A DNA stretch of 64,000 bases, taken from Thermoplasmata archaeon. GTDB taxonomy: Archaea > Thermoplasmatota > Thermoplasmata > Lutacidiplasmatales > UBA184. A program made the position numbers and the translations under genes. The notes beneath the pieces are model-generated. The model saw nothing but the letters and a program-made list of their open reading frames with translations. It ran no database searches and had not been told where the DNA came from. The stretch is from positions 1 to 64,000 of the forward strand of contig DATKQS010000023.1 in assembly GCA_035532555.1 (NCBI GenBank), read 5' to 3'. Position 1 is the stretch's first letter, and every line of letters starts with the position of its first letter. Below, in pieces: positions 1-64,000 of the stretch.

Positions 1-225
1 GGGTTTGAGCATCTTGAAGCCGTGCAGGTTGAACGCGTGGATCAGCTGACGGACGTAGTCGTCGCTCATCAGGGCAATCACGGAGATCTTGGGTGGCGTG
101 AATCCCTGAGCGGAGGCCATGATCACTTGGGCCCGTTTCACTTCGATGGCATTCTGCCCGTGCCGAACGATTCGACGCAGCTTGTTCCCCTCTTCGTCAG
201 ATATCTCTCGAACTCGGACGACCAT
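1..225 (-). CDS. IS630-family transposase, N-terminal part (cut by window edge)
   Basis: Translating the minus strand from the ATG at 223-225 gives 75 residues that run off the left edge without a stop. The pattern is the N-terminal helix-turn-helix part of IS630-type transposases: a start resembling REISDEEGNKLRRIVRHG, then KRAQVIMASAQG, then DDYVRQLIHAFNLHGFKMLKP. IS630 transposases have this DNA-binding region followed by a DDE catalytic domain, which would lie to the left of the window. An in-frame TAG lies 27 nt upstream of the chosen ATG, so the 5' end is well bounded. The terminal repeat of the element should lie between 225 and the VapB promoter, but none can be recognised without the other end. 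Confidence 0.75.
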   Translation of the reverse strand, partial: MVVRVREISDEEGNKLRRIVRHGQNAIEVKRAQVIMASAQGFTPPKISVIALMSDDYVRQLIHAFNLHGFKMLKP

Positions 226-363
226 GCCCAGGGCATGGAGCTCGACCGGAAAGTACTATCGCCTCAGATTCCGAACAACCCCGCCGGCCGCTCCACTAGG
301 TACCCGCTCACTCCTTATCTAGGATTGCGAAGGCGCGAAGCAGCGTGCGCAGCGAACCACAAC

Positions 364-393
364 CCCTAATAATACATATGAACATGTATATTC
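364..393 (+). promoter_or_regulatory. Promoter and inverted-repeat operator of the VapBC pair
   Basis: An AT-rich stretch lies directly before the vapB ATG at 394. It contains ATACAT (372-377) and its exact complement ATGTAT (84-89 of the same hundred, i.e. 384-389), separated by six bases, and overlaps the TATA-like AATACATATG about 20 nt upstream of the start. An inverted repeat over the promoter fits the usual autorepression of antitoxin genes. Binding by VapB itself is inference. Confidence 0.5.
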
Positions 394-600
394 ATGCCTT
401 CGCAAAATATCGCCGTGCAGAAGGGCGTCTACGATGCCCTGCGTAAGGAGAAACGAGGGGACGAGAGCTTCACCGGCCTGTTCCGGCGCCTGCTCTACGA
501 GCGCGGTACCCTCGACGAGATCCTGGGCAGCTGGGGAAAGACCGCGGCGGCCTCCGATCGGGCCTCCCTCCATCGCCTGAGGGAAGGGGGCCGGCCGTGA
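394..600 (+). CDS. vapB: VapB-type antitoxin (DUF217-like)
   Basis: A 68-residue protein with the archaeal VapB_antitox signature: an N-terminal beta strand (QNIAVQKGVYDALRKEKRG), then DESFTGLFRRLL, then a basic tail. In this family the N-terminal part dimerises and binds operator DNA, and the C-terminal tail covers the active site of the partner PIN toxin. The stop codon overlaps the GTG start of the next gene (GTGA at 597-600), the usual arrangement for translationally coupled VapBC pairs. A 6-bp inverted repeat sits in the promoter just upstream. Confidence 0.75.
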   Translation: MPSQNIAVQKGVYDALRKEKRGDESFTGLFRRLLYERGTLDEILGSWGKTAAASDRASLHRLREGGRP

Positions 601-992
601 AGGCCCTCGACACACCCGTCCTCCTCTCGATCCTCCACGGGGCTCCCGCCGCCAAGTCGCTCCTCAAGTCGCTCTCGGGGGAGGAGCTGGCCACAACGGA
701 GGCCAATCTCCTCGAGCTCTCGGCGCTGGCCGCCCGGGCGCCGGGTGGCTCTCGAGCCCAGCGGATCCGTGGACTGGAGCGACTGAGGCGCCGCCTGACG
801 GTGCTCCCGATCGATTCGCAGGCCCACGTCGAGGCCACCGCACGGCTGACGTCCGACCGGCCCGGCGGTTTGTTCCTCTGGGCGATGTACGGCGCGCTCC
901 AGGCGCACGGGTGCGCTGAACTGATCACCGACACCAAAGGCAACCTGCCCGGCGGCCACTGGCGATTCAAGGTCCGACGAATTCGGTTATAG
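597..992 (+). CDS. vapC: PIN-domain toxin, VapC-like
   Basis: A 131-residue protein starting at a GTG that overlaps the vapB stop by four bases. The first PIN acid is visible (D5 in MKALDTPVLL), a second candidate is E40 in EANLLEL, and the last is in ELITDTKG. The aspartate normally found in the helix before the last strand (family pattern aDalIaatA) is not seen: the matching stretch reads LFLWAMYGALQAHG. PIN toxins are Mg-dependent RNases that cut tRNA or rRNA and are blocked by their antitoxin. The missing acid may mean reduced activity or a diverged subgroup. The pairing with the antitoxin gene is the strongest support for the call. Confidence 0.65.
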   Translation: MKALDTPVLLSILHGAPAAKSLLKSLSGEELATTEANLLELSALAARAPGGSRAQRIRGLERLRRRLTVLPIDSQAHVEATARLTSDRPGGLFLWAMYGALQAHGCAELITDTKGNLPGGHWRFKVRRIRL

Positions 993-1269
993 ATTACTCA
1001 GAATATGTGAATACGTATCTATAGATTCTAAGCAACGCATACAGCACGATCTGCTCCCCGTGGCCCTGACGGAGATCGCATTAGAAGGCCGCAAACGGGT
1101 TTTCGGGCCCGGAGTAGGGTCAGAGGACGCCCGGAGCGCCCGGACCCTAAGTCCTAATAATTGGATGCTAAGTAATGTATGAAACGTAATCATCATGTCT
1201 AACACTGCGATATACAGGTATGACACGGTCAGAGCGCGGCCGACCGCCACCGATTCTCTGACGGAGCGG

Positions 1270-1289
1270 CGTATAACAGGAGTTATACG
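1270..1289. repeat. Perfect 8-bp inverted repeat, operator-like
   Basis: CGTATAAC at 1270-1277 and GTTATACG at 1282-1289, separated by AGGA. The two arms are exact complements. The size fits a site for a dimeric repressor. No convincing gene starts close by on either strand. Confidence 0.5.
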
Positions 1290-1717
1290 AACCCCGGGAG
1301 GGGGCCGTTCCCCCTCGAGCGGGACCCCAGTGGCGGCGAGGACCAACCCGGCCCCTAGTTCCTGTGCGGAACCTCGAACGCGCGGAGTGCGTCCGTCGAG
1401 CGCCCTGGAGAGTGCCTTGGATCTACTCCGCGCCCCTGCGACGGCCCAGGGCGGACATAGACGAAGCAGCGTCACGGAGTGTCGAGCGCTTTCCCGGGCC
1501 GAAGTGGGCCGCCTCGAGCGGCCGGCCCGTTCTGGCAGAGATCGCGAAGTGCGCTATTGAAGAACGCCACAAACGTTACCGTCGTTCTGTAATCCAGAGA
1601 TACCATTACGACTTGGACCGCCCCCTCCAGCGATCGCCGGTCCGATCGAGATCGGCCGACGAACCGATTGGGGGTGGAAACGGGGGCGATCTCCGCCGAA
1701 GTCCGAAGAGGGAGATT

Positions 1718-1735
1718 CATATGTATATACATATG
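1718..1735. repeat. Perfect 18-bp palindrome CATATGTATATACATATG
   Basis: The 18 bases are their own reverse complement. Its half ATACATATG recurs exactly at 372-380 in the VapBC promoter, which suggests a shared binding site. It lies in the non-coding stretch between vapBC and the end of the MFS gene. Confidence 0.55.
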
Positions 1736-1948
1736 TATGGTATGCCCTGGATACCGCTCTGCGAAAGCAAGAACGTGCGCGGTTCGGTCGACGCGAGCTG
1801 GCGTGACTCGCCTCGAAGGTGCGCCCACGGAGGAGCCCAGCGCATGAGAGCCCTGGTCGTGGGTCCCCCGAATTTCGCGGAGACCCGGGAGTCGGGTGCG
1901 CGCTCCAGCGGGACCCTCTACCGCTGCGGTCGACCTCTCTCGGCGAAC

Positions 1949-3166
1949 CTAGGTTCGATCGGGGGTGCTGCGCGGTCGCCCACCTCCCCCCACGGGAGTC
2001 GGAGTCCGGTAGGTCCCTAGGTACAGCAGGGCGACCGCGACTGCGAGGATGCCGCCGAAGAGGATACCGGCGTGGGTTAGGCCGATCGCTTCGGAGGCTT
2101 CGGCAACTCCGATGGTGGGGATCGAGAGGGCAAGGTAGGCAGCGCAGTAGAAGCCGGCCAGGATCTCGCCCCGCCGCTCCTCGGGGGTGACCCGGTCGAT
2201 CAGCGTGACGCTGCCCATGAAGGTGAGGCCCACCGAGACCCCTAGCCCGGCGCTCACGAGAGCCATAAGCGTCCAGAGGGTGAGCGGGAGGATCAGAACG
2301 AGGGCGACGAGAGCTCCGAGCAGCACGGGAAACCCGACCAACAGCGCACGGCGATCATGGATCTGGGCGGTGGCCAGCTGTGTAGCCGCTGCCATCCCGA
2401 ACATGAGAGCAACGAACGCTCCGGCCGCCAAGGGACTGGAAATGCCGAGATCGCTACGCAGGTACGATGGCATGAGCGCGGCAAAGAGACCGTAGATGGA
2501 GTAGCAGGCCGCGACACCGCCGGCCGCGACCCAGAACCATCGTCGAAGCGTCGGCGGTACGGAGATGCGTTGGATCTGGATCCGAAGGTTCGAGCCGAGG
2601 GCCGCGGCGGTCTCGGGGGTGACGTAGACGGCGAAGAGCCCGATCAAGCTCGCGAGGACCGGCAGGAGGTAGACGAGTTCCATGGGGTAGGGGGCGTACT
2701 CGACCAGGAAGCCGCTGAGGACGACACCGATCGCGAATCCACCGAAGTTGGCCGCCACCGCCACGCGCGCGACGTGGTGCTGATCCCGGTAGGGCTCAAG
2801 ATCGCTCATCGCCGCGGTCGCTACGGAGGTCGTGACTCCCACCCCCATCCCCGAGATGACCCGAGCGAGTCCGAGCCACACCACCCCCGGGGCGAACGCG
2901 AAGCCCGCGGCGCCGACGGCGGTGAGAATCATTCCGAGGTAGAGCATTCTCCTTCGACCTACCCGCTCGGCCTGAGGGGCCACGAAGAACAGCGTCAGGA
3001 GCACCCCAGCCGTGTACGCGCCGAATACGAGTCCGAGGATCCCTGAGGAGAATCCGAATTGCTGCTCATAGATGGGGTAGAGCGGGGTCGGTACCGCGGC
3101 CGCGAACGCGGTGACCGCGAGGACGTAGGCGGTCCAACGGAACGCTCCACGGGGTCCGCGGATCAT
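1949..3166 (-). CDS. MFS transporter, probable drug/proton antiporter
   Basis: About 405 residues with twelve likely membrane segments and the MFS loop motif between helices 2 and 3 (QAERVGRRRMLYLG). The best start is the ATG at 3164-3166 (MIRGPRGAFRWTAYVLA), where hydrophobic sequence begins; a TTG-led extension to 3247 would add a charged, unlikely leader. Helix 5 region ISGMGVGVTTS resembles the antiporter motif C of drug exporters. No regulator or partner gene adjoins it, so the substrate cannot be named. The C-terminus is short, polar and cytoplasmic. Confidence 0.75.
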   Translation of the reverse strand: MIRGPRGAFRWTAYVLAVTAFAAAVPTPLYPIYEQQFGFSSGILGLVFGAYTAGVLLTLFFVAPQAERVGRRRMLYLGMILTAVGAAGFAFAPGVVWLGLARVISGMGVGVTTSVATAAMSDLEPYRDQHHVARVAVAANFGGFAIGVVLSGFLVEYAPYPMELVYLLPVLASLIGLFAVYVTPETAAALGSNLRIQIQRISVPPTLRRWFWVAAGGVAACYSIYGLFAALMPSYLRSDLGISSPLAAGAFVALMFGMAAATQLATAQIHDRRALLVGFPVLLGALVALVLILPLTLWTLMALVSAGLGVSVGLTFMGSVTLIDRVTPEERRGEILAGFYCAAYLALSIPTIGVAEASEAIGLTHAGILFGGILAVAVALLYLGTYRTPTPVGGGGRPRSTPDRT

Positions 3167-3419
3167 GACCGAACCTAGCCCCTCGGATCTCACGGGGGCG
3201 CTCTGTACGTCCACGACCTGACTCCGACGCCGGAAGCACAGCGCCAACGGCCATATGCGCTAAACGGCCCCGCAGCGACGGTCCGATCTCAGCGTGTACG
3301 GGCAGGACCGCAATCCAGGTAGGGCTCGGGCCGTGCCGAGTCGCCATGTGTCGCCGAATCGCGCTCGGCGCCGGGGCGGAGCGAGGGCTTTAACGGCTAA
3401 CGGGGTCAAGTAGGAATAT

Positions 3420-4040
3420 GTGCAATCTCATGCCGTTCTCGTGGACATTCTGCTTCGGCCCCGTGACGCCGCCCGCCGACTCGGGCTCACGGTACGCACG
3501 ATCCAACGGATGGACCGGGACGGCCGGCTCCGTGTCATACGGACCGCGGGCGGAAGACGACGGATCCCAGAATCGGAGGTCTTCCGTCTCTCCGGCGAGC
3601 GCGAGATTCGTGCGCCTATCCTGTACGCCCGCGTCTCGTCGCGCGGCCAGAAGGAGGACCTCGAACGACAGAAGGAGCGGCTTCAACGGGCCTTCCCAGG
3701 GGCCGAGATGCACATGGACATCCGCTCCGGGCTCAAGTTTGACCGCCCTGGGTTTCTCGCGGTTCTCCAGGCCGTCCAGGAGCGTCGGGTATCTCGCGTC
3801 GTGGTCGCCTACGAGGATCGCCTCGCCCGGTTCGGCGTGGATCTGCTCCGCCATGTCTTCGCCGCCTACGGGACGACTCTTGAGGTGCTGGACCCGAAGC
3901 CCAAGGACATACCGGAGACCGAACTGGCCAACGACCTCATCGCCATCATCACCTCCTTCTCGGCTCGGCTCTACGGGCTTCGCAGCCACAAGACCAAACG
4001 CCTCCTGTCCGAGGCCCGCAAGGTGGTGAAGGACCTGTGA
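3420..4040 (+). CDS. tnpA: IS607-type serine recombinase TnpA
   Basis: 206 residues starting at GTG. Residues 12-50 form a MerR-like winged helix (DAARRLGLTVRTIQRMDRDG ... GGRRRIPESEV), followed by a small serine-resolvase domain beginning ILYARVSSRGQ, with the nucleophile at S73. The conserved DRLARFGVDLL helix and the late TSFSARLYGLRSHK region are present, so it looks intact. IS607 transposases carry the DNA-binding domain in front of the catalytic domain, the reverse of classical resolvases. The enzyme should excise and insert the element with little target specificity. Its stop overlaps the tnpB start. Confidence 0.9.
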   Translation: MQSHAVLVDILLRPRDAARRLGLTVRTIQRMDRDGRLRVIRTAGGRRRIPESEVFRLSGEREIRAPILYARVSSRGQKEDLERQKERLQRAFPGAEMHMDIRSGLKFDRPGFLAVLQAVQERRVSRVVVAYEDRLARFGVDLLRHVFAAYGTTLEVLDPKPKDIPETELANDLIAIITSFSARLYGLRSHKTKRLLSEARKVVKDL

Positions 4041-5224
4041 TGGTCACCCAAGCCTACCGTTACGAGATCGACCCGAACCGACACGAAGAAGAATGCCTGC
4101 GGCGCCATGCCGGCGCCGCACGGTTCGCGTACAACTGGGCGGTAGAGCGGTTGCGGAAAGCATCGGCGGAGAACCGATCTATTCCATCGGCAATCGGTCT
4201 TCATCGTGAGTGGAACGTATGGAAACGGACGAACGCTCCCTGGTGGGAGGAGGTCTCGAAGTGCGCTCCCCAGGAGGCGTTCCGGAACGCCGCCACTGCG
4301 TATCGACGACATCGAACCGGTCTCGCACGCGAGCCGCGTTTCCATCGGCGGGGCATGCGAGACTCGTTCCGTCTGACCGGAGCGGTTCGCGTCCTTGACG
4401 GCCGCCTCCAGCTCCCGCGCATCGGGGAGGTCCGGGCGAAAGAATCGACGGCGAAGTTCCACGGCCGTATTCTTTCCGCGACGGTCCGCCGGGAAGCGAA
4501 TCGGTGGTTCGTGAGCCTCGCTGTCGAGAGGGAACGCCCCGACCCCGGGACGGTTGTTGGCCCAGCGGTCGGTGTCGATCTCGGTCTCAGCTCTTTCGCA
4601 GTTATTTCCGACGGGAACCGCCTGCAATCTCCGAAGCCGCTGGCCTCCGGCCTCCGGAGGCTCCGGCATCGGAGCCGCCTTCACAGCCGGAAACAGAAGG
4701 GGTCGCGGGGCCGGGCCAAGAGCGCCCGGGCGCTCGGCCGCCTCCATTACCGCATTCGCTGTCGCCGCCGTGATTTCCTCCACAAGGCGACCACCGAGCT
4801 GACGAGAACCAAGTCGGTCGTGGTCGTCGAGGACCTCTCGGTGAAGAACCTGGTCCGGAATCGACATCTGTCCCGGGCCATCAGCGACGCCGGGTGGTCG
4901 GAGTTCCGACGGATGTTGGAATACAAGACCGTCTGGAATGGGTCCCGGGTCGTCGTGGCGCCACGGAACTATCCGTCGAGCAGGCGATGCTCCGGGTGCG
5001 GACTTGTCAAGGACGAGCTCGCGCTATCGGAGCGGATCTACTCGTGCGGGCGGTGCGGTCTCGTGATGGACCGGGATCTGAATGCGGCACGGAATCTCGT
5101 GTCGCTCGTCGCCGGGAGTTCCCCGGAGACGGTAAACGCCGGTGGAGCGGTCGTAAGACCCGTCCGCGAGGACGGGCAAGCCGCCGGGAACCCGGAATCC
5201 GTACTTGTTTCCAGGTACGGATGA
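4040..5224 (+). CDS. tnpB: TnpB, RNA-guided nuclease of the IS607 element
   Basis: 394 residues from the ATG at 4040, which overlaps the tnpA stop; a GTG one codon earlier is also possible. The three RuvC acids are visible: D180 in GVDLGLSSFAV, E264 in VVVEDLSVKN and D346 in MDRDLNAARN. The zinc finger CSGCG...CGRCG lies between the last two. TnpB proteins use a right-end-derived omega-RNA to cut DNA next to a short target-adjacent motif and help retain the element. All key residues are present, so it looks active. The 3' end of the gene overlaps the likely omega-RNA. Confidence 0.9.
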   Translation: MVTQAYRYEIDPNRHEEECLRRHAGAARFAYNWAVERLRKASAENRSIPSAIGLHREWNVWKRTNAPWWEEVSKCAPQEAFRNAATAYRRHRTGLAREPRFHRRGMRDSFRLTGAVRVLDGRLQLPRIGEVRAKESTAKFHGRILSATVRREANRWFVSLAVERERPDPGTVVGPAVGVDLGLSSFAVISDGNRLQSPKPLASGLRRLRHRSRLHSRKQKGSRGRAKSARALGRLHYRIRCRRRDFLHKATTELTRTKSVVVVEDLSVKNLVRNRHLSRAISDAGWSEFRRMLEYKTVWNGSRVVVAPRNYPSSRRCSGCGLVKDELALSERIYSCGRCGLVMDRDLNAARNLVSLVAGSSPETVNAGGAVVRPVREDGQAAGNPESVLVSRYG

Positions 5225-5226
5225 AC
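5110..5226 (+). ncRNA. Likely omega-RNA / structured right end of the IS607 element
   Basis: The last 100 bases of tnpB and the following few bases fold into hairpins: CCCGTCC-GCGA-GGACGGG (5159-5176) and CCGTAC...GTACGG (5199-5220). The stretch ends in GGATGAAC, which resembles the GGATGTCAC end of the second TnpB element in this window. In known TnpB systems the guide RNA scaffold comes from this position and its guide reads into the flanking DNA. The ends given are estimates. Confidence 0.45.
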
Positions 5227-5234
5227 GGTGACGG

Positions 5235-5243
5235 CTATATTCG
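5235..5243 (+). promoter_or_regulatory. TATA-like element of ilvE
   Basis: CTATATTCG in a GC-rich surround, about 60 nt before the ilvE ATG. It lies just outside the right end of the IS607 element, so ilvE probably kept its own promoter after the insertion. Confidence 0.4.
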
Positions 5244-5298
5244 CGCACCGGCATCGGATGGTTGGAGTTGCCGGGCCCAGGTCCGGAGGACCCGTAGG

Positions 5299-6249
5299 AT
5301 GAAGACCGAAGCGAAGAAAGTCTGGATGGACGGCAAGCTCGTCGACTTCGCGGACGCCAAGTCCCACGTGCTCGGCCACTCGCTCCACTACGGGGTCGCC
5401 GTGTTCGAGGGGATCCGGGCCTACGAGACGGCCCGGGGCGTGGCGATCTTCCGGCTGAAGGAGCACGTAGAGCGATTCCTAGCCTCCGCTCGCTTCTACT
5501 TCCTTCCGGTCCCGTACAGCGCCGCGGAGATCGAACGGGCGATCATCGAGACGACGGCGGCGAACGACATCGTCCCGGCGTACATCCGCCCCCTCATCTA
5601 CCGCGGCGAGCCCGGCCTCGGCGTGAAGAACCTGACCGGCAAGGTCTCGCTCACGATCGGGGTGGTCCCGGCGAGCAAGTACCTCGGCGCCACCTCCGAC
5701 GAGGGCGTCAAGACGAAGATCTCCCCGTTCCGCAAGCCCCGATCGGATGCCATCCCGTCGTGGGCTAAGGCGGCGGGCAACTACATCAACAGCTATCTCG
5801 CCGGCATCGACGCTCTGAAGGAGGGATACGAGGAGGCGATCCTCCTCGACGCGCTCGGCCACCTCGCCGAGGGTACGGGAGAAAACATCTTCCTGGTCCG
5901 GAACCGGAAGCTCTACACCCCCGGGCCGGAGTCGGACATCCTCATGGGTATCACGCGCGACTCCATCATCCGGATCGCCGGGGACCTCGGCTACGAGGTC
6001 GTCGAGAAGCCCCTGTCGGTCAACGAACTGTACTCGGCGGAGGAGGCGTTCTTCTCCGGCACGTACGCCGAGATCGCCCCGATCCGCTCGGTCGGGCAGT
6101 ACATCATCGGCAACGGCAAGGTCGGTCCCGTGACCCGGGACGTCTCCGCGGTGTACTACCGGACCGTGAAGGGCGAGGAGAAGAAGTACGCCGACTGGCT
6201 CACGCTCGTCCCGAAGCTCTCGACACCGACCGTGCGACCTCGGGCGTAG
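5299..6249 (+). CDS. ilvE: Branched-chain amino acid aminotransferase
   Basis: 316 residues from the ATG at 5299; longer readings of the frame run back into tnpB. It is a class IV PLP aminotransferase: FEGIRAYE near the N-terminus, the PLP lysine at K157 in WAKAAGNYINS, and AEGTGENIFLV followed by LMGITRDSI. It transfers the amino group between valine, leucine or isoleucine and 2-oxoglutarate, the last step of their synthesis. D-amino acid aminotransferases are related, but the length and the GTYAEIAPIRSV region fit IlvE. A cupin gene follows 15 nt downstream, probably in the same transcript. Confidence 0.92.
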   Translation: MKTEAKKVWMDGKLVDFADAKSHVLGHSLHYGVAVFEGIRAYETARGVAIFRLKEHVERFLASARFYFLPVPYSAAEIERAIIETTAANDIVPAYIRPLIYRGEPGLGVKNLTGKVSLTIGVVPASKYLGATSDEGVKTKISPFRKPRSDAIPSWAKAAGNYINSYLAGIDALKEGYEEAILLDALGHLAEGTGENIFLVRNRKLYTPGPESDILMGITRDSIIRIAGDLGYEVVEKPLSVNELYSAEEAFFSGTYAEIAPIRSVGQYIIGNGKVGPVTRDVSAVYYRTVKGEEKKYADWLTLVPKLSTPTVRPRA

Positions 6250-6264
6250 CCCGAGAGGAGCCCG

Positions 6265-6609
6265 ATGCCGTTCCCGCCGTCCGTGCGCTCACTGCCGAAG
6301 ACCCAGCTCGCCGGCATCGACGTCTACGTCCATGATGACGGGCGTACCCAGATCCTGTTCATGGAGCTCGGGAAGGACCGGGCCGAGGTCGTCGTGCCCA
6401 CCCACACCCACGACGTCGAGTGGGGGATCGTGGTCGAGGGCCGGATCGATATGACGATCGATGGTCGGACCGAGTCCCACCTCGCCGGGGCGACGCATCT
6501 CATCCCCGCCCACGTGCCCCACAGCTTCCGGTTCACGCCCGGCACCTCCAGCGTCCACTATTTTATCGAGAAGCGCGTCGCGCTGCCAGCATCGGCGCCG
6601 CGTCCCTGA
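6265..6609 (+). CDS. Small cupin-fold protein
   Basis: 114 residues forming a single cupin barrel. Metal ligands appear as PTHTHDVEWGIVVEG (two His and a Glu, motif 1) and HLIPAHVPHSFRF (His, motif 2). Small cupins bind a divalent metal and act as dioxygenases, isomerases or sensors; nothing here shows the substrate. It starts 15 nt after ilvE and is probably cotranscribed with it. Confidence 0.75.
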   Translation: MPFPPSVRSLPKTQLAGIDVYVHDDGRTQILFMELGKDRAEVVVPTHTHDVEWGIVVEGRIDMTIDGRTESHLAGATHLIPAHVPHSFRFTPGTSSVHYFIEKRVALPASAPRP

Positions 6610-6618
6610 CGGGACGAT

Positions 6619-7035
6619 CTACGACTTGGGAATCCCCGCGCAGTGGCCGAGGTGGACCGAGGGGTCCGGCCTCCAGACGAGCTCGATGCGAATGCCGTCC
6701 GGCCCACGCAGGTAGAGCGAGCGAGAGTCCTCGCGCTCCTTCTCGCCGATGATCACGACCCGGGATCGCTGCACCCGGCTCTTGAGGCCCGTCCATTCGC
6801 TCACGCGCAGCGCGAGGTGGTCGACGCCCCCGACGGCCTCCTTGTCCTTGGCGTCGTGCAGGCCGAGCACCTGGTCCCCGAACATGAGGTAGGTGTGGCC
6901 GTCCCCGTCGCCGAGGACATCCATGCCCATCTGCTCGACAAAAAAGCGCCGGGCCTTCTCCCGATTCTTGACCCGGATATCGATATGGTCGAAGCCCATC
7001 AACCCGAATTCGCGTAGATGGGTCTTCGGTGGCAT
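6619..7035 (-). CDS. VOC-superfamily (glyoxalase-like) protein
   Basis: 138 residues starting at the ATG at 7033-7035. Two beta-alpha-beta-beta-beta modules are visible: GFDHIDIRVKNREKARRFF and GGVDHLALRVSEW, ending GIRIELVWRP. The histidine beginning each module and the final glutamate are the usual metal ligands of the vicinal oxygen chelate fold. Members include glyoxalase I, ring-cleaving dioxygenases and resistance proteins, and the substrate cannot be told. It is convergent with the cupin gene, 9 nt away. A longer reading to 7236 would overlap the peptidase gene and is less likely. Confidence 0.8.
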   Translation of the reverse strand: MPPKTHLREFGLMGFDHIDIRVKNREKARRFFVEQMGMDVLGDGDGHTYLMFGDQVLGLHDAKDKEAVGGVDHLALRVSEWTGLKSRVQRSRVVIIGEKEREDSRSLYLRGPDGIRIELVWRPDPSVHLGHCAGIPKS

Positions 7036-7136
7036 CGATATCTCCGTCCCGGCCGAGGACGGGGTGGTATTTGGGGCCTCTGTCGGTGCCGGAGAAGCTC
7101 CGAGAACAGCCCGCCGGCTCGGATCGCGGGGCCGCC

Positions 7137-10100
7137 TCAGCTCGGGGGCCGCCGGCGCCGCCGTGTGAGCAGGATTGCGGCGATGATTGCGATCGCGATC
7201 ACGGCCCCGACGAGCACCAGGACCTCGATGATCCACCCGGGGAAGGAGGTCGTCCCCGAACCCGGGGCCGAGAACTGGATCGGTTGACTGACGTTCGATC
7301 CCGCGACCGTCACCGATCCCGACGGCGGAGCGACGTGGTAGGTGGCGTTCGTCCCGGCGGTGAATAGGTACGTTCCGTTCGTTGCGAGGAAGCTGATGGT
7401 CGAAGTGATGGACGTGTAGTTCGCCCCGCCGGTGAAGTTCACGAACCAGCCGGTGCCGACCGCGAGTCCCGCGGCTTCGAACGATACGGTGTACCTCTCG
7501 AGGGAGAAGGTGATGTTGACCGCGACGGAATCACCGGCCACGGTGACCGATCCCGCGCCCGGGCGGGGGGCCCACTCGCTGAGCGCGGCGCGCACGCGGA
7601 ACGAGTACGTCCCGTTGATGACGTGGAGCGTGATCTCGGGCTGGCCCGTGGTGACGTTCTGCCCGCTCCCGAGGACGACCGTCCACCCGATCCCAGAGGG
7701 TAAGCCGGTCTCGGAGAACACGATCGATCCCGGCAGCGCCTGGAAGGGCACGCCGATGACCTGAGGGGCCCCGTCCATGGTGACGGTCCCGCTCGCCCGT
7801 ACCGGTTCCCAGTGCGGATCCCCCGAGGAGATGTTGTACTCGAACGTGCCCGACGGCAGCGGGACGCTGATGGTCGGCGTGGTGGAGGAGTAGCTTCCTC
7901 CGTGGCTGATGTTCACGAACCACAACGTACCGGAGGGCAATCCACCCGCCGTGAAGTTCGCGAGATATTGTGCCGACGGCTCGTACGACAGGACGCCTTG
8001 GATCGAGCTTCCCGCCGAGATCCCCAGGGTCCAGCCGCCCGAGGACCCGCTCGTCCACGCGAGATTCTCCGCGTTCTCTCCGGTCTGGTCGATCGACTCG
8101 TAGAACGAGCGGGTGCTGGCGGTCTCGAACGTCGAGCTGCCGTACGGAAGGATCTTGGCCACCATCGAGCCGGCCGTCGGGGCCGTGAACTGCCCGAGGC
8201 CCCCGGTCGGCCCTCCGACGAGGCCGAACTGCGGTGATAGGCCGCCGGGGATGGGGTTGCCCGGGAACGGCCCGTTCTCATGCTCGGTGCCCTGCCAGGA
8301 GTAGTTGTACCAGAGGCTCCCGATGATGTACGACGCCCCCGGCACCGGCAAGGAGAGCTCGTGCGAGCCCACGAAGTACTCGATGCTCTGGTTGTTGAAG
8401 CCAACGCCGGGATTGAGCAGCGTACGAAGATCGAACGTGGCCGGTAACGGCATCACCTGACCGACGAGCGGGAAGTTGTACTCGTAGATCACTAGCGAAT
8501 AGTACAGGCCGTAGAACGGATACGCGATCCAGCCCGAGTAGTTCATCGCCCAGCCGCTGGCCGTCCAGTTGATGTAGATCACGTTCTGGATCCAGTAGAT
8601 TGGCGCGCCGAGACTGTTCGCGATGAACAGGTTCTGCTGGATCGAGGCGTTGAAGACCGACTGGGTCCCGTGCGAGGTGACCGCAAGACCGTGGAGCGTG
8701 AAGTTGTTCTCGACTCCCGAGAGTCGCCCGTTCACGCCGGCGGATGCGACCGCGAGGAAGTACATCGTGTAGTTGTACGCGTCGAGGGATCCCCAGCCGG
8801 TGACGAGGTCGTAGCCCGGCCCCGCGGCATAGTAGTGGTTGGAGCCATTGACCGTGTCCGAGAGCGGTAGCGTGGGAAGCGGCGAGGTGTAGCGCGACCC
8901 GTTCAAGTATCCGGTCGTCGGAGTATGGACGAGCGGCGCGTACTCCTCGTCCGCGAGCTGGTAGAGCTTCGGCTGCAGGAAGCCGAGCCAGGACTCGTGC
9001 TGTGCGCCGAGCACATGATCGATCTCCGCGATCACCCCAGCTTCGACCGGGCAGGCGACGCTCGTCCCGGTCCCCTCGCCATAGGACATGCCGGTCAACG
9101 AGGCGTTCGTTGCGTTGTACCGGTAGCCGATGTAGGTGATCGTCAACAGCACCCTCGCCGCGATCGCAGCGATATCCGGCACCCCGCGGCCAAGGTCGTG
9201 GATCAGCGCGTTCGCCGAGCTCGACAACTGCCAGGAGGGCTCGGCGTAGAATGGGCTGATCCCGCTTGTCGTTCCCATCTGCTCGGAGGGGACGTTCCAC
9301 ACCACGCTCGAGTTGATCTGGAGCGTCAGCGGATTCAGGGTGATCGCCGTACCTCCGACGGCCAGTACCCCGTAGGTATCCGTCGCGAGGGAGGACGGGA
9401 AGGTGGTGTTCACGCTCGGGGGGTTGCCCACCTGCCATGGGCTGTTCGGGTAGTCGCCGGAGTCCCCCGCGGAGGCGAGGACCGTGATGCCGCGCGCCGT
9501 GGCCTCCTCCACGTACTGGTTCCACTCGGAGTGGACGGCATCGAGATCGCCCCAGGAGTTCGAGATCACCGAGACCCGCGCGAGCGCCGGGTAGCTCGCA
9601 TTCGGGTTGAGGATGAGCGCGAAGGCGGCGTCGAGCTCGGGATACGTCGGGGTCGTTCCGTACACGTCGAAGACGGTGGCTCCCGGAGCGAGCGAGCCGG
9701 CCATCTCCATGTCGAGAGTGTTCTCGATGTTCGCTCCCGTCGTGTCGTAGGACGCGAGCGGCCCCGACGGCGTCGCTCCTCCCACGGGCACACCGATGGC
9801 GACCGCGTGGGGCTGACCCGGCGGTGAGGTCTGGTTGAAGTAGGCCTGGACGTCCGACGGGACGAACGCGCCCACCGGCTGGCCCGGGCTCAGCTCCCCG
9901 TACGGGGTCGAGATGGGCGTCGAGCCGTTGTAGTATCCTTGCCACAGGATCGTTGCGATCACGGCATTGGTCGGATAGCCAGCCTCGAGGAAGAGAGACT
10001 GCTCGTCGTACGCGACCTGGAGGTCGGGACCGTACTGGTACTGCAAGCCGTGGATCTCAGCCGGGGGAAGGTAGCCGGAGGGGTTGGCCGAGCGGATCGC

Positions 10101-10814
10101 CGGGACCGCGGGGGGAGAGTGGGTCATCGGAACCGCTCCGGGGCCAGCAGAGGTGGATGCCCTCGCGAAGGAGCTGAGACCCACGACCGCCGATACGGCC
10201 GGGGCGAGCTCCGAGGGAAGCTCGACCGCGGTGGCCGGGGCGTAGTAGGCCCGTCCGGTGAGGCTCCACTCCTTGACCGTCGTGTGGAACATCCGGTCCA
10301 CCGAGGACGGGGATGCCTCGAAGGAGATCGTGACCCGGTCGCTGAAGGTGTGCATACCGCGAGCTCCGAGCGCTTCGAAGTACGCTACCGCGGCCGCGTA
10401 CGTGCCCGGCGAAGGAGCGAACGCCTCGTCGAACTGGCTTGCCGTGAGGTAATGCTGGAACTCCGGAGCAGAGGGATCGCTCAGAGCCCGAAGCAGGCGG
10501 GTGAGTTCGCTCGTGTTGGAGAATCCGAGGGTGACCACGACGGGCAACTCGGCGGGGAGCGCACGACCGGTCGCCACCGCGCCCGCGAGCCGGTATCCCG
10601 CTTCGGAGTAACTGGTCGGGATGTACGTCTCGTTGACCAGGGCAGAGGGCAGCGGCACGGCCCCACCCGGTCCGCCCGCTATCACCGAGGGCCCGCGTTC
10701 CCCGACGAGCCCGGCGGCGAGCGGGCTCGCAAGGAGCACCGCGATCGCGAGCGCGGGCCCGATCCGGCGGAACGCGCGCGCCTCTCTCGAGCTCCGCGCG
10801 ACGGTCCGGTGCAT
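7137..10814 (-). CDS. Secreted, membrane-anchored S53 (sedolisin/kumamolisin) peptidase
   Basis: 1225 residues. A signal segment is at about 18-37 (GPALAIAVLLASPLAAGLVG). A pro-kumamolisin activation domain follows at about 85-230, then the S53 catalytic domain with E364 and D368 (IENTLDMEMAGS), the oxyanion D451 (SAGDSGDYP) and the nucleophile S585 (GTGTSVACP). All four active-site residues are in place. The rest is a large beta-rich region with at least three copies of an Ig-like repeat of the type GLPSGxxWxV, then a C-terminal membrane helix (WIIEVLVLVGAVIAIAIIAA) and a basic tail. S53 enzymes work at acid pH. The architecture predicts a surface-tethered protease digesting external protein. 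Confidence 0.92.
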   Translation of the reverse strand: MHRTVARSSREARAFRRIGPALAIAVLLASPLAAGLVGERGPSVIAGGPGGAVPLPSALVNETYIPTSYSEAGYRLAGAVATGRALPAELPVVVTLGFSNTSELTRLLRALSDPSAPEFQHYLTASQFDEAFAPSPGTYAAAVAYFEALGARGMHTFSDRVTISFEASPSSVDRMFHTTVKEWSLTGRAYYAPATAVELPSELAPAVSAVVGLSSFARASTSAGPGAVPMTHSPPAVPAIRSANPSGYLPPAEIHGLQYQYGPDLQVAYDEQSLFLEAGYPTNAVIATILWQGYYNGSTPISTPYGELSPGQPVGAFVPSDVQAYFNQTSPPGQPHAVAIGVPVGGATPSGPLASYDTTGANIENTLDMEMAGSLAPGATVFDVYGTTPTYPELDAAFALILNPNASYPALARVSVISNSWGDLDAVHSEWNQYVEEATARGITVLASAGDSGDYPNSPWQVGNPPSVNTTFPSSLATDTYGVLAVGGTAITLNPLTLQINSSVVWNVPSEQMGTTSGISPFYAEPSWQLSSSANALIHDLGRGVPDIAAIAARVLLTITYIGYRYNATNASLTGMSYGEGTGTSVACPVEAGVIAEIDHVLGAQHESWLGFLQPKLYQLADEEYAPLVHTPTTGYLNGSRYTSPLPTLPLSDTVNGSNHYYAAGPGYDLVTGWGSLDAYNYTMYFLAVASAGVNGRLSGVENNFTLHGLAVTSHGTQSVFNASIQQNLFIANSLGAPIYWIQNVIYINWTASGWAMNYSGWIAYPFYGLYYSLVIYEYNFPLVGQVMPLPATFDLRTLLNPGVGFNNQSIEYFVGSHELSLPVPGASYIIGSLWYNYSWQGTEHENGPFPGNPIPGGLSPQFGLVGGPTGGLGQFTAPTAGSMVAKILPYGSSTFETASTRSFYESIDQTGENAENLAWTSGSSGGWTLGISAGSSIQGVLSYEPSAQYLANFTAGGLPSGTLWFVNISHGGSYSSTTPTISVPLPSGTFEYNISSGDPHWEPVRASGTVTMDGAPQVIGVPFQALPGSIVFSETGLPSGIGWTVVLGSGQNVTTGQPEITLHVINGTYSFRVRAALSEWAPRPGAGSVTVAGDSVAVNITFSLERYTVSFEAAGLAVGTGWFVNFTGGANYTSITSTISFLATNGTYLFTAGTNATYHVAPPSGSVTVAGSNVSQPIQFSAPGSGTTSFPGWIIEVLVLVGAVIAIAIIAAILLTRRRRRPPS

Positions 10815-10869
10815 CGGGAGATGTACTAGCGCGCACCCTGCTTAAGGCATGCCGAAAAGGGGGTCGGGC

Positions 10870-12018
10870 TCAGGTCCGCTCGCGAGGGGCCCTCCAGATC
10901 CGCCGCGCCGCGACCAGGTGGAGGACCTCCGATGGACCGTGGGCGATCGGTCCGCTGCGTACATCGCGCCAGCGCTGGCCGTGGGCAAGGGTCTCGGAGT
11001 ATCCCCTCCCTCCGTGGAACTGGATCGCGTGGTCGATCGTACGCAGGGCGATCTCCGTGCTCATCCACTTGGCGAGCGCCGCCTCGGCCTCCACCCGTTC
11101 ACCGGCTTCGAAGCGCTCCAGGGTCCGCAGGGCGTAGAGATAGGCCGCCTCGGCTCCTGCCCAGTCCTCGACCAGCGGGAAGGAGACGGCCTCGTTGCGA
11201 GCGAGCGGGCCACCGAAGACGCTCCGCTCGTCCGCGTAGCGCGCCGTCTCCTCCCAGGAGGCCCGCGCGACCCCGAGGTAGATCGCGGCGAGGAGCGCCC
11301 GTTCGCGTGTGAGCTCCGGGCGGACGTAGTCGAAGGCTCGACCTTCCTCCCCGATCCGCATCGACACGGGCACTCGGGTCGCTTCGTAGGTGACCGTGCC
11401 GCGCCGCATCCAGCGTTCTCCGAGATCGGGGATCACGGTCCGACGGACCCCCGGGAGGTCCTGGGGGACTACGATCGCGGTGAGGCCCGGACGATCGCCC
11501 ACCCTCCCGTAAACGATCGCGGCATCGGCATCCTGCGCGAAGGCCGCTTCGCTCTTCGTCCCGTGGAGAACGTACTCCTCTCCGCTTCGCTCGAGACGCA
11601 GCGCGATGGCGCCGGCGTCGGCGCCGGCGCCGGGTTCGGTCAGCTGGTTGGCGACCAGAATCTCGCCCCGCACCAGAGGGCGGAAGTACCGGTCGACCAG
11701 CTCCGGCGAACCGTGCTCGGCGATGATGCTCGAGAACTCCGGCTGCAGGGAGAGCTTGGCGAAGGCGGTCCCTCCGCGGTATGCAAGATGGAACAACGCC
11801 GCCGCGACACGGGGCAGCGGGAGGCCCCGCCCCCCGAGCGCCGGCTCGACATGGAGACCGAGGAGCCGCGCTTCTCCCAGCGCGCGGAACTCCGCCCGGG
11901 GGAACTCCGGGACCCGGTCGAGCTCGCGATATCGCTCGGCGAGGCGAAGCCGTCGGGCGACCTCGGCGATCTCGTCGGCCAAGGGCTCGGTCGGCAGCGC
12001 GGGAAGCTCGACCGTCAT
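10870..12018 (-). CDS. Acyl-CoA dehydrogenase family protein
   Basis: 382 residues from the ATG at 12016-12018, which overlaps the stop of the upstream CoA-transferase gene by four bases. The acyl-CoA dehydrogenase fold is clear: LHVEPALGGRGL, then ANQLTEPGAGADAG (flavin/substrate loop), then the C-terminal helices ending AIQFHGGRGYSE. The usual catalytic glutamate region is not obvious from motif reading. These FAD enzymes introduce a double bond into acyl-CoA thioesters. With the CoA-transferase gene it forms a two-gene operon that probably activates and oxidises a carboxylic acid. Confidence 0.85.
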   Translation of the reverse strand: MTVELPALPTEPLADEIAEVARRLRLAERYRELDRVPEFPRAEFRALGEARLLGLHVEPALGGRGLPLPRVAAALFHLAYRGGTAFAKLSLQPEFSSIIAEHGSPELVDRYFRPLVRGEILVANQLTEPGAGADAGAIALRLERSGEEYVLHGTKSEAAFAQDADAAIVYGRVGDRPGLTAIVVPQDLPGVRRTVIPDLGERWMRRGTVTYEATRVPVSMRIGEEGRAFDYVRPELTRERALLAAIYLGVARASWEETARYADERSVFGGPLARNEAVSFPLVEDWAGAEAAYLYALRTLERFEAGERVEAEAALAKWMSTEIALRTIDHAIQFHGGRGYSETLAHGQRWRDVRSGPIAHGPSEVLHLVAARRIWRAPRERT

Positions 12019-13328
12019 CGAGGCGATCTCCTCGACGCGCGCGGGAGCGACCGGGGGCGACGGGGTGGCTCGGCGCCCACGATTCCCCCTCGCACGAGTC
12101 GCTCGACACGGGACTTGGGGTAGCCGAGGCCGCGGGTCAGGATCCGGTCGTTGTCCTGGCCCAGCCACGGCGCTCCGCGCCACACCGCTCCGGGAGTGTC
12201 GCTGAACTTGGGCGCGATCCCGGATCCGCGAACAGGGCCCGCGACGGGGTCCTCCCAGTCGAGCAACATCCCCCGAGCCCGGAAGTGCGGGTCCTGCGCG
12301 ATGTCGGCGATGTCGTACACTCGGGTCAGCGCGATGTCGTATCGCCGGCCGAGCGCCTCTAGCTGGGCGCGCGTCCTCGTTCGGCAGAATCTCGCGATCG
12401 CCCGGTCGACCGGTCCCCGATGCGCGGTGCGGTAGCCCGTGTCATCGTAGCGGGGGTCGGTAAACCCGATCATCCGCTTGAGGCGGAGGTAGGCGTCGGT
12501 GTTCGGAGCCGCGATGACGACCCACCCGTCCCTCGCTCGATGGACATCGTACGGATGCAGGCGCGCATGGGCCGATCCGTGCCGGCCCCGGACCACTCCG
12601 CGGGCGAAGTAATCGAGCGCGAGGTTCTCCAGGAGGGTGAAGGCGATCTCGTACTGCGCCACGTCGATCGACTGGCCCCGTCCCGTCCTCTGAGCTTGGA
12701 TGTACCCCATGAGCGCGGCGCCCGCCGCAGCGAGGCCCGTCAACGTGTCGTTCAGCGCAGTTCCCGCCCGCATCGGTGGGGCGGGATCGGGCTCGCCCTG
12801 GAGCGAGAGGTAACCGCTGAAGGCTTGGGCCGTAAGATCGTACGACGGGGCGGCGATCCGCTCCGGGTCGCCGGTCCGGCCGAATCCGGAGACGTGGACG
12901 ATGGTCAGACGTGGATTGACCCGGCGGACCGTGCGATCGGACAGTCCGAGCTTCTCGTAGGTGCCGGGCCGGGAGGACTCGATCCAGATGTTCGCCCGGC
13001 GGAGGAGATCGAGGAAGACCCGTCGGCCTGCCGGTCGGCGCAGATCGAGGCCGAGGGAGAGCTTGTTGCGCGAGTACTGCACCCACGACTCGGAGACCTG
13101 TTCCTCCCGGGGCCGGCCGGGAGGGAGCATGGGGACGAGCGTTCGCGTGGGGTCGGAGTACGGAGCGTGGAACGGGGGACCTTCTACGTGGACCACCTCG
13201 GCGCCGAACTCCCCCAGATGCGTCGATGCCCACGGTCCGGCGACGAACCGGGCGGAGTCCAGGACTCGAATCCCCGCCAACGGGCCGTACGCCGGGACGA
13301 GCGGACGCGACGGAGCGGTGCGGCCCAT
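12015..13328 (-). CDS. CaiB/BaiF family (class III) CoA-transferase
   Basis: 437 residues starting at the ATG at 13326-13328 (MGRTAPSRPLVPAYGPLAGI). Family features are the N-terminal LAGIRVLDSARFVAGPWAS, NKLSLGLDLRRPAGR, and the PSYDLTAQAFSG loop that holds the catalytic aspartate forming the acyl anhydride. Class III enzymes move CoA between an acyl-CoA donor and a free acid. The substrate is unknown. The gene is divergent from the neighbouring haem-oxygenase-like gene, with 88 bp between starts, and overlaps the downstream acyl-CoA dehydrogenase by ATGA. Confidence 0.88.
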   Translation of the reverse strand: MGRTAPSRPLVPAYGPLAGIRVLDSARFVAGPWASTHLGEFGAEVVHVEGPPFHAPYSDPTRTLVPMLPPGRPREEQVSESWVQYSRNKLSLGLDLRRPAGRRVFLDLLRRANIWIESSRPGTYEKLGLSDRTVRRVNPRLTIVHVSGFGRTGDPERIAAPSYDLTAQAFSGYLSLQGEPDPAPPMRAGTALNDTLTGLAAAGAALMGYIQAQRTGRGQSIDVAQYEIAFTLLENLALDYFARGVVRGRHGSAHARLHPYDVHRARDGWVVIAAPNTDAYLRLKRMIGFTDPRYDDTGYRTAHRGPVDRAIARFCRTRTRAQLEALGRRYDIALTRVYDIADIAQDPHFRARGMLLDWEDPVAGPVRGSGIAPKFSDTPGAVWRGAPWLGQDNDRILTRGLGYPKSRVERLVRGGIVGAEPPRRPRSLPRASRRSPR

Positions 13329-13416
13329 GGCTCCGGTGTCGGTACCGGTTCCATAAGAGGCGAGGTTCACCACGGAACCTTGCCGACCAAATACCCGAGG
13401 CCGACTGCCCGCGCCG

Positions 13417-14157
13417 ATGAGCGAGGCGCCGTGGGACCGATTCGCGGGGGAGCGATTCCGAGACGAGCTCACCAAGTTCAAGATGAAGAACCACCCCTTC
13501 GCGACTCACCCGTTCTTCGCGGCGATCGAGAAAGGCGAGGCGCCGAAGCCCCTCGTCCAAGCGTGGGCGCAGCAGTTCTATCCCTGGCTCGCCAGCGTTC
13601 CGATCGCGATGGCGGAGCGATTCGCCCGGGTCGGCTGGGAGCCCAAGAACGACCGGTTCCGGCGGATGGTGCTCGACCAGCTCGTCGAAGAGGCGGGCGA
13701 CCCGAAGGGCAAGGAGCCCGGCCACCCGGAGCTTTGGCTGAGGTTCTGCGAGGGCCTGGGGGTGCCCCGCGCTCAGGTCCAGGCGGCTCCGCTCCTTCCG
13801 AGCACGATGGTAGCGATCGACGACTTCCTCTACACGAATCGGGAGAACCCGTTCTACATCTCCGCCGCCGGATCGTCCGAGCCCCCCAACGTCGATCTGT
13901 GTGCGCGGCTGCTCCCGGCGTTCCGCTCGCACTACGGCGTGAAGGAAGAACACCTCGAGTACTATCGACTCCACGTCACGGCCGACGTGGAGCACAGCCA
14001 ATGGGTAGGCGAGATCGTGGCCGCCTTTGCGAACACGCCGGAGGTTCGACGCCAGATGTGGGACCAGATGCTCCGCGGATTCTCCCTCCACGCCCTCCTC
14101 GTGAACGGCGTCGTCTCCGAGGCCGCCGCGAGCGGCACGGTCCGACCCGCTGCGTAG
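13417..14157 (+). CDS. Iron-containing redox enzyme, PqqC/TenA-like
   Basis: 246 residues, all helical, of the haem-oxygenase-like fold. Candidate metal ligands lie in LVEEAGDPKGKEPGHPEL (Glu, His), and in HLEYYRLHVTADVEHSQW (His, Asp, Glu, His). Related proteins are PqqC, TenA and the newer diiron oxidases of this fold, which cleave or oxidise small molecules. It is followed 33 nt later by an HTH-ferritin-like gene on the same strand, so both may respond to iron or an oxidised metabolite. The substrate cannot be told. Confidence 0.75.
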   Translation: MSEAPWDRFAGERFRDELTKFKMKNHPFATHPFFAAIEKGEAPKPLVQAWAQQFYPWLASVPIAMAERFARVGWEPKNDRFRRMVLDQLVEEAGDPKGKEPGHPELWLRFCEGLGVPRAQVQAAPLLPSTMVAIDDFLYTNRENPFYISAAGSSEPPNVDLCARLLPAFRSHYGVKEEHLEYYRLHVTADVEHSQWVGEIVAAFANTPEVRRQMWDQMLRGFSLHALLVNGVVSEAAASGTVRPAA

Positions 14158-14190
14158 GACCGCTCCGGCGTCGAACGAGGGGGGTGGAGA

Positions 14191-14994
14191 GTGCCCTCCT
14201 CCGGAGCCTCTCCGGCCCTCTGGGTGCAACTGACCCAAGCGCTCGTGGCCCGGGAGCTCGTCGACACCTTCGGGCTTCCGGCTCGGCGGGCCGCCGAGCT
14301 CCTCGGGCTCGCTCCTTCCGCGATCTCCCAGTACCTATCCGGCAAGCGCCTCCGGGGCCCGCTCGCGCACGCGAGCACGCACGAAGAGGTCCGCCGCGTC
14401 GCGCGTGTCGTGGCCCAGCGGCTGGTCTCGGCGGAACACCCCAGCGACATCGCTCCCGTGCTGCTCCTCGAAGCCGCTCGCGATCTTTCCTCGGCGGGGC
14501 GGCCGCCCCTCCCGATCCCGCCGGCGATGACCGGCGGAGAGCTCCCCGCGCAGCCGGTGAACCCAGAGTTCGCACGGTTCCTGCGAGCGCGCATCACGCT
14601 CGAGCAGACCGCGGTAGCCGACTGCATGCGCCTCGCGCAGAAGTCGCGGGACGAACTGACCCGCGCGATCTTCCGGCAGATCGCCTCCGACAGCCTGCGC
14701 CACGCCGAGATCGTCGCGTCGATCGCGTCGTATCTCGACCGCGGCCTGCATCGCACCGTGGCGACCGGCATCACCCGGGCGGACATCGATCGGCTCATCG
14801 CGAAGGAACACGAGGCCGAATCGAGAACGGCTCCGGGCGTGGCGACCGAGCTCGGCGGAGTCCTCGCGATCCTGTGGGAGAGCATGGAGTCCGACGAGCG
14901 CAAGCACGAGGTGCTCCTGGCGCGTCTGCTCGAGACCGGGCTGCCTCCCCCGGGACGGCCGATCCCGACGAAGCGTGCGCATCGACGCGGGTGA
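14191..14994 (+). CDS. HTH regulator fused to a ferritin-like domain
   Basis: 267 residues starting at GTG. Residues 20-62 form an XRE-like helix-turn-helix (LPARRAAELLGLAPSAISQYLSGKRLRG). From about 128 onward comes a four-helix segment with ferritin-type acidic and histidine motifs: ITLEQTAV, SDSLRHAEIV, and SMESDERKHEVLLARLL. That pattern could bind a diiron centre. A DNA-binding domain joined to a ferritin-like sensor suggests iron- or redox-controlled transcription, which is inference. It follows the haem-oxygenase-like gene closely and is convergent with endA. Confidence 0.65.
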   Translation: MPSSGASPALWVQLTQALVARELVDTFGLPARRAAELLGLAPSAISQYLSGKRLRGPLAHASTHEEVRRVARVVAQRLVSAEHPSDIAPVLLLEAARDLSSAGRPPLPIPPAMTGGELPAQPVNPEFARFLRARITLEQTAVADCMRLAQKSRDELTRAIFRQIASDSLRHAEIVASIASYLDRGLHRTVATGITRADIDRLIAKEHEAESRTAPGVATELGGVLAILWESMESDERKHEVLLARLLETGLPPPGRPIPTKRAHRRG

Positions 14995-15016
14995 GGCCTC
15001 GTCGAAGCGGAGCGCC

Positions 15017-16081
15017 CTACGGCCGAATGCGCTCGAGCGACAGGAAGCGGACCTCGTCGTTCGGCCGCACGGCTGCGAGCAGGTACTCCTTGCGGACCCC
15101 CTGCGCCACGCGGATCCCGCCGGAGACCTCGGGCCAGGAACTGATGTGCTTGTCCCGCACCGCGCGCAGGAGGTAGCGCGCGTGCGAATGCTCCGGGCTG
15201 CGCGGATAGGCGCGGAAGTGGGCTCCATACTTGAATCCGGTCTTGACCACGAGCCCGCGTCCCCGCAAGGCGGTGTACGCGGCAAGCCGCTCGTCGAAAT
15301 GCGGATCGAGGCGCCGGGCGTGCCGGTGGAGGCGCTCTCGGGAGACCGCACGGCGGCTGGCCCCGTCGCGCAGCAGGATCTGCCCGCTGTCGGCGAGGTA
15401 GGCCCCCTCGATCAGGCTGAGCTCGAGCCGATCGCCCAGCTTGCTTCCGTAGGCGAGGGAGCGCCCCAGCTCGTCCACGGCCCGCTCGTCGTACACCACC
15501 AGGCGATCGTGGGAGAGCCACGCCTCCGCCGGCGTGCCGAGACGGCGAGCGGGAAGGGCTCCGCGAGGCGACGGCCGTCGTACGCGATAGTACGTCAGGT
15601 CCGACTCCTCGTCGACGACCCCGAGGAGAAGGGTCTTCTTCGCGCTCTGAGCGCGCTCCGCGAGCTCGAAGAGGTGCGCCAGATCGAACGGGGCGCGCTC
15701 GCTGATCGCCTCGACCCAGAACCGGGAGGGCGTCTTGTTCAAGACTCCGCCGCGCGGAAGGACGGTGAAGGCGACCGGAGGAGGGCTCGCCCGAACGACG
15801 TAGCCCCGCTGGCGGAGGTCCCGGTAGACCAGGTAGCGAACCCCGAAGACCGGATCGTGGCGCGCGGAACGACGGAACACCTCGGGCCACGGAACGGGCC
15901 GGGCGCGGGCGTCGACCCCCACGAGCCGGCCCATCTCGGCGAGGTAGACGCTGTCGTAGCGGTCGAGCCCGAGGCCCCCGTTCGAGTCCGGCGTTCCGAA
16001 GTACCCGCGTCCGTAAGTGGCGCTCGCTTCGGCCGGGTCCGCGATCCGGATCGTCCCGTCCGCCGCGACCCGGCCCGTCAC
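15017..16081 (-). CDS. endA: tRNA-splicing endonuclease, fused alpha2-type
   Basis: 354 residues, about twice the length of the single-repeat enzyme, so this is the fused form with a degenerate first half and an active second half. The catalytic triad is Y285 (FKYGAHFRAY), H300 (EHSHARYLL) and K331 (GVRKEYLLA). The enzyme cuts bulge-helix-bulge structures in precursor tRNA and rRNA. The start at 16081 overlaps the pyrE stop by ATGA. Its likely client in this window is the tRNA-Glu gene at 35.3 kb, whose insertion lies at an unusual place for this class of enzyme. Confidence 0.92.
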   Translation of the reverse strand: MTGRVAADGTIRIADPAEASATYGRGYFGTPDSNGGLGLDRYDSVYLAEMGRLVGVDARARPVPWPEVFRRSARHDPVFGVRYLVYRDLRQRGYVVRASPPPVAFTVLPRGGVLNKTPSRFWVEAISERAPFDLAHLFELAERAQSAKKTLLLGVVDEESDLTYYRVRRPSPRGALPARRLGTPAEAWLSHDRLVVYDERAVDELGRSLAYGSKLGDRLELSLIEGAYLADSGQILLRDGASRRAVSRERLHRHARRLDPHFDERLAAYTALRGRGLVVKTGFKYGAHFRAYPRSPEHSHARYLLRAVRDKHISSWPEVSGGIRVAQGVRKEYLLAAVRPNDEVRFLSLERIRP

Positions 16082-16626
16082 GCCGGGGCTCCCCGCAGCT
16101 CCGAGAGGGTCGTCAGCGCTTCGAGGTGCACCCCAAGCTCGGCGAGGCGCTCCCGGGCTCCCTCCTCCCGGTCGACGACCACGAGCGCCCGGTCCACGAG
16201 CGCGCCGGCCGCGCGGAGGATCTCGATCGATTGAACGAGGCTCCCTCCGGTCGTCGCGGTATCCTCGATTAGGAGGACCCGCGCGCCGGGGGGAATCTCC
16301 CCTTCGAAGCGTTGGCGGGTCCCGTGCTCCTTCGCCGCCTTGCGGATGACGATCATCGGCAGGCCGACCCGCAGGGACGTTGCGACGACGAGCGGCACGG
16401 CCCCGAGTTCCATCCCGGCGAGCCCTTGCTCGCCCGGAGCGACCCGGGCCGCGAGCGCGCGGGCGATCAGGTCGAGGCGCGCGGGCTCGGTCCAGGCCTT
16501 CTTCACGTCGATGTATACGTCGGACTTGCGGCCCGAGGTGAGGGTGAATTCTCCGAAGCGGACGGCGCCGGCTTCGACCAGGACGCGCCGCACCTCTTCG
16601 GCCGGCGGGGCTTGATTCTTCGTCAC
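16078..16626 (-). CDS. pyrE: Orotate phosphoribosyltransferase
   Basis: 182 residues beginning at a GTG (16624-16626) that overlaps the carS stop as GTGA. It shows FTLTSGRKSDVYIDVKK and the PRPP-binding loop VLLIEDTATTGGSL. It joins orotate to PRPP to give orotidine 5'-phosphate in pyrimidine synthesis. The length is typical for archaeal PyrE. It lies within a minus-strand run of overlapping or closely spaced genes from DGGGP synthase to endA. Extending the frame upstream would run into carS, so the GTG is preferred. Confidence 0.92.
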   Translation of the reverse strand: MTKNQAPPAEEVRRVLVEAGAVRFGEFTLTSGRKSDVYIDVKKAWTEPARLDLIARALAARVAPGEQGLAGMELGAVPLVVATSLRVGLPMIVIRKAAKEHGTRQRFEGEIPPGARVLLIEDTATTGGSLVQSIEILRAAGALVDRALVVVDREEGARERLAELGVHLEALTTLSELRGAPA

Positions 16627-17213
16627 CAGGGCACCTTCTTCAGACCGGCATGGTAACCGATCCAGTTGAACAGCGCATGCAGGCCGAGTGTTAGGATCAC
16701 GAGCCATAAGACCGCTTCCCAGTTCGCGAACACGGCCGCGAACAGCGCTGGGGAGAACGCGAACCCGAAGGCGATCGGAACGAGCACGAACGGGAACTGG
16801 TCCAGGAAGAGCGTGCGCGCGCCGCTCGGTCGATCCATCCGCCGCTTGATGAACGAGCCGATCGCGTCGCCGGTCATCGCGCCGTAGGCGATCAGTATCG
16901 CGAGCGGGAGCGCCGCGAGCACGCTCGGGGCCAGCACGGGCACGACCGCCCAGTTCGGGGGCGCGAGCAGGATCAGCCACGCTTCGAGCACTCCGACGAT
17001 GGCGCCGATCGCTCCGCCGACCAGGAATCCCGACCAGGTCTTCGACGGTCCAAAGACGCGGCGGCCGTCCCCCGGCCAGAGTCGGCCGAAGTCCATGGCG
17101 GGCCCGGCGCCCCGTGGCAGCGTCGCGGTCGCGTTCGCAACGAACGCCGGCAGGAGCACCCAGATGACGGCCCCCCCGTCGCCGAGGAAGTCGTTGAGGA
17201 TGGTAGAGTCCAC
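16623..17213 (-). CDS. carS: CDP-archaeol synthase
   Basis: 196 residues with about five membrane helices. Family motifs are AMDFG, FGPSKTWSGFL, YGAMTGDAIGSFIKRRM and LDQFPFVL, matching the archaeal CarS family (formerly DUF46). CarS adds CTP to unsaturated archaetidic acid to form CDP-archaeol, the branch point of polar head-group attachment. Genes for the two preceding prenyltransferases of the same pathway lie upstream on the same strand. Confidence 0.92.
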   Translation of the reverse strand: MDSTILNDFLGDGGAVIWVLLPAFVANATATLPRGAGPAMDFGRLWPGDGRRVFGPSKTWSGFLVGGAIGAIVGVLEAWLILLAPPNWAVVPVLAPSVLAALPLAILIAYGAMTGDAIGSFIKRRMDRPSGARTLFLDQFPFVLVPIAFGFAFSPALFAAVFANWEAVLWLVILTLGLHALFNWIGYHAGLKKVPW

Positions 17214-17226
17214 GGTTCCCGCCTCG

Positions 17227-18855
17227 CTAGCGGGCCCGCACGTAGCGGTAGATCACTTCGGAGATCGCGCCAATGAGGCGGGGCTCCGCGCTCTCCTCGG
17301 CCTCGTGGATGTGGGCCTCGCGGTCCATGCTTCCGAAGACGAGCGCCGGCATCGGTTCGCCCCCGGAGGTCCGTAGATCGCGGAAGGCGCTCGCGTCCGT
17401 GCCCCCGTACTCGCCGAAGACCCCCTCGACGCCCAGAACCTCCTTCAGCATCCGTTCCAGTCGGACCGCGGCCGGGTGCGTCGGGGCGAGGGAGTACCCC
17501 GAGCGGCAGCGGCCCGGGGGCGCGACGATCTGGGCCGTGGGGGCATGCTCCGCGGCCCACGCGCGGACCTGGCCCAGCGCGGCGTCCAGTCCCGCGGCGA
17601 GCTCCATCTCGGGAGGCAGCCGCAGATCGACCGTGAAGGAGGAGGAGGCGGGCGTGGACAGCTCGATGAGTCCGCGCTTCCCCGCGTTCTCGAGGATCTG
17701 GAGGGCCACCGGCACCGGGTTGCGGGCCCGGTGCGGGTAGCCGCCATGGCCGCTCTCTCCGATGAGCGCGAGGCCGAGGGTCCCTTCCGGGATCGGAACC
17801 GAGCTCGCTCCGGCCGGTTCGAGGCGGAACCCGGGCGGAAGCAGCGGGGAAAGCGCTGCGGCGAGGCCGGCCCGCTCTGCCACGGGTCCGTCAAAGACGA
17901 GCGTCACGGATTGAGGAATCTGGTTCGCGGCATCGCTCTCGGCGTGCGCTTGGACGAGCGTGAGACGGGTCGCATCGCGGGCGGCCGGTCCGAAGTCGAC
18001 CCGAGTGACCGTCGCACGGCCCGTGATGATGGGCTCCGGGGCCTGGTGGTCCGGCCAGTCCGGCGATGTGAGGGAGGAACGCCACTCCCGCGCGAGCGCA
18101 TGCAGCCCGACCAGCGCCTCCCCGTAGGCGAGCGCCTCGCGGAGCGGCGCGGGACGCTCGAACATGGCATCCAGGAACCCGACGCCCGAGGACCCCGCCG
18201 TCGCGTGCGGGCTCCCGTCCGGGATCAGCACCACATCCGCCGAGAGGATCCTCTCCGGGCTGTTCGCGGGGAGCAGCGCATCGTGCTCCTTGATCGCCTC
18301 GATGCCTCCTTCGCCGCCGGTCTCCTCATCGCAGCAGACGAGCAGACGGACGTTCGTGGGGAGATCAGGCACGTCCACGAGGCGCTTCAATGCGAGCAGC
18401 GAGGCGATGACCCCGCTGCCGAGGTCGTCGTTGGAGCCGCGTCCGTAGATCCGGCCGTCCGCACGGGCGGTCAGGGTGAACGGCGGGCTCTTCCACCGGG
18501 CCCGTTGCTCCAGCGGCACGGGAACCACATCGTAGTGGGCGAGCACGAGGGTCGTCCGGGGCGCTCCCACATCGAGATCGATGAGGACGTTCGGCCGTGG
18601 CTGACCGTGGAGATCGATCGAGAGGTCGCCCGCGACGAGGGGATCGTAGATGCGGGTGGCGAGACCAAAGTCGCGCGCCGCACGCGCGATCCGCTCGGAG
18701 GCTCGCAGGTAGTTCGGCTTCTCCCATCGACCCCGAGCCGGGTCCTCGAGGTTCGTAGGAGCAATCGATACGAGGTTGCTCAGGAGCCGCAGCCCCTCCG
18801 GATCGCCGATCGCTCGGCTCACCGACTCCGGCATCTCGCGCGCACCCTCGGCCAT
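17227..18855 (-). CDS. M20-family metallopeptidase/deacylase
   Basis: 542 residues with the M20 layout: LVLAHYDVVPVP (first zinc ligand), YGRGSNDDLGSGVIASL, and CCDEETGGEGG with the catalytic and bridging glutamates, then a dimerisation domain and a C-terminal EAHIHEAEE histidine. M20 enzymes hydrolyse peptides or N-acyl amino acids with two zinc ions. It is longer than DapE or ArgE, closer to the M20 dipeptidases, and no substrate can be assigned. It ends 13 nt before carS starts. Confidence 0.82.
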   Translation of the reverse strand: MAEGAREMPESVSRAIGDPEGLRLLSNLVSIAPTNLEDPARGRWEKPNYLRASERIARAARDFGLATRIYDPLVAGDLSIDLHGQPRPNVLIDLDVGAPRTTLVLAHYDVVPVPLEQRARWKSPPFTLTARADGRIYGRGSNDDLGSGVIASLLALKRLVDVPDLPTNVRLLVCCDEETGGEGGIEAIKEHDALLPANSPERILSADVVLIPDGSPHATAGSSGVGFLDAMFERPAPLREALAYGEALVGLHALAREWRSSLTSPDWPDHQAPEPIITGRATVTRVDFGPAARDATRLTLVQAHAESDAANQIPQSVTLVFDGPVAERAGLAAALSPLLPPGFRLEPAGASSVPIPEGTLGLALIGESGHGGYPHRARNPVPVALQILENAGKRGLIELSTPASSSFTVDLRLPPEMELAAGLDAALGQVRAWAAEHAPTAQIVAPPGRCRSGYSLAPTHPAAVRLERMLKEVLGVEGVFGEYGGTDASAFRDLRTSGGEPMPALVFGSMDREAHIHEAEESAEPRLIGAISEVIYRYVRAR

Positions 18856-18868
18856 CGTAGCTTCCGAT

Positions 18869-20695
18869 CTAGGGGACCGCGATCAGCACGACCAGCGAGC
18901 TCGCGAGGAGCAGCAAGAACGTGGTGAGGAGCGCGTTGCCCAGGACCGAGACGGTGTCCCCGATGGAGGTCAAAAGCCGTGCGGTGTACCCCGGACCCAG
19001 CGCCAGGACGTCCGGGACCTCCTTCGTCCCTCGCCGGAGCTCCACCGGGGCAAGGTTCGCGATGGCCTCGCGCGCGACGGCGACCGCATCCCGCGCGATC
19101 GAGGAAGCGGAATACCTCTCCCCGACCGGGTTGGTCGAACCATCGGATTCGTGCACCACGTGGTTATCGGTCGTCATGACCTCGGCTACGTCGACGACCG
19201 CCTCGAGCGCCCGGACGATCGGCTCGCGCATGCCGGTGTTCAGATTGTTCCCATCGATGAGCAGGTAGGCGGAAGTGGATCCGGCCGCCCGGACCACCAG
19301 CGTCCGCAGCCCCTGAGAGGCGATGCCCTGGTGGGGCAGGTCGTAGTCGGTCTTCGCCGCGACCCCGATCTCGATCGGCCCGGGACGAGCCGCCGCGACG
19401 GCCGCCCGGACCGCGGCTTTCGCGTCCGCCACGAGCTTCTCCGCGGTCGGCGTGCCGTACTGGACGTCCCCGCGGTCCACGATGTAGGAGTTGTGCGCGT
19501 CGATCAACGCCACGATCGGTCCGCCCTCCGAGTGGACCTCTCGAACGATCCGGTCCGCGATGGAGAGCGCGATGTCATCGGTCGGCGCGGGCGCCTGGGA
19601 GACCACGACCAGCGCGACGTCGCCCAGAAGTTGCGCGCGGGCGAAGCTGCCCGGGTAGGGAGAGACCAGAGGGCTCGCGAGGGCAACGGACGCGGGGGCC
19701 ATCTCCGCGAACAGCCTCTGGCAGGCATCGCCGACCTTGGCAACCTCGGCCTCGGAGGGGAGATCGACATCGTGGTCGCACGGAGTGTGGGGGACGAACA
19801 CCACGCCCGCGTCCGGCCCGAGCCGCTCGGAGAGCTTGCGAGGCAGATCGCTCGCGCCGAGCGCTCCGAAGGGGCCGGGGTGGACCGTGGGCAGGGCGAT
19901 CGTCGCGCGCGCGCGCCCTCCCGCGAAGAATCCGATGAGACTGACGCGCAAGTTCATCGGGATCGCGCTCTTCAGGAAGAACTCCTCGAGCTTCTGGGTG
20001 GCCGCAGGGTCGCGACGATTGACGTGGTCGAGCAACGGGCGCATCATCGCGAGGCCCGAGCTGTCGAACTCCTTGCGCAGCGGGCGGTCCACCGCCCGCA
20101 GGAACAATAGGACGCAGACGAACCCGAGCACGAGGTAGACCACCGCGGAGAACGCGAGGGCGACCGTCGCCGGCGGGAACACGATCGACGCGAGGAGGAT
20201 CGCGAGCACCGGCTGGAAGAGCGACACCGGCAGCGATCGCGACTGGCTCGGGCTGGAGAGGCCGTAGAGGCTCATGTGCCGGAACCACAGCGCCGGCCCC
20301 TGGACCACGAACACGAGCGCGATCAGGGAGATCCCGAGCGAAGGCGCAAGGAGCTGGACGCCCCGTCCGACGAGGGCGAAGGGGATCTCGAGCGCGAGGG
20401 TCATCACGACCAGGAACAGGCTGCGAGGAAGCTCGATCCGGCCGCCGAGAGCCTTGGCGAGCGGGGTCGTGCCGAAAGCGGTGAACAGCGCCGGCACGAG
20501 GAAGGCGAGCGCGACCAGTTCGAGATAGGAGGAGATCGACACGCCCGGGGCCGCCAGGATCCCGGCGAGAGCGAAGGAAAGAACGACGAGGAGCCCGATC
20601 GCGACCGGGGGACTGGGAGCCCGCAGGAACAGGTGCGACGCGCTGTGCGGCTTCGTGCCGGGCGTCTCCCCCGGTGCCGGGTTCTCAGCGGTCAC
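18869..20695 (-). CDS. DUF2070 membrane protein
   Basis: 608 residues from a GTG at 20693-20695 that overlaps the GGGP synthase stop. About seven hydrophobic segments lie in the first 230 residues, followed by a long soluble part (TVHPGPFGALGASDLPRKL, HTPCDHDVDLPSE, DAHNSYIVDRG, TTDNHVVHESD) and one C-terminal membrane helix. The histidine- and aspartate-rich soluble motifs are characteristic of this archaeal family of unknown function and look like metal sites. It is embedded between lipid-synthesis genes, which hints at a membrane role. Confidence 0.85.
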   Translation of the reverse strand: MTAENPAPGETPGTKPHSASHLFLRAPSPPVAIGLLVVLSFALAGILAAPGVSISSYLELVALAFLVPALFTAFGTTPLAKALGGRIELPRSLFLVVMTLALEIPFALVGRGVQLLAPSLGISLIALVFVVQGPALWFRHMSLYGLSSPSQSRSLPVSLFQPVLAILLASIVFPPATVALAFSAVVYLVLGFVCVLLFLRAVDRPLRKEFDSSGLAMMRPLLDHVNRRDPAATQKLEEFFLKSAIPMNLRVSLIGFFAGGRARATIALPTVHPGPFGALGASDLPRKLSERLGPDAGVVFVPHTPCDHDVDLPSEAEVAKVGDACQRLFAEMAPASVALASPLVSPYPGSFARAQLLGDVALVVVSQAPAPTDDIALSIADRIVREVHSEGGPIVALIDAHNSYIVDRGDVQYGTPTAEKLVADAKAAVRAAVAAARPGPIEIGVAAKTDYDLPHQGIASQGLRTLVVRAAGSTSAYLLIDGNNLNTGMREPIVRALEAVVDVAEVMTTDNHVVHESDGSTNPVGERYSASSIARDAVAVAREAIANLAPVELRRGTKEVPDVLALGPGYTARLLTSIGDTVSVLGNALLTTFLLLLASSLVVLIAVP

Positions 20696-21452
20696 GGGCG
20701 CGCCCGACCTCCGCCAGGATCTCCCGGAACTCCCGCGAAACGCCGTCGGTCTCCGTGATCGTGCCCGTGACGAGCGCCTGCGCCCCGGCCTCGAGGAGGA
20801 CCCGCGCGTCGGCCCCGCAGCGGATCCCACCGCCCACGATGAGGGGTACGGACAGGACGGATCGCACGGCGCGGACCATCGTGGCCGGGACCGGTGCGGG
20901 AGCGCCGGAGCCCGCCTCGAGGTAGATCCAGCGCATCCCGAGATATTCGGCCGCCAGGGCGTAGCCCTGGGCGCCGGCGAGATCCTCCCGGGCGACGACG
21001 TCCGCTTCGCCCACCTCGCCGACCCGCATCCCGGGGGCGATCACGAGGTAGCCCATGGCGATCGGCTCGATGCCGAGAGCCTGGATGGAGAGGGCGGTCC
21101 GGGCGTGGGTGCGAATGACGAGATCGAGGTTGCGGGAGTTGAGGAGGCTCATGAAGAAGATCGCGTGCGCGGAGGAAGAGAGGGAGCCGGGGCCTTCCGG
21201 GAAGATGATGGTGGGTACATCGACCGCCGCGCGGACCGCGCGGGCGACGGCATCCATCCTCTCCCGAGAGATCCCGGTCGAGCCCCCCAGCATGATCGCG
21301 TCGGAACCGAGCCCGACCGCCTCCCGGGCGATCTCGGCCGAACGCTCCGGGTCCGAGCGATCCGGGTCGATGAGCGTCAGATGAATCGGACCGGCCGCGA
21401 CGCGCTCCGCGAGACGCCGCTCGACCGGGCCCGCGGCAGGAGGAGGCGTCAC
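20685..21452 (-). CDS. Geranylgeranylglyceryl phosphate synthase
   Basis: 255 residues with a TIM-barrel: HLTLIDPDRSD at the start, AIMLGGSTGIS, then IYLEAGSGAPAPVP and LIVGGGIRCGADA for phosphate binding. It links geranylgeranyl diphosphate to sn-glycerol-1-phosphate, the step that fixes the archaeal lipid stereochemistry. The gene overlaps the DGGGP synthase stop by ATGA (21449-21452) and the following DUF2070 start, so the genes are translationally coupled. Confidence 0.93.
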   Translation of the reverse strand: MTPPPAAGPVERRLAERVAAGPIHLTLIDPDRSDPERSAEIAREAVGLGSDAIMLGGSTGISRERMDAVARAVRAAVDVPTIIFPEGPGSLSSSAHAIFFMSLLNSRNLDLVIRTHARTALSIQALGIEPIAMGYLVIAPGMRVGEVGEADVVAREDLAGAQGYALAAEYLGMRWIYLEAGSGAPAPVPATMVRAVRSVLSVPLIVGGGIRCGADARVLLEAGAQALVTGTITETDGVSREFREILAEVGRARDR

Positions 21453-22297
21453 CGGAACGCCACCGCCAGGAAGGCGAACAACGCGACCGTCATCGCGACC
21501 TTGCTCATCGTTTGCTCCCAGTGAAGGCGCGCGGGGAGATAGGCGATCGAGACCACGAAGACGGCATCGGCCACGAGGACCAGACCGAGGTACATAATTC
21601 CGGCGACACTCCCGAGAGGCAGGAACCAGAGGAACGGCACCGCGCTGACGGCGATCGCCACCCCGACCGTAGAGCGCGCCACGACCGAGGAGAAGGGAAG
21701 GCCGTGGGTCTGCGGGAGCGTCCGTCGGTCGACATCGCCCGCGACATCCTCCATGTCCTTGATCACCTCGCGGCTCAGCGTCGCGAAGAACGCCATTGCT
21801 GCGAACGGGGCCATCAGGAGCGGGGCGCCCGCGGCAGCGCCCCCGTACAGGAAGACCAGTCCCGTGAGCAGGGCCACGACGAGGTTCCCCACAAAGCCGC
21901 GCGCTTTGAAGCGGAACTCATAGGCGAGCAGGGCGCCGACCGCGACGGCGAGTATGACTCCGACCGCCGGAGCGGTGGGAAGGATCGGCACGACCACTAC
22001 CACTCCCGCGATGAAGAGGCCGGCGGTCAGCGCCCGGGCTCGGGGAAGGGAGATCGTCCCTCGTACGAGCGGGCGATCCGGATGGTTCGTCCGATCCGTT
22101 TCGACGTCGAGCACGTCGTTGAGAACATTTCCCCCGGCGGTGACACAGGCCGTCGACACCGCGGCGAGAAGGACCGCGACCCAGAGCGACGGCGAGACAC
22201 TCAACCCCAAGCCGGCGGCTGCTAGGCCGCCCACGAGGACGCCGACGAACGAAACGAGCAGGTTCCCTGCCCGGACGATCCGAAGCCAGGGGTTCAC
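21449..22297 (-). CDS. Digeranylgeranylglyceryl phosphate synthase (UbiA family)
   Basis: 282 residues with about nine membrane helices. The two UbiA acidic motifs are visible: NVLNDVLDVETDRTNHPDRP and KDMEDVAGDVDRRTLP. It adds the second geranylgeranyl chain to GGGP. The position directly before GGGP synthase and in the same operon as carS supports this role over other UbiA enzymes. It probably opens the minus-strand operon that runs to endA. Confidence 0.9.
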   Translation of the reverse strand: MNPWLRIVRAGNLLVSFVGVLVGGLAAAGLGLSVSPSLWVAVLLAAVSTACVTAGGNVLNDVLDVETDRTNHPDRPLVRGTISLPRARALTAGLFIAGVVVVVPILPTAPAVGVILAVAVGALLAYEFRFKARGFVGNLVVALLTGLVFLYGGAAAGAPLLMAPFAAMAFFATLSREVIKDMEDVAGDVDRRTLPQTHGLPFSSVVARSTVGVAIAVSAVPFLWFLPLGSVAGIMYLGLVLVADAVFVVSIAYLPARLHWEQTMSKVAMTVALFAFLAVAFR

Positions 22298-22555
22298 GCC
22301 CGGGTGGGCTCCGGTGGCGAGATAATCGTATCGTTCCTCGGGGCTTTCTCGGCGCGCCGCCGGCGATGCGTCGTCGAGTAGCCTTCCCGAGCGTCCAACG
22401 CGGTGTGGGAGCCCGAGCCCGCCGCACGCAGTGACCTTCTAGGTAGGTGGGTCTCCCGAGGCGGGCCGGCGATCGAAGCGGACGTCCGCGCCATCCGGCC
22501 CCGGTCCTTCCGAGGCTGGGCTTCGGCTACCGCACGGGCTGGATCCAGGGCGGCT

Positions 22556-22572
22556 CCGTTCGTTATAAGCGC
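22556..22572 (+). promoter_or_regulatory. TATA-like promoter of the M16 pair
   Basis: CCGTTCGTTATAAGCGC, with TTATAAG about 30 nt ahead of the ATG at 22594. This spacing puts transcription start at or near the ATG, as in leaderless archaeal messages. Confidence 0.5.
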
Positions 22573-22593
22573 GGACGCATCGAGACCGTCCGC

Positions 22594-23910
22594 ATGCACA
22601 CGAGCCGGGTCCCGCGACCGCGCACTCGCCGCTTCCGTCTGCGCAACGGACTCGAGGTCCTGCTCGCTCCGAACCCCGCCAGCCCGACCGCGAGTGTCTG
22701 GGTCTGGTATCGCGTCGGATCGAAGAACGAGCATCCGGGGATCACGGGCGGCGCGCATTGGCTGGAGCACATGCTCTTCCAAGGCACGCCGAAGTATGCG
22801 AAGGGGGAGATCGATCGCGCGATCCTGAACGTGGGGGGCCTCCTGAACGCCTTCACCGATCTCGACTACACGGCCTACTTCGCCACGGTGCCCCGCGAGC
22901 ACCTCGACATTCTGATCGATATCGAGGCCGACCGGATGACCCGGGCGCTCCTCATGCCCAAGGAAGTCGATCGGGAACGAACCGTCGTCCTCTCCGAGCG
23001 AGAAGGCAACGAGAACTGGCCGGAGTTCCGGGTCGAAGAGGAGCTCTACGAACTTGCCTTCCGCCGGCACCCGTACCGTTGGGATGCCCTCGGATACCGA
23101 ACCGACATCGAACACATGGGTGCGGAGGACCTCCGGGGCTACTACCGACGCTTCTACGGGACGAGGAACGCGGTGCTGGTGGTGTCGGGAGGTTTCGATC
23201 CGCGAACGGTCGAGCGCGAGGTCCGCCGGCAATTTTCTCCACTCCCGGCGGGCGGGGCCGATCCCACCGTACGAGAGGTGGAACCTCCCGCTCGCGGGGA
23301 GCGGCGGTCGACCCTGTCGGGTCCGGGAACGACCCCGCTCATCGCGATCGCCTACCGGTCCCCATCCATCGACGAGCGAACCGCCCCGGCCACGATGCTG
23401 ATCGACGTCCTGCTGGGGGGAGAGACCCGCATCTTCTCCGCGGGCGGCCGCTCCCGCTCCGGCGAGCATCCCGGTGCGCGCCTGTATCGTGCCCTCGTCG
23501 ACCCGGGCCTCGCCGTTCGAGCGACGAGCGAGTGGCGCGCGCGCGTCCACCCCGGACTGTTCACCGTTTACGCCCAAGCGTCGGCCGGCGTCGCCCTCGA
23601 CCGGATTGAAGCCGCCATCGACGGCGTGCTCGACCGGCTCGCGTGCGAGGGGCCCACGACCGCCGAGCTCAGCGAAGCCCGGACGAAGGTCCTGCGCGGC
23701 GCCGCCCTCGCGTACGAAGGCGCCACGCGCGCGGGGTACCGACTCGGATACTTCGCGTCGATCATGCCCCCGGGGTTCGAGGACCGACTGTATCGAGAGA
23801 TCCTGGCGACCCGGGCGTCGGAGATACGCGATACCGCCCGGGCCCTGTTCTCCAAGGATCAACGCACGGTCGTCCGCTACGAGGTCGTCGGAGGTCGGAG
23901 CGTTGACTGA
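22594..23910 (+). CDS. M16-family zinc peptidase, catalytic member
   Basis: 438 residues from the ATG at 22594. The inverted zinc motif HxxEH is H55-W-L-E58-H59 (GGAHWLEHMLF), and the downstream glutamate ligand lies in NENWPEFRVEEELYE. Two M16 half-domains are visible. Bacterial and archaeal M16 enzymes often work as a pair, one subunit catalytic and one not. The next gene is such a partner and begins about 20 nt later. The target is unknown. Confidence 0.88.
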   Translation: MHTSRVPRPRTRRFRLRNGLEVLLAPNPASPTASVWVWYRVGSKNEHPGITGGAHWLEHMLFQGTPKYAKGEIDRAILNVGGLLNAFTDLDYTAYFATVPREHLDILIDIEADRMTRALLMPKEVDRERTVVLSEREGNENWPEFRVEEELYELAFRRHPYRWDALGYRTDIEHMGAEDLRGYYRRFYGTRNAVLVVSGGFDPRTVEREVRRQFSPLPAGGADPTVREVEPPARGERRSTLSGPGTTPLIAIAYRSPSIDERTAPATMLIDVLLGGETRIFSAGGRSRSGEHPGARLYRALVDPGLAVRATSEWRARVHPGLFTVYAQASAGVALDRIEAAIDGVLDRLACEGPTTAELSEARTKVLRGAALAYEGATRAGYRLGYFASIMPPGFEDRLYREILATRASEIRDTARALFSKDQRTVVRYEVVGGRSVD

Positions 23911-23929
23911 GCGGCACGACCCGCTCCGG

Positions 23930-25168
23930 ATGGAGTACGGGACGCACGACGCCGGGCTCCGGCTTCTGCGGCAGTCTCCACCGGCGGGCGCGGCGAGCGC
24001 GTCCATCACCTACGTGGGCCCGGCGGGCACCGGGTTCGATCCGGCCGGCGGCGAAGGGATCGCGCGGATGGTGGCCCGCCTCGCCACCTGCGCGGCCGGG
24101 CCGTTCGGTCGGGTCGCGCTAGCGCGCGAACTCGACCGGGCCGGCGCGACCCTGACCTCCCAGATCGCGCCGGAATCAGCCGAGATCACGATCTGGGGCC
24201 CGGCGGCCGGCTGGGAATCGCTGCTGGAGCTCCTCTCCCACGCGGTCCTCCGGCCTCGATTCGACCCGGAGGACATCGAGCGGGTCCAGCGCCAACTCCT
24301 CGAGAGCCAGCTTCGAGAGCTGACGCAGCCGGCCCACCGCGCCGAGCGCGAACTCTTCCGGGCCATCTTCCCGACGGGTCATCCCTACCGGGAGACTGGG
24401 TGGGGGAGCGCTCGCTCGGTCGGCGGGATCGATCGGGGCCGATTGGTCCGCTTCCATTCCGAGCACTACACCGCGGAAGGAGGCGTGCTCGTGGCGACGA
24501 TCCCGGCCCCCTTGAAGCGGCTGGAGCGAGCCTCCGCGCGCTGGCGGGGCCACTTCGCACGGGCGCGCGCGCCAAGTTCCCTCCGACCCCGGCCCGTACT
24601 GGGCCACCGGGTGGTGCGAGAGGTCGAGATGGCGGGGCGGTCCCAAACGGAGGTCCACGTCGGCGGGCCGTCCATCGCTCGCAGCCGGGAGGAGTTCCCG
24701 GCGGCCTTCCTCGCGAACGAGGTGCTCGGCGGGCGGCCGCTCCTCTCGCGCCTGTTCCAAGACATCCGGGAGCGGGCCGGGCTCGCCTATCACGCCTCGA
24801 GCGATCTGGAAGCGATGCGGCTCGGCGGGTACTGGATCGCGCAGGCCGGCACGAACCCGAGGAGCGCGCGACGGGTCGCGGCGCTGCTGATCGGAGAGGT
24901 CGACCGGATGGGGAACGAGCTCGTCCGCGCTCGCGAGCTCGACCAGATCCGCGAGAGTGCCATCGGAGAGATGGCGCTCTCCTTGGAGACCACGCCGACG
25001 GCGCACGAGCTCGCCGTCGATCTCGCCTACCACGATCTGCCGGCCGACTACTGGCTCGGATGGCCCTCCACCTTGCGGGCCCTGCGACCTCGCTCGATCC
25101 GGGAGGCCGCCGCCCTCGCGCTCGACGGGCGACGTGCGGCCACGGTCCTTGCCGGCCCCCTCGCGTAA
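23930..25168 (+). CDS. M16-family peptidase-like protein, non-catalytic partner
   Basis: 412 residues from the ATG at 23930; a TTG at 23903 overlapping the previous stop is an alternative. The fold matches the M16 gene in front (EHYTAEGGVLVATIPAP, FLANEVLGGRPLLSRLFQDIRERAGLAY split over two motifs), with the C-terminal RERAGLAYHASS typical of the family. The place of HxxEH reads EGIARMVARLAT, so zinc binding is lost. In known M16B pairs the inactive subunit supplies the R/Y substrate-binding loop, consistent with the kept RERAGLAY. Confidence 0.85.
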   Translation: MEYGTHDAGLRLLRQSPPAGAASASITYVGPAGTGFDPAGGEGIARMVARLATCAAGPFGRVALARELDRAGATLTSQIAPESAEITIWGPAAGWESLLELLSHAVLRPRFDPEDIERVQRQLLESQLRELTQPAHRAERELFRAIFPTGHPYRETGWGSARSVGGIDRGRLVRFHSEHYTAEGGVLVATIPAPLKRLERASARWRGHFARARAPSSLRPRPVLGHRVVREVEMAGRSQTEVHVGGPSIARSREEFPAAFLANEVLGGRPLLSRLFQDIRERAGLAYHASSDLEAMRLGGYWIAQAGTNPRSARRVAALLIGEVDRMGNELVRARELDQIRESAIGEMALSLETTPTAHELAVDLAYHDLPADYWLGWPSTLRALRPRSIREAAALALDGRRAATVLAGPLA

Positions 25169-25188
25169 GCCCCTTCGGGACCCATCGT

Positions 25189-26022
25189 TCACGGGGGGGC
25201 ATCGGGGGAAAGGCGGCTCTCGGCCCCGGAGTCCTTGAGCCGGCGGCCGACGCCCGTCCACACCGAACTCTCGGCATCCTCCGCTCGAGCGAAGAGGATC
25301 CCCTCCGCCCCGGGCGTCAGCGCGTACGCGCTCTCCGCGATCTCGCGGTCGGCCACCGCGAGCGCGTGGCGCGAGAGGATGTGCCCGAACGCCCAGCGGC
25401 GCTTCACGGCGAGATCCGTGAAGTGGGGAGCGTAGTGGCCTCCTCCGGCTCCTACGGCGACGCGGTCGCCGACCGTCGGCGCGAGATCGGAGAGCGTTCG
25501 CGCGAGGACTCGCACCGCATCCGGGGGTGGTTCCTCGTGCTCCGGGAACCCGATCTCGGCGAAGAACGCGGGCAGATCGAGCGCGGGCCCGTGGTGGGTC
25601 GCCTCGAAGGTCGCGGGAACCCCGAGCGATTTCGCTCCCTCGGCGAGCGAACGCAGTGCGGCGGTCATGAGCCGCGGTGCGGTCGGATTGAGGCGGTGCG
25701 GCTCCCCACCGACGTCGCTGGAGACGCCGGGGTTTCCGAGCGGATGGACCGTGAGCGCCGCGACGCCCCGTTCGCTCCGATGGATCGAGGGGAAGACGAG
25801 GACGGGACGTCGCGCGGCGAGCTCGGCGGGAAGAAGCCGGTCGAGATGCTCGTCGTGGATGTGCCACCCGGGCCGACGGAGGAGATACACCCCCGACCCC
25901 ACGACCCGGATCGGGCTGCCCTCGACGTGCCACTCGGTAGCGGCCGGGGTTCCCCATCGCTTGGCTACGGCCGTCGCGACCGGATCGGGGTCGGAGACAA
26001 TCAAGATGTACTCGAGATCCAC
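25189..26022 (-). CDS. dtdA: D-aminoacyl-tRNA deacylase, archaeal DtdA type
   Basis: 277 residues from a GTG at 26020-26022 (VDLEYILIVSDPDPVA). The family signatures are SIHRSERGVAALTVHPLGN, FEATHHGP and GAGGGHYAPHFTDLA. DtdA removes D-amino acids mischarged on tRNA and needs zinc. A TATA-like CCTATAGG lies about 20 nt upstream, so the message is probably nearly leaderless; the frame remains open to 26220 but that part is unlike the family. Convergent with the M16 pair. Confidence 0.9.
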   Translation of the reverse strand: MDLEYILIVSDPDPVATAVAKRWGTPAATEWHVEGSPIRVVGSGVYLLRRPGWHIHDEHLDRLLPAELAARRPVLVFPSIHRSERGVAALTVHPLGNPGVSSDVGGEPHRLNPTAPRLMTAALRSLAEGAKSLGVPATFEATHHGPALDLPAFFAEIGFPEHEEPPPDAVRVLARTLSDLAPTVGDRVAVGAGGGHYAPHFTDLAVKRRWAFGHILSRHALAVADREIAESAYALTPGAEGILFARAEDAESSVWTGVGRRLKDSGAESRLSPDAPP

Positions 26023-26255
26023 GGCCGTGCGCAGAATCCTATAGGACTTACAACCTCCGAACGAACGGACGATCGGGCGGTCGACTTCGCTCACTACCGG
26101 AGCGGTGCGTCGGGTCCGCCGGGGACCCAGTTTAGCGGACTCCGAGTGTCGGTGGTGCAACGCCCTAGCCGCGCGGGTCCCCCGAGTGCCGAGATGCGGC
26201 GGACGACCCTCCCAGGTCAACTCGGTTCGACGGAGAATTGACCTGCGTCTGGGAG

Positions 26256-26723
26256 ATGACCGTACCTATGCCCGCACTACGTTCGATCGCGGTCGGGATG
26301 GATGGATCCCCATCCTCGGAGAGGGCGTTCGAGTGGGCCCTCGAGCTCGCCAAGCTCGGGGGAGCGTCCCTCACAATCGTCGGGGCCATCCCCCTTCATC
26401 GCGTGTACGCGACGCAGACCGGATCCCCTGTCGAACCGTACGTGGAGGATCGACGTACGATGAGCGAGCTCCTGAGGCTACGCGCGGAGTCCGCGAGACA
26501 GGCGGGCGTGCATCCGGTCGCAAGCTTCCTCCTCGAAGGCGCGGCGGTCGACGAGCTACTGAACTTCTTGGATGAGCACCGCCCGGATCTCATGGTGCTG
26601 GGAGCCCGGGGAGTTTCGAGCGCGCGCCGAGTGCTTCTCGGAAGCGTGAGCGAAGGTGTGCTCCACCACGCCCACTGTTCGATCCTCATCGTTCGACCCC
26701 CGCATGCCGGTGCGGCACCCTAG
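26256..26723 (+). CDS. Universal stress protein (UspA fold)
   Basis: 155 residues from the ATG at 26256 (MTVPMPALRSIAVGMDGS). The N-terminal IAVGMDGSPSSERAFEWALEL and the ATP-binding loop GARGVSSARRVLLGSVSEGV are both present, so this is likely an ATP-binding Usp. It probably dimerises through the C-terminal strand CSILIVRPP. It stands alone between dtdA and the P-type ATPase gene. No role beyond stress adaptation can be drawn. Confidence 0.85.
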   Translation: MTVPMPALRSIAVGMDGSPSSERAFEWALELAKLGGASLTIVGAIPLHRVYATQTGSPVEPYVEDRRTMSELLRLRAESARQAGVHPVASFLLEGAAVDELLNFLDEHRPDLMVLGARGVSSARRVLLGSVSEGVLHHAHCSILIVRPPHAGAAP

Positions 26724-26933
26724 GTCGCTCCGGCAAGCGGCTCATCCAATCCGTACGGAACGCGAAAGAGGTACCGCGCCGCTCGGTCCCTCCTGCCCCA
26801 TCGGCGATTCTCGCCTTCGGCCCGGCTCGTCCGGGTTCCCGAGGGGTTTCCCGCACGCTGAGCCACCCTCGATCCACCGGTGAGATTCACGCGCCCCACC
26901 GAGAGGCCGCGGAGGGCTTTTCCCGGTGCTCCC

Positions 26934-28853
26934 TCACGCCCGCACTCGAAGAGCGTTCAGAATCACGGCGACGTCGATGCCCTCCTGAAGGGTCGCCCCG
27001 ATCGCGGGCGCGATGAATCCGGATGCGGCAATCGCCATGAGCCCCACGCTCGCGCCCAGCCCCAGGACGATCCCCTGGCGCGCGATCCCCACCATCCTCT
27101 GGCCGAGAGTGATCCCCTCGGCGACCTTCGTGACGTCATCGACCAGGAGGACCACATCGGCCGCCTCCGCCGAGATGCCCGCGCCCCGGGCTCCCATCGC
27201 CACCCCGACGGAGGCCGCCGCGAGGGCGGCCGCATCGTTCACCCCGTCCCCCACCATGACCGTGGAGCCGTACCGATCCCGGTAGGAGCGGACCCGCTCG
27301 ACCTTGGCCTGCGGGCTGAGTTCGGAGTAATACTCCGGGACGTGGGCGATCGTCGCGATCTCCTTGGCGTTCGCCGCGCTGTCACCGGTCAGCATCACCA
27401 CGTGCCGCACTCCGATCTCGCCCAGTCGAGCCATCATCTCCGGCACCCCGGGCCGGATGCGGTCCGCGAAGAGGATCGCTCCCGCGAGCGCTCCATCGAC
27501 CGTGACGTAACTGACCATCCGACCGCGCGTATCGGCGGGGAGTTGGGAGGAGATCCGGTCGGCCCCGGGATCGATCCCGGGCCGCGCGCGAAGTAAGGAC
27601 GCCGACCCGACCAGGACCCGGTGCCCTTCGACCACGCCCTCGACCCCCGATCCGGCGATCTCCGCCACCCCGGAGGCCCGCGGAATGGCGGCCGAGGACG
27701 CCTGCATGGTGCGCACGACGGCCGCACCGAGGGGATGCGAGGAGAGCTGCTCGAGCCCGGCGGCGAGCCGGAGCAGCTCGGTCGAGTCGTGAGCCGCCCC
27801 GAAGGCGACTACCTTCTCGACCTCGGGCTGACCGGAGGTGATCGTGCCCGTCTTGTCGAAGATCACGACCTGGGCGCGACCGATCTCCTCGATCGCCCCG
27901 CCACTTTTGACGACGATACCTTCCTCGGCCGCACGATTCACGGCCCCGATGACCGCGATCGGCGTCGCGATGATGAGCGGGCACGGGGTCGCCACCACGA
28001 GCACCGCGAGGGCGGTGTCCGCGTTCATCGTGAAGTACCACCCGACCGCGGCGACGACGAGCGTCAGCGGCGTGAACCACACGGCGTAGCGGTCCGCCAG
28101 GCGCTGGATCACCGGCTTGCGTTCTTGGGCGGTTCGGACCAGTTCGACGATCTGGGCGTACTGACTTTCCTGGCTACGACGGATGGCGAGCAGTTCGAAG
28201 GGAGGACCTACGTTGACGGTCCCGCTGAGCAGCGTGTCCCCGGCCGGATGGCGCCGGGGCATCGGCTCCCCCGTGATGGTAGAATCGTCGATCAGCGCCT
28301 CCCGATCCACCACGAGCCCATCCACCGGTAGGAGATCGCCGGTGCGTACCACCAACAGGTCCCCGATGGCTACGGACTCCGCCGGGATCTCCTCGACCGC
28401 CTCTCCCCGCCGACGGTGCGCGCTCCGCGGGCTGCGCTGGAGGAGCGCGTCGAGCGAGGAGGAAGCGCGGTGGAACGCGTACGATTCGAGGGCCTCTCCG
28501 CCGGACTGCATGATGACGATCACCACCCCCGCGAACGCCTGATCGAGCGCGATGGCACCGAGGATGGCGAGCATCGCGATCACGTCGGAGGAGAACTGCC
28601 CCTTCAGAAGGCGACGGATCGTTTGGATGACCAGTGGGATTCCCCCTCCGAGGAGGGTGGCGAGCCAGGCGTATCCGCCGAGAGTGGGAGAGTGGACGAG
28701 ATAGGTCAGGACACTTCCCACGACGAGGCCGGCAGCGGCGGCGAACGGGATCGGGAAACGGTAGACCTGTCTCCCCCACGATCCGATCCGCGAGCGGCCG
28801 GCGTCCGCGCTCCCTTGCGTTCGGGCCCCGAGGGGGTAGGAGGGGCCGGTCAT
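26934..28853 (-). CDS. Heavy-metal P-type ATPase (P1B)
   Basis: 639 residues. The phosphorylated aspartate is D333 in FDKTGTITSG; the TGE motif appears as STITGEPMPR; the hinge GDGVNDAAAL is intact. The membrane metal site reads ATPCPLIIATP, i.e. TPC rather than the CPC of copper or zinc pumps. There is no N-terminal HMA domain. P1B ATPases export transition metals using ATP. The TPC motif points to an unusual specificity (iron, nickel or cobalt have been suggested for TPC types), which is tentative. Divergent from the phosphate-type MFS gene. Confidence 0.88.
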   Translation of the reverse strand: MTGPSYPLGARTQGSADAGRSRIGSWGRQVYRFPIPFAAAAGLVVGSVLTYLVHSPTLGGYAWLATLLGGGIPLVIQTIRRLLKGQFSSDVIAMLAILGAIALDQAFAGVVIVIMQSGGEALESYAFHRASSSLDALLQRSPRSAHRRRGEAVEEIPAESVAIGDLLVVRTGDLLPVDGLVVDREALIDDSTITGEPMPRRHPAGDTLLSGTVNVGPPFELLAIRRSQESQYAQIVELVRTAQERKPVIQRLADRYAVWFTPLTLVVAAVGWYFTMNADTALAVLVVATPCPLIIATPIAVIGAVNRAAEEGIVVKSGGAIEEIGRAQVVIFDKTGTITSGQPEVEKVVAFGAAHDSTELLRLAAGLEQLSSHPLGAAVVRTMQASSAAIPRASGVAEIAGSGVEGVVEGHRVLVGSASLLRARPGIDPGADRISSQLPADTRGRMVSYVTVDGALAGAILFADRIRPGVPEMMARLGEIGVRHVVMLTGDSAANAKEIATIAHVPEYYSELSPQAKVERVRSYRDRYGSTVMVGDGVNDAAALAAASVGVAMGARGAGISAEAADVVLLVDDVTKVAEGITLGQRMVGIARQGIVLGLGASVGLMAIAASGFIAPAIGATLQEGIDVAVILNALRVRA

Positions 28854-29163
28854 GGCGCGCGTGGACCGGATCGAGTTCCGCGCCCGCGTCTCGCGGATCG
28901 GGTTCGAGAGGACACCTCGAACGTGCGGTCCGGACCGGCGGGACGGGTTCGCACACTTGCAATCGGTGTCTCGGCAGACCCGATCATCCCGCGAGCGAGG
29001 GGAGGCCGACCCTTAGAGGCTTCGTGCGATCGGGCGAACGCTCCCCCGCGGACCCACGCGTCCTCGCGATCTGGACCTGCTGGGAATCCCACGGCTTCCC
29101 GATCCCCACGCCGCGACGGGTCGTGGAAGGAGCACGGCCATCGACCCGCAGAGCAAGGCCTAT
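28854..29163. other. Divergent intergenic region, no gene seen
   Basis: 310 bp between the divergent P-type ATPase and PHS-DUF47 genes. No family-like reading frame or RNA is visible, and no clear TATA element can be picked for either gene; CCTTAGAGG near 29010 is the nearest AT-containing site. Confidence 0.4.
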
Positions 29164-31254
29164 TTGCACCGCTCATTCCTTCGCGCGGTGGCCGCCGCGT
29201 CCCCGTCCGATCCGGGTGCCGAGTCCCTCGGCGACGTCCTCGCAGCCCTCGACTCCGGTCGGGTCCAACCGTTCCACCTGCGAACGGTCGTCATCGCGGG
29301 GATGGGGTTCCTCACCGATGCCTACGATCTCTTTGTCATCGCCCTCGCGATCCCCATCATCGGCGCCGTCTACGGGACCGGCGGCTCGCTGAGCAACCTG
29401 GACGCCGGGCTCCTCGGCTCGGCCGCGCTGATGGGAGCGGTCCTCGGACCTCTCCTCTTCGGTGCGCTCGCCGATCGCTACGGCCGTCGCCGCATCTATC
29501 CCATCACCCTGTCCATCCTCGCGATCGGGGCCGTCGGAAGCGCCCTCAGCACCCCGTTCCTCGGGCTCTCCGTCGTTCAGGTCCTCATCCTCTGGCGGTT
29601 CCTTCTCGGCGTCGGCGTGGGTGGAGAGTACCCGCTCAGCGCCACGATCATGAGCGAGTACTCGAACATCCGCAGCCGAGGCCGGCTCATCGCCATGGTC
29701 TTCGCGATGCAGGGGTTCGGTCTGCTCGCGGGGGCCGGGGTCAGCCTTGCCGTCGTGTACTCCACGACCTCCCTCGATCTCGCCTGGAGGGTGATCCTCG
29801 GAGCCGGAGCGATCCCGGCGCTCCTCACCATCTACTTCCGGACCCGGCTCCCCGAGACGCCCCGCTTTAGCCTCTCCCAAGGCGACGTGAGCGGCGCGGC
29901 CCGAACCGTCGGGACCGTCACGGGGAACACCATCGCGCCCGTCTCCCGCCCGCGGGCCACGCGCGTGCCGCTGGCGACGTTCTTCCGGTCGTACGGGCTC
30001 TTGATCTTAGGAACGTCGGCCGCCTGGTTCCTCTTAGACACGGCCTACTATTCGACGAGCATCTTCAATCCGGTGATCCTCGCCCACATCGGTTTCGCCG
30101 ACGCTCAGGGACTGGGCGTTCTAGCCTATGTCCGGCTTCTCGCGCTCGGCAACGTTCTCATCGCCCTCGTGGCGGCCGTACCCGGCTACTGGGTGGCGGT
30201 GGCCCTGATCGATCGCGCGGGCCGACGCCCGCTCCAACTCATCGGCTTCGCCGTGATGGCGCTCGCCTTCCTGGTGCTGGCCTTCGCCTTCGGACCGCTC
30301 GTTACCGTCCTCCCGGCGTTCCTGGCCGTCTATGGGCTGACGTTCTTCTTCGCGAACCTCGGACCGAACACGACGACGTTCGTCTACCCCAGCGAGGTCT
30401 TCCCCACCTCCTTCCGCACTACCGGCCACGGGATCGCGGCGGCCTCGGGGAAGGCCGGCGCAGTCGTGGCCGTCTTTCTGTTCCCGACCCTCATCGCGGC
30501 GTACGGTCTCCCCTGGTTCTTGGGATTGCTCGCCGTCGCCTCGATCCTCGGGTTCATCGTCACGATCACCCTCCTTCCCGAGACGTCCCGCCGCTCGCTC
30601 GAGGATGCGTCCGGGGAGGACGAGCTCGCCGTGCTCGTCCGTCGATTCTCCACGTACTTGCGCTCGCTCTGCCTGACGATCGACCAGGGTGCCGAGGCGC
30701 TCCAGGAGCTCCTCGCGGATCCGGGCACTGATCGGGAGGCCAAGGTGGCGAATCTCCGTGCGATCGAGCACGCCGCGGACGAGGAGGTGCACCGGATTTA
30801 CGTGGAACTGAACAACCGTCGGCTCTCCGCGGATGTCCGGACGGACATCGGCCGCCTGGCCAGCACGCTGGACGACATCATGGACGGGATCGAGAGCGTC
30901 GGCAACCGTGTTCTCACCTACCGGCTCTCGGCGCCGAACCCGGAGCTCGCCCGCTTTGCCGTGATCGTGGTGGAGTCCGTGAACCACGTCGGCGAAGGGA
31001 TCCTCGCCCTCGACGATCTCTACCGCGGCCGGACCGAGCGGCTCCTGCGGGTGATCGTGGAGGTCAACCGCCTCGAGAACGAGGCCGACGATCTGCTTCG
31101 GGTCCTCTTGGAGAAGCTGTTCCAAGGCTCCGATCCCCTCGAGATCCTGAAGTGGAAGGACTTCTACGAGCGGCTCGAGCTGATCACCGACCGGTGCGAG
31201 GACGTCACGGATGTCTTCCAGGACCTCGCGGTCCGGTACTCGCCGGGTCCCTAG
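29164..31254 (+). CDS. PHS-type MFS transporter fused to a DUF47 (PhoU-like) domain
   Basis: 696 residues. The first 445 form a 12-helix MFS protein with phosphate:H+ symporter features: GMGFLTDAYDLFVIAL in helix 1, GALADRYGRRRIYPI, and LGVGVGGEYPLSATIMSEY in helix 4. From about 470 to the end there is a soluble helical domain like DUF47/PhoU: LRAIEHAADEEVHRIYVEL, LASTLDDIMDGIESVGNR, EVNRLENEADDLLRVLLEK, ITDRCEDVTDVFQDLAVRYS. DUF47 proteins usually sit next to Pit-type phosphate transporters as separate genes. Here the regulator is attached to an MFS carrier instead. Substrate phosphate is inferred from both halves. Confidence 0.85.
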   Translation: MHRSFLRAVAAASPSDPGAESLGDVLAALDSGRVQPFHLRTVVIAGMGFLTDAYDLFVIALAIPIIGAVYGTGGSLSNLDAGLLGSAALMGAVLGPLLFGALADRYGRRRIYPITLSILAIGAVGSALSTPFLGLSVVQVLILWRFLLGVGVGGEYPLSATIMSEYSNIRSRGRLIAMVFAMQGFGLLAGAGVSLAVVYSTTSLDLAWRVILGAGAIPALLTIYFRTRLPETPRFSLSQGDVSGAARTVGTVTGNTIAPVSRPRATRVPLATFFRSYGLLILGTSAAWFLLDTAYYSTSIFNPVILAHIGFADAQGLGVLAYVRLLALGNVLIALVAAVPGYWVAVALIDRAGRRPLQLIGFAVMALAFLVLAFAFGPLVTVLPAFLAVYGLTFFFANLGPNTTTFVYPSEVFPTSFRTTGHGIAAASGKAGAVVAVFLFPTLIAAYGLPWFLGLLAVASILGFIVTITLLPETSRRSLEDASGEDELAVLVRRFSTYLRSLCLTIDQGAEALQELLADPGTDREAKVANLRAIEHAADEEVHRIYVELNNRRLSADVRTDIGRLASTLDDIMDGIESVGNRVLTYRLSAPNPELARFAVIVVESVNHVGEGILALDDLYRGRTERLLRVIVEVNRLENEADDLLRVLLEKLFQGSDPLEILKWKDFYERLELITDRCEDVTDVFQDLAVRYSPGP

Positions 31255-31503
31255 CGGACCCCCGGGCGCCCGCGCGACGGTTCCCTCCATGCCGTCTCCT
31301 CCTCCCATGCCCGCCCGGTCCCGGTCTCCGGGCGTCAGAGGGCGCGAAGAAGTGATCCGCCCACGTACCGTTCGTCGATTCGCTCGGAGGGCAACGCTCT
31401 CCCAGACACCCGCCGCTCGGAGTGCGGTGTCCCGAATTGCGGACGAGGGGTCCGCCTCGGTCCGGCGGCAGGTATATCGGTCCTAAGGTCGTACCTTCAC
31501 TGG

Positions 31504-31917
31504 ATGTCCGACGAGGAAGCAGGACCGACCCATCCGGTCTCCCTCGCGGAGACCCTCCTTGATGCCGCTGCCGAGTACAAGGAAGGGACCGCCGTCCACG
31601 ACCATGAGAAGGTCCAGCTGAGCGCTGAAAGGATGTGGCTCGCCGTCGCCCAAGCGGCGGATCAGCATCTCGCGGACCAAGGGCAGCCCGTGTCGGAGTA
31701 CATTCCCCAGCGCTTGGCGCGCCTTCGAGTTCTCGGTGAAGGAAGCTTGGCCGGGCGGGTCGCGACGGCGGGGGCCAACCTGCACGCATTGTGTTTTCTC
31801 AATGGGGAATGCGAGGGGGTTGATCTCGATCTCGAGGAGGCTTGCGAACTCGTGCAGGACCTCACCGGCGAGCGGGGTTACTGCGATTCCGTCCGGCGGA
31901 TACTCCGGAACGAATGA
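31504..31917 (+). CDS. Small helical protein, PaREP1/HEPN-like
   Basis: 137 residues, predicted fully helical: LAETLLDAAAEYKEGTAVHDHEKVQLSAE split over the first helices, then WLAVAQAADQHLADQG and a C-terminal GERGYCDSVRRIL. The pattern resembles PaREP1-type archaeal proteins, which belong to the HEPN-like helical set, but no RxxxxH motif is seen. A TATA-like GGTATATCGG lies about 32 nt upstream (31471-31480). No antitoxin-like partner adjoins it. Function unknown. Confidence 0.6.
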   Translation: MSDEEAGPTHPVSLAETLLDAAAEYKEGTAVHDHEKVQLSAERMWLAVAQAADQHLADQGQPVSEYIPQRLARLRVLGEGSLAGRVATAGANLHALCFLNGECEGVDLDLEEACELVQDLTGERGYCDSVRRILRNE

Positions 31918-31987
31918 ACCCGGAGGCCCTCGGCCAAGGGGCCCCTCTCCAGCAATGGATGGGTCAGCAGCCGTGAGAAACTTCCGG

Positions 31988-33442
31988 TCACTGGGTCTGC
32001 TTCCGACGCGGGGCGGCTCTTCCCGCGCGTGGCGCTCGGGAGGATGCACCCCTCTTGGGTGCAAACCGTGCCGTGAAGTGCGGCAACCGCTCGGGCCGGT
32101 AGACCATGGTCAAACCTCGCACGTCCGCCCGTCGCTCATAGACGCGCGCGACGACGTCCGCGACGAAGGCGAGGTGACTCGCCGAATAGACCCGGCGAGG
32201 GATGGCGAGGCGCACGAGTTCGAGCGGAGGGCTCTTCGATCCCTTATCGGGGCCGAACATGATCGACCCCACTTCGACGGTGCGCAGCCCACCTTCCCGG
32301 TACAGCTCAACGGCGAGCGCCTGCCCTGGAAGGTCCTCGTCCGAAAGGTGGGGGAGGAAGCGCCGAACGTCCAGGTAAATCCCGTGACCCCCGACGGGAT
32401 GAAAAAATGGCACGGCACGTGCATCGAGCAATCCCGCTACGTAACGGACCTGCTCGACCCGATGGGTAAGGTAGTCTAGGTCCATCGCCTCTTCCAGCCC
32501 GACCGACATCGCCTCGAGGTCGCGTCGGGCGAGCCCGCCGTAGGTAGGGAATCCCTCGTAGAGGATGAGGAGCTCTTTCATGCGCCCGGCGAGCGAGCGA
32601 TCGCGGGTCGCGACAAACCCTCCGATGTTCACCAGTCCATCCTTCTTCGCGCTCATCGTCGCGCCGTCGCACAGGTCGAAGAAGGCGCGACCGATCTCGG
32701 CGATGGACTTCGCTCGCATTCCTCTCTCGCGCTCGCGAACGAAGTAGGCGTTCTCCGCCCAGCGGCACATGTCGACGTAGAGAGGGACGCCGTGCGCGCG
32801 GGCCGTGCGTGCCACCTCCCGGAAGTTCGCGAGGGAGACGGGCTGGCCGCCGCCGGTGTTGTTCGTGATGGTCACCATGACGAGCGGAACGTTCTCGCGG
32901 CCCTCGCGGCGCAGGAGCGCGTCGAGCGCCGGGACGTCGACGTTTCCCTTGAACGGGAAATCGCTCTGCGGATCGTAGGCGTCGCGGACGGCGATGTTCA
33001 CGGGGCGGCCCCCGTTCCGCAGAACATGGGCCCGTGTCGTGTCGAAGTGCATGTTGTTCGGCACGACGTTGCCCGGTCGGCAGAGGGTCGAGAACAAGAG
33101 ATTCTCGGCCGCGCGGCCCTGATGCGTGGGGAGGATGTGGCGAAAGCCGGTGATCGATCGAACCGTGGATTCGAACCGCGCGAAGTTTCGACTGCCCGCG
33201 TACGACTCGTCGCCGATCATAAGGGCGGCCCACTGACGGTCGCTCATCGCCCCGGTCCCCGAGTCGGTCAGAAGGTCGATCCGCACCTCGTCGGAATGCA
33301 GGTTAAACAGGTTGAACCCCGCTCGCACGAGCGCCCGCTCCCGGTCCTCGCGCGAAGGGTTCGGGATCCGCTCGGCGACCTTCACCTTGTACGGCTCAAA
33401 CGGAAGAGTCGGCTCCGTGGGATCGTTCAACGGCACCCGCAC
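31988..33442 (-). CDS. Beta-eliminating lyase, tyrosine phenol-lyase/tryptophanase family
   Basis: 484 residues, PLP fold type I. IDLLTDSGTGAMSD, ILPTHQGRAAENLLF, ITNNTGGGQPVSLANFREV and the PLP lysine region MSAKKDGLVNIGGF are family hallmarks, followed by YEGFPTYGGLARRDLEAMSVGL and the C-terminal RLAIPRRVYSASH. The LVNIGGF and YEGFPTYGGLARRD stretches look closer to tyrosine phenol-lyase than to tryptophanase. These enzymes split tyrosine or tryptophan to phenol or indole, pyruvate and ammonia. The last 30 residues are a basic tail not usual in the family. Substrate is uncertain. Confidence 0.88.
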   Translation of the reverse strand: MRVPLNDPTEPTLPFEPYKVKVAERIPNPSREDRERALVRAGFNLFNLHSDEVRIDLLTDSGTGAMSDRQWAALMIGDESYAGSRNFARFESTVRSITGFRHILPTHQGRAAENLLFSTLCRPGNVVPNNMHFDTTRAHVLRNGGRPVNIAVRDAYDPQSDFPFKGNVDVPALDALLRREGRENVPLVMVTITNNTGGGQPVSLANFREVARTARAHGVPLYVDMCRWAENAYFVRERERGMRAKSIAEIGRAFFDLCDGATMSAKKDGLVNIGGFVATRDRSLAGRMKELLILYEGFPTYGGLARRDLEAMSVGLEEAMDLDYLTHRVEQVRYVAGLLDARAVPFFHPVGGHGIYLDVRRFLPHLSDEDLPGQALAVELYREGGLRTVEVGSIMFGPDKGSKSPPLELVRLAIPRRVYSASHLAFVADVVARVYERRADVRGLTMVYRPERLPHFTARFAPKRGASSRAPRAGRAAPRRKQTQ

Positions 33443-33677
33443 CAGGGGGCCCTATTTATCCCGCCCCGGCTGCTCCATGCTCTGGGAGAGACGGCTCTCC
33501 TTGATCCCTGCGGGGAGGAACATCGCCTACCAACCAACCCTGACGACCCCACGTGCACCGTGGCACGCCTTCGCTTAGTTTGGGATGGCTAAGGGAACGG
33601 AGGTGAGGGCCATCGCCGACCGGCCGATCAGAGGCCCCGGGAACGGGTGCCGGTGCGGAGATCTCTCGGCCGGGAAC

Positions 33678-34658
33678 CTATCGGTGGACGAAGAGAGCAT
33701 CGAGAACGCTACGGGCCGCGACATCTCCATCCTCCGCCGTCGCGCGGAGAGACATGGTGACGCAACCGCAACGTAGGCAATCGACGCCCGGCCCGTAACT
33801 GCAGGGGTGTTTCACCCGGAGGCGATGGTCCAGAGCTACGGCCTCCCCGTTTCGGTACGGGCAACGTGCGGCCAGCCGCATCGACTCCCCGGGGCGAAGC
33901 AGTTCCAGGCTCGGTGCGGTATTCAGGAGGAAACCGTCGTACTCCTTCCGCAAACGAAGAAGCAGATCTACCGCTGTGTTCCGCTCGGCATCGGTCAAGA
34001 CCCATCCCCCCGTCTCCCCGGTACGAGGCGAGTAGAATCCGAAGAGAACGCCCGCCGCATCCGCGCGGTGGAGGCGGGCAATGAGCTCCCCGATGGAGCC
34101 CATGTTGGCCGATGTGAGCGTACAGTGGAACAGGTGTCCACGCCCGCCGTCGGTGGTGTTCATCACACGTTGGAACGACCCTGGGCCGCGGATGGCATCG
34201 TTGGCCGTGGCGGTTCCATCCAGAGAAACCACCACCCCGCACCGGATTCCCTGAGGAAGGGGGACCGATCCGCTGGTGAAGGCCCCGTTCCGCCGGAAGA
34301 GTCGGGTCCCCTCGCGCACTAGGTCGGGGCGAAGGAAGGGCTCTCCACCGAGCCAGAGCATACACTCGGCCCCGGTCGTCGCTTTCCAAGTTGCAAGGCC
34401 GGCGAGAAAGTCCTCATCGGAGAGGTCTTCGCCTGAGGGGGAGGTGCGGTAGTAGTAACAGTGACGGCATCGAAGCGGGCACCGGCGTGTGGTGTCCACA
34501 CTCGCGAAACGCACCGGACGGGTCCGCGACTCCTCCGTCTCCGGTCCCCCGGCGCCGCGGGTCGCGAAGGCTTCCATCACCCCGGTTCCCCGCTCCGTTG
34601 GACCCGGGCCTGCTCTTCCCTCGCCGTTTGGTATCGCGGAAGCCGCGTGAGTGGTCAT
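33678..34658 (-). CDS. Radical SAM protein with C-terminal cysteine cluster
   Basis: 326 residues from the ATG at 34656-34658. The iron-sulfur motif is C60-x3-C64-x2-C67 (CPLRCRHCYYY), followed by LWLGGEPFLRPDL and VVSLDGTATAND. The C-terminal part has cysteines in AARCPYRNGE, KHPCSYGPGVDCLRCGC, as in SPASM/twitch-type auxiliary cluster domains. Such enzymes modify peptides or small molecules through an adenosyl radical. No precursor peptide gene is evident. It follows the direction of the lyase gene, separated by 235 bp. A TATA-like AAATATACT lies at about 34743-34751. Confidence 0.82.
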   Translation of the reverse strand: MTTHAASAIPNGEGRAGPGPTERGTGVMEAFATRGAGGPETEESRTRPVRFASVDTTRRCPLRCRHCYYYRTSPSGEDLSDEDFLAGLATWKATTGAECMLWLGGEPFLRPDLVREGTRLFRRNGAFTSGSVPLPQGIRCGVVVSLDGTATANDAIRGPGSFQRVMNTTDGGRGHLFHCTLTSANMGSIGELIARLHRADAAGVLFGFYSPRTGETGGWVLTDAERNTAVDLLLRLRKEYDGFLLNTAPSLELLRPGESMRLAARCPYRNGEAVALDHRLRVKHPCSYGPGVDCLRCGCVTMSLRATAEDGDVAARSVLDALFVHR

Positions 34659-34795
34659 CGCTCCCTTTCTCCGTCGTTGTGTCGGTGTATACGTCGTGAT
34701 ATGGATGGGAGCCGTGACACCGCCGGGCCTCACCCGAGCGCAGTATATTTCTATAGTGGCCAGCCTCCGCGCGCTCGCGGGGCCTATGGGCTATA

Positions 34796-35300
34796 ATGAA
34801 GGGCCTCGAACGAACGTTGGAGGAGCATACCTCCCTCAGGGCCCCGCGGATCTCCGGAAGGTGGGTGTCCATGCGCACTCGCCGGCTCCACGGCACGCCT
34901 TGATCGCCTCACCTCTGAGCGACGCACCAAGCTCGAGCGAAAGGTCTTCGATCGATGGACGGGATCGTGCACTGCGCCGGTTGGTCCGCGAGGATGGGAC
35001 TGGAAGTGGAGAAAGGTCGAGAGCCTCTCGTACTGAATCGATCCTGCATGGCGGAACCGAAGGTACGCCACCGAAGCCTCGTGATCTCTCTTCCGCCTGG
35101 CGTTCACCCGGTTGGAGATGAGGAGTATCGCGTGCCAAGCGCTCGCGCCAAACGAGGCTTCGGTCCGAGTTCTCCAACGCCTCAGCTTCGTCGAGGAAGG
35201 TCGCGAACGCCAGTCCGTCTGCGTGCGCGGTCGGCGCATGGAAACGGACCTGTTCGGGTTGCTACGGGGTGAGTCGAATCCTCATGGCCAGCTCGCCTAG
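34796..35300 (+). pseudogene. Decayed RimJ/RimL-type GNAT acetyltransferase
   Basis: The last 60 codons read as a GNAT C-terminus: LAPNEASVRVLQRLSFVEEGR followed by VRGRRMETDLFGLLRGE. In the same frame just upstream is SLSY-stop-IDPAWRNRRYATEAS-stop-SLFRLAF, matching the usual GYWIDPAxRNRGYATEAL with TGA in place of Trp and of another codon. An N-terminal piece begins at the ATG at 34796 (SLRAPRISGRW) in another frame. Two in-frame stops and at least one frameshift make it a pseudogene. The alternative, reading UGA as an amino acid, is not supported by other genes here. Confidence 0.65.
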
Positions 35301-35313
35301 CCTAACCGTTGGG

Positions 35314-35419
35314 TGGTGCTCCCGGCGGGAGTTTCCCCGCCCGGCGGCTGGCCGAGCGGATTTGAACCCGCGTCAGGGGCTCGAGAGGCCCCTATCCTTG
35401 ACCACTAGACTACGGGAGC
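35314..35419 (-). tRNA. tRNA-Glu (anticodon CTC) with a ~30-nt insertion in the T arm
   Basis: On the minus strand the 5' acceptor GCTCCCG (from 35419) pairs exactly with CGGGAGC (35324-35318), followed by A and an encoded CCA (35316-35314). The D arm GTCTAGTGGTCAAGGAT is typical of tRNA-Glu. The anticodon arm is GGGGC-CTCTCGA-GCCCC, giving CTC. The T arm starts GCGGG-TTCAAAT, but its partner CCCGC comes only after 30 extra bases that fold into a 9-bp hairpin. Removing them leaves a standard 76-nt tRNA with CCA. The extra piece is best explained as an intron near position 59-61. The exact splice points are ambiguous, and a perfect bulge-helix-bulge is not evident. Confidence 0.8.
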
Positions 35420-35608
35420 GCCCGAGCCCGAGGTATCGGACCGCCTCCTTGAGCCTTTCGACCGAACGGCCCGGCTCCGATACGATAGGAAGTTCAGTCT
35501 TGCTCGGGAGAAATCGGAACCGACCCGGTTGCGTACCACGCGACTCCCGTGAACCGGGGAATGAAGCCCATCGATCGGTAGAGTCGCTCGGCGCGTGCGT
35601 TCCCATCG

Positions 35609-35650
35609 GTGACATCCTCCCCCGAACGAGTTCGGGGGCTTCCTCCGGGA
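35609..35650 (-). ncRNA. Likely 3' end of the omega-RNA of the IS200/605-type element
   Basis: Downstream of the tnpB stop the minus strand reads through a strong hairpin (35619-35638) and ends GGAGGATGTCAC. In characterised TnpB systems the guide RNA ends here and the next bases, in this case GNAT sequence CGATGGGAACG, become the guide. The 5' limit of the RNA probably lies inside tnpB and cannot be set. Confidence 0.5.
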
Positions 35651-35651
35651 C

Positions 35652-36884
35652 TCATCGTGCTACCTCCGAATCCCGTGGGGGTTCCTGTCTCTTCGACCGA
35701 ACTCGCCGCCCCTTGCGGTGCGGTGGAGGTACGATCTCCACAGGCGTGGATTCCCCGGTGCCCCCGGGTACTTGGGCGAGTGCGCGAGCCAAGATGTTCT
35801 TAGCCGCGTTCAGGTCTCGATCGAGACGAAGCCCGCACGGACACGAGTACGTGCGGTCCTGGAGAGGGAGGGGAGGGTCGGCGAGACGGCCGCATTTCGA
35901 GCAGGTCTGGGTCGTCCCCTTCGCGGGGACCTCGGCATACCGACCCGACCTACGGGCCTCCTTATACTTCGACATCTGCCGGAGCATCCCCCATCCGGCG
36001 TCGGAGATCGACTTCGACAGGTGGCCGTTCCCAAGCATCGACGGGACCGAAAGGTCCTCGAAGGCGATCAGGTCGTGGTGCTTCACCCACCCCGTCGTGG
36101 TCTTGTGGGCAAAGTCTCTCCGCTGGTCGCGGACCTTCGCGTGACACCGGACAACCCGGAGCTTCGCTTTCTCCCGGTTGTGGGAACCCTTCTTGCGGCG
36201 CGAGACGACCCGCTGGGCACGACCAAGGCGTTTCTCCGACCGGCGGAGGAACCTCGGCGGCATGGCCATCTCTCCTGTCGATAGTGTGGCAAGGTGGGAG
36301 AGGCCCAGATCCACGCCCACCGGGCTCGTGGTGGGAGCATCCGACGGAGGGGCGGGGTCGGCCACCTCTACCGTGAGTACGGCGAACCATCGGTCTCCCT
36401 CGCGCTTCACGGTGCAGGTCTTAACTCGGCCCTCGGGAGGTTCTCGGGAGACCTTCACCGGCAGGTCCCCCAGCATGGCGAGATGCAGACGTCGGGTGCC
36501 GTTCCTCCCCGACACGAGAGCGGCGGAGCCGTTGGCGTCGGGGTAGGTGAGGGAGATGACCTCCCGCTTGAATCGCGGGAAACCGGGATGGCCGCCCTCT
36601 TTCACGCGCCGGAAGAAGTGCTTGAACCCGTCGTCGAGGCGGGCGAGGGTCTCTTGGGCGACATGGCCGTAGACACGCCCGACCCCTTCCTGGTCGTAGG
36701 CTCGCCACCGCGCGAGGTCCCGGCATTGGCGGACGTAGGAGAGGGACTTCTTCTCCTTCCGCCACGCGTCGCACCGTTGTTCGATGGCGTGGTTCCACAG
36801 GAAGCGCAGTTCATCGAACTGACGGAGGAGTTCCCTCTCCTGATTCGGGAACGGGTAGAGGCGATACTTGCAGGGGAGATACAT
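35652..36884 (-). CDS. tnpB: TnpB, RNA-guided nuclease of the IS200/605-type element
   Basis: 410 residues from the ATG at 36882-36884 (MYLPCKYRLYPFPNQ), the usual TnpB start; the frame is open to 36923. RuvC acids are D192 (GVDLGLSHLAT), E276 (IAFEDLSVPS) and D357 (LDRDLNAAKN), and the zinc finger CSKCG...CPCG is complete. All key residues are present. It differs clearly from the IS607 TnpB in this window, so the two elements arrived separately. It sits inside a GNAT gene in the same orientation. Confidence 0.9.
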   Translation of the reverse strand: MYLPCKYRLYPFPNQERELLRQFDELRFLWNHAIEQRCDAWRKEKKSLSYVRQCRDLARWRAYDQEGVGRVYGHVAQETLARLDDGFKHFFRRVKEGGHPGFPRFKREVISLTYPDANGSAALVSGRNGTRRLHLAMLGDLPVKVSREPPEGRVKTCTVKREGDRWFAVLTVEVADPAPPSDAPTTSPVGVDLGLSHLATLSTGEMAMPPRFLRRSEKRLGRAQRVVSRRKKGSHNREKAKLRVVRCHAKVRDQRRDFAHKTTTGWVKHHDLIAFEDLSVPSMLGNGHLSKSISDAGWGMLRQMSKYKEARRSGRYAEVPAKGTTQTCSKCGRLADPPLPLQDRTYSCPCGLRLDRDLNAAKNILARALAQVPGGTGESTPVEIVPPPHRKGRRVRSKRQEPPRDSEVAR

Positions 36885-37914
36885 CTTCGGAGGTAGCACT
36901 TCCCCCACATTCCCGAAGCGCATAAGGGGCCCGCTGACCCCCCTACAAGTAGGGGGGCTTGCGCTCGCCCTTCATTCGTCACGTTGAGCCGAAGCGCGGG
37001 AGCGGACCGGCTCCGTACCGATGCAAGGCTGGCCGCGATCAGCGCACCAGCGATTCCCTGACCTCGCTGGGCCGGGTCCACCATGACGCCCGCGAGGAGC
37101 GGATGGCCTTCCATCGCCACGAGCAACGTGGCCCCGACGATCCGTCCATCGCGCACCGCGACGAACGAGTCCTCCGGCAGGAAGGGGCCCCAGTCCCCTC
37201 CGAGGAGCTTCGCCATCCCACGCTCCGAATCGCGACCGGGATCCGGGTCCTCCATGAACAGATACCGATCGAATCGCCCCGAGTACGCGAGTCGGTGGAG
37301 CACCGCCAGCTCCGCCGCATCCTCGAGGTGCACCCGCCGAGCGCTGAGGCCGGTCTTCCGGGAAGCGGAAGGAAGAGGCGCTCCATCCGGGAACTCCATC
37401 TCGGTCCGCGAGAAGCGGCGGAACCCGAGCGGCTCCATCATCCCCGCCTGCTGCGCTGGTTCGAGCCCGAGGAGATCTCCCGTGGAGAACGCGACGGGGC
37501 CGTCCCTTGGGGACTTGTCGATGATCCGCCGGAGAAACTCGCGATACGCCGCCGGGGTTCGCCGGCCCGAACGGAGATAGAGCAGGCTGACCCGGCGGGC
37601 GGGTAGGGGGATCCGGCTCCACGTCGCGATCCCGATCAACTCGGGACCATCGACGGCGAGCACGCCACGCTCTCTCCGCTGTCGAGCGCTTGGCGCATTC
37701 GTACCGTCCATTCCTCCTCCGCGAACCGGCCACCCGCGATCTCCGCGAGGGCCTCTTGGCACAGCTGCCAGCCTTCGCCGGGTCGCTGGGAGAGCGGGAT
37801 CGTCTCGAGCATCGGGGCCGTCGGACCTCCTGCGTCGAATAAAATAAACGGCTAACGGGGTTGCCGCGCGCTCTCCGAAGGCCCTAAGTGCGCTCTCGAG
37901 CTTGGTTCAGGAAG

Positions 37915-38364
37915 ATGACTCCGCCGGTCAAGGCCCGCAGCGGCCACATCCTCCTCGACCCCAGACGCAGCTACAAGGACCTCATCCGAGTTTTCCCCGA
38001 GATCTACAAGAAGGTCGTTGAAGCGAACCGTCCGTTCGCGAAGGAAGGAGAGACGATCCTGCCGGACGTGCTCCTCGAGGAGAACCTGCGGGACCTGCGC
38101 GCCGATCGCAAGCCCGCGGGGTACAACCGCATCGACGCCTTCGGGCTCCGGTTGATCTTCCCCCTGGCCGACGAGCGCCGGGTGGAGTTCTACTTCACCA
38201 AAGCGCTACGGGGGCAGGACATCGTCCAAGTCACCGAGCAGGTCTCGGCCATGCTCCGCCGCCGCGGTATCAAGCACACGGTCGAGTACGACCGACTGCC
38301 TCTCGGACCGCCGCGCGGCCCTCCGGGGATCATCCTCGCCGGGGCCCAGTTGAGTTCTCGCTGA
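37915..38364 (+). CDS. Conserved small protein of unknown function
   Basis: 149 residues from the ATG at 37915; a GTG at 37888 is an alternative. The sequence is basic and well-ordered (DPRRSYKDLIRVFPEIYKKV, YNRIDAFGLRLIFPLADE, VEFYFTKALRGQDIVQVTEQ), with no motif I can name. TATA-like AAAATAAACG lies at 37841-37850, followed by AACGGCTAACGGGGT, a 15-mer that also occurs before the IS607 element at 3392. It is convergent with aIF5A. Codon use looks like the housekeeping genes, so it is probably a real, vertically inherited gene. Confidence 0.6.
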   Translation: MTPPVKARSGHILLDPRRSYKDLIRVFPEIYKKVVEANRPFAKEGETILPDVLLEENLRDLRADRKPAGYNRIDAFGLRLIFPLADERRVEFYFTKALRGQDIVQVTEQVSAMLRRRGIKHTVEYDRLPLGPPRGPPGIILAGAQLSSR

Positions 38365-38371
38365 ATCCGCG

Positions 38372-38758
38372 CTACGAGCGCGTGATCTTGCGGCGGCCCA
38401 ACGCCTCGAGGTACTGAATTTCCGACCCTGGCTGGAGCTGCCCCTTCGTCTCCGCATCGAGGGCCATCGAGAACGTCGCGTAGGTTTCCATGTCCATGAG
38501 CTGGACCTCGGTGTCCGTCAGCGAGAGGACCTGGGCCTGGTGCTTGCCGATCATCGGGATCTGGACCTTGTGCTTCACGGGATGGACGACGCTGCGCTTC
38601 GCTCCGTCGAAGATGCCGACGGCGTCGATCCGAGACTTCGCTTCCCCGTGCTTTCCCGGCTTAGAAGTCTGGATGCTCAGGATGCGGCACGGCTCGTCGT
38701 CGATGATCATGTACCGGCCTTCCTTGAGCTCGCGAACCTCGGCCTGCGTCCACGCCAT
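38372..38758 (-). CDS. Translation initiation factor aIF5A
   Basis: 128 residues from the ATG at 38756-38758. The hypusination loop is [10 protein letters not shown] with the modified lysine at K36, and the C-terminal OB fold follows ([14 protein letters not shown]). aIF5A binds the ribosomal E site and helps peptide-bond formation at difficult sequences such as proline runs; it needs deoxyhypusine modification. A TATA-like AAGATTTATCC lies about 40-50 nt upstream. Single-gene unit, divergent from the nucleotidyltransferase gene. Confidence 0.93.
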
Positions 38759-38956
38759 GAATGGATCCCTGCGGGCGAGCAGGACGAAGGCGGGATAAAT
38801 CTTGCCCCGGCGGCCGCGGACCGCGGGCGGAAGTGATACGAAGCGCCCGATGGGCTTCACGCCGGTCGAGAACGGCCGCCCCGGGTCGTCTGCTCTAGGC
38901 CGCGCTCGGTTTCTAGGTATGTTTATCATGGCCCGCTTTCTTACTTAGAAAGGGCG

Positions 38957-39385
38957 ATGACGCGGCGTAGTTTGGCGCATTGCTACCGGTGCGGGTACGT
39001 TTGGCTGCCGCGCCGGCCTCGGATCCGGATCTGCGCTCGCTGTAAGTCGCCATACTATTGGCTCCCGAAGGTCCGGGTCCCTCGGTACGGCTCAGGCCTT
39101 GGGATCGATGATATCATCGGTGAGCGGCGGAAGCAGGTGCTCCGACTCGCCCGGAGCTACGGGGCCGAGAACGTTCGGGTCTTCGGTTCCGTCGCTCGTA
39201 GAGAAGCGACGCCGAACAGCGATGTCGACATTGTGGTCGATCCGATTCGATCCGATCGGTATCGACCGATCGATCTCGCACTAGCCCTGCAAAAAACTCT
39301 CGGAAGGCCGGTCGATCTGGTGTCGGAACGGTCGCTGCACTGGCTCATCCAGCCGAGAGTCGTTGCGGAGGCCATTCCATTGTGA
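38957..39385 (+). CDS. Zinc-ribbon nucleotidyltransferase (MNT-like)
   Basis: 142 residues. The N-terminus is a zinc ribbon (CYRCGYVW ... CARCKSPYYW), followed by a minimal nucleotidyltransferase domain with VFGSVARREATPNSDVDIVVD, which carries the GSx..SDxD catalytic motif. MNT proteins pair with HEPN RNases, and can inactivate them by adding AMP residues to a tyrosine. The downstream HEPN gene overlaps by four bases (ATGA-like, 39382-39385). The added zinc ribbon is unusual for MNT antitoxins. A TATA-like TGTTTATCAT is about 30-38 nt upstream. Confidence 0.82.
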   Translation: MTRRSLAHCYRCGYVWLPRRPRIRICARCKSPYYWLPKVRVPRYGSGLGIDDIIGERRKQVLRLARSYGAENVRVFGSVARREATPNSDVDIVVDPIRSDRYRPIDLALALQKTLGRPVDLVSERSLHWLIQPRVVAEAIPL

Positions 39386-39738
39386 TAGATGCTGCCGATA
39401 GGAGCGAGGTCTATCTGGTTCTTGCTGTCGAGCATCTACGCAACGCCCTCCAGTACGCCGAGCGCGGCCGACGGGTCTTCTTCGACGAGGGAACCCCAGA
39501 CACGTACCTGCTCGTAGAGGGCGAACTGCGCAAGGCCTTCGAGTCGTTGAACCGGCTCGGGCGGCCGTTTTGGAAGGCGAACCCGATGGTCCCCCGCGAC
39601 CGGATCGGAGAGATCCGACAACTGCTGACCCACGATTATGTGGACGTCGATCCCGCGCTCGTCTGGGGCGTCGTCACGAAGGAAGCTCGGCCCCTGCTTC
39701 GTCGGCTCGCGAGGGCCAAGGCTCCGAGGTCAGCGTAG
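39382..39738 (+). CDS. HEPN-domain protein, toxin of an MNT-HEPN pair
   Basis: 118 residues, all helical, starting with an ATA/GTG-type overlap at the end of the nucleotidyltransferase gene. The motif RQLLTHDYVDVD matches the HEPN RNase signature RX4HXY. In known systems this motif forms the RNase site at a dimer interface, and its tyrosine is the target of the partner. The pair is a likely toxin-antitoxin module. The C-terminus is basic. Confidence 0.78.
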   Translation: MIDAADRSEVYLVLAVEHLRNALQYAERGRRVFFDEGTPDTYLLVEGELRKAFESLNRLGRPFWKANPMVPRDRIGEIRQLLTHDYVDVDPALVWGVVTKEARPLLRRLARAKAPRSA

Positions 39739-39848
39739 AGACCCGACCTGGATCGGCTCGAGGGCCGGACCACAAGCGATGGGTCCTCGGCTCTCGAGAG
39801 GGCAAGATAATTAGGGAGGACCCGCTTGGGTCAGTCGGAGCGTCGGTT

Positions 39849-40004
39849 ATGGTCGTGGATACGTCGTTGTCCCTGGCCCTGCTGGTAATCGCGGCCATTG
39901 TCGTGATCATCGTGGTGGTCATCAAGTTCTTCTGGCTCCTGCTTCTCGTGGGTGGGTTGCTCGTCGTTAGCTATCTATTCTACACCGGAACCTTGCACTT
40001 CTGA
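39849..40004 (+). CDS. Small membrane protein
   Basis: 51 residues from the ATG at 39849 (MVVDTSLSLALLVIAAIV). Two hydrophobic stretches separated by a single lysine (VVIKFFWLLLLVGGLLVV) make a helical hairpin or one long helix. A TATA-like AGATAATTAG is about 40 nt upstream. No family assignment is possible. Reading conservation would be the test of whether it is real. Confidence 0.5.
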   Translation: MVVDTSLSLALLVIAAIVVIIVVVIKFFWLLLLVGGLLVVSYLFYTGTLHF

Positions 40005-40566
40005 CGGCAGGCCCGCCGGGGCCCGGAGGCGATGCCCACGGCGCCGCTTCTTCCGTCCCGATCGGGCGCCCCTGGTCCGGGCCCCTGTCACTGCCCGCCC
40101 GAACGAGTCGAGGAGCGGGATCGGATGCGGTGACGGCCCCAATGCCAAGACGCCTTCCGCCGCCGCGCCGCGATGAGAACGATAAAACCTAGCCAGAGCG
40201 CGGCCACCATGGCATCTCGCTCCGCCCGCTTCATCGCGCCCCGATGACCTCCCAATCGCTCTCTGCTTATCCGTCTTCGCGCGTACGTTCACGTGGGTCA
40301 CCCCGCCCGAGCGACCCTCGGCGGGGTGCCGTGCGTTCTCCGAGCACTCGCTCTCAGAGTGCCGCCCGCGCACCGATCCGGGATGGAGAGGCCGGCCGGA
40401 CGTGCAGGTATCGCGGGCTCCATGATTTGGGGGTAGCTGGACGAGGGATTCCCGCGGGCACCGATAAAGTGCCCGCCGCCGTGGTCGCTCGCCCGGGACG
40501 GAGCCACTACTTCCTCGTGGTGGGCTCGGGCGAACGTACCTGTTCTCCGAGGCTGCCTCCCCCGAT
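40005..40566. other. Intergenic stretch without a supported gene
   Basis: About 560 bp between the small membrane protein and the RHH gene promoter. Open frames on both strands have no recognisable family content. A minus-strand frame near 40090-40210 would encode a 40-residue basic peptide with one hydrophobic stretch, too weak to call. Confidence 0.4.
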
Positions 40567-40616
40567 GTTAAACAAAAGTCAGACAATATTTAAATAGTTG
40601 TTTAATATCGTTAAAC
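40567..40616 (+). promoter_or_regulatory. Promoter with inverted and direct repeats before the RHH gene
   Basis: An AT-rich island in GC-rich DNA. TTAAACAA (40568-40575) and TTGTTTAA (40598-40605) are exact inverted repeats flanking the TATA-like ATATTTAAATA (40587-40596 region); GTTAAAC also repeats directly at 40567-40573 and 40610-40616. This layout fits autorepression by the RHH protein encoded just downstream, which is inference. Confidence 0.6.
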
Positions 40617-40619
40617 GCT

Positions 40620-41015
40620 GTGCGAACTGACCGGCCCCCGACGAAAGCGTCCCGATTTCTCGGCGTGCGCCTGACCGAGGAAGAGGAGACGCTGCTCGAA
40701 AACTTCCGCCGATCGCGTGAGTTTGCGAACCGCTCCGAAGCGGTCCGTGCGCTCGTGCGCGAGTCGGTGGAGCGTCGAGAATTTGCCTTCGAACTACCTG
40801 CCACCCTGCAGGCCGAGGTCGAGGCGCTCGTCGAAGATGGAGTTCTGAAGAGTCCCGAGAGCGCGATCGACACGCTCGTGACCCTCGGCATTGCAGAACT
40901 CGGGCGAACCCACGAACGCGTCGTCCAACTCCGCGCGCACGCGCGGAACGAGGCGACACGCCGTGAGAGCCGGCGGCGGGCAGATCGCGAGGGTCGGGGC
41001 CTCCTCGGGCGCTAG
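40620..41015 (+). CDS. Ribbon-helix-helix DNA-binding protein
   Basis: 131 residues from a GTG at 40620. Residues 10-50 form an RHH domain (SRFLGVRLTEEEETLLENF ... NRSEAVRALVRESVE). A second helical segment (ATLQAEVEALVEDGVLKSPESAIDTLVTLG) resembles a further RHH-like half, and the tail is highly basic. RHH proteins repress their own and other promoters as dimers. The repeat-rich promoter directly upstream is the probable target. No toxin gene follows, so a general regulator is more likely than an antitoxin. Confidence 0.72.
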   Translation: MRTDRPPTKASRFLGVRLTEEEETLLENFRRSREFANRSEAVRALVRESVERREFAFELPATLQAEVEALVEDGVLKSPESAIDTLVTLGIAELGRTHERVVQLRAHARNEATRRESRRRADREGRGLLGR

Positions 41016-41040
41016 GTCTCGAAAACAGGGTGTTGCAACC

Positions 41041-41268
41041 ATGGAACCGTTGGGAATCGCCTGGAGCGAACGAAGTGGATTCATCTGCCGACTGTGCCGT
41101 CAGGACGCCAAGCATAATGAGGTTCTCCGAATCTCATACTGCCCGGTACACGGGCTCAGCTCCCCGCTCGACGAGCTGCCCTGGCGACCGGAGGCACGAG
41201 CGATACGCGGCTCTACACTCGCACCGGGGATCGCGGCGAGACCGGTCTCGTCGGCGGGACGCGCATAG
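41041..41268 (+). CDS. Small cysteine-rich protein, or start of the cobalamin adenosyltransferase gene
   Basis: 75 residues from the ATG at 41041. The first part has a zinc-ribbon-like CRLC...YCPVHG; the second half overlaps the adenosyltransferase gene in another frame and is probably not meaningful. It may be a short zinc-binding protein ending inside the next gene. Alternatively a frameshift hides a fusion with that gene. Evidence is the clear start and the CxxC/CxxH pattern. Confidence 0.4.
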   Translation: MEPLGIAWSERSGFICRLCRQDAKHNEVLRISYCPVHGLSSPLDELPWRPEARAIRGSTLAPGIAARPVSSAGRA

Positions 41269-41756
41269 CGAAGGACTCCTTCCGGATCGGGGCCTACGGC
41301 ACCTTCGACGAGCTCGCCGCGTGCCTCGGCGTAGTCGAGACCTCACTTCCGGACGCACTGTCCGAAGTTCGGGCGCTCCTCCGACGTCTCGAGCACGAAC
41401 TCTTCCTCGCGGAGAGCGAGCTCGCTACGCCCTCGGGCAAAGCTCCCCCCGCGGGCCGCATCGAAGCACGCCACGTTCGCCGGCTCGAAGCGGACATCGA
41501 TCGGTACTCCGACGCGGTCCGATCGCTGCGCACATTCGTGCTCCCGACGGGATCGCCGGCGGCGGCCTACCTGCACTGGGCCCGGGCTCTCGCGCGCCGT
41601 GCGGAACGGGAGCTCTGGCGGCTGCACCGAACCGAACCTCAATCCGAGGAGCTGCTCCAATGGTCGAACCGCCTCGGCGACCTGTTCTTTGCACTCGCGC
41701 TGAGCGCGAACCGAGCGCTCGGCGTCTCCGAGGTCCCGCCCGACTACTCGGCGTAG
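41181..41756 (+). CDS. Cob(I)alamin adenosyltransferase, PduO type
   Basis: About 191 residues. The ATP-binding N-terminus TRLYTRTGDRGETGLVGG is followed by KDSFRIGAYGTFDELAA and the C-terminal LLQWSNRLGDLFFALAL, all standard for PduO-type ATR, which makes adenosylcobalamin. No ATG, GTG or TTG exists in frame between the upstream stop (41118) and TRLY; the CTG at 41181 or 41139 is the only near option. The start is therefore uncertain, and a frameshift with the ORF at 41041 is possible. It ends 21 nt before the YchF-type GTPase. Confidence 0.85.
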   Translation: MATGGTSDTRLYTRTGDRGETGLVGGTRIAKDSFRIGAYGTFDELAACLGVVETSLPDALSEVRALLRRLEHELFLAESELATPSGKAPPAGRIEARHVRRLEADIDRYSDAVRSLRTFVLPTGSPAAAYLHWARALARRAERELWRLHRTEPQSEELLQWSNRLGDLFFALALSANRALGVSEVPPDYSA

Positions 41757-41777
41757 GGACGGCGGTAGGAGAATCCG

Positions 41778-42974
41778 ATGGAGGTCGGGGTCGTCGGCCA
41801 ACCGAACGTCGGCAAGTCGACGTTCTTCAACGCGCTCACGCTGCTCGACGTCCCGATGGCTCCGTTCCCGTTCACGACCATCGCGCCCAACCGGGGGATC
41901 GCGGCGGTCCGGTCCCCGTGTCCGCATACCGAGAAGGGTACACCGTGCACCCCCGGCAACGCGAAGTGCGTCGACGGGACCCGGTGGATCCCCGTCAACA
42001 TGGTCGACGTGCCCGGGCTGGTACCCGGGGCGCACGAGGGGCGAGGTCTCGGCCACCGGTTCCTAGACGAGCTCCGCGCCGCGGACGGGTTCCTGCAGGT
42101 GGTCGACCTTTCGGGCTCGACGGACGCCGAGGGTGTGATCGACAACAGCGGACATCACAACCCCGCCGAGGAGGTCGAGTGGCTCCAGGAGGAGCTGGTC
42201 GCCTGGTGCGGGGAGATCCTTTCGAGGGAGTTCGGACGGCAGGCGCGCCACATCGAGATGGAGGGCCTCAAGACGGAGGAGTTCCTTGCCCAGCGCCTCG
42301 CAGGGCTCTCGATCACTCCGGCCGCGATCTCCGCCGCCCTGCGCGTGGTCCCAATCGACCGTGAGCACCCGTCCAAGTGGACGGCCGCGGACCGCACCGA
42401 GCTCGCGCGGGAGCTGCTCCGTGTCGCGAAGCCTCGAGAGGTCGTAGCGAACAAGTGCGACCGGGCCCTGCCGGCCCAGCGCGATCGGTTGGCGGAGGAG
42501 ATTCGACCCGTTCCCGTGATCGCGACCTCGGCCGATCAGGAGCTGACGCTGCGACGCGCCGCTCGAGCGGGCCTCGTCCGGTACCGCCCCGGAGATCCCT
42601 CGTTCACCCTCACCGACCCGGACCGCCTCTCCCCGGCGCAGCGCAGGGCGCTGGACGGGATTGCGGAGACGATGAAGCGTTGGGGATCGACCGGAGTCCA
42701 ATCCGCGCTCGAGTCGATGATCTTCGAGCGGCTCCACCGGATCGTGGTCTATCCGGTCGAGGACGAGACCCACTGGACGGACTCGCGGGGCCGGGTCCTC
42801 CCGGACGCGTTCCTGCTTCCGGCGGGCACCACGGCCCGGGCGATGGCCTACCGAGTGCACACCGATCTCGGGGAGAACTTCATCCGCGCGATCGACGCGC
42901 GGACCCATCGGGCCCTGGCCGCGGAACATCCGATGGAGCCGAACAGCGTCGTGCGGATCGTCGCCCGCAAGTAA
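41778..42974 (+). CDS. YchF/Obg-related GTPase, archaeal group
   Basis: 398 residues. G1 is GQPNVGKSTFFNAL, G3 is DVPGLVPGA, G4 is the NKCD in VVANKCDRA, and a C-terminal TGS domain ends the protein (DAFLLPAGTTARAMAYRVH). There are extra cysteines in CPHTEKGTPCTPGNAKC, typical of the archaeal branch. These GTPases bind ribosomes. It is convergent with the mevalonate kinase gene, 16 bp apart. Confidence 0.9.
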   Translation: MEVGVVGQPNVGKSTFFNALTLLDVPMAPFPFTTIAPNRGIAAVRSPCPHTEKGTPCTPGNAKCVDGTRWIPVNMVDVPGLVPGAHEGRGLGHRFLDELRAADGFLQVVDLSGSTDAEGVIDNSGHHNPAEEVEWLQEELVAWCGEILSREFGRQARHIEMEGLKTEEFLAQRLAGLSITPAAISAALRVVPIDREHPSKWTAADRTELARELLRVAKPREVVANKCDRALPAQRDRLAEEIRPVPVIATSADQELTLRRAARAGLVRYRPGDPSFTLTDPDRLSPAQRRALDGIAETMKRWGSTGVQSALESMIFERLHRIVVYPVEDETHWTDSRGRVLPDAFLLPAGTTARAMAYRVHTDLGENFIRAIDARTHRALAAEHPMEPNSVVRIVARK

Positions 42975-42990
42975 GCGACGCGGAGCCGCC

Positions 42991-43986
42991 TCACCCGGAG
43001 GTGGACGTGGGATCCGCCGGCTCGATCAGTTCGGCTCCCCGGGGCGCTGGACGAACCACGAAGGCGAGGCCTCCCGCCCGAGCGAGCCGGCGGAGGAGTT
43101 CCACCTCGCGTCCCGCCTTCGGAAGGATCACGACCGACCCGCCCGCGCCGGCTCCCGTCAGCTTCGAGCCGTCCGCGAGGGGAGCCGCCGCCTCGAGCAG
43201 GGCCTCGATCCGAGGATGCGAGACCCCGACCTGTCGTAGCAGTTCCTGATTCTGGGTCATGAGCGAGGCGACCCCCGTCCGGTCCTCCGCTCCGAGCGCG
43301 TGGATCCCGTCCGTCGCCACGCGCACGAACTCCGCGAGAAGTTCCGGGCCCCCCGGCTCGTCGAGCCGTCGATTCACGGCGCGTACGGCCTCGGCGGTCG
43401 AGCGAGGCACGCCGGTGTAGGCGACGACCCAGGTCCAGCCCGGGTCCGGCGCACGGCGGGCCGTCCATTCCGTATCCTCCTGGGTCAGGCTCCACAGGGT
43501 CGCGCCCGTTCCTCCGTTCATGGTCACGTAGCCGCCCGCAACGGAGGCGGAGGTGTCTCCGGGGCTTCCGACCCCTTGGGCCGCTCGCTCTACGGCGAAG
43601 CTGCGCCGGGCGAGCTCGGCCCGGGAGAGCCCCCCCGAAGCCGCTCCGAGAGCCGCGACCGTAGCCGCCACGAACGCGGCCGACGAGCCGAGGCCCGCCG
43701 CCCGCGGGATCCGGGAGACCGCTCGCACCCCGATGGGACGCGAGTTCTTCCAGCAGTGCTCCACGGCAGCCCGAAAGTACGGATTGTGTTCCATCCCCAT
43801 GGGGTCCGCATTCAAGGTGAACGTCGGGGCCTCCCGCACGAGGATCTGCGTGGAGAGATCGATCGCCAGCAAGAGCTCCGGAGCACCCCGCACCACCGCG
43901 TGCTCTCCGAACAGGATGCACTTTCCCGGGGCGCGAGCCGAGAGCGGGAGGGCCCGGGCGGGAACATCGGAGGAGCCCGTCGTCAT
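42991..43986 (-). CDS. mvk: Mevalonate kinase (GHMP family)
   Basis: 331 residues from the ATG at 43984-43986, overlapping the Trm56 stop. GHMP motifs are APGKCILFGEHAVV, PRAAGLGSSAAFVAATVAAL and LTGAGAGGSVVIL. It phosphorylates mevalonate at the 5-hydroxyl for isoprenoid and hence lipid synthesis. Some Thermoplasmata use a 3-kinase variant from the decarboxylase branch; the FGEHAVV and GAGAGG motifs here fit true mevalonate kinase. It is the last gene of the operon that starts with eL42. Confidence 0.88.
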   Translation of the reverse strand: MTTGSSDVPARALPLSARAPGKCILFGEHAVVRGAPELLLAIDLSTQILVREAPTFTLNADPMGMEHNPYFRAAVEHCWKNSRPIGVRAVSRIPRAAGLGSSAAFVAATVAALGAASGGLSRAELARRSFAVERAAQGVGSPGDTSASVAGGYVTMNGGTGATLWSLTQEDTEWTARRAPDPGWTWVVAYTGVPRSTAEAVRAVNRRLDEPGGPELLAEFVRVATDGIHALGAEDRTGVASLMTQNQELLRQVGVSHPRIEALLEAAAPLADGSKLTGAGAGGSVVILPKAGREVELLRRLARAGGLAFVVRPAPRGAELIEPADPTSTSG

Positions 43987-44558
43987 GCTCGGGCCTTCCC
44001 GGCGGGGAGTACCTTCTTGCCGCGCGCGCTCGGGACGATGCGCTGCTTCGCTCCGCGAAAGCTCCGGGGAGGGGGAGCTCCGAGCAGGCGATCGAGCGCG
44101 ATCGCGAGCGCCGCGACCTCGCTGTGGGGCTGGTGCCCCACCGCTACGTTGTACGATGCCAGCCGGTAGAGCTGGGGAGGAACCTTGGCCCCGCCCACCA
44201 CGATCAGAACTCGGCCATGGCGACGGATCCGAGGGGCGGCTCGATCGATCGGTATCCCGTACATCGTGAGGTGAACGACTGCGCCGTCCCACGCGCGAAC
44301 GAACTCCCGCCAATGCTCGACGCCGTCGATGGCGAACGCGCCTCCCCATCGTTCGGATACCCCAGCGAGTCGAGCCGCGAGCTCCGGGTCGGGGGGATGG
44401 AGGTACATCCGACAAGCTCCGAACGCGCGAGCGGTCAAGGCGACATGGGTCGTGAGGCGGGGATCGCGGCCGGCTCGATGGCCGACGCGCAGGACCGAAA
44501 CGTCCGGGCGGGGCCTACGCTTCGGGCGTCGGCTGGAACCGCTCGATGCGGTGGCCAC
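43983..44558 (-). CDS. tRNA (cytidine-56) 2'-O-methyltransferase, Trm56
   Basis: 191 residues of the SPOUT fold. VLRVGHRAGRDPRLTTHVAL at the start (given here to 20 residues) and VLIVVGGAKVPPQLYRLA plus SYNVAVGHQPHSEVAAL match the archaea-specific Trm56 family. It methylates C56 in the T loop of tRNA, a base kept in the tRNA-Glu of this window. The chosen ATG overlaps the end of the wHTH gene by 44 bp; no better start is present. Confidence 0.88.
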   Translation of the reverse strand: MATASSGSSRRPKRRPRPDVSVLRVGHRAGRDPRLTTHVALTARAFGACRMYLHPPDPELAARLAGVSERWGGAFAIDGVEHWREFVRAWDGAVVHLTMYGIPIDRAAPRIRRHGRVLIVVGGAKVPPQLYRLASYNVAVGHQPHSEVAALAIALDRLLGAPPPRSFRGAKQRIVPSARGKKVLPAGKARA

Positions 44559-45039
44559 GGTACTCCAACTTGACGGAGCGCTTGACGATCGCCTTGAGGC
44601 GGATCGGGCTCATGCTCAGCTCCTCCGCGATGTCCGAAAAGAAGCGGCCCTGCTCGCCGACGGCCTGGTAGAGACGATCCTCGACCTTCGCGTACTCCTT
44701 CGGGCTCATGGACGCGATCGAGAGGATCTCGCTGATCTCGGCGAGCGGCGTCGTGGTGTTGATGTTCACGGTCGAGTAATAAAAGTGGTAGCTCTTGTCC
44801 GGCTGTCGCCGGCCCTCGCGGGCCACCCAGCGCGTGTCGATCAGTTTCAGCTTCTCGAAGAACATAAGCGCCTGGGAGCCTTCCTTGCCGAACTCGGTCG
44901 CAATGTCCTGGGCCGTCAGCCAGCTCTCGCCGAGCCGTTGGACGAGCTTGAGCTTCAGCGGCGAGTCCACCGCACGCAGGATCGGTACGAGATCGGAAAT
45001 GTCGTTCACGACTTTGATGCGGTGCATCGCTCCGGACAT
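44515..45039 (-). CDS. Archaeal winged-helix (ArsR-like) regulator
   Basis: 174 residues. An N-terminal winged helix (PILRAVDSPLKLKLVQRLG, TAQDIATEFGKEGSQALMFF) is followed by a second helical part (LSIASMSPKEYAKVEDRLYQ, FSDIAEELSMSPIRLKAIVK). This protein family often sits in translation-related operons of Thermoplasmata, here between Nop10 and Trm56. A role in controlling the operon is only inference. Confidence 0.75.
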   Translation of the reverse strand: MSGAMHRIKVVNDISDLVPILRAVDSPLKLKLVQRLGESWLTAQDIATEFGKEGSQALMFFEKLKLIDTRWVAREGRRQPDKSYHFYYSTVNINTTTPLAEISEILSIASMSPKEYAKVEDRLYQAVGEQGRFFSDIAEELSMSPIRLKAIVKRSVKLEYRGHRIERFQPTPEA

Positions 45040-45048
45040 GGTGTCTCC

Positions 45049-45231
45049 CTACGCGCGGTGCGCGTCCTTCTCGGCGGATACGGTCAGCATGCGGCGATAT
45101 TTCCCCCAGCGGTCCCCCGGGCTGAACCGAGCCGGGTGCGGGGTGCGCGTGGGCGCGTGGCACGAAGGGCAGGTCTCGTGAAAGGTGTAGCGCTGGCAGT
45201 CCCGGCAGACCAGCAGGATCGATTCGGTCAT
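45049..45231 (-). CDS. nop10: Nop10, H/ACA ribonucleoprotein subunit
   Basis: 60 residues. The zinc ribbon CRDCQRYTF...CPSCHAPT and the linker HPARFSPGDRWGKYRR are characteristic. Nop10 binds Cbf5 and shapes the active site for RNA-guided pseudouridylation. Its start overlaps the aIF2-alpha stop by four bases (45228-45231), as in many archaea. Confidence 0.93.
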   Translation of the reverse strand: MTESILLVCRDCQRYTFHETCPSCHAPTRTPHPARFSPGDRWGKYRRMLTVSAEKDAHRA

Positions 45232-46004
45232 GCGCGGGTGAACGTCCCCTGGCCCCCGGCCTTCGTGATCGATGCGATCGCGGCCTCGGTCGCTCGCTTC
45301 ATCGTTTCCTCGGCCTGCTTGTACTGCCCAGCGGAGACTCGGATTCGGTAGCGTGGAGCGCCCACGTACTGGATCGTGATGGACTCCGGGTCGGTCTTCT
45401 CGGCGAGCATGAGCGCGGTCCTCACATGCTCGACCCCGTCCGCGGAAAGGTCCCGAACCTCGAGGGTTCCCGAGATCTCCACATGCGGCGGTAGAATGTT
45501 GTCGCGCGCAACCTTGAGGAACGCGGCGACCCAGGGGGCTTTCTCGTTGTCCTTCTGGAACTGCTTCGGATCGGCCGAGGCGAGCTCGAAGGCCGCGTAG
45601 AGCGATCCGTACCGCTCGACGAGCGAGCTCGCGAAGAGCGCATGCGTCGCGTCGGGCTCGATCTTGAGTCCTGAGGCTACCTGATCGATCAGGCGCATCG
45701 CGCGCTGCTCGTTCTTCCACTGCTGGACCTTCTCACGGCGCTGGTGGTCGTTGATCCGCTTGAGCGAGAGATCGACCTGGCCCTTCGCCGCATCGACCCG
45801 GAGGACCCGCGCGACGATCTTCTGGCCCTCGCGAATGTGATCCCGGATGTACTTGACCCAGCCCGGCGCGACCTCGGAGAGATGGATGAACGCCTCCCGG
45901 TTCGCGAACTCGTCCAGCGCCACGACGGCTCCGAAGTTCCGGATCTCCTTGACGGTCGCGATGACGATGTCCCCTTCTTCGGGGAACTCGGGGCGAAGCG
46001 GCAT
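45228..46004 (-). CDS. Translation initiation factor aIF2, alpha subunit
   Basis: 258 residues from the ATG at 46002-46004. It opens with the S1 domain (GDIVIATVKEIRNFGAVVAL, FIHLSEVAPGWVKYIRDHI), then a helical middle domain and an alpha-beta C-terminal domain that contacts the gamma subunit. It helps bring initiator tRNA to the ribosome. The order eL42-eS27-aIF2-alpha-Nop10 is strongly conserved in archaea and confirms the calls. Confidence 0.95.
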   Translation of the reverse strand: MPLRPEFPEEGDIVIATVKEIRNFGAVVALDEFANREAFIHLSEVAPGWVKYIRDHIREGQKIVARVLRVDAAKGQVDLSLKRINDHQRREKVQQWKNEQRAMRLIDQVASGLKIEPDATHALFASSLVERYGSLYAAFELASADPKQFQKDNEKAPWVAAFLKVARDNILPPHVEISGTLEVRDLSADGVEHVRTALMLAEKTDPESITIQYVGAPRYRIRVSAGQYKQAEETMKRATEAAIASITKAGGQGTFTRA

Positions 46005-46015
46005 CGGCCGCGGAC

Positions 46016-46204
46016 CTACGCCGGGCCTGCGGGTCGAACGAGTTCGCCCCGCAGCTGGGCCCGGCCACCGGTCGGCGTAGCGAGCAACGCCCCACAGACC
46101 AGACAGTTGATGATCGTCGCGGGGCGGCTGAAGATCGTTTGCTCCCCGGTGCAGTCCGGGCACTTCACGACCCAGAACGGTGCCGGTGGGTGATCGGTCG
46201 GCAT
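46016..46204 (-). CDS. rps27e: Ribosomal protein eS27
   Basis: 62 residues with the zinc motif CPDC...CLVC and the typical PATIINCLVCGALLATPTGG end. It is a small zinc protein of the 30S subunit. It lies 2 nt after eL42 and 12 nt before aIF2-alpha. Confidence 0.94.
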   Translation of the reverse strand: MPTDHPPAPFWVVKCPDCTGEQTIFSRPATIINCLVCGALLATPTGGRAQLRGELVRPAGPA

Positions 46205-46206
46205 GT

Positions 46207-46491
46207 CTAGGAATGCTCCACGAGTTCTAGGCTGCCCGCCCGCCAGCTGGGGGGCTGAACGATGTACTTGCACTTCTTGCATCGATATTTCAGGTTCACC
46301 CGGCGGACGGCCTTGGCACGACCCTCGGGCTTCGGACGCGGGAAGCCTCCGTATCCGCTCGTCGCACGCCGGAATCGGCGCTGGCCCCACTTCATTTCGG
46401 AGGCGGGGCGCTTCCTTCCCTTCTCGACCTCGTGCTCCGTGTGCACTTTGCACCGCGGACAGTACGTCGAGACGACTTTCGGGTAGTGCAT
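46207..46491 (-). CDS. rpl44e: Ribosomal protein eL42 (L44e)
   Basis: 94 residues from the ATG at 46489-46491. Zinc ligands are in YCPRCKVHTEHEV and YRCKKCKYIVQ, with the basic GQRRFRRATSGYGGFPRP loop that reaches the E site of the 50S subunit. It is the first gene of the operon leading to mevalonate kinase. Confidence 0.95.
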   Translation of the reverse strand: MHYPKVVSTYCPRCKVHTEHEVEKGRKRPASEMKWGQRRFRRATSGYGGFPRPKPEGRAKAVRRVNLKYRCKKCKYIVQPPSWRAGSLELVEHS

Positions 46492-46516
46492 ATAGGGCGG
46501 CGCCGAGGCTTGATAG

Positions 46517-46526
46517 CTATATAGGC
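46517..46526 (-). promoter_or_regulatory. TATA box of the eL42 operon
   Basis: Minus-strand CCTATATAGC, 26-35 nt before the eL42 ATG. The distance predicts a leaderless message. Confidence 0.65.
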
Positions 46527-46892
46527 GTAGCTCCGCTCCTCGGCGGAGGAGTTGGGGTTCTCCCGTCCACGAGGGCTGGCAACCGTCCGGGAAGCTCCGT
46601 TTCTCTAGGGCCCTGGACGAACTTGGGCAAACGGTCGAGCTCACTTCCAGCCGGCTCGACCCTCTCCAAGGAGGTCGTCGCTAGGCAGCGGCACGTGACT
46701 TTGGCTCCCATCGGACCATCCGCCGAGTTTCTGCGAACAGTATCGCCCCGGCCACCGGTTGCTCCGGGGAGATGGATGGGCTCGGGCCTCCGACCGGACC
46801 GAGCACGTACCGGTTTTCTATCGACGATTCGAGGGGGCCGCAACAAGGCTTTATGTAGGGGTGCCTGCTCCGCCGCCGCACCGGATTCACCG
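46527..46892. other. Divergent intergenic region with two promoters
   Basis: About 370 bp between eL42 and uL1. Apart from the two TATA-like sites there is no gene-like frame. A hairpin CTCCGC...GCGGAG lies at about 46531-46548. No known RNA gene could be recognised on either strand. Confidence 0.4.
46849..46858 (+). promoter_or_regulatory. TATA-like element of the uL1-uL10-P1 operon
   Basis: GGCTTTATGT, about 36-44 nt before the uL1 ATG at 46893. The leader would be 10-20 nt, too short for the stem mimicking the rRNA site that L1 binds in some archaea; such a site, if present, may lie in the coding start. Confidence 0.5.
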
Positions 46893-47531
46893 ATGGCAGA
46901 TCGTAACTCGCTCGAGGTCGTCACAGAGGCGCTCCAGAAGGGGCCGGAACGCAAGTTCCCCGAGTCCGTGGAGCTCTCCATCAACCTCAAGGACCTGGAC
47001 CTCGCGATCCCGAAGAATCGTCTGGAGGACGACGTGCCTCTCCCCAGCGGGCGGGGCAAGCCGGTCAAGGTGGCCCTCTTCGGTACCCCCGAAATGTGCC
47101 AGAAGGTCCGCGGGGTCGCCGACAAGATCATTCCGTCCACCGAACTCGAGGATTTCATGAAGGACGCGAAGGGAGCGAAGCGCACGGTCGATGACATCGA
47201 CTTCTTCCTCGCCGAGGCCCCGCTGATGCCGACGATCGGTAAACGACTCGGAGTGGTACTCGGCCCGCGCGGCAAGATGCCCCGCCCCGTTCCTCCGGGG
47301 AGCGATCCCACGAACCTGATCAAGGCGCTCCAACGATCGGTCCGAGTCCGCTCGAAGGGCAACCGCACCTTCCACGCTGCCGTTGGAGCCCGCGGAATGC
47401 CGCCGGAGGAGATCGCGCAGAACGTCGATGCGCTCCTGAGCCGCGTGGTCGGCAAGCTCGAGCGCGGTCGGACGAACATCGAATCGGTCTACGTCAAGAC
47501 CACCATGGGGCCGGCCGTCCGGCTCTGGTAG
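46893..47531 (+). CDS. rpl1: Ribosomal protein uL1
   Basis: 212 residues from the ATG at 46893. LGPRGKMPRPVPPG and RSKGNRTFHAAVGARGM are the archaeal L1 signatures; the RNA-binding N-terminal part is complete. L1 forms the mobile E-site stalk and often represses its own operon. uL10 follows 8 nt later. Confidence 0.95.
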   Translation: MADRNSLEVVTEALQKGPERKFPESVELSINLKDLDLAIPKNRLEDDVPLPSGRGKPVKVALFGTPEMCQKVRGVADKIIPSTELEDFMKDAKGAKRTVDDIDFFLAEAPLMPTIGKRLGVVLGPRGKMPRPVPPGSDPTNLIKALQRSVRVRSKGNRTFHAAVGARGMPPEEIAQNVDALLSRVVGKLERGRTNIESVYVKTTMGPAVRLW

Positions 47532-47539
47532 GAAGGAAG

Positions 47540-48400
47540 ATGCCCGGCAGGAAGACCCTCCGTCCCGAGAAGATCGCACGCGTCGAGGCGATGCGCGCCA
47601 CCGTCGCCAGCGGCAAGGTCACGGCGCTGGTCGGGCTCCGTGGAGTTCCCGCATCCGCCCTCCAGTCCATGCGCCAGGAGTTGCGCAACCGAGGTCACCC
47701 GATCCTGGTGGCTCCGAACAGCACCATCCGGCACGCGATCGAACGCGCGATCGAGACCCGCCCATCGCTCCAACCTCTCATCGCTCAGGTCGACGACCAG
47801 ACCGCGGTCCTCTCTGCCGAAGGGAACCCCTTCGCGCTCTTCGCGGAGTTCGCGGCCACTCGCTCTCCGACCCCGGCCCGCGGCGGCGAATCCGCTCCAG
47901 CCGACATCGTCGTTCCCGCCGGGACCACGAGCTTCAAGCCCGGTCCGATCGTCGGCGAGCTCCAACACGCCGGCTTCCCCGCTGCGATCGAGAAGGGCAA
48001 GGTCGTCCTGAAGAAGAACACGGTCATCGTCAAGCAGGGAGCTACGATCTCGCGCGAGGTCGCGGGCCTCCTGACCCGCATGGACATCTTTCCGCTCGAG
48101 GTCGGACTCGATCTTCGCGCCCTCGTCGATGGGGACACGTTCTACCCGCACGACGCCCTCGCGATCGATCTCGAGGCTCTGCGGGCCTCCTTCGCCCGGT
48201 CCGCTCGTGCGGCGCTCGGCCTCGCGGTCGCGATCGCCTACCCGACCAAGACGTCGACCCCGATCCTCCTCGCGCGCGCCCATCGCAGCGCCCTCGGCCT
48301 CGCCGTGGCGGGTGGGTACATCACGAAGGAGACCATCCCCGCGCTGTTCGCCCGCGCCATGCGCGAGGCGGCGGCGATCCAACACCTGACAGGCAAGTAG
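47540..48400 (+). CDS. rpl10: Ribosomal protein uL10 (P0)
   Basis: 286 residues. The 23S-binding N-terminal domain (ALVGLRGVPASALQSMRQEL) is followed by the archaeal insertion (GPIVGELQHAGFPAAIEKGK, TRMDIFPLEVGLDLRAL) and C-terminal spine helices for P1 dimers. The acidic C-terminal tail found in many archaeal P0 proteins is missing; the protein stops at AAAIQHLTGK. Translation factors may then contact only the P1 tails. Confidence 0.93.
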   Translation: MPGRKTLRPEKIARVEAMRATVASGKVTALVGLRGVPASALQSMRQELRNRGHPILVAPNSTIRHAIERAIETRPSLQPLIAQVDDQTAVLSAEGNPFALFAEFAATRSPTPARGGESAPADIVVPAGTTSFKPGPIVGELQHAGFPAAIEKGKVVLKKNTVIVKQGATISREVAGLLTRMDIFPLEVGLDLRALVDGDTFYPHDALAIDLEALRASFARSARAALGLAVAIAYPTKTSTPILLARAHRSALGLAVAGGYITKETIPALFARAMREAAAIQHLTGK

Positions 48401-48436
48401 GGAATCCCCGAAACCAATCGAACGGAGAGTGTGAAC

Positions 48437-48751
48437 ATGGAGTATGTGTATGGTGCGCTGCTGCTCAACGCCGCCGGAAAGCCGATCGACGAAAAGGGCC
48501 TGACGGAAGTCCTCGGCGCGGCGGGCGTCTCGCCCGACGCGGCCCGGGTCAAGGCGCTGCTCGCCTCCCTCGAGGGAGTCAATGTCACCGAGGTTCTCGC
48601 CAAGGCCGAGACGTTCGCGGCTCCGGCCGCGGCCCCCGCCGCCCCGGAGAAGAAGGACGGCAAGGGCGAGAAGAAGGAAGAGGAAAAGAAGGAAGAGAAG
48701 GGCGTCTCTGAGGAAGAGGCGGCCGAGGGTCTCTCCGCCCTCTTCGGCTGA
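48437..48751 (+). CDS. rpl12: Ribosomal stalk protein P1 (archaeal L12)
   Basis: 104 residues from the ATG at 48437. [17 protein letters not shown] begins the dimerisation domain; a hinge rich in alanine and lysine-glutamate follows, and it ends [13 protein letters not shown], the conserved factor-binding tail. Last gene of the uL1-uL10-P1 operon. Confidence 0.95.
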
Positions 48752-48838
48752 ACTGGGGAATGCGAAAGCGCACGGCTTAAGACCCGGGTTCGGGTCGCTC
48801 CGGGCGGAGACTCCCACGGGAGGGCTCCGCCTCGAGTC

Positions 48839-50245
48839 ATGCCGGCGCACGAATTCTGCGGCGTCGTCGGAGTATCCCTCCAGGGCAAACCGGCGGCACC
48901 CCTGCTGTTCCGGGGCCTTCGGGCCCTCCAGCATCGGGGGCAGGAGTCCGCCGGGATCGCCACGACCTCCCACGGGGTGCTCCATCTGCGCAAGGGGATG
49001 GGGCTCGTCCACGAGATCTTCACGGAGGAGCTCGTCGATGCGCTCCGAGGGACGACGGGCATCGGCCACACCCGCTACTCGACGACCGGCACGAGCGACC
49101 TCGAGAACGCCCAGCCTCTGGTCGTGAAGCTACGCGGCGAGGACGCCGCGATCGCGCACAACGGCGACCTCGTTAACTTCGAGCGCATCCGGCGTCGGGT
49201 CCAGGCGCAAGGCGTGGAGCTGATGGGCTCGGCGGACAGCGAGACCATGGCGCAGATGATCGCCATCGAGTACGGCCGCACGCGCGATCTCGAGCCCGCA
49301 ATCCGTCGCGCCTGTGCCGAGCTCGTGGGCGGGTACGCGGTGGTCCTGATCGTCGGGAACCGCATCGCGGCGTTCCGCGATCCGCTCGGGATCCGTCCCC
49401 TCGTCCTCGGCTCCCTCGAAGGGGGGGTGGCGGTCGCGAGCGAGTCGGTCGCCATCGAGCTGATGGGCGGCCGGACGATCCGCGATGTCGAGCCCGGCGA
49501 GGTCCTCATCCTCGAGCACGGGGAGATCGCGCACACCTCCAAGATCGCCGGGACGGGCGAGCGCGCCCACTGCATGTTCGAGTGGGTCTACTTCTCCCGA
49601 CCGGATTCGGTCGCCGAGGGTCGGTCCGTCTACGATGTCCGCCACCGGATCGGCCAGCAGCTCGCGCGCGAGGCGCCGATCGATGCCGATATCGTGGTGC
49701 CGGTCCCCGACTCCGCGCGTCCGCAGGCGCTTGGGTTTTCGGAAGCGACCGGGATCCCGTACGCCGAGGCGCTGATCAAGAACCGGTTCGTCGAACGGAC
49801 GTTCATCCTTCCCGACCAGAAGCGCCGCGAGCAGGAGGTCCGCGTCAAGCTCCACCCGGTCCCGGGGCTCCTCAAGGGCCGGCGGGTCGTCCTCCTGGAC
49901 GACTCGATCGTGCGCGGAACCACGCTTCGCGAGATCATCGGCATGGTCCGTTCGGCCGGTGCTTCCCGGGTCGACGTGCGGATCGGATGCCCGCCAATCC
50001 GCGCACCGTGCTACTTCGGCGTCGACATGAAGGTGCGCAAGGATCTCGTGGCGGCGGATCGTACCGAGGAAGAGGTCAGCGCGGTGATCGGGGCGGACAG
50101 CGTCCACTACCTTTCCATCCCCGGGCTCGTCGAGGCACTGAACATCAAGGCGGAGAACCTGTGCCTCGGTTGCCTCACCGGGCGCTACCCGGTCGAGGTC
50201 CCGCAGGAACGTCACCGCTACCAGAAGTCGCTCGCGGAGTTCTAG
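48839..50245 (+). CDS. purF: Amidophosphoribosyltransferase
   Basis: 468 residues. A six-residue propeptide (MPAHEF) precedes the nucleophile C7 in CGVVGVS. The glutaminase domain shows GIGHTRYSTTG and AIAHNGDLVN; the PRPP site is VVLLDDSIVRGTT. It makes phosphoribosylamine from PRPP and glutamine, the first step of purine synthesis. Cysteines later in the protein (CPPIRAPCYFG, CLGCLTGRYP) fit a [4Fe-4S] cluster type. nop5 starts 3 nt after the stop. Confidence 0.95.
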   Translation: MPAHEFCGVVGVSLQGKPAAPLLFRGLRALQHRGQESAGIATTSHGVLHLRKGMGLVHEIFTEELVDALRGTTGIGHTRYSTTGTSDLENAQPLVVKLRGEDAAIAHNGDLVNFERIRRRVQAQGVELMGSADSETMAQMIAIEYGRTRDLEPAIRRACAELVGGYAVVLIVGNRIAAFRDPLGIRPLVLGSLEGGVAVASESVAIELMGGRTIRDVEPGEVLILEHGEIAHTSKIAGTGERAHCMFEWVYFSRPDSVAEGRSVYDVRHRIGQQLAREAPIDADIVVPVPDSARPQALGFSEATGIPYAEALIKNRFVERTFILPDQKRREQEVRVKLHPVPGLLKGRRVVLLDDSIVRGTTLREIIGMVRSAGASRVDVRIGCPPIRAPCYFGVDMKVRKDLVAADRTEEEVSAVIGADSVHYLSIPGLVEALNIKAENLCLGCLTGRYPVEVPQERHRYQKSLAEF

Positions 50246-50248
50246 GGT

Positions 50249-51163
50249 GTGGCCGGCGCGCTCCTTCTATCCCGGGGCCGGTTCGTCTTTCTCCTCCGGC
50301 CGGCTCCCGCCCGCCTCGTGGCGGCTCCGATCGCGGAGGACCTGACCGTAGCGGCCCGCCGTCTGACGGGCGGGGCCCCGACGGAGCTCCCGCGGACGAT
50401 CGTCGATGCGATTCGGTCCCTCGGTCCCGCACCGCTCGCTGTAGATCCTCCGATGCTCGGCGGTCCGGCGGGCGAACTCGGTGCCGTGATCGCGGGACTC
50501 TCGCCGGCGGAGGTGCGTCGCGCGCGGGAGGCGCTGCCGCCCCTCGAACCCCTCGAGGAGCGTCTCTTGATCCTCGCGGTCGGGCGGGCCGCCCTGGACG
50601 AGGCGATGCGCTCTCCAGAGGAGATGCTGGTGTCGCTGACGCGGGAAGAGGAACGTCTGGAACGTGCGCTTCGAAGGGAGGGAAACGCGGCGGAGCAGTT
50701 CGTGTCCGTCTCCGATTCGCCCCTCGCGGCGTACGCCGAAGCGTGGGACGGGTTCCGAAGGACGTTCGCGCGTCACCACTCCGAGCTCGAAGGACGGGTC
50801 CGATCTCTGGCTCGGGAGATCGCACCCAACCTCTCGGCGGTGGTCGGCGCCAAGGTCGCCGCGCGCCTCATCGCCCTCGCCGGCGGCCTCGAGCCGCTCG
50901 CGCGCGGGGACTCGGCGCGTCTCCAGCTGCTCGGATCGCGCCGACGGCCCTCCCGCGATCGCGGGCCCCGGTTCGGAGTGATCCGCATCGCCGATCGCAT
51001 GTCGGACGTCCCGGACGATCGGAGGGGCGCCTACGCGCGCAGCTTGGCGGCCCTCGCCGTGGCCGCCGCCCGTGCGGACGCGTACACGCGCGCCGATCTC
51101 ACCGCGAAGCTTCTCGTGCGGCGAGATCGACGGGTCGAAGCCCTACGTCGGAGGCGTTCGTGA
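50249..51163 (+). CDS. nop5: Nop5, C/D box RNP core protein (short form)
   Basis: 304 residues from a GTG. The NOP domain is recognised by EIAPNLSAVVGAKVAARLIA, GGLEPLARGDSARLQLLGS and ARADAYTRADLTAKL. The N-terminal domain that binds fibrillarin is poorly conserved and the whole protein is about 100 residues shorter than usual, with a reduced loop after LGS. The partner fibrillarin gene overlaps its stop by four bases. Together with L7Ae they guide rRNA and tRNA 2'-O-methylation. Confidence 0.85.
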   Translation: MAGALLLSRGRFVFLLRPAPARLVAAPIAEDLTVAARRLTGGAPTELPRTIVDAIRSLGPAPLAVDPPMLGGPAGELGAVIAGLSPAEVRRAREALPPLEPLEERLLILAVGRAALDEAMRSPEEMLVSLTREEERLERALRREGNAAEQFVSVSDSPLAAYAEAWDGFRRTFARHHSELEGRVRSLAREIAPNLSAVVGAKVAARLIALAGGLEPLARGDSARLQLLGSRRRPSRDRGPRFGVIRIADRMSDVPDDRRGAYARSLAALAVAAARADAYTRADLTAKLLVRRDRRVEALRRRRS

Positions 51164-51909
51164 GACGCCCGACCCCGCTCCAACCCTCGGAGCGGAACCC
51201 TCGCCTCGTGGAGCAGCGCTCCGAGGATCGAACGGTCTGGTTCACCGAGACGGTCGGTCACGAACCTCCCGTCGCGCGGGAACGCTGGTTCACCCGAGGC
51301 GGCCGAACGTATCGATCGTGGGACCCGAGCCGGAGCAAGCTCGCGGGGGCGCTCGTCCATGACTGGCGCGGCGACATTCCCGAGCCCGGCGAGCGATGGC
51401 TCTACCTGGGCGCCGCCACCGGCACCACCGTCTCGCACGTCGCGGACCTCGTGGGGCCGGAGGGACGGGTCTACTCGATCGAGGCCTCCGTGCGGCCGTT
51501 CGGCCGCCTGCTCGCATTCGCGGAGCGGTGGCCCAACGTCCTCCCGATCCTCGCGGATGCGAGGGCGCCCGAGCGCTACTCCGGATTCGTCCCGCTCGTG
51601 GACGGGGTCTACACGGATCTGGCGCAGGCCGACCAGATCGAGATCGCACTCGCCAACGCGCGTCGATACCTGCGGGGATCGGGGAAGTTCCTCCTCGCGC
51701 TGAAGACGTCCAGCATGGGGCGAGAATCGAGCGCGGTGGAGCACCTTGCCATCGCCACCGAGACGCTCGGCCGATCGTTCGATCTCGACCGTTCCGTACA
51801 CCTGGCGCCGCACCACCGCGCCCACTACTTCCTCGGGGGTCGCCCCCGTCGCAGCCTCTTCGACCCGGCGAACGGTGCTAGGTCGCCACCTGGCTCCCGC
51901 GCGCGATGA
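51160..51909 (+). CDS. flpA: Fibrillarin-like methyltransferase
   Basis: 249 residues from a GTG at 51160. RTYRSWDPSRSKLAGALVH and the SAM site WLYLGAATGTTVSHVADLV are followed by GRVYSIEASVRPFGRLL and DGVYTDLAQADQ. It is the 2'-O-methyltransferase of C/D box RNPs. The last 32 bp overlap the convergent Drg gene, giving a short low-complexity tail. Confidence 0.94.
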   Translation: MRRPTPLQPSERNPRLVEQRSEDRTVWFTETVGHEPPVARERWFTRGGRTYRSWDPSRSKLAGALVHDWRGDIPEPGERWLYLGAATGTTVSHVADLVGPEGRVYSIEASVRPFGRLLAFAERWPNVLPILADARAPERYSGFVPLVDGVYTDLAQADQIEIALANARRYLRGSGKFLLALKTSSMGRESSAVEHLAIATETLGRSFDLDRSVHLAPHHRAHYFLGGRPRRSLFDPANGARSPPGSRAR

Positions 51910-52996
51910 TCACCGTGACGACATCCTCGTCTCGAAGGATGTGGGCGCGGCCGACGGTCTGACCCGGGAATCGGGCGCTCGGGCCCCAGATCTGGGCCGC
52001 CCGGAATGTGCGCTGAAGATCGCCGGGGAGCCGACGCAATAGATCGCTGATCGTGCTGCCGGTGCGCAGGATCACGGGATCCTCCCGGTCGGGAGGCCGG
52101 CCGGGGGGCTTGACGTAGATCCGGACGAACCGCAGGGCCCGGCCCATCTTCTCGACCAAGTTGTCCAATCCGACCCGGTTCTTCGCCGAGATGAAGATCG
52201 GGTCGAACGGGGCGAGATCCGCCCGCAGCCGCTTGCGCTCCTCCTCGCTGAGCGTCTCGGCCTTGTTCACCCCCAGGATCGCGTCGATGTACACCCGGTT
52301 CCCTGCGAGCACGTCGATCAGCTGGTCGGCGGTCGCGTCCTCTCGGAACACGATGTGGCCGTTGTGCATTCCGAATTCTCGCGCGATCTCGGCCGCGAGG
52401 CCGCCCGCGAGGTGCGTCAGTTTCACGGTGCTGGCGATCGTGAGCCCCCCACGGTCGTGAGTGGTGACCACGATCTTCGGCGGTCGGGTGTTGAGTCGCA
52501 CCCCGCTCGACTCGAGCTCCGTGATCAACGCGCGCAGGTTGGTGTGTTCCGGATCGACGAGAAACAGAACGAGGTCCGTGGAGCGAACCACCGACAAGAC
52601 CTCGCGGCCGCGCCCGCGTCCCGTGGAAGCCCCGGGAACGAGCCCGGGCATATCGAGGATCTGGATCGACGCGCCAGACCAGCGCAGCATGCCGGGGATG
52701 ATCGACACCGTGGTGAAATCGTAGGCTGCGGCGACACTTTCCGCCGAAGTGAGGGAGGTGAGCAGGGTGGATTTGCCGACCGACGGATACCCGACCAGTC
52801 CCACCGTGGCATGTCCGCTCTTGCGGACGGAGTAGCCGGGCCCGGCACCCTTGCCCTTCGCACGGGCCTCCCGTTCGAGGCGCAAGACGGCGATCTTCGC
52901 TCGCAGCCGCCCGATGTGGCGCTGGGTCGCCTTGTTGTACTGGGTCTTGCGGATCTCGTCCTCGACCTCGGTGATCTGCTCCTCGATCGATGACAT
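51878..52996 (-). CDS. Drg-type GTPase
   Basis: 372 residues. The N-terminal helical part (SSIEEQITEVEDEIRKTQYN) leads to G1 GYPSVGKSTLLTSL, G3 DMPGLVPGAS, G4 in VNKAE and a C-terminal TGS domain (YVKPPGRPPDREDPVILRTG cut at 20). Drg proteins bind translating ribosomes. Convergent with fibrillarin and overlapping its end. Confidence 0.93.
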   Translation of the reverse strand: MSSIEEQITEVEDEIRKTQYNKATQRHIGRLRAKIAVLRLEREARAKGKGAGPGYSVRKSGHATVGLVGYPSVGKSTLLTSLTSAESVAAAYDFTTVSIIPGMLRWSGASIQILDMPGLVPGASTGRGRGREVLSVVRSTDLVLFLVDPEHTNLRALITELESSGVRLNTRPPKIVVTTHDRGGLTIASTVKLTHLAGGLAAEIAREFGMHNGHIVFREDATADQLIDVLAGNRVYIDAILGVNKAETLSEEERKRLRADLAPFDPIFISAKNRVGLDNLVEKMGRALRFVRIYVKPPGRPPDREDPVILRTGSTISDLLRRLPGDLQRTFRAAQIWGPSARFPGQTVGRAHILRDEDVVTVIIARGSQVAT

Positions 52997-53226
52997 CGCC
53001 CCGGGCCCGTTCCCTTCGGCCGGGGGGACTCGACACCGTACTTGAGTCCTCCGACGGGCGCTTTCTATGAGGAATCTCAGCCGTGGGGGAATCGGGCGAG
53101 CTCATGGGCTACCGAGGCGGGCGACTCACTTTCGGCCGGCCCGTCGCTCTGCCTTCCGATCCTCGCCTTCCACGCCGTTCCCCGGAACTTCGAGCTCGCT
53201 GAATCGCCCGCTCGAACTCCCTTCGG

Positions 53227-53700
53227 TTAGGCATGCTTCGACGGTCGAAGGCCCATCTCGGTGAGAGCCTCGTCCTTGCGAGGGTTTCGCTTGTAGAGTG
53301 ACGGGTGGCGAGGGGTCCAACCGGGGTCCTTCGAAAATCGGGGCCGAGGAGTGGCTCGAAGTCGATCCGGGAACATCCGGTCTGCTCGCTCGCGCCGGTC
53401 CACCCGGTCGAACCAATCTTTCCACCACACCGCACGAATCCTCTTCCGCAGCAAGGAACCGAGGTCCGGATCGAGCAGGACCCATCCGGATGGTCCACTA
53501 CGTCCGATCAGGCCCGACTTCTCCAACCTCCGAAGTTCGTCGTACGCCTTCGACACCGGCACGCCGCCGACCAGGGAGACCCGGTACCCGGTCACGGGGC
53601 GAAATGCGTTCGCGAGCACGGCCAGAACGCGGAGCCTTCGCTCGCTGCCGCAGAGCGCGACCAGGCGGCGATCGACCTTCATCAAATTTCGAACGGACAT
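53227..53700 (-). CDS. Winged-helix protein
   Basis: 157 residues. The first 75 form a winged helix (ALCGSERRLRVLAVLANAF, VSKAYDELRRLEKSGLIGR). The rest is very basic and without a known motif. Divergent from the HerA-like ATPase with only 45 bp between starts, so it may control that gene. An AT-rich TTGTATTAAT at 53704-53713 lies between them. Confidence 0.65.
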   Translation of the reverse strand: MSVRNLMKVDRRLVALCGSERRLRVLAVLANAFRPVTGYRVSLVGGVPVSKAYDELRRLEKSGLIGRSGPSGWVLLDPDLGSLLRKRIRAVWWKDWFDRVDRRERADRMFPDRLRATPRPRFSKDPGWTPRHPSLYKRNPRKDEALTEMGLRPSKHA

Positions 53701-53745
53701 CGATTGTATTAATGCGCCCCCAACGGGGAGGTATTCCTATCGCGC

Positions 53746-56226
53746 GTGGCTCGATGTGAGCGAAGTACGCTCGGAAGTGGGCCGGGCCGCTTACCTGAAG
53801 CCGTGCAGGTTTCATCGTTCGAGAGCCCCGTAACGGACACCGAGCGCCCCGGTGTGGGTGCGGCGGTGCAGCAGGCGACGGGTGGACCTCGTTGGCGATA
53901 TCGACCGCGAAACGTTCTCGGACGCCCGGAGGAACTCGATCGCTTCCGCTCTCGCCTCTCCGAGGGATTGCGGATAGGGCACGGACTGGGCGCGTCCTTC
54001 CGCATCGAGTTCGACTCGGGGATCGGAGGAGGCATCGCCGTCTCCTCGGAGGGACCCGTCGCGGGCCGGTGGTTCGGGCGCGTCTTGGCCGGAGCGTACG
54101 ACCACCATCGATGGGCTCTGTCGGAGTCGGGGACGCGACCCTACCCGGTGTTGCTCCGCATCGGCGCCCCGATCCTCTCCTGGCCTCACCCGCTCCGGTC
54201 CGGCTTCGAACCTTCGAGCTGGGGAGACTCGATCGCTCTCGGAATGGGAGCGCTACCGCCGGGACTGAGGCTGGTATGGTCTCTGGCAGCCGCCGCATCT
54301 CCACGAGCCCCTATCCCACTCGCGGCCGGAAGACCGATGGCGGTAGCTCCCGCAGCAGGCGTTCTCGTGCGGGCTCCCGGGCCGATCACCGAGACCGAAC
54401 GGCGATGGCGAGATCGTTGGGAGGAGCAGCAGCAGGCGTTGCGCTGGGTGGCCACCGTATCCATCCGGAGTGGGCCCGTCGTGCCCGCGCGGGCGGCCAT
54501 CGATCGCGTCACCGAGGTCATCCAGTCGGTGACTCGCTCCCCTGGGGGTAACGGGATCCGCTTTCGCCCGGCGTCCCGGTGGTGGGCCGCTCGCCCCCGG
54601 CCCTTCGTCTTGACCGAGCCGGAACTCCTCGGGCTGCTCCCATCCCCGGAGTGCGTGGTAGGGGAGGCTCCCCGAACACCGGCTCGCTTCCGGCGAGAGT
54701 TGGTGGTGGGTCGAGCGGATATAGGGACCCTGCTGGAGCTTCGACTCGATCCGCAGGAAGGTCGCCACCTCGCGATGCTCGGCGAGACCGGGATGGGAAA
54801 GAGCACGCTCTTGACGGCCCTGGCCCGACAGGTCGGGGCGAGGCATGGGGTCGTCCTCCTCGATCCGGTCGGTGATACCGGCCGGGCCCTGTTGAGCTCG
54901 CTCGATCCCGAGACGCGAAAGCGGACGGTCTGGGTCTCACCGGCGGAGTCACCGATCGGGCTCAACGCTCTCGCCGGGGGAGAGAACGGCAACGAGGCCC
55001 CCGGTCCGCGGCAAGTGGCGGATCTGGTCCAGGCGCTACGACGCGTGCGATCGGGCCGGTACGCAGAGAGCGCATACTGGGGACCCCGGATCGAGGACGT
55101 GGTCACGCGCGCTCTCCTCGCGGCGGGCACGATCCCCGGAGGAACGCTCGCGGATGCGCTCCAGCTCCTGGAAGCTCCCGAGCGGCATCGGTCCCCCGTC
55201 GCGGGCGAGGCGGGAGCGGCGTGGCGCGACCTCCGTCTGCAGGCGCGAGAGCGGCCGGAGGAGACGGACGGTGCTCGGCGCCTTCTGTACGAGGTCGCCG
55301 GGAACTCGGTGCTGACCCGGCTCCTGTGCGAGCGGCGGCCGCGATGGTCCTCCGCGGAACTCCTGATCGATGGGCGAATCACCGTCGTCACGGGGGACGC
55401 CGCGACGATCGGGGAGGGATCAGCGCGCCAGCTCCTGTCCATGTACCTCGCGCTGTTGTGGTCGGGGATCCTCGCTCGTTCCCGCCCGACGAAGACGTTC
55501 GTGATCCTCGATGAGGCTCAGTGGTTCGGTAACGAAGCCCTCTCCGAGATGCTCAACATCGGGCGACGGTTCAACATCCATCTCGTCCTGGCCACTCAGG
55601 CTCTGGGGTCGCTCAACGAGAACGTGCGTCAAGCGATCGCGACGAACGTCGCCGACTTCATCCTGTTCCGAGGATCGCCGGACGATGCTCGAGAGTTCGG
55701 GAGGATCGCACGTAGTGTTTCCCCCGAGGAGCTGATGTCGCTCGGTCGCGGGGAGGCGATCCTCCTTCGAGGAAAGGCCGGCCGCTTCGATCGACTTCGC
55801 ACGCCGATCGGCTTCCCCACGGGAGTCGACCCCGAGGTCTTGCGGGGGATCGCACGGTCGTCGATGGCGCGCTTCGGCCCACGGATCGAGAGATGGACCG
55901 AAGCGACTATGGAGGAGCGCCCGCGAGCCCCGCCCCGACAGGTATCGCGGCCGCACGGCATCGATGCCGCGGCGCGGACGCTCCTCGAGCAGATCGCGGG
56001 GAAGCCCGACGGCGCGCTCGTGCGCGTGCACCTGAGCACGTTGCGGGAGGGGAGCGACGATGACGCGCTACGCGCCCTCGGCGCCGCCTTGGGCCGCGAG
56101 GGGATCCTCCATCTCCATAGCCGGGACGAAGCAGGGCCGTACTGGGAGCTGCGTCCCGGAGCCGTCCGCGCCAGGCTCCTTCCTGCAATGCGGATGCGTT
56201 CGGCAGGTGCCGTGAGGCCCGCTTGA
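53746..56226 (+). CDS. HerA/VirB4-like ATPase
   Basis: 826 residues from a GTG at 53746; a GTG at 53803 is an alternative. The first 330 residues are not recognisable. The ATPase domain has Walker A GETGMGKSTLL (K352), Walker B VILDEAQWF (D589, E590), and a sensor stretch IHLVLATQALGSLNENVRQA. This is the layout of HerA, VirB4 and TraG-type DNA- or protein-pumping hexamers. The last 90 residues resemble a winged helix. There are no neighbouring membrane or pilus genes, so a role in conjugation cannot be shown; a plasmid- or virus-derived origin is possible. Confidence 0.8.
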   Translation: MARCERSTLGSGPGRLPEAVQVSSFESPVTDTERPGVGAAVQQATGGPRWRYRPRNVLGRPEELDRFRSRLSEGLRIGHGLGASFRIEFDSGIGGGIAVSSEGPVAGRWFGRVLAGAYDHHRWALSESGTRPYPVLLRIGAPILSWPHPLRSGFEPSSWGDSIALGMGALPPGLRLVWSLAAAASPRAPIPLAAGRPMAVAPAAGVLVRAPGPITETERRWRDRWEEQQQALRWVATVSIRSGPVVPARAAIDRVTEVIQSVTRSPGGNGIRFRPASRWWAARPRPFVLTEPELLGLLPSPECVVGEAPRTPARFRRELVVGRADIGTLLELRLDPQEGRHLAMLGETGMGKSTLLTALARQVGARHGVVLLDPVGDTGRALLSSLDPETRKRTVWVSPAESPIGLNALAGGENGNEAPGPRQVADLVQALRRVRSGRYAESAYWGPRIEDVVTRALLAAGTIPGGTLADALQLLEAPERHRSPVAGEAGAAWRDLRLQARERPEETDGARRLLYEVAGNSVLTRLLCERRPRWSSAELLIDGRITVVTGDAATIGEGSARQLLSMYLALLWSGILARSRPTKTFVILDEAQWFGNEALSEMLNIGRRFNIHLVLATQALGSLNENVRQAIATNVADFILFRGSPDDAREFGRIARSVSPEELMSLGRGEAILLRGKAGRFDRLRTPIGFPTGVDPEVLRGIARSSMARFGPRIERWTEATMEERPRAPPRQVSRPHGIDAAARTLLEQIAGKPDGALVRVHLSTLREGSDDDALRALGAALGREGILHLHSRDEAGPYWELRPGAVRARLLPAMRMRSAGAVRPA

Positions 56227-56378
56227 GGGCGAATAGAACAGCCCCCGGACAGTGCCGGCCCCACCCGCGACTGACCGCCCGAACGATGGACGGGCTCCGA
56301 ACGTGGAGCGGCACTCCGGACGCCGGAGCCCGACCGGACCTTCGATCCCCGGCCCGCACGGTGCGGTTTCCTAAGAGC

Positions 56379-56669
56379 CTATCCGGAAACCTTACGCCGT
56401 GATTTCTTGGAGAGCCGGGCGATCTCCGCATCCGCCGCTGCCACTTCTTCGGCCGCGCATTTTGGGCACAAATAGAGGACCGCGGGACTCTCGGGCTCCG
56501 ACATCGAGAGCCATCCCTTCTCGAGAAACATCCCGCCCTGGTACGGCCCCTCTCCGGGATAGGCCAGCACCGACGTTCCGGGGCAATCGTCCGTGGCGCA
56601 CGCCACGGGGATGAGCGTCCCTCCCAACCGACCTCGCTTCGTCCGTGGCGCGCTGGACCCTTTCCTCAT
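56379..56669 (-). CDS. Zinc-ribbon protein carried inside the IS5-family element
   Basis: 96 residues from the ATG at 56667-56669. Possible zinc ligands are in VACATDDCPG and LYLCPKCAAEEV, with a charged C-terminal helix (DAEIARLSKKSRRK). The stop lies inside the terminal repeat of the element. A TATA-like TTCTATAAGG is about 28-37 nt upstream, between the transposase stop and this start, so it has its own promoter. The function is unknown; it is not part of known transposition machinery. Confidence 0.6.
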   Translation of the reverse strand: MRKGSSAPRTKRGRLGGTLIPVACATDDCPGTSVLAYPGEGPYQGGMFLEKGWLSMSEPESPAVLYLCPKCAAEEVAAADAEIARLSKKSRRKVSG

Positions 56670-56698
56670 CGCTCTTGGGGGCCGAGCGGCCCCGACCC

Positions 56699-57514
56699 TT
56701 ATAGAAGTCGGGCCGCCCGAAGAGCGATCCACGCGCAAGCGATGTGGACGAACCCGAGGTAATTCACCACCTTCTTCTCCCACCGCACGAGAAGGCGACG
56801 GAACCGGTTCATCCACGAATGGGTGCGCTCGACCACCCATCGATGATTTTGAAATCGAAGGCGCTCTCGGCGAGGAATGGTACCCTCGCCCCTCCGACGA
56901 ATGTGGTGCTCGTATCGGTACGCCTCGACGACCTCTTCCACCTCCAGGTAGTCGTATCCTCGATCAAGGCAGATGTGCTGACGGACCCCTCGGGGCGGGC
57001 GGAGGGGTCGAGAATCGAGCGTCCCCTCGACCAACTTGCAGTCATTGCGATTCGCGGGTGCGGCCACAATCCCAAGCGGAACCCCCCGTCCATCGGTCAA
57101 CAGACTTCGCTTCACCCCGGACTTCCCACGGTCGGTAGGATTCGGGCCGGTCCTATCGCCACCGAGCGGCGCTTTGGTCATCGTGCCATCCATCGATTGC
57201 CACGCCCAACGGATCCCGGTCTTCTCGTCGTAGGCGAGGAGAGCCTCCGCCCACAGTCGCTGGAACAGGCCCGCGGCGCACCACTCTTGGAATCGATCGT
57301 GGACGGTGCTCTTGGGTCCGAAACACCGAGGGAGGGCTCCCCACTGGATGCCGGTACGGAGCAGGTAGACGATGCCCGCGAAGCACCGCCGGTCGTCGGC
57401 CCGAGGACGACCCCCTCGAGGAGACGGAGCGCGTATCGGGAGGAGGGAAGAGACTCGAAGCCAGAGATACTCGGGAAGATCGAACTCAGAAGGAATCGCT
57501 TGACCGACGAGCAC
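56699..57514 (-). CDS. IS5-family transposase (DDE)
   Basis: 271 residues in one frame. The N-terminal DUF4096-like part (RPRADDRRCFAGIVYLLRTG, QWGALPRCFGPKSTVHDRFQ) is followed by the DDE domain with D109 (SMDGTMTKAP), D184 (CLDRGYDYLEV) and E229 (VVERTHSWMNRFRRL). Many IS427 transposases need a frameshift between two frames; this one does not. All catalytic residues are present, so it may be active. Confidence 0.9.
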   Translation of the reverse strand: MLVGQAIPSEFDLPEYLWLRVSSLLPIRAPSPRGGRPRADDRRCFAGIVYLLRTGIQWGALPRCFGPKSTVHDRFQEWCAAGLFQRLWAEALLAYDEKTGIRWAWQSMDGTMTKAPLGGDRTGPNPTDRGKSGVKRSLLTDGRGVPLGIVAAPANRNDCKLVEGTLDSRPLRPPRGVRQHICLDRGYDYLEVEEVVEAYRYEHHIRRRGEGTIPRRERLRFQNHRWVVERTHSWMNRFRRLLVRWEKKVVNYLGFVHIACAWIALRAARLL

Positions 57515-57754
57515 TCAGGAGATTCGGCCCATCAGCGGGTCAAGCCGGGGTTCGACTCGAAAGGAGGTTTCCGGATACGCTCTAAGTCCGGTGGCTCGGA
57601 AGCCGCGCCCCGCTCTGTCCCGACGGGTGCTGAGCCGCCGATCGTGTCGGCGAGCCGCTCTGCCGGCCCCGGGCGAGTCGAAAGGAGTAACGAGTTGCGA
57701 CCGTCGGCTTTACCCGGGGTAAAGTTTATGGCCCCGGGTCCGGTGGAGGAGTCG

Positions 57755-57982
57755 ATGGCGAAGACCGCAGTGGTCAGCTCGAAGGGTCAGATCACGCTCC
57801 CCAAGGAGCTCCGCGAACGCCACCATTTGCAGGAAGGTGCGACCGTGCTGGTCCTCGAAACGAAGGAGGGGGTTCTCATTCGGTCGGGGCGTCGTACACT
57901 GCGGGGGTTGTTGAAAGGCCACATCGACCCCGACAAGGCGGAGAAGGCGGTCCGCTCCCTCCGCGAGGAGTGGAGGGTCTGA
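57755..57982 (+). CDS. AbrB/MazE-type antitoxin
   Basis: 75 residues from the ATG at 57755 (MAKTAVVSSKGQITLPKELR), the swapped-hairpin AbrB fold, followed by a tail that should cover the toxin. A TATA-like AAAGTTTATGG is about 30 nt upstream. The toxin gene overlaps its end by 13 bp. Confidence 0.82.
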   Translation: MAKTAVVSSKGQITLPKELRERHHLQEGATVLVLETKEGVLIRSGRRTLRGLLKGHIDPDKAEKAVRSLREEWRV

Positions 57983-58380
57983 CCGACGCCGTTATCGACA
58001 CCGTGGCCCTGATACGGCATCTGGACGACTCGCTTCCGCCGGCCGCCGAGCGGGTCTTTCGGGAGGCCGAGGACGGGTTCGGTCGTCTCTTCCTGCCCGA
58101 GGTGGCGCTGGGCGAGTTCGCCTATCTCATCCTGCGGGGACGGGTCCGGGTCCCTCACCCTCGAGCGACCGTGCAAGAGGTGACCGACGAGGTCCGCGCC
58201 TCGGGCTATCTTCGGGCCGCTTCTCTGGGGTCGGCGGGCTGGGGGTACTTTCTGGACCTGGAGATCCCGGAGCTGCACGACCGGATGATCGCGGCCGTCG
58301 CGATGTCTCGCCGCCTACCGCTCGTCTCGAACGACCCGGCGTTCCGGTCCGTCCCCTCCCTCCGTGTGATCTGGCGATAA
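57970..58380 (+). CDS. vapC: PIN-domain toxin, VapC-like
   Basis: 136 residues from a GTG at 57970. All four acids of the PIN site are visible: VIDTVALI, LGEFAYLI, LHDRMIAAVA and VSNDPAFRS. It is a probable Mg-dependent RNase toxin paired with the AbrB-type antitoxin. In contrast to the first VapC in this window, the third acid is kept. Confidence 0.82.
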   Translation: MEGLTDAVIDTVALIRHLDDSLPPAAERVFREAEDGFGRLFLPEVALGEFAYLILRGRVRVPHPRATVQEVTDEVRASGYLRAASLGSAGWGYFLDLEIPELHDRMIAAVAMSRRLPLVSNDPAFRSVPSLRVIWR

Positions 58381-58762
58381 CGATCCCCGGCATGGGCCGG
58401 TCGAACGATGATGGACGCCTTGGCGCAGTCGGACGGCGGGTTCGACCTCCGACCCCGCTTTCGCGTCCGCCGGACCCCTCGGGAGGAGAGGCACGCCTCT
58501 GCGGCGTCGACCAAGTGCCGGGTGCGTTCGAGGGTGCCGGCGATCTCGCGGACTTGAGCGGGCACCTTCCGCCCATGTCCCAAGGTCAAGAAGGCCCGCG
58601 CGTTGTTGAGCGAGTTCGACGCCCGGCTCGAGGCTCGCGTCATCCGGGCCACGAGGCCCGATCGAGCAGCGTTCCAAGAGGCCGCTCATTGATGAGTGCC
58701 CCATGACCTCGGCTTCACCGAACTGTTATCTATCGTCCTCGGGTCTCAGCGATGGAGCGCAC
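58381..58762. other. Stretch between VapC and PAC2, no supported gene
   Basis: Frames on both strands are open but atypical. A short plus-strand piece at about 58590-58690 (KKARALLSEFDARLEARVIR) looks protein-like but has no start and a stop just upstream, so it may be a remnant. TATA-like TGTTATCTATC at 58722-58732 serves the PAC2 gene. Confidence 0.35.
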
Positions 58763-59542
58763 ATGGACGACGTGGTGATTCTGCCGACCGAGAAGGTCGC
58801 GCTGCGCGACCCGATCCTCGTCGAGGGACTCCCGGGCGTCGGCAATGTCGGCAAGCTCGCCTCCGATTATCTCCGGGACCAGCTGAAGGCGAAGCCGCTC
58901 GCCACGGTCTTTTCCCGCTTCTTTCCGCCGCAGGTCTACGTCAATGAGGACGGGATCATCCGGCTCGTCTCCAACGAGCTATCGTACTACCGGAACCCGA
59001 AGGCCGCGCGGGACATCGTGATCCTCGGCGGCGACTACCAAGGCATCAGCCCCGAGGGCCAGTACGAGATCACGCACCGCGTTCTCGAGTTCGTGCACAA
59101 GCTCGGGGTCCGAGATCTGTACACCCTCGCCGGGTTCGCCCAGGGCCACGTCGTGGAGAAGCCTCGCGTCCTCGGCGCTGCGACCAGCCCCGCGCGTGTG
59201 GAGGCCATGAAGAAGCTTGGCGTGATCTTCTCCCGCAACGACCCCGGAGGGGGGCTCATCGGTGCGAGCGGTCTGTTCCTCGGGCTCGGACGCATGTTCC
59301 AGATGGAGGGCGTCTGCCTCATGGGCGAGACCTCCGGGTATTTTGTAGATCCCCGCGGCGCCCAAGCGGTGCTCAAGATCCTTTCTCAAGCAATCGAGGT
59401 CGACGTCGATTTCAGAGACCTCGAGTCGAAAGCGAAGGAGATCGACCGGATCGCCCAGCGCATCCACGATTCCGAGAAGGGAGCGAACGAGCCCACCCCG
59501 GGCCCGAGCCCGGCCCGCGAGGACATCGGGTACATCGGCTGA
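58763..59542 (+). CDS. PAC2-family protein (proteasome assembly chaperone-like)
   Basis: 259 residues from the ATG at 58763 (MDDVVILPTEKVALRDPIL). VEGLPGVGNVGKLASDYL, ILGGDYQGISPEGQYEI and GASGLFLGLGRMF are family motifs. Eukaryotic PAC2 helps build the proteasome core; the archaeal homologues may do the same, but this is not settled. The C-terminal 40 residues are a coiled-coil-like helix and a polar tail. The methyltransferase gene follows 22 nt later. Confidence 0.85.
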   Translation: MDDVVILPTEKVALRDPILVEGLPGVGNVGKLASDYLRDQLKAKPLATVFSRFFPPQVYVNEDGIIRLVSNELSYYRNPKAARDIVILGGDYQGISPEGQYEITHRVLEFVHKLGVRDLYTLAGFAQGHVVEKPRVLGAATSPARVEAMKKLGVIFSRNDPGGGLIGASGLFLGLGRMFQMEGVCLMGETSGYFVDPRGAQAVLKILSQAIEVDVDFRDLESKAKEIDRIAQRIHDSEKGANEPTPGPSPAREDIGYIG

Positions 59543-59564
59543 CGCATCTTTCGAGCGGTTCTCC

Positions 59565-60716
59565 ATGCCCTCGCCCCGTCCTCCGAGCGCGGCGGTGGAC
59601 GAGACCGCGGAGGATCTCGCGCGAGAACGGGCTTTGGTCGAACGCATAGGCGCGAGCGCAGAGACCGATGGGTTCGTTCCATTCGACCGGTTCATGGATT
59701 GGGCTCTATACGCCGAAGGGATCGGGTACTACACCGGCCCTACGAACCCGCTCGGTCGATCGGGAGATTTCTACACCGCTCCGCACGTCCATCCTCTGTT
59801 CGGTCGAGCATTGGCCCGGCGCGTGCAGCAGGTGCGCGATCGGTTCGTGGCGGACGCGCCCTTCCGCGTCGTGGAGCTGGGCCCCGGGGATGGTACCCTC
59901 TCCGCTGCGGTCGTGGAAGAGCTCGGTCGAGAACCCGATGCGGGGTCGCGCTACTCCTACGTCCTAGTCGAACGCTCCCCCTCGCTTCGGACGGCCTCGC
60001 TCGAACGCGCCCATGCGTTCGGGGCCTGCGCCGGGATCTCCGTTACGACCGAGGAAGGGCTCGGTTCCTCGGGTCCGTTCGTCGGAGTGGTGATCGCGCA
60101 CGAGGTCCTCGACGCCCAGCCGGTGCGCCGCCTGGTCTACCGACGGGCGGGCTGGCAGGAGCTCGGCGTCCGGGCGGTCGGGGATCGCGTAGAGCCGGCG
60201 GAGTCGCGACCTTCCCGCCCCTTGCCTCCGAACCCTCCCGCTGCTCCGCAGGACGGGGAGATCTGGGAACATGCGGCGGGCACTACGACCTGCGTGCGCG
60301 CCATCTCCGACCATCTGGCGAGCGGGGTCGCGATCGTGATTGATTACGGCATGGACGCCGCGGAGCTCCGAAGCGCACATCCGACGGGAACTCTCGCCGG
60401 GGTCCGACGCCATCAGCCCGTGGAGGAGCCGTGGACGCATCCCGGGCGCGTCGACCTGAGCACCTTCGTCGACTTCACCCGCGTGCGCGCCGACGCCACC
60501 CGGTTCGGCCTCTACGAGCTCGCCTACTCTTCCCAGGCGGAGGCGCTCGGCCGGTGGGGGTTCGACGAGCTCCTTCGGGAGGCGCTACGGGCGGCCCCGT
60601 CGGCCGAGGCCCGGGTCCGGACCCAGCTTGCGGCCAAGAGCCTACTGTTCGGGTTCGAACGGTTCCGGGTGCTCGAGCTCGCGCCCGCCGGGGGCGTCGT
60701 ACCGCCTATCACGTAA
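59565..60716 (+). CDS. SAM-dependent methyltransferase, MidA/NDUFAF7 family
   Basis: 383 residues. GRSGDFYTAPHVHPLFGRAL, VVELGPGDGTLSAAVVEEL (SAM site) and VVIAHEVLDAQPVRRL are characteristic. The mitochondrial member methylates an arginine of complex I subunit NDUFS2. The archaeal target is not known. It overlaps the convergent GINS gene end by 8 bp. Confidence 0.88.
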   Translation: MPSPRPPSAAVDETAEDLARERALVERIGASAETDGFVPFDRFMDWALYAEGIGYYTGPTNPLGRSGDFYTAPHVHPLFGRALARRVQQVRDRFVADAPFRVVELGPGDGTLSAAVVEELGREPDAGSRYSYVLVERSPSLRTASLERAHAFGACAGISVTTEEGLGSSGPFVGVVIAHEVLDAQPVRRLVYRRAGWQELGVRAVGDRVEPAESRPSRPLPPNPPAAPQDGEIWEHAAGTTTCVRAISDHLASGVAIVIDYGMDAAELRSAHPTGTLAGVRRHQPVEEPWTHPGRVDLSTFVDFTRVRADATRFGLYELAYSSQAEALGRWGFDELLREALRAAPSAEARVRTQLAAKSLLFGFERFRVLELAPAGGVVPPIT

Positions 60717-61392
60717 CGGTCTTTGCGGGCCCCGCGGTGACCCGTTCCGCGATCTGCGCATCGATCAGGAGCTGGGCGGTGTCGCCCGGAAGGGACAGAA
60801 CATCCTCCCTCCGAAGCTCGATGGTCTCCGATCCGACGGTGATCGGGCGACCGTCCTTGACGATCCGCACATAGACCAGTGGGGCTGCGACTCCCGGGGT
60901 CTTCCGGGTCGGCGGGATTGGCGGCGATCCGGGGGTCCCTGTCGCGCGCGGTTCGGGCTCCGGTGGCGCAGAAGTAGGTACCGATTCCACTTTGTCGGCT
61001 GGATGGGTCGGCGTCAGGTACGGGGCGACCGCGTGTCGATGGGAGGCGAGCGTCGATACGAGGCGGTCCAACAGTTCTCTCTCCTCCGGGAGCGTGTTCG
61101 GGACCTCCCGAGGTCCCCCTACGCTCGCGTGCAGGGCGGTCCCGACCAGCTTTGCCATCCGTCCCTCCACGATGTCCCGGGAGAGGCTGCTGGCCCTCTG
61201 GTAGGTCTGCCGTGCGAGCTCGCCCTTACGATCCGAGGGGTTCTCCCGCAGCTCGGCTTCGTAGGAGCGACGCAGCTCGGCGAGATAGCTCGCCGTCTGG
61301 CTGTAGAAGTTGTGGGGAAGCTTTGCGAGCCCGCCGCGGGAGGCGTTCTCGTTCCTTCGCCACTCTAGAAGTTGGCCGTACTGGTCGGGCAT
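60709..61392 (-). CDS. GINS complex subunit, Gins51/15 type
   Basis: 227 residues. LAKLPHNFYSQTASYLAELR begins the helical A domain; a proline-rich linker follows, then the small B domain (YVRIVKDGRPITVGSETIEL, LSLPGDTAQLLIDAQIAERV). The A-then-B order marks the Gins51/Sld5 class. GINS joins Cdc45/RecJ and MCM in the replicative helicase. Divergent from the Toprim gene with 68 bp between starts. Confidence 0.85.
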   Translation of the reverse strand: MPDQYGQLLEWRRNENASRGGLAKLPHNFYSQTASYLAELRRSYEAELRENPSDRKGELARQTYQRASSLSRDIVEGRMAKLVGTALHASVGGPREVPNTLPEERELLDRLVSTLASHRHAVAPYLTPTHPADKVESVPTSAPPEPEPRATGTPGSPPIPPTRKTPGVAAPLVYVRIVKDGRPITVGSETIELRREDVLSLPGDTAQLLIDAQIAERVTAGPAKTVT

Positions 61393-61460
61393 CGCGGTGG
61401 GAACGGTCCGATGGGGACCCGAGGCTATAGGAGTTGCGGCGAGTATGGGCCGAGCGAACG

Positions 61461-61919
61461 ATGCGCGGGGGGGAGGACGCCGACCCGGCCTTCGACGAAT
61501 TCCTGGAGCTGTGGCGTCGGCTCTGGCGCGCGAACCGCGACGACGCCGCGGTAATCCTGGTCGAAGGCGAGCGCGATCGCCGATCCCTGACCCGTCTCGG
61601 CCTGGAAGGAGAGATCGCGCTCGTGCACCGCGGAAAGTCCCTCGCCGAGACCGCGCAGGCGCTCGTGCAGCGCCACCGGGCGGTCATCCTGCTCACGGAC
61701 TGGGACAGAGAGGGAGGGAACCTCGCCCGACGGCTCCGCGCTCTACTCCAGGTCGGGGGGGTCGCGCTCGATCTCGAGTACCGGCGCCGTCTCGCCCGCA
61801 TCCTTCGCGGAGAGGTGGTCCACGTGGAGGGACTCTACGGATGGGCCCAGCGCATGGCCGAACGCCGGGGCGCCACGATCACGGAGACGCTGGAGCGCCT
61901 GCAGGCCGACGGCCCCTAA
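61461..61919 (+). CDS. Toprim-domain protein
   Basis: 152 residues from the ATG at 61461. The Toprim motifs are [16 protein letters not shown] (Glu) and [17 protein letters not shown] (DxD). Small Toprim proteins include DnaG-like and RNase M5-like enzymes acting on nucleic acid. A helical C-terminus follows. A TATA-like GGCTATAGG lies about 30 nt upstream. It shares a divergent promoter region with GINS and overlaps the eL15 end by 4 bp. Confidence 0.82.
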
Positions 61920-62530
61920 GGGATGACCTTGGTCTGGGTCCGGCGCGTGTCCCGGCGGTTGCGCGTGCGCGAGGGACGCATCCGTTCGGCACCCTTGCCT
62001 TTCCAGCGGAGCCCACGGGTCTCGCGACCGGCGCTCGTTAGACCGCGATAGACCCGACCCTTCTGCGTGGGGGCCGCCATCCACTCGGTCTTCGGGTCCG
62101 CGATGATCGACGGGTGGCTGACGTCGACGAGGATGACCTCGAAGAACTTCTCCTTGCCGTCCTCTCCCACCCAGTACGAGTTCAGAACCTCGAGATTCGG
62201 ATAGTGCTTCTGCGCGCGCTCCTCGGCGATGCGCTTCAGGCTCTTGGCGAGGGTCATTCGATTGATACCCTTGCGCTTCGGGCGACGCCCGGCGATGATC
62301 GCCCGGTGCCGCTGGCCCCCTCGGCGAACGCGCACGCGAACGACGATGAATCCCTCTTTGGCACGATAGCCGACGGCGCGGGCCCGGTCCAGTCGGACCG
62401 GGTGCTCGACGCGGGTGACGGTGTTTTCCCGTCGCCAGGTCAATAGCCGCTCGTGGCGGAGGGCGGCCCCTTCGTCCCCGAGGGTGGCCCGGAACGACCG
62501 GCCCATGCGGCTGTACGCGGACTCCGCCAT
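61916..62530 (-). CDS. rpl15e: Ribosomal protein eL15
   Basis: 204 residues, very basic. [40 protein letters not shown] and the [20 protein letters not shown] region are diagnostic, ending with the [20 protein letters not shown] stretch that runs through 23S rRNA. It is monocistronic, with its own TATA box. Confidence 0.94.
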
Positions 62531-62854
62531 GCTGGAAACGCGCGGCCCACCCGCGCCCCGACTATAAAGCCTCCCCCGCTCTCACCGCCGGGGCGGGGGA
62601 GTCGGGGTCCGTGCCGCGCCCCGTACGTATGACCCGTTGCTGCCATCCGGCCCCAGCGCGGAGCCCGGCGGCTAGCGCGATACCCTCCTGCGGGCCCAGC
62701 CTTCGGCTGGCCTCTCTTCGTTCGCGTTCCGAACTTTCAAATAACCCTACCCGGATAGGCGTGGGAGCACGAGGACCCGTGGGCGCAACAGCGCTGACAG
62801 AATGGTCTCCCGAACATCGCCGCGCCGGACTCGGCTCGCGCTCTGGAGTGTTGC
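62531..62854. other. Divergent intergenic region, possible structured RNA
   Basis: 324 bp between eL15 and the zinc-ribbon membrane protein. A minus-strand TATA box (62562-62569) serves eL15, and TTTCAAATAA at 62735-62744 on the plus strand fits the zinc-ribbon gene with a leader of about 85 nt. The DNA between them is very GC-rich and contains hairpins, e.g. CCAGC-CTTCG-GCTGG at 62697-62711. On the minus strand GGGGCCGGATGGCAGCAAC (62661-62643) resembles the tip of SRP RNA helix 8, but the tetraloop and 5' loop do not match well. Confidence 0.35.
62562..62569 (-). promoter_or_regulatory. TATA box of eL15
   Basis: Minus-strand CTTTATAG, 32-39 nt before the eL15 ATG, the usual spacing for a nearly leaderless archaeal message. 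Confidence 0.6.
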
Positions 62855-63979
62855 ATGAGGGCTTGTAGTAAGTGCGGTCGGGCCAACGAGGATTCTGCCA
62901 GCTTCTGCCACGGGTGCGGTGCTCCGCTCGCTATGGCAGGGGCCCCGGCGTACGCCCCCCCTGTTTCATCCGCCCCTCCTTCGCCGCCGAGCCCATACTC
63001 TCCCGGGCCCCCGCCGGCCTACGTACCTCCGCCGGCTGCTCCCTATCCGCCCCCGCCCGGAAGCGCCTCCGTTCCACCCTACTCGCCCCCTCCCTCGCCG
63101 TACGTGACCGCGGACCTCTCTCGACCGTCCGCCCGACGACCTCCCGGCTACCGACACCGCAGGAGAACGACCGCGGCGGTGCTCCTTGCGCTGGGGTTCA
63201 TTCTATCGGCGATCGCTCTCGGCACCGGGTGGTGGTCGGTGAGTGGAGGGGGCGTTAACATCTACTATACCCCCGGCAACTCGTTCTCCTGCAGCGGCGC
63301 CGGTTGTCCCACCACCCTCACCTACTCGGTGATCAGCAGCCAGATGGCGAACCTGTACTCCGCGATCGATTACATGATCATCGTCGTGGTCATCCTCGCC
63401 ATCATCGCTACCGCCTTCGCATTCCTCGGGGCCTACGGTGTGACCTTTGGCCGAGGTCAACTGAGCCTGATCGTACTCCTCTCCGTCGTAGCCGGGGTGC
63501 TGAGCGTGGCACCGGTCATCTACGCCGCCCTCGGACAGCCTGCGGCGTTTCAGGCCGCCAACGGCGGTTGCAACGGCCCATCGTACTGTACCTCGTTCTT
63601 CTACGGTTCGTACGGCACCGGAGCCAGCACCTTCAGCTACGGCCCGTTCGTTGGATGGTACGCTGCTCTCGTGGGCTTCGTCTTCTTGATCGCGGGAGGC
63701 GCGCTATATTCACGGACCAGAACGGAACCGTTCACGATGGACGAACTGGCGGCCTCGGCCCAGTTGCCTGTTCCGGGCATGGTCCCTGGAGCACCCGGTG
63801 GAGCTTCTCCTTGGGCGCAACCTCCCGCTCCCGCATGGCCGCCCCCTCCCCCCACCCCGCAGCCCGGCTGGCCTCCGGTGCAGCAGGGCTCGGCCCCACC
63901 GATCACGTGCCCCCGTTGCGGGATGACGAACGCAAGCACCGCGACCAGTTGCTGGCGTTGCCAGTCCCCGTTGCGCTAA
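62855..63979 (+). CDS. Zinc-ribbon, proline-rich membrane protein
   Basis: 374 residues. An N-terminal zinc ribbon (CSKCGRANEDSASFCHGCG) is followed by about 75 residues rich in Pro, Tyr and Ser, then four membrane helices (about 108-130, 170-200, 205-230 and 265-290), a second proline-rich stretch and a C-terminal ribbon CPRCGMTNASTATSCWRCQ. Such ribbon-membrane proteins are common in archaea, with unknown roles. The stop codon TAA is directly followed by an IS5-like terminal repeat. Confidence 0.75.
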   Translation: MRACSKCGRANEDSASFCHGCGAPLAMAGAPAYAPPVSSAPPSPPSPYSPGPPPAYVPPPAAPYPPPPGSASVPPYSPPPSPYVTADLSRPSARRPPGYRHRRRTTAAVLLALGFILSAIALGTGWWSVSGGGVNIYYTPGNSFSCSGAGCPTTLTYSVISSQMANLYSAIDYMIIVVVILAIIATAFAFLGAYGVTFGRGQLSLIVLLSVVAGVLSVAPVIYAALGQPAAFQAANGGCNGPSYCTSFFYGSYGTGASTFSYGPFVGWYAALVGFVFLIAGGALYSRTRTEPFTMDELAASAQLPVPGMVPGAPGGASPWAQPPAPAWPPPPPTPQPGWPPVQQGSAPPITCPRCGMTNASTATSCWRCQSPLR

Positions 63980-64000
63980 GTACCTATCCGAAAACCCCGG
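63980..64000 (+). repeat. Probable terminal repeat of a second IS5-type element
   Basis: GTACCTATCCGAAAACC directly follows TAA (63977-63979). It matches the TAA|GAGCCTATCCGGAAACC end of the IS5-family element at 56372 in spacing and in most positions. The element would continue beyond the window. Confidence 0.5.

Follow-up and report, generated by a model that had tools for sequence, protein, structure and literature searches.

PMC4090602, citing Marck & Grosjean 2003 and Sugahara 2008, lists introns at position 59/60 of tRNA genes, known mainly from Crenarchaeota and Nanoarchaeota. T-arm introns have also been reported in Ca. Caldiarchaeum subterraneum (PMC3293823). Very intron-rich tRNA sets are a feature of the Thermoproteales and of soil Asgard archaea (PMC8450103, PMC11291895). 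According to reviews, alpha4 and alpha2 splicing endonucleases cut canonical bulge-helix-bulge (BHB) motifs only, and broad specificity is tied to (alpha-beta)2 and epsilon2 enzymes that carry a CSL or ASL loop (PMC4033280, PMC6379350, PMC12397907). When given full-length pre-tRNA, however, the alpha'2 enzyme of A. fulgidus can cleave a BHL motif (PMC6379350), and BHL cleavage has been credited to homodimers by another group (PMC8707768).

The locus described here lies in a 64,000-nucleotide stretch of DNA (the window) from an uncultured soil-type Thermoplasmata archaeon near Candidatus Lutacidiplasma. Its intron shares the site, the BHB-type layout and the short length of 59/60 introns in other archaea, but here the host is a member of the Thermoplasmata with a fused alpha'2 enzyme that lacks a specificity loop, the intron set is dominated by a single site, and exon base 57 and the intron follow a pairing rule that includes A·G. 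Caldiarchaeum and the soil Asgard archaea likewise have numerous noncanonical introns per genome, but they belong to other phyla and their introns occupy several sites. Aeropyrum pernix (alpha-beta enzyme) and ARMAN-2 (epsilon2) also have genomes rich in noncanonical introns, whereas the CSL/ASL loop of their endonucleases is absent here. The Lutacidiplasmatales genome paper (PMC9287336) makes no mention of introns in its main text, and the literature search yielded no publication on T-loop introns in Thermoplasmatota, though individual examples may be listed in sequence databases, GtRNAdb among them. The 59/60 site itself is known; its abundance alongside a loop-less alpha'2 enzyme appears to be undescribed.

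The interrupted tRNA-Glu(CUC) gene

Direct reading of the minus strand at window positions 35317-35419 gives a tRNA-Glu(CUC) gene whose T loop is split at 59/60 by a 30-nt insertion. The acceptor stem is GCTCCCG/CGGGAGC, the D arm GTCT..GGAT, the anticodon arm GGGGC-CTCTCGA-GCCCC and the T stem GCGGG/CCCGC. Exon 1 (positions 1-59; 35361..35419), which contains the anticodon CUC (35385-35383), is also recognised by ARAGORN and the Rfam tRNA model, while exon 2 (positions 60-73; 35317..35330) is delimited by direct reading and ortholog conservation and ends with the discriminator A at 35317. Removal of the 30 nt (35331..35360) leaves a standard tRNA in which every arm pairs and the T loop becomes TTCAAAT. 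As originally predicted, the insertion contains a 9-bp hairpin, CCGCTCGGC/GCCGGGCGG, with the loop CAGCC (35337..35359), and the predicted fold of the pre-tRNA was better than that of 200/200 shuffles (z -3.63). The CCA that follows the discriminator (35314-35316), which had been taken for a standard encoded part of the gene, is shared by only 3 of 26 orthologs and is probably there by chance rather than as a conserved encoded CCA.

With a 60-base exon probe, orthologs of at least 95% identity were detected in 49 of 61 genomes sampled from the genus, a set in which many assemblies are incomplete. The intron is kept in all 29 ortholog loci examined: 27 copies are complete and measure 27-32 nt, and two are truncated where the contig ends, past the intron start. 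Only two versions of the exons occur among the orthologs, differing by one compensatory pair in the anticodon stem. The arms of the intron hairpin have changed together, pairing at 92% within a sequence compared with 66% between orthologs, a value that none of 2000 permutations reached.

These observations bear on whether the gene is alive. ARAGORN calls a tRNA-Glu(ctc) with a truncated 3' part, and the Rfam match covers model positions 8-63 only, at 31.8 bits. Low scores and truncation by standard finders are what a dead or decaying gene might show, but here the truncated or misplaced 3' part in both calls is explained by the 30-nt interruption of the T loop. Exons frozen across the genus and a covarying hairpin argue against decay, as does the status of the gene as the only one of its kind: the original prediction had named a second intact tRNA-Glu(CUC), combined with a lack of expression of this locus, as counter-evidence, and no second gene was found in this 96%-complete genome. 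GAG also outnumbers GAA by 131:31 in six ORFs, although tRNA-Glu(UUC) may serve as an additional reader of GAG. Conservation, sole-copy status and codon use make decay extremely improbable and, for practical purposes, rule out a dead gene. The behaviour of the two programs has a wider consequence, in that T-loop-intron genes are truncated or under-scored and the tRNA sets of such genomes can therefore look incomplete.

An IS200/IS605-type TnpB is encoded on the minus strand about 0.2 kb upstream of the tRNA gene (35652-36923). When the window was searched for att-like repeats of the 3' end of the tRNA gene, no exact second copy was found and inexact ones were not clearly above chance, so there is no sign of an integrated element at this tRNA.

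T-loop introns and the exon-57 rule

The genome (1.6 Mb in 27 contigs, 96% complete) was searched for tRNAs; many matches were weak and these were then read individually. An intron at 59/60 with the same BHB layout interrupts at least 14 of the roughly 45 genes found. In addition to Glu(CUC), these are Asn(GUU), Arg(UCU), Arg(UCG), Gly(UCC), Ser(GCU), Ala(GGC), Ser(GGA), Ser(CGA), Asp(GUC), Gln(CUG), Lys(UUU), His(GUG) and Leu(UAG). The intron-like nature of the insertion, as first proposed, is thus upheld by the sequence itself, 13 sister genes and 29 orthologs. Introns are present in the anticodon loop of the elongator Met, Tyr, Trp and Leu(UAA) genes, and apparent D-arm introns in Lys(UUU) (L031) and Ile(CAU) (L036) on contig C12, Arg(GCG) (L039) and Leu(UAG) (L230) on C6, and Pro(UGG) (L229) on C8; Lys(UUU) and Leu(UAG) combine D-arm and T-loop introns in one gene. 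No tRNA-Ile(GAU) was located among the roughly 45 tRNA genes of this 96%-complete genome. Directly downstream of the elongator tRNA-Met (L020, C9:116462) lies a short fragment resembling a T arm plus acceptor (GGGGGATTCAAATCCCATCGGGAGAC), which could be an integration scar or a tRNA remnant, and a mismatched second tRNA-Gly(GCC)-like copy (L030, C9:149802), close to an intact gene, has the look of a duplicate in decay.

The T-loop introns follow a common plan. On the 5' side the T stem leads into T54-T55-C56-R57, a bulge A58 A59|N and the intron hairpin; on the 3' side an intron tetranucleotide mostly complementary to 54-57 is followed by a bulge NN|Y60 and the T stem. A covariance model built from seven T-loop-intron tRNAs had 95.5% paired cells, with base-pair counts above those of all shuffles and slides. 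Intron loops had been trimmed in its alignment, and the D and variable regions slightly edited, so the analysis was repeated without trimming; it covered 122 introns of this genome and its relatives, from which two false parses, the intron-less tRNAs L005 and L010, had been removed. All four central-helix pairs were present in 67 introns and three of four in 55, and the first six positions of the inner hairpin were 88% paired compared with 40% in letter shuffles. A register shifted by one for hairpin and central helix was considered and rejected: the hairpin was almost unaffected (86% vs 88%), but about one quarter of the central-helix pairs were lost.

The identity of exon base 57 predicts its partner in the intron. 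G57 faces C in 60 of 60 cases, whereas A57 faces G in 53 and U in 9 (Fisher p ~3e-36, a value that overstates independence, as the 122 introns are phylogenetically related). Switches of base 57 together with its partner occur within isotypes, in Gly (L302), Asn (L297) and Arg(UCU) (L237). From sequence, most G57 genes would be able to form a full 4-bp central helix, and most A57 genes carry a single A57·G mismatch. Three G57 genes of this genome were folded: Arg(UCG) and Gly(UCC) gave a strict BHB with the 4-bp helix closed, but Asp did not. A G57 Arg(UCU) from another family likewise folded as a BHB with this helix closed.

In Glu(CUC) the intron tetranucleotide GGAA (35333..35336) is assigned by the 57-partner rule as the 3' strand of the central helix, facing T54-T55-C56-A57. 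The partner of A57 is G, and the helix consequently has three pairs and one mismatch, A57·G. In the nearest-neighbour MFE fold of the gene GGAA is unpaired and the central helix open, forming a 6x6 internal loop. Glu(CUC) is therefore not a strict BHB (two 3-nt bulges with a 4-bp helix between them) but a relaxed one, with register-specific pairing at a known noncanonical site, and the imperfect motif originally suspected was confirmed in this form.

A loop-less endonuclease and its probable substrates

The window also encodes the only splicing endonuclease of the genome (EndA; 15017..16081, minus strand), 19 kb from the tRNA gene, and it is of the fused type first read from its ORF. The 354-residue chain contains two PF01974 matches within one ORF, and catalytic residues in the C-terminal half assign it to the alpha'2 type. 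Y292, H300, K331 and R324 align with Y246, H257, K287 and R280 of A. fulgidus and do not vary across the alignment of the class. In the A. fulgidus chimera 3P1Y the CSL sits between YGS and LSLIE; a Lys-bearing loop of CSL/ASL type before LSLIE in the catalytic unit is absent here, the corresponding segment YGSKLGDRLELSLIE being without the 3P1Y insertion. The enzymes of A. fulgidus and Thermoplasma acidophilum (2GJW, 1RLV, 2OHC) have the same fused two-domain chain without a CSL, the same Y/H/K triad and the same bulge-binding Arg. These two are listed as narrow (PMC6379350), and the monomer model of the present EndA (pLDDT 91) is nearer to the fused subunits of Methanopyrus kandleri (5X89), with A. 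fulgidus 2GJW next. The nearest sequence relatives are from Thermoplasmata MAGs (at most 96% identity), and the Candidatus Lutacidiplasma silvani protein is 61% identical. The ligase RtcB is encoded in the genome, so that the host has both splicing endonuclease and ligase.

The following pathway is proposed. In the Glu(CUC) precursor the T stem would act as the outer helix, T54-T55-C56-A57 opposite GGAA as the central helix with its three pairs and A57·G, and the 9-bp intron hairpin as the inner helix. A homodimer of the fused EndA, tolerating the A·G mismatch, would cut within the two 3-nt bulges, presumably at A58 A59|U and AC|U60, releasing the 30-nt intron, and RtcB would join the exons to give standard tRNA-Glu(CUC). 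Sequence, conservation, covariation and the presence of EndA and RtcB indicate that the gene is almost certainly spliced, and the probability that the insertion is a genuine noncanonical 59/60 intron, cut by EndA and joined by RtcB in the cell, is put at roughly 90%. Against it count the in silico result that Glu(CUC) is not a strict BHB and has an open central helix in its MFE fold, and the narrow specificity reported for enzymes of this class (PMC6379350, PMC4033280), tempered by the BHL cleavage described for A. fulgidus alpha'2.

A stable hairpin kept in all examined orthologs is also what would be expected of a structural arm, and mature tRNAs of the genus might then retain the insertion as an extended T arm. 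This is very unlikely, as the geometry of the splice site is itself conserved, in the 57-partner rule as well as in register-specific pairing, a retained insertion would break up the conserved T loop (elbow) of 14 tRNAs, EndA and RtcB are present in the genome, and 59/60 introns are known from other archaea (PMC4090602).

The original prediction offered relaxed specificity or another partner as ways of cutting an imperfect motif. Removal of a 59/60 intron by EndA sits uneasily with the absence of the loops tied to broad specificity and with the mostly mismatched central helix of A57 precursors, both of which favour a second nuclease or an accessory subunit that confers relaxed specificity. Such an extra factor is very improbable: EndA was the only endonuclease-domain gene found in the 96%-complete genome, leaving no candidate partner of that kind; G57 introns can form full BHBs and otherwise have the same features, which suggests one enzyme for both; and those relatives in the Thermoplasmatota that carry T-loop introns likewise encode a single fused enzyme. 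Each of 14 such genomes from the phylum encodes one fused EndA, and no CSL/ASL-type loop was present in these or in the class relatives; in a fifteenth (G117) no EndA gene was found.

With EndA as the likely sole nuclease, relaxed specificity is called for mainly by the A57·G introns, Glu(CUC) included, and not by the G57 genes with their possible full 4-bp helix. Since a large number of the introns here form full BHBs, if at an unusual site, and BHL cleavage has been reported, the conflict with the specificity rule is real but partial. The broader proposal is finely balanced: that relaxed T-loop BHBs, with a central helix ending in a conserved A57·G mismatch, are routine substrates of a loop-less alpha'2 EndA in this Thermoplasmata lineage, that the intron has co-evolved with base 57, and that broad specificity can be had without a CSL/ASL-type loop. 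A euryarchaeal genus that has T-loop introns in about one third of its tRNA genes (on the count for this genome) and one loop-less fused enzyme constitutes a natural test of the loop rule, for which the exon-57 rule supplies ready substrates with G-C, A-U and A·G.

Spread within the Thermoplasmatota

By model score, T-loop introns are present in 24 of 24 sampled relatives of the genus, and they also occur in several order- and class-level relatives. In a sample of the phylum 46 of 196 genomes had a strong model match, an approximate count in that the cut-off admits an occasional intron-less tRNA. T-arm introns had been described as mainly known from Thermoproteota; their recurrence across Thermoplasmatota shows that they are not essentially confined to that group. 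In one family (f8) many of the sampled genomes carry a single Arg(UCU) T-loop intron that forms a full BHB and measures 22-25 nt in 12 loci, possibly an ancient intron, and in another (f23) T-loop introns are found in Lys(UUU). With regard to the lifestyle of the host, the window also encodes a 1225-aa protein (7137-10814, minus strand) with a pro-kumamolisin activation domain and a subtilase-like domain, which fits an acid-adapted archaeon.
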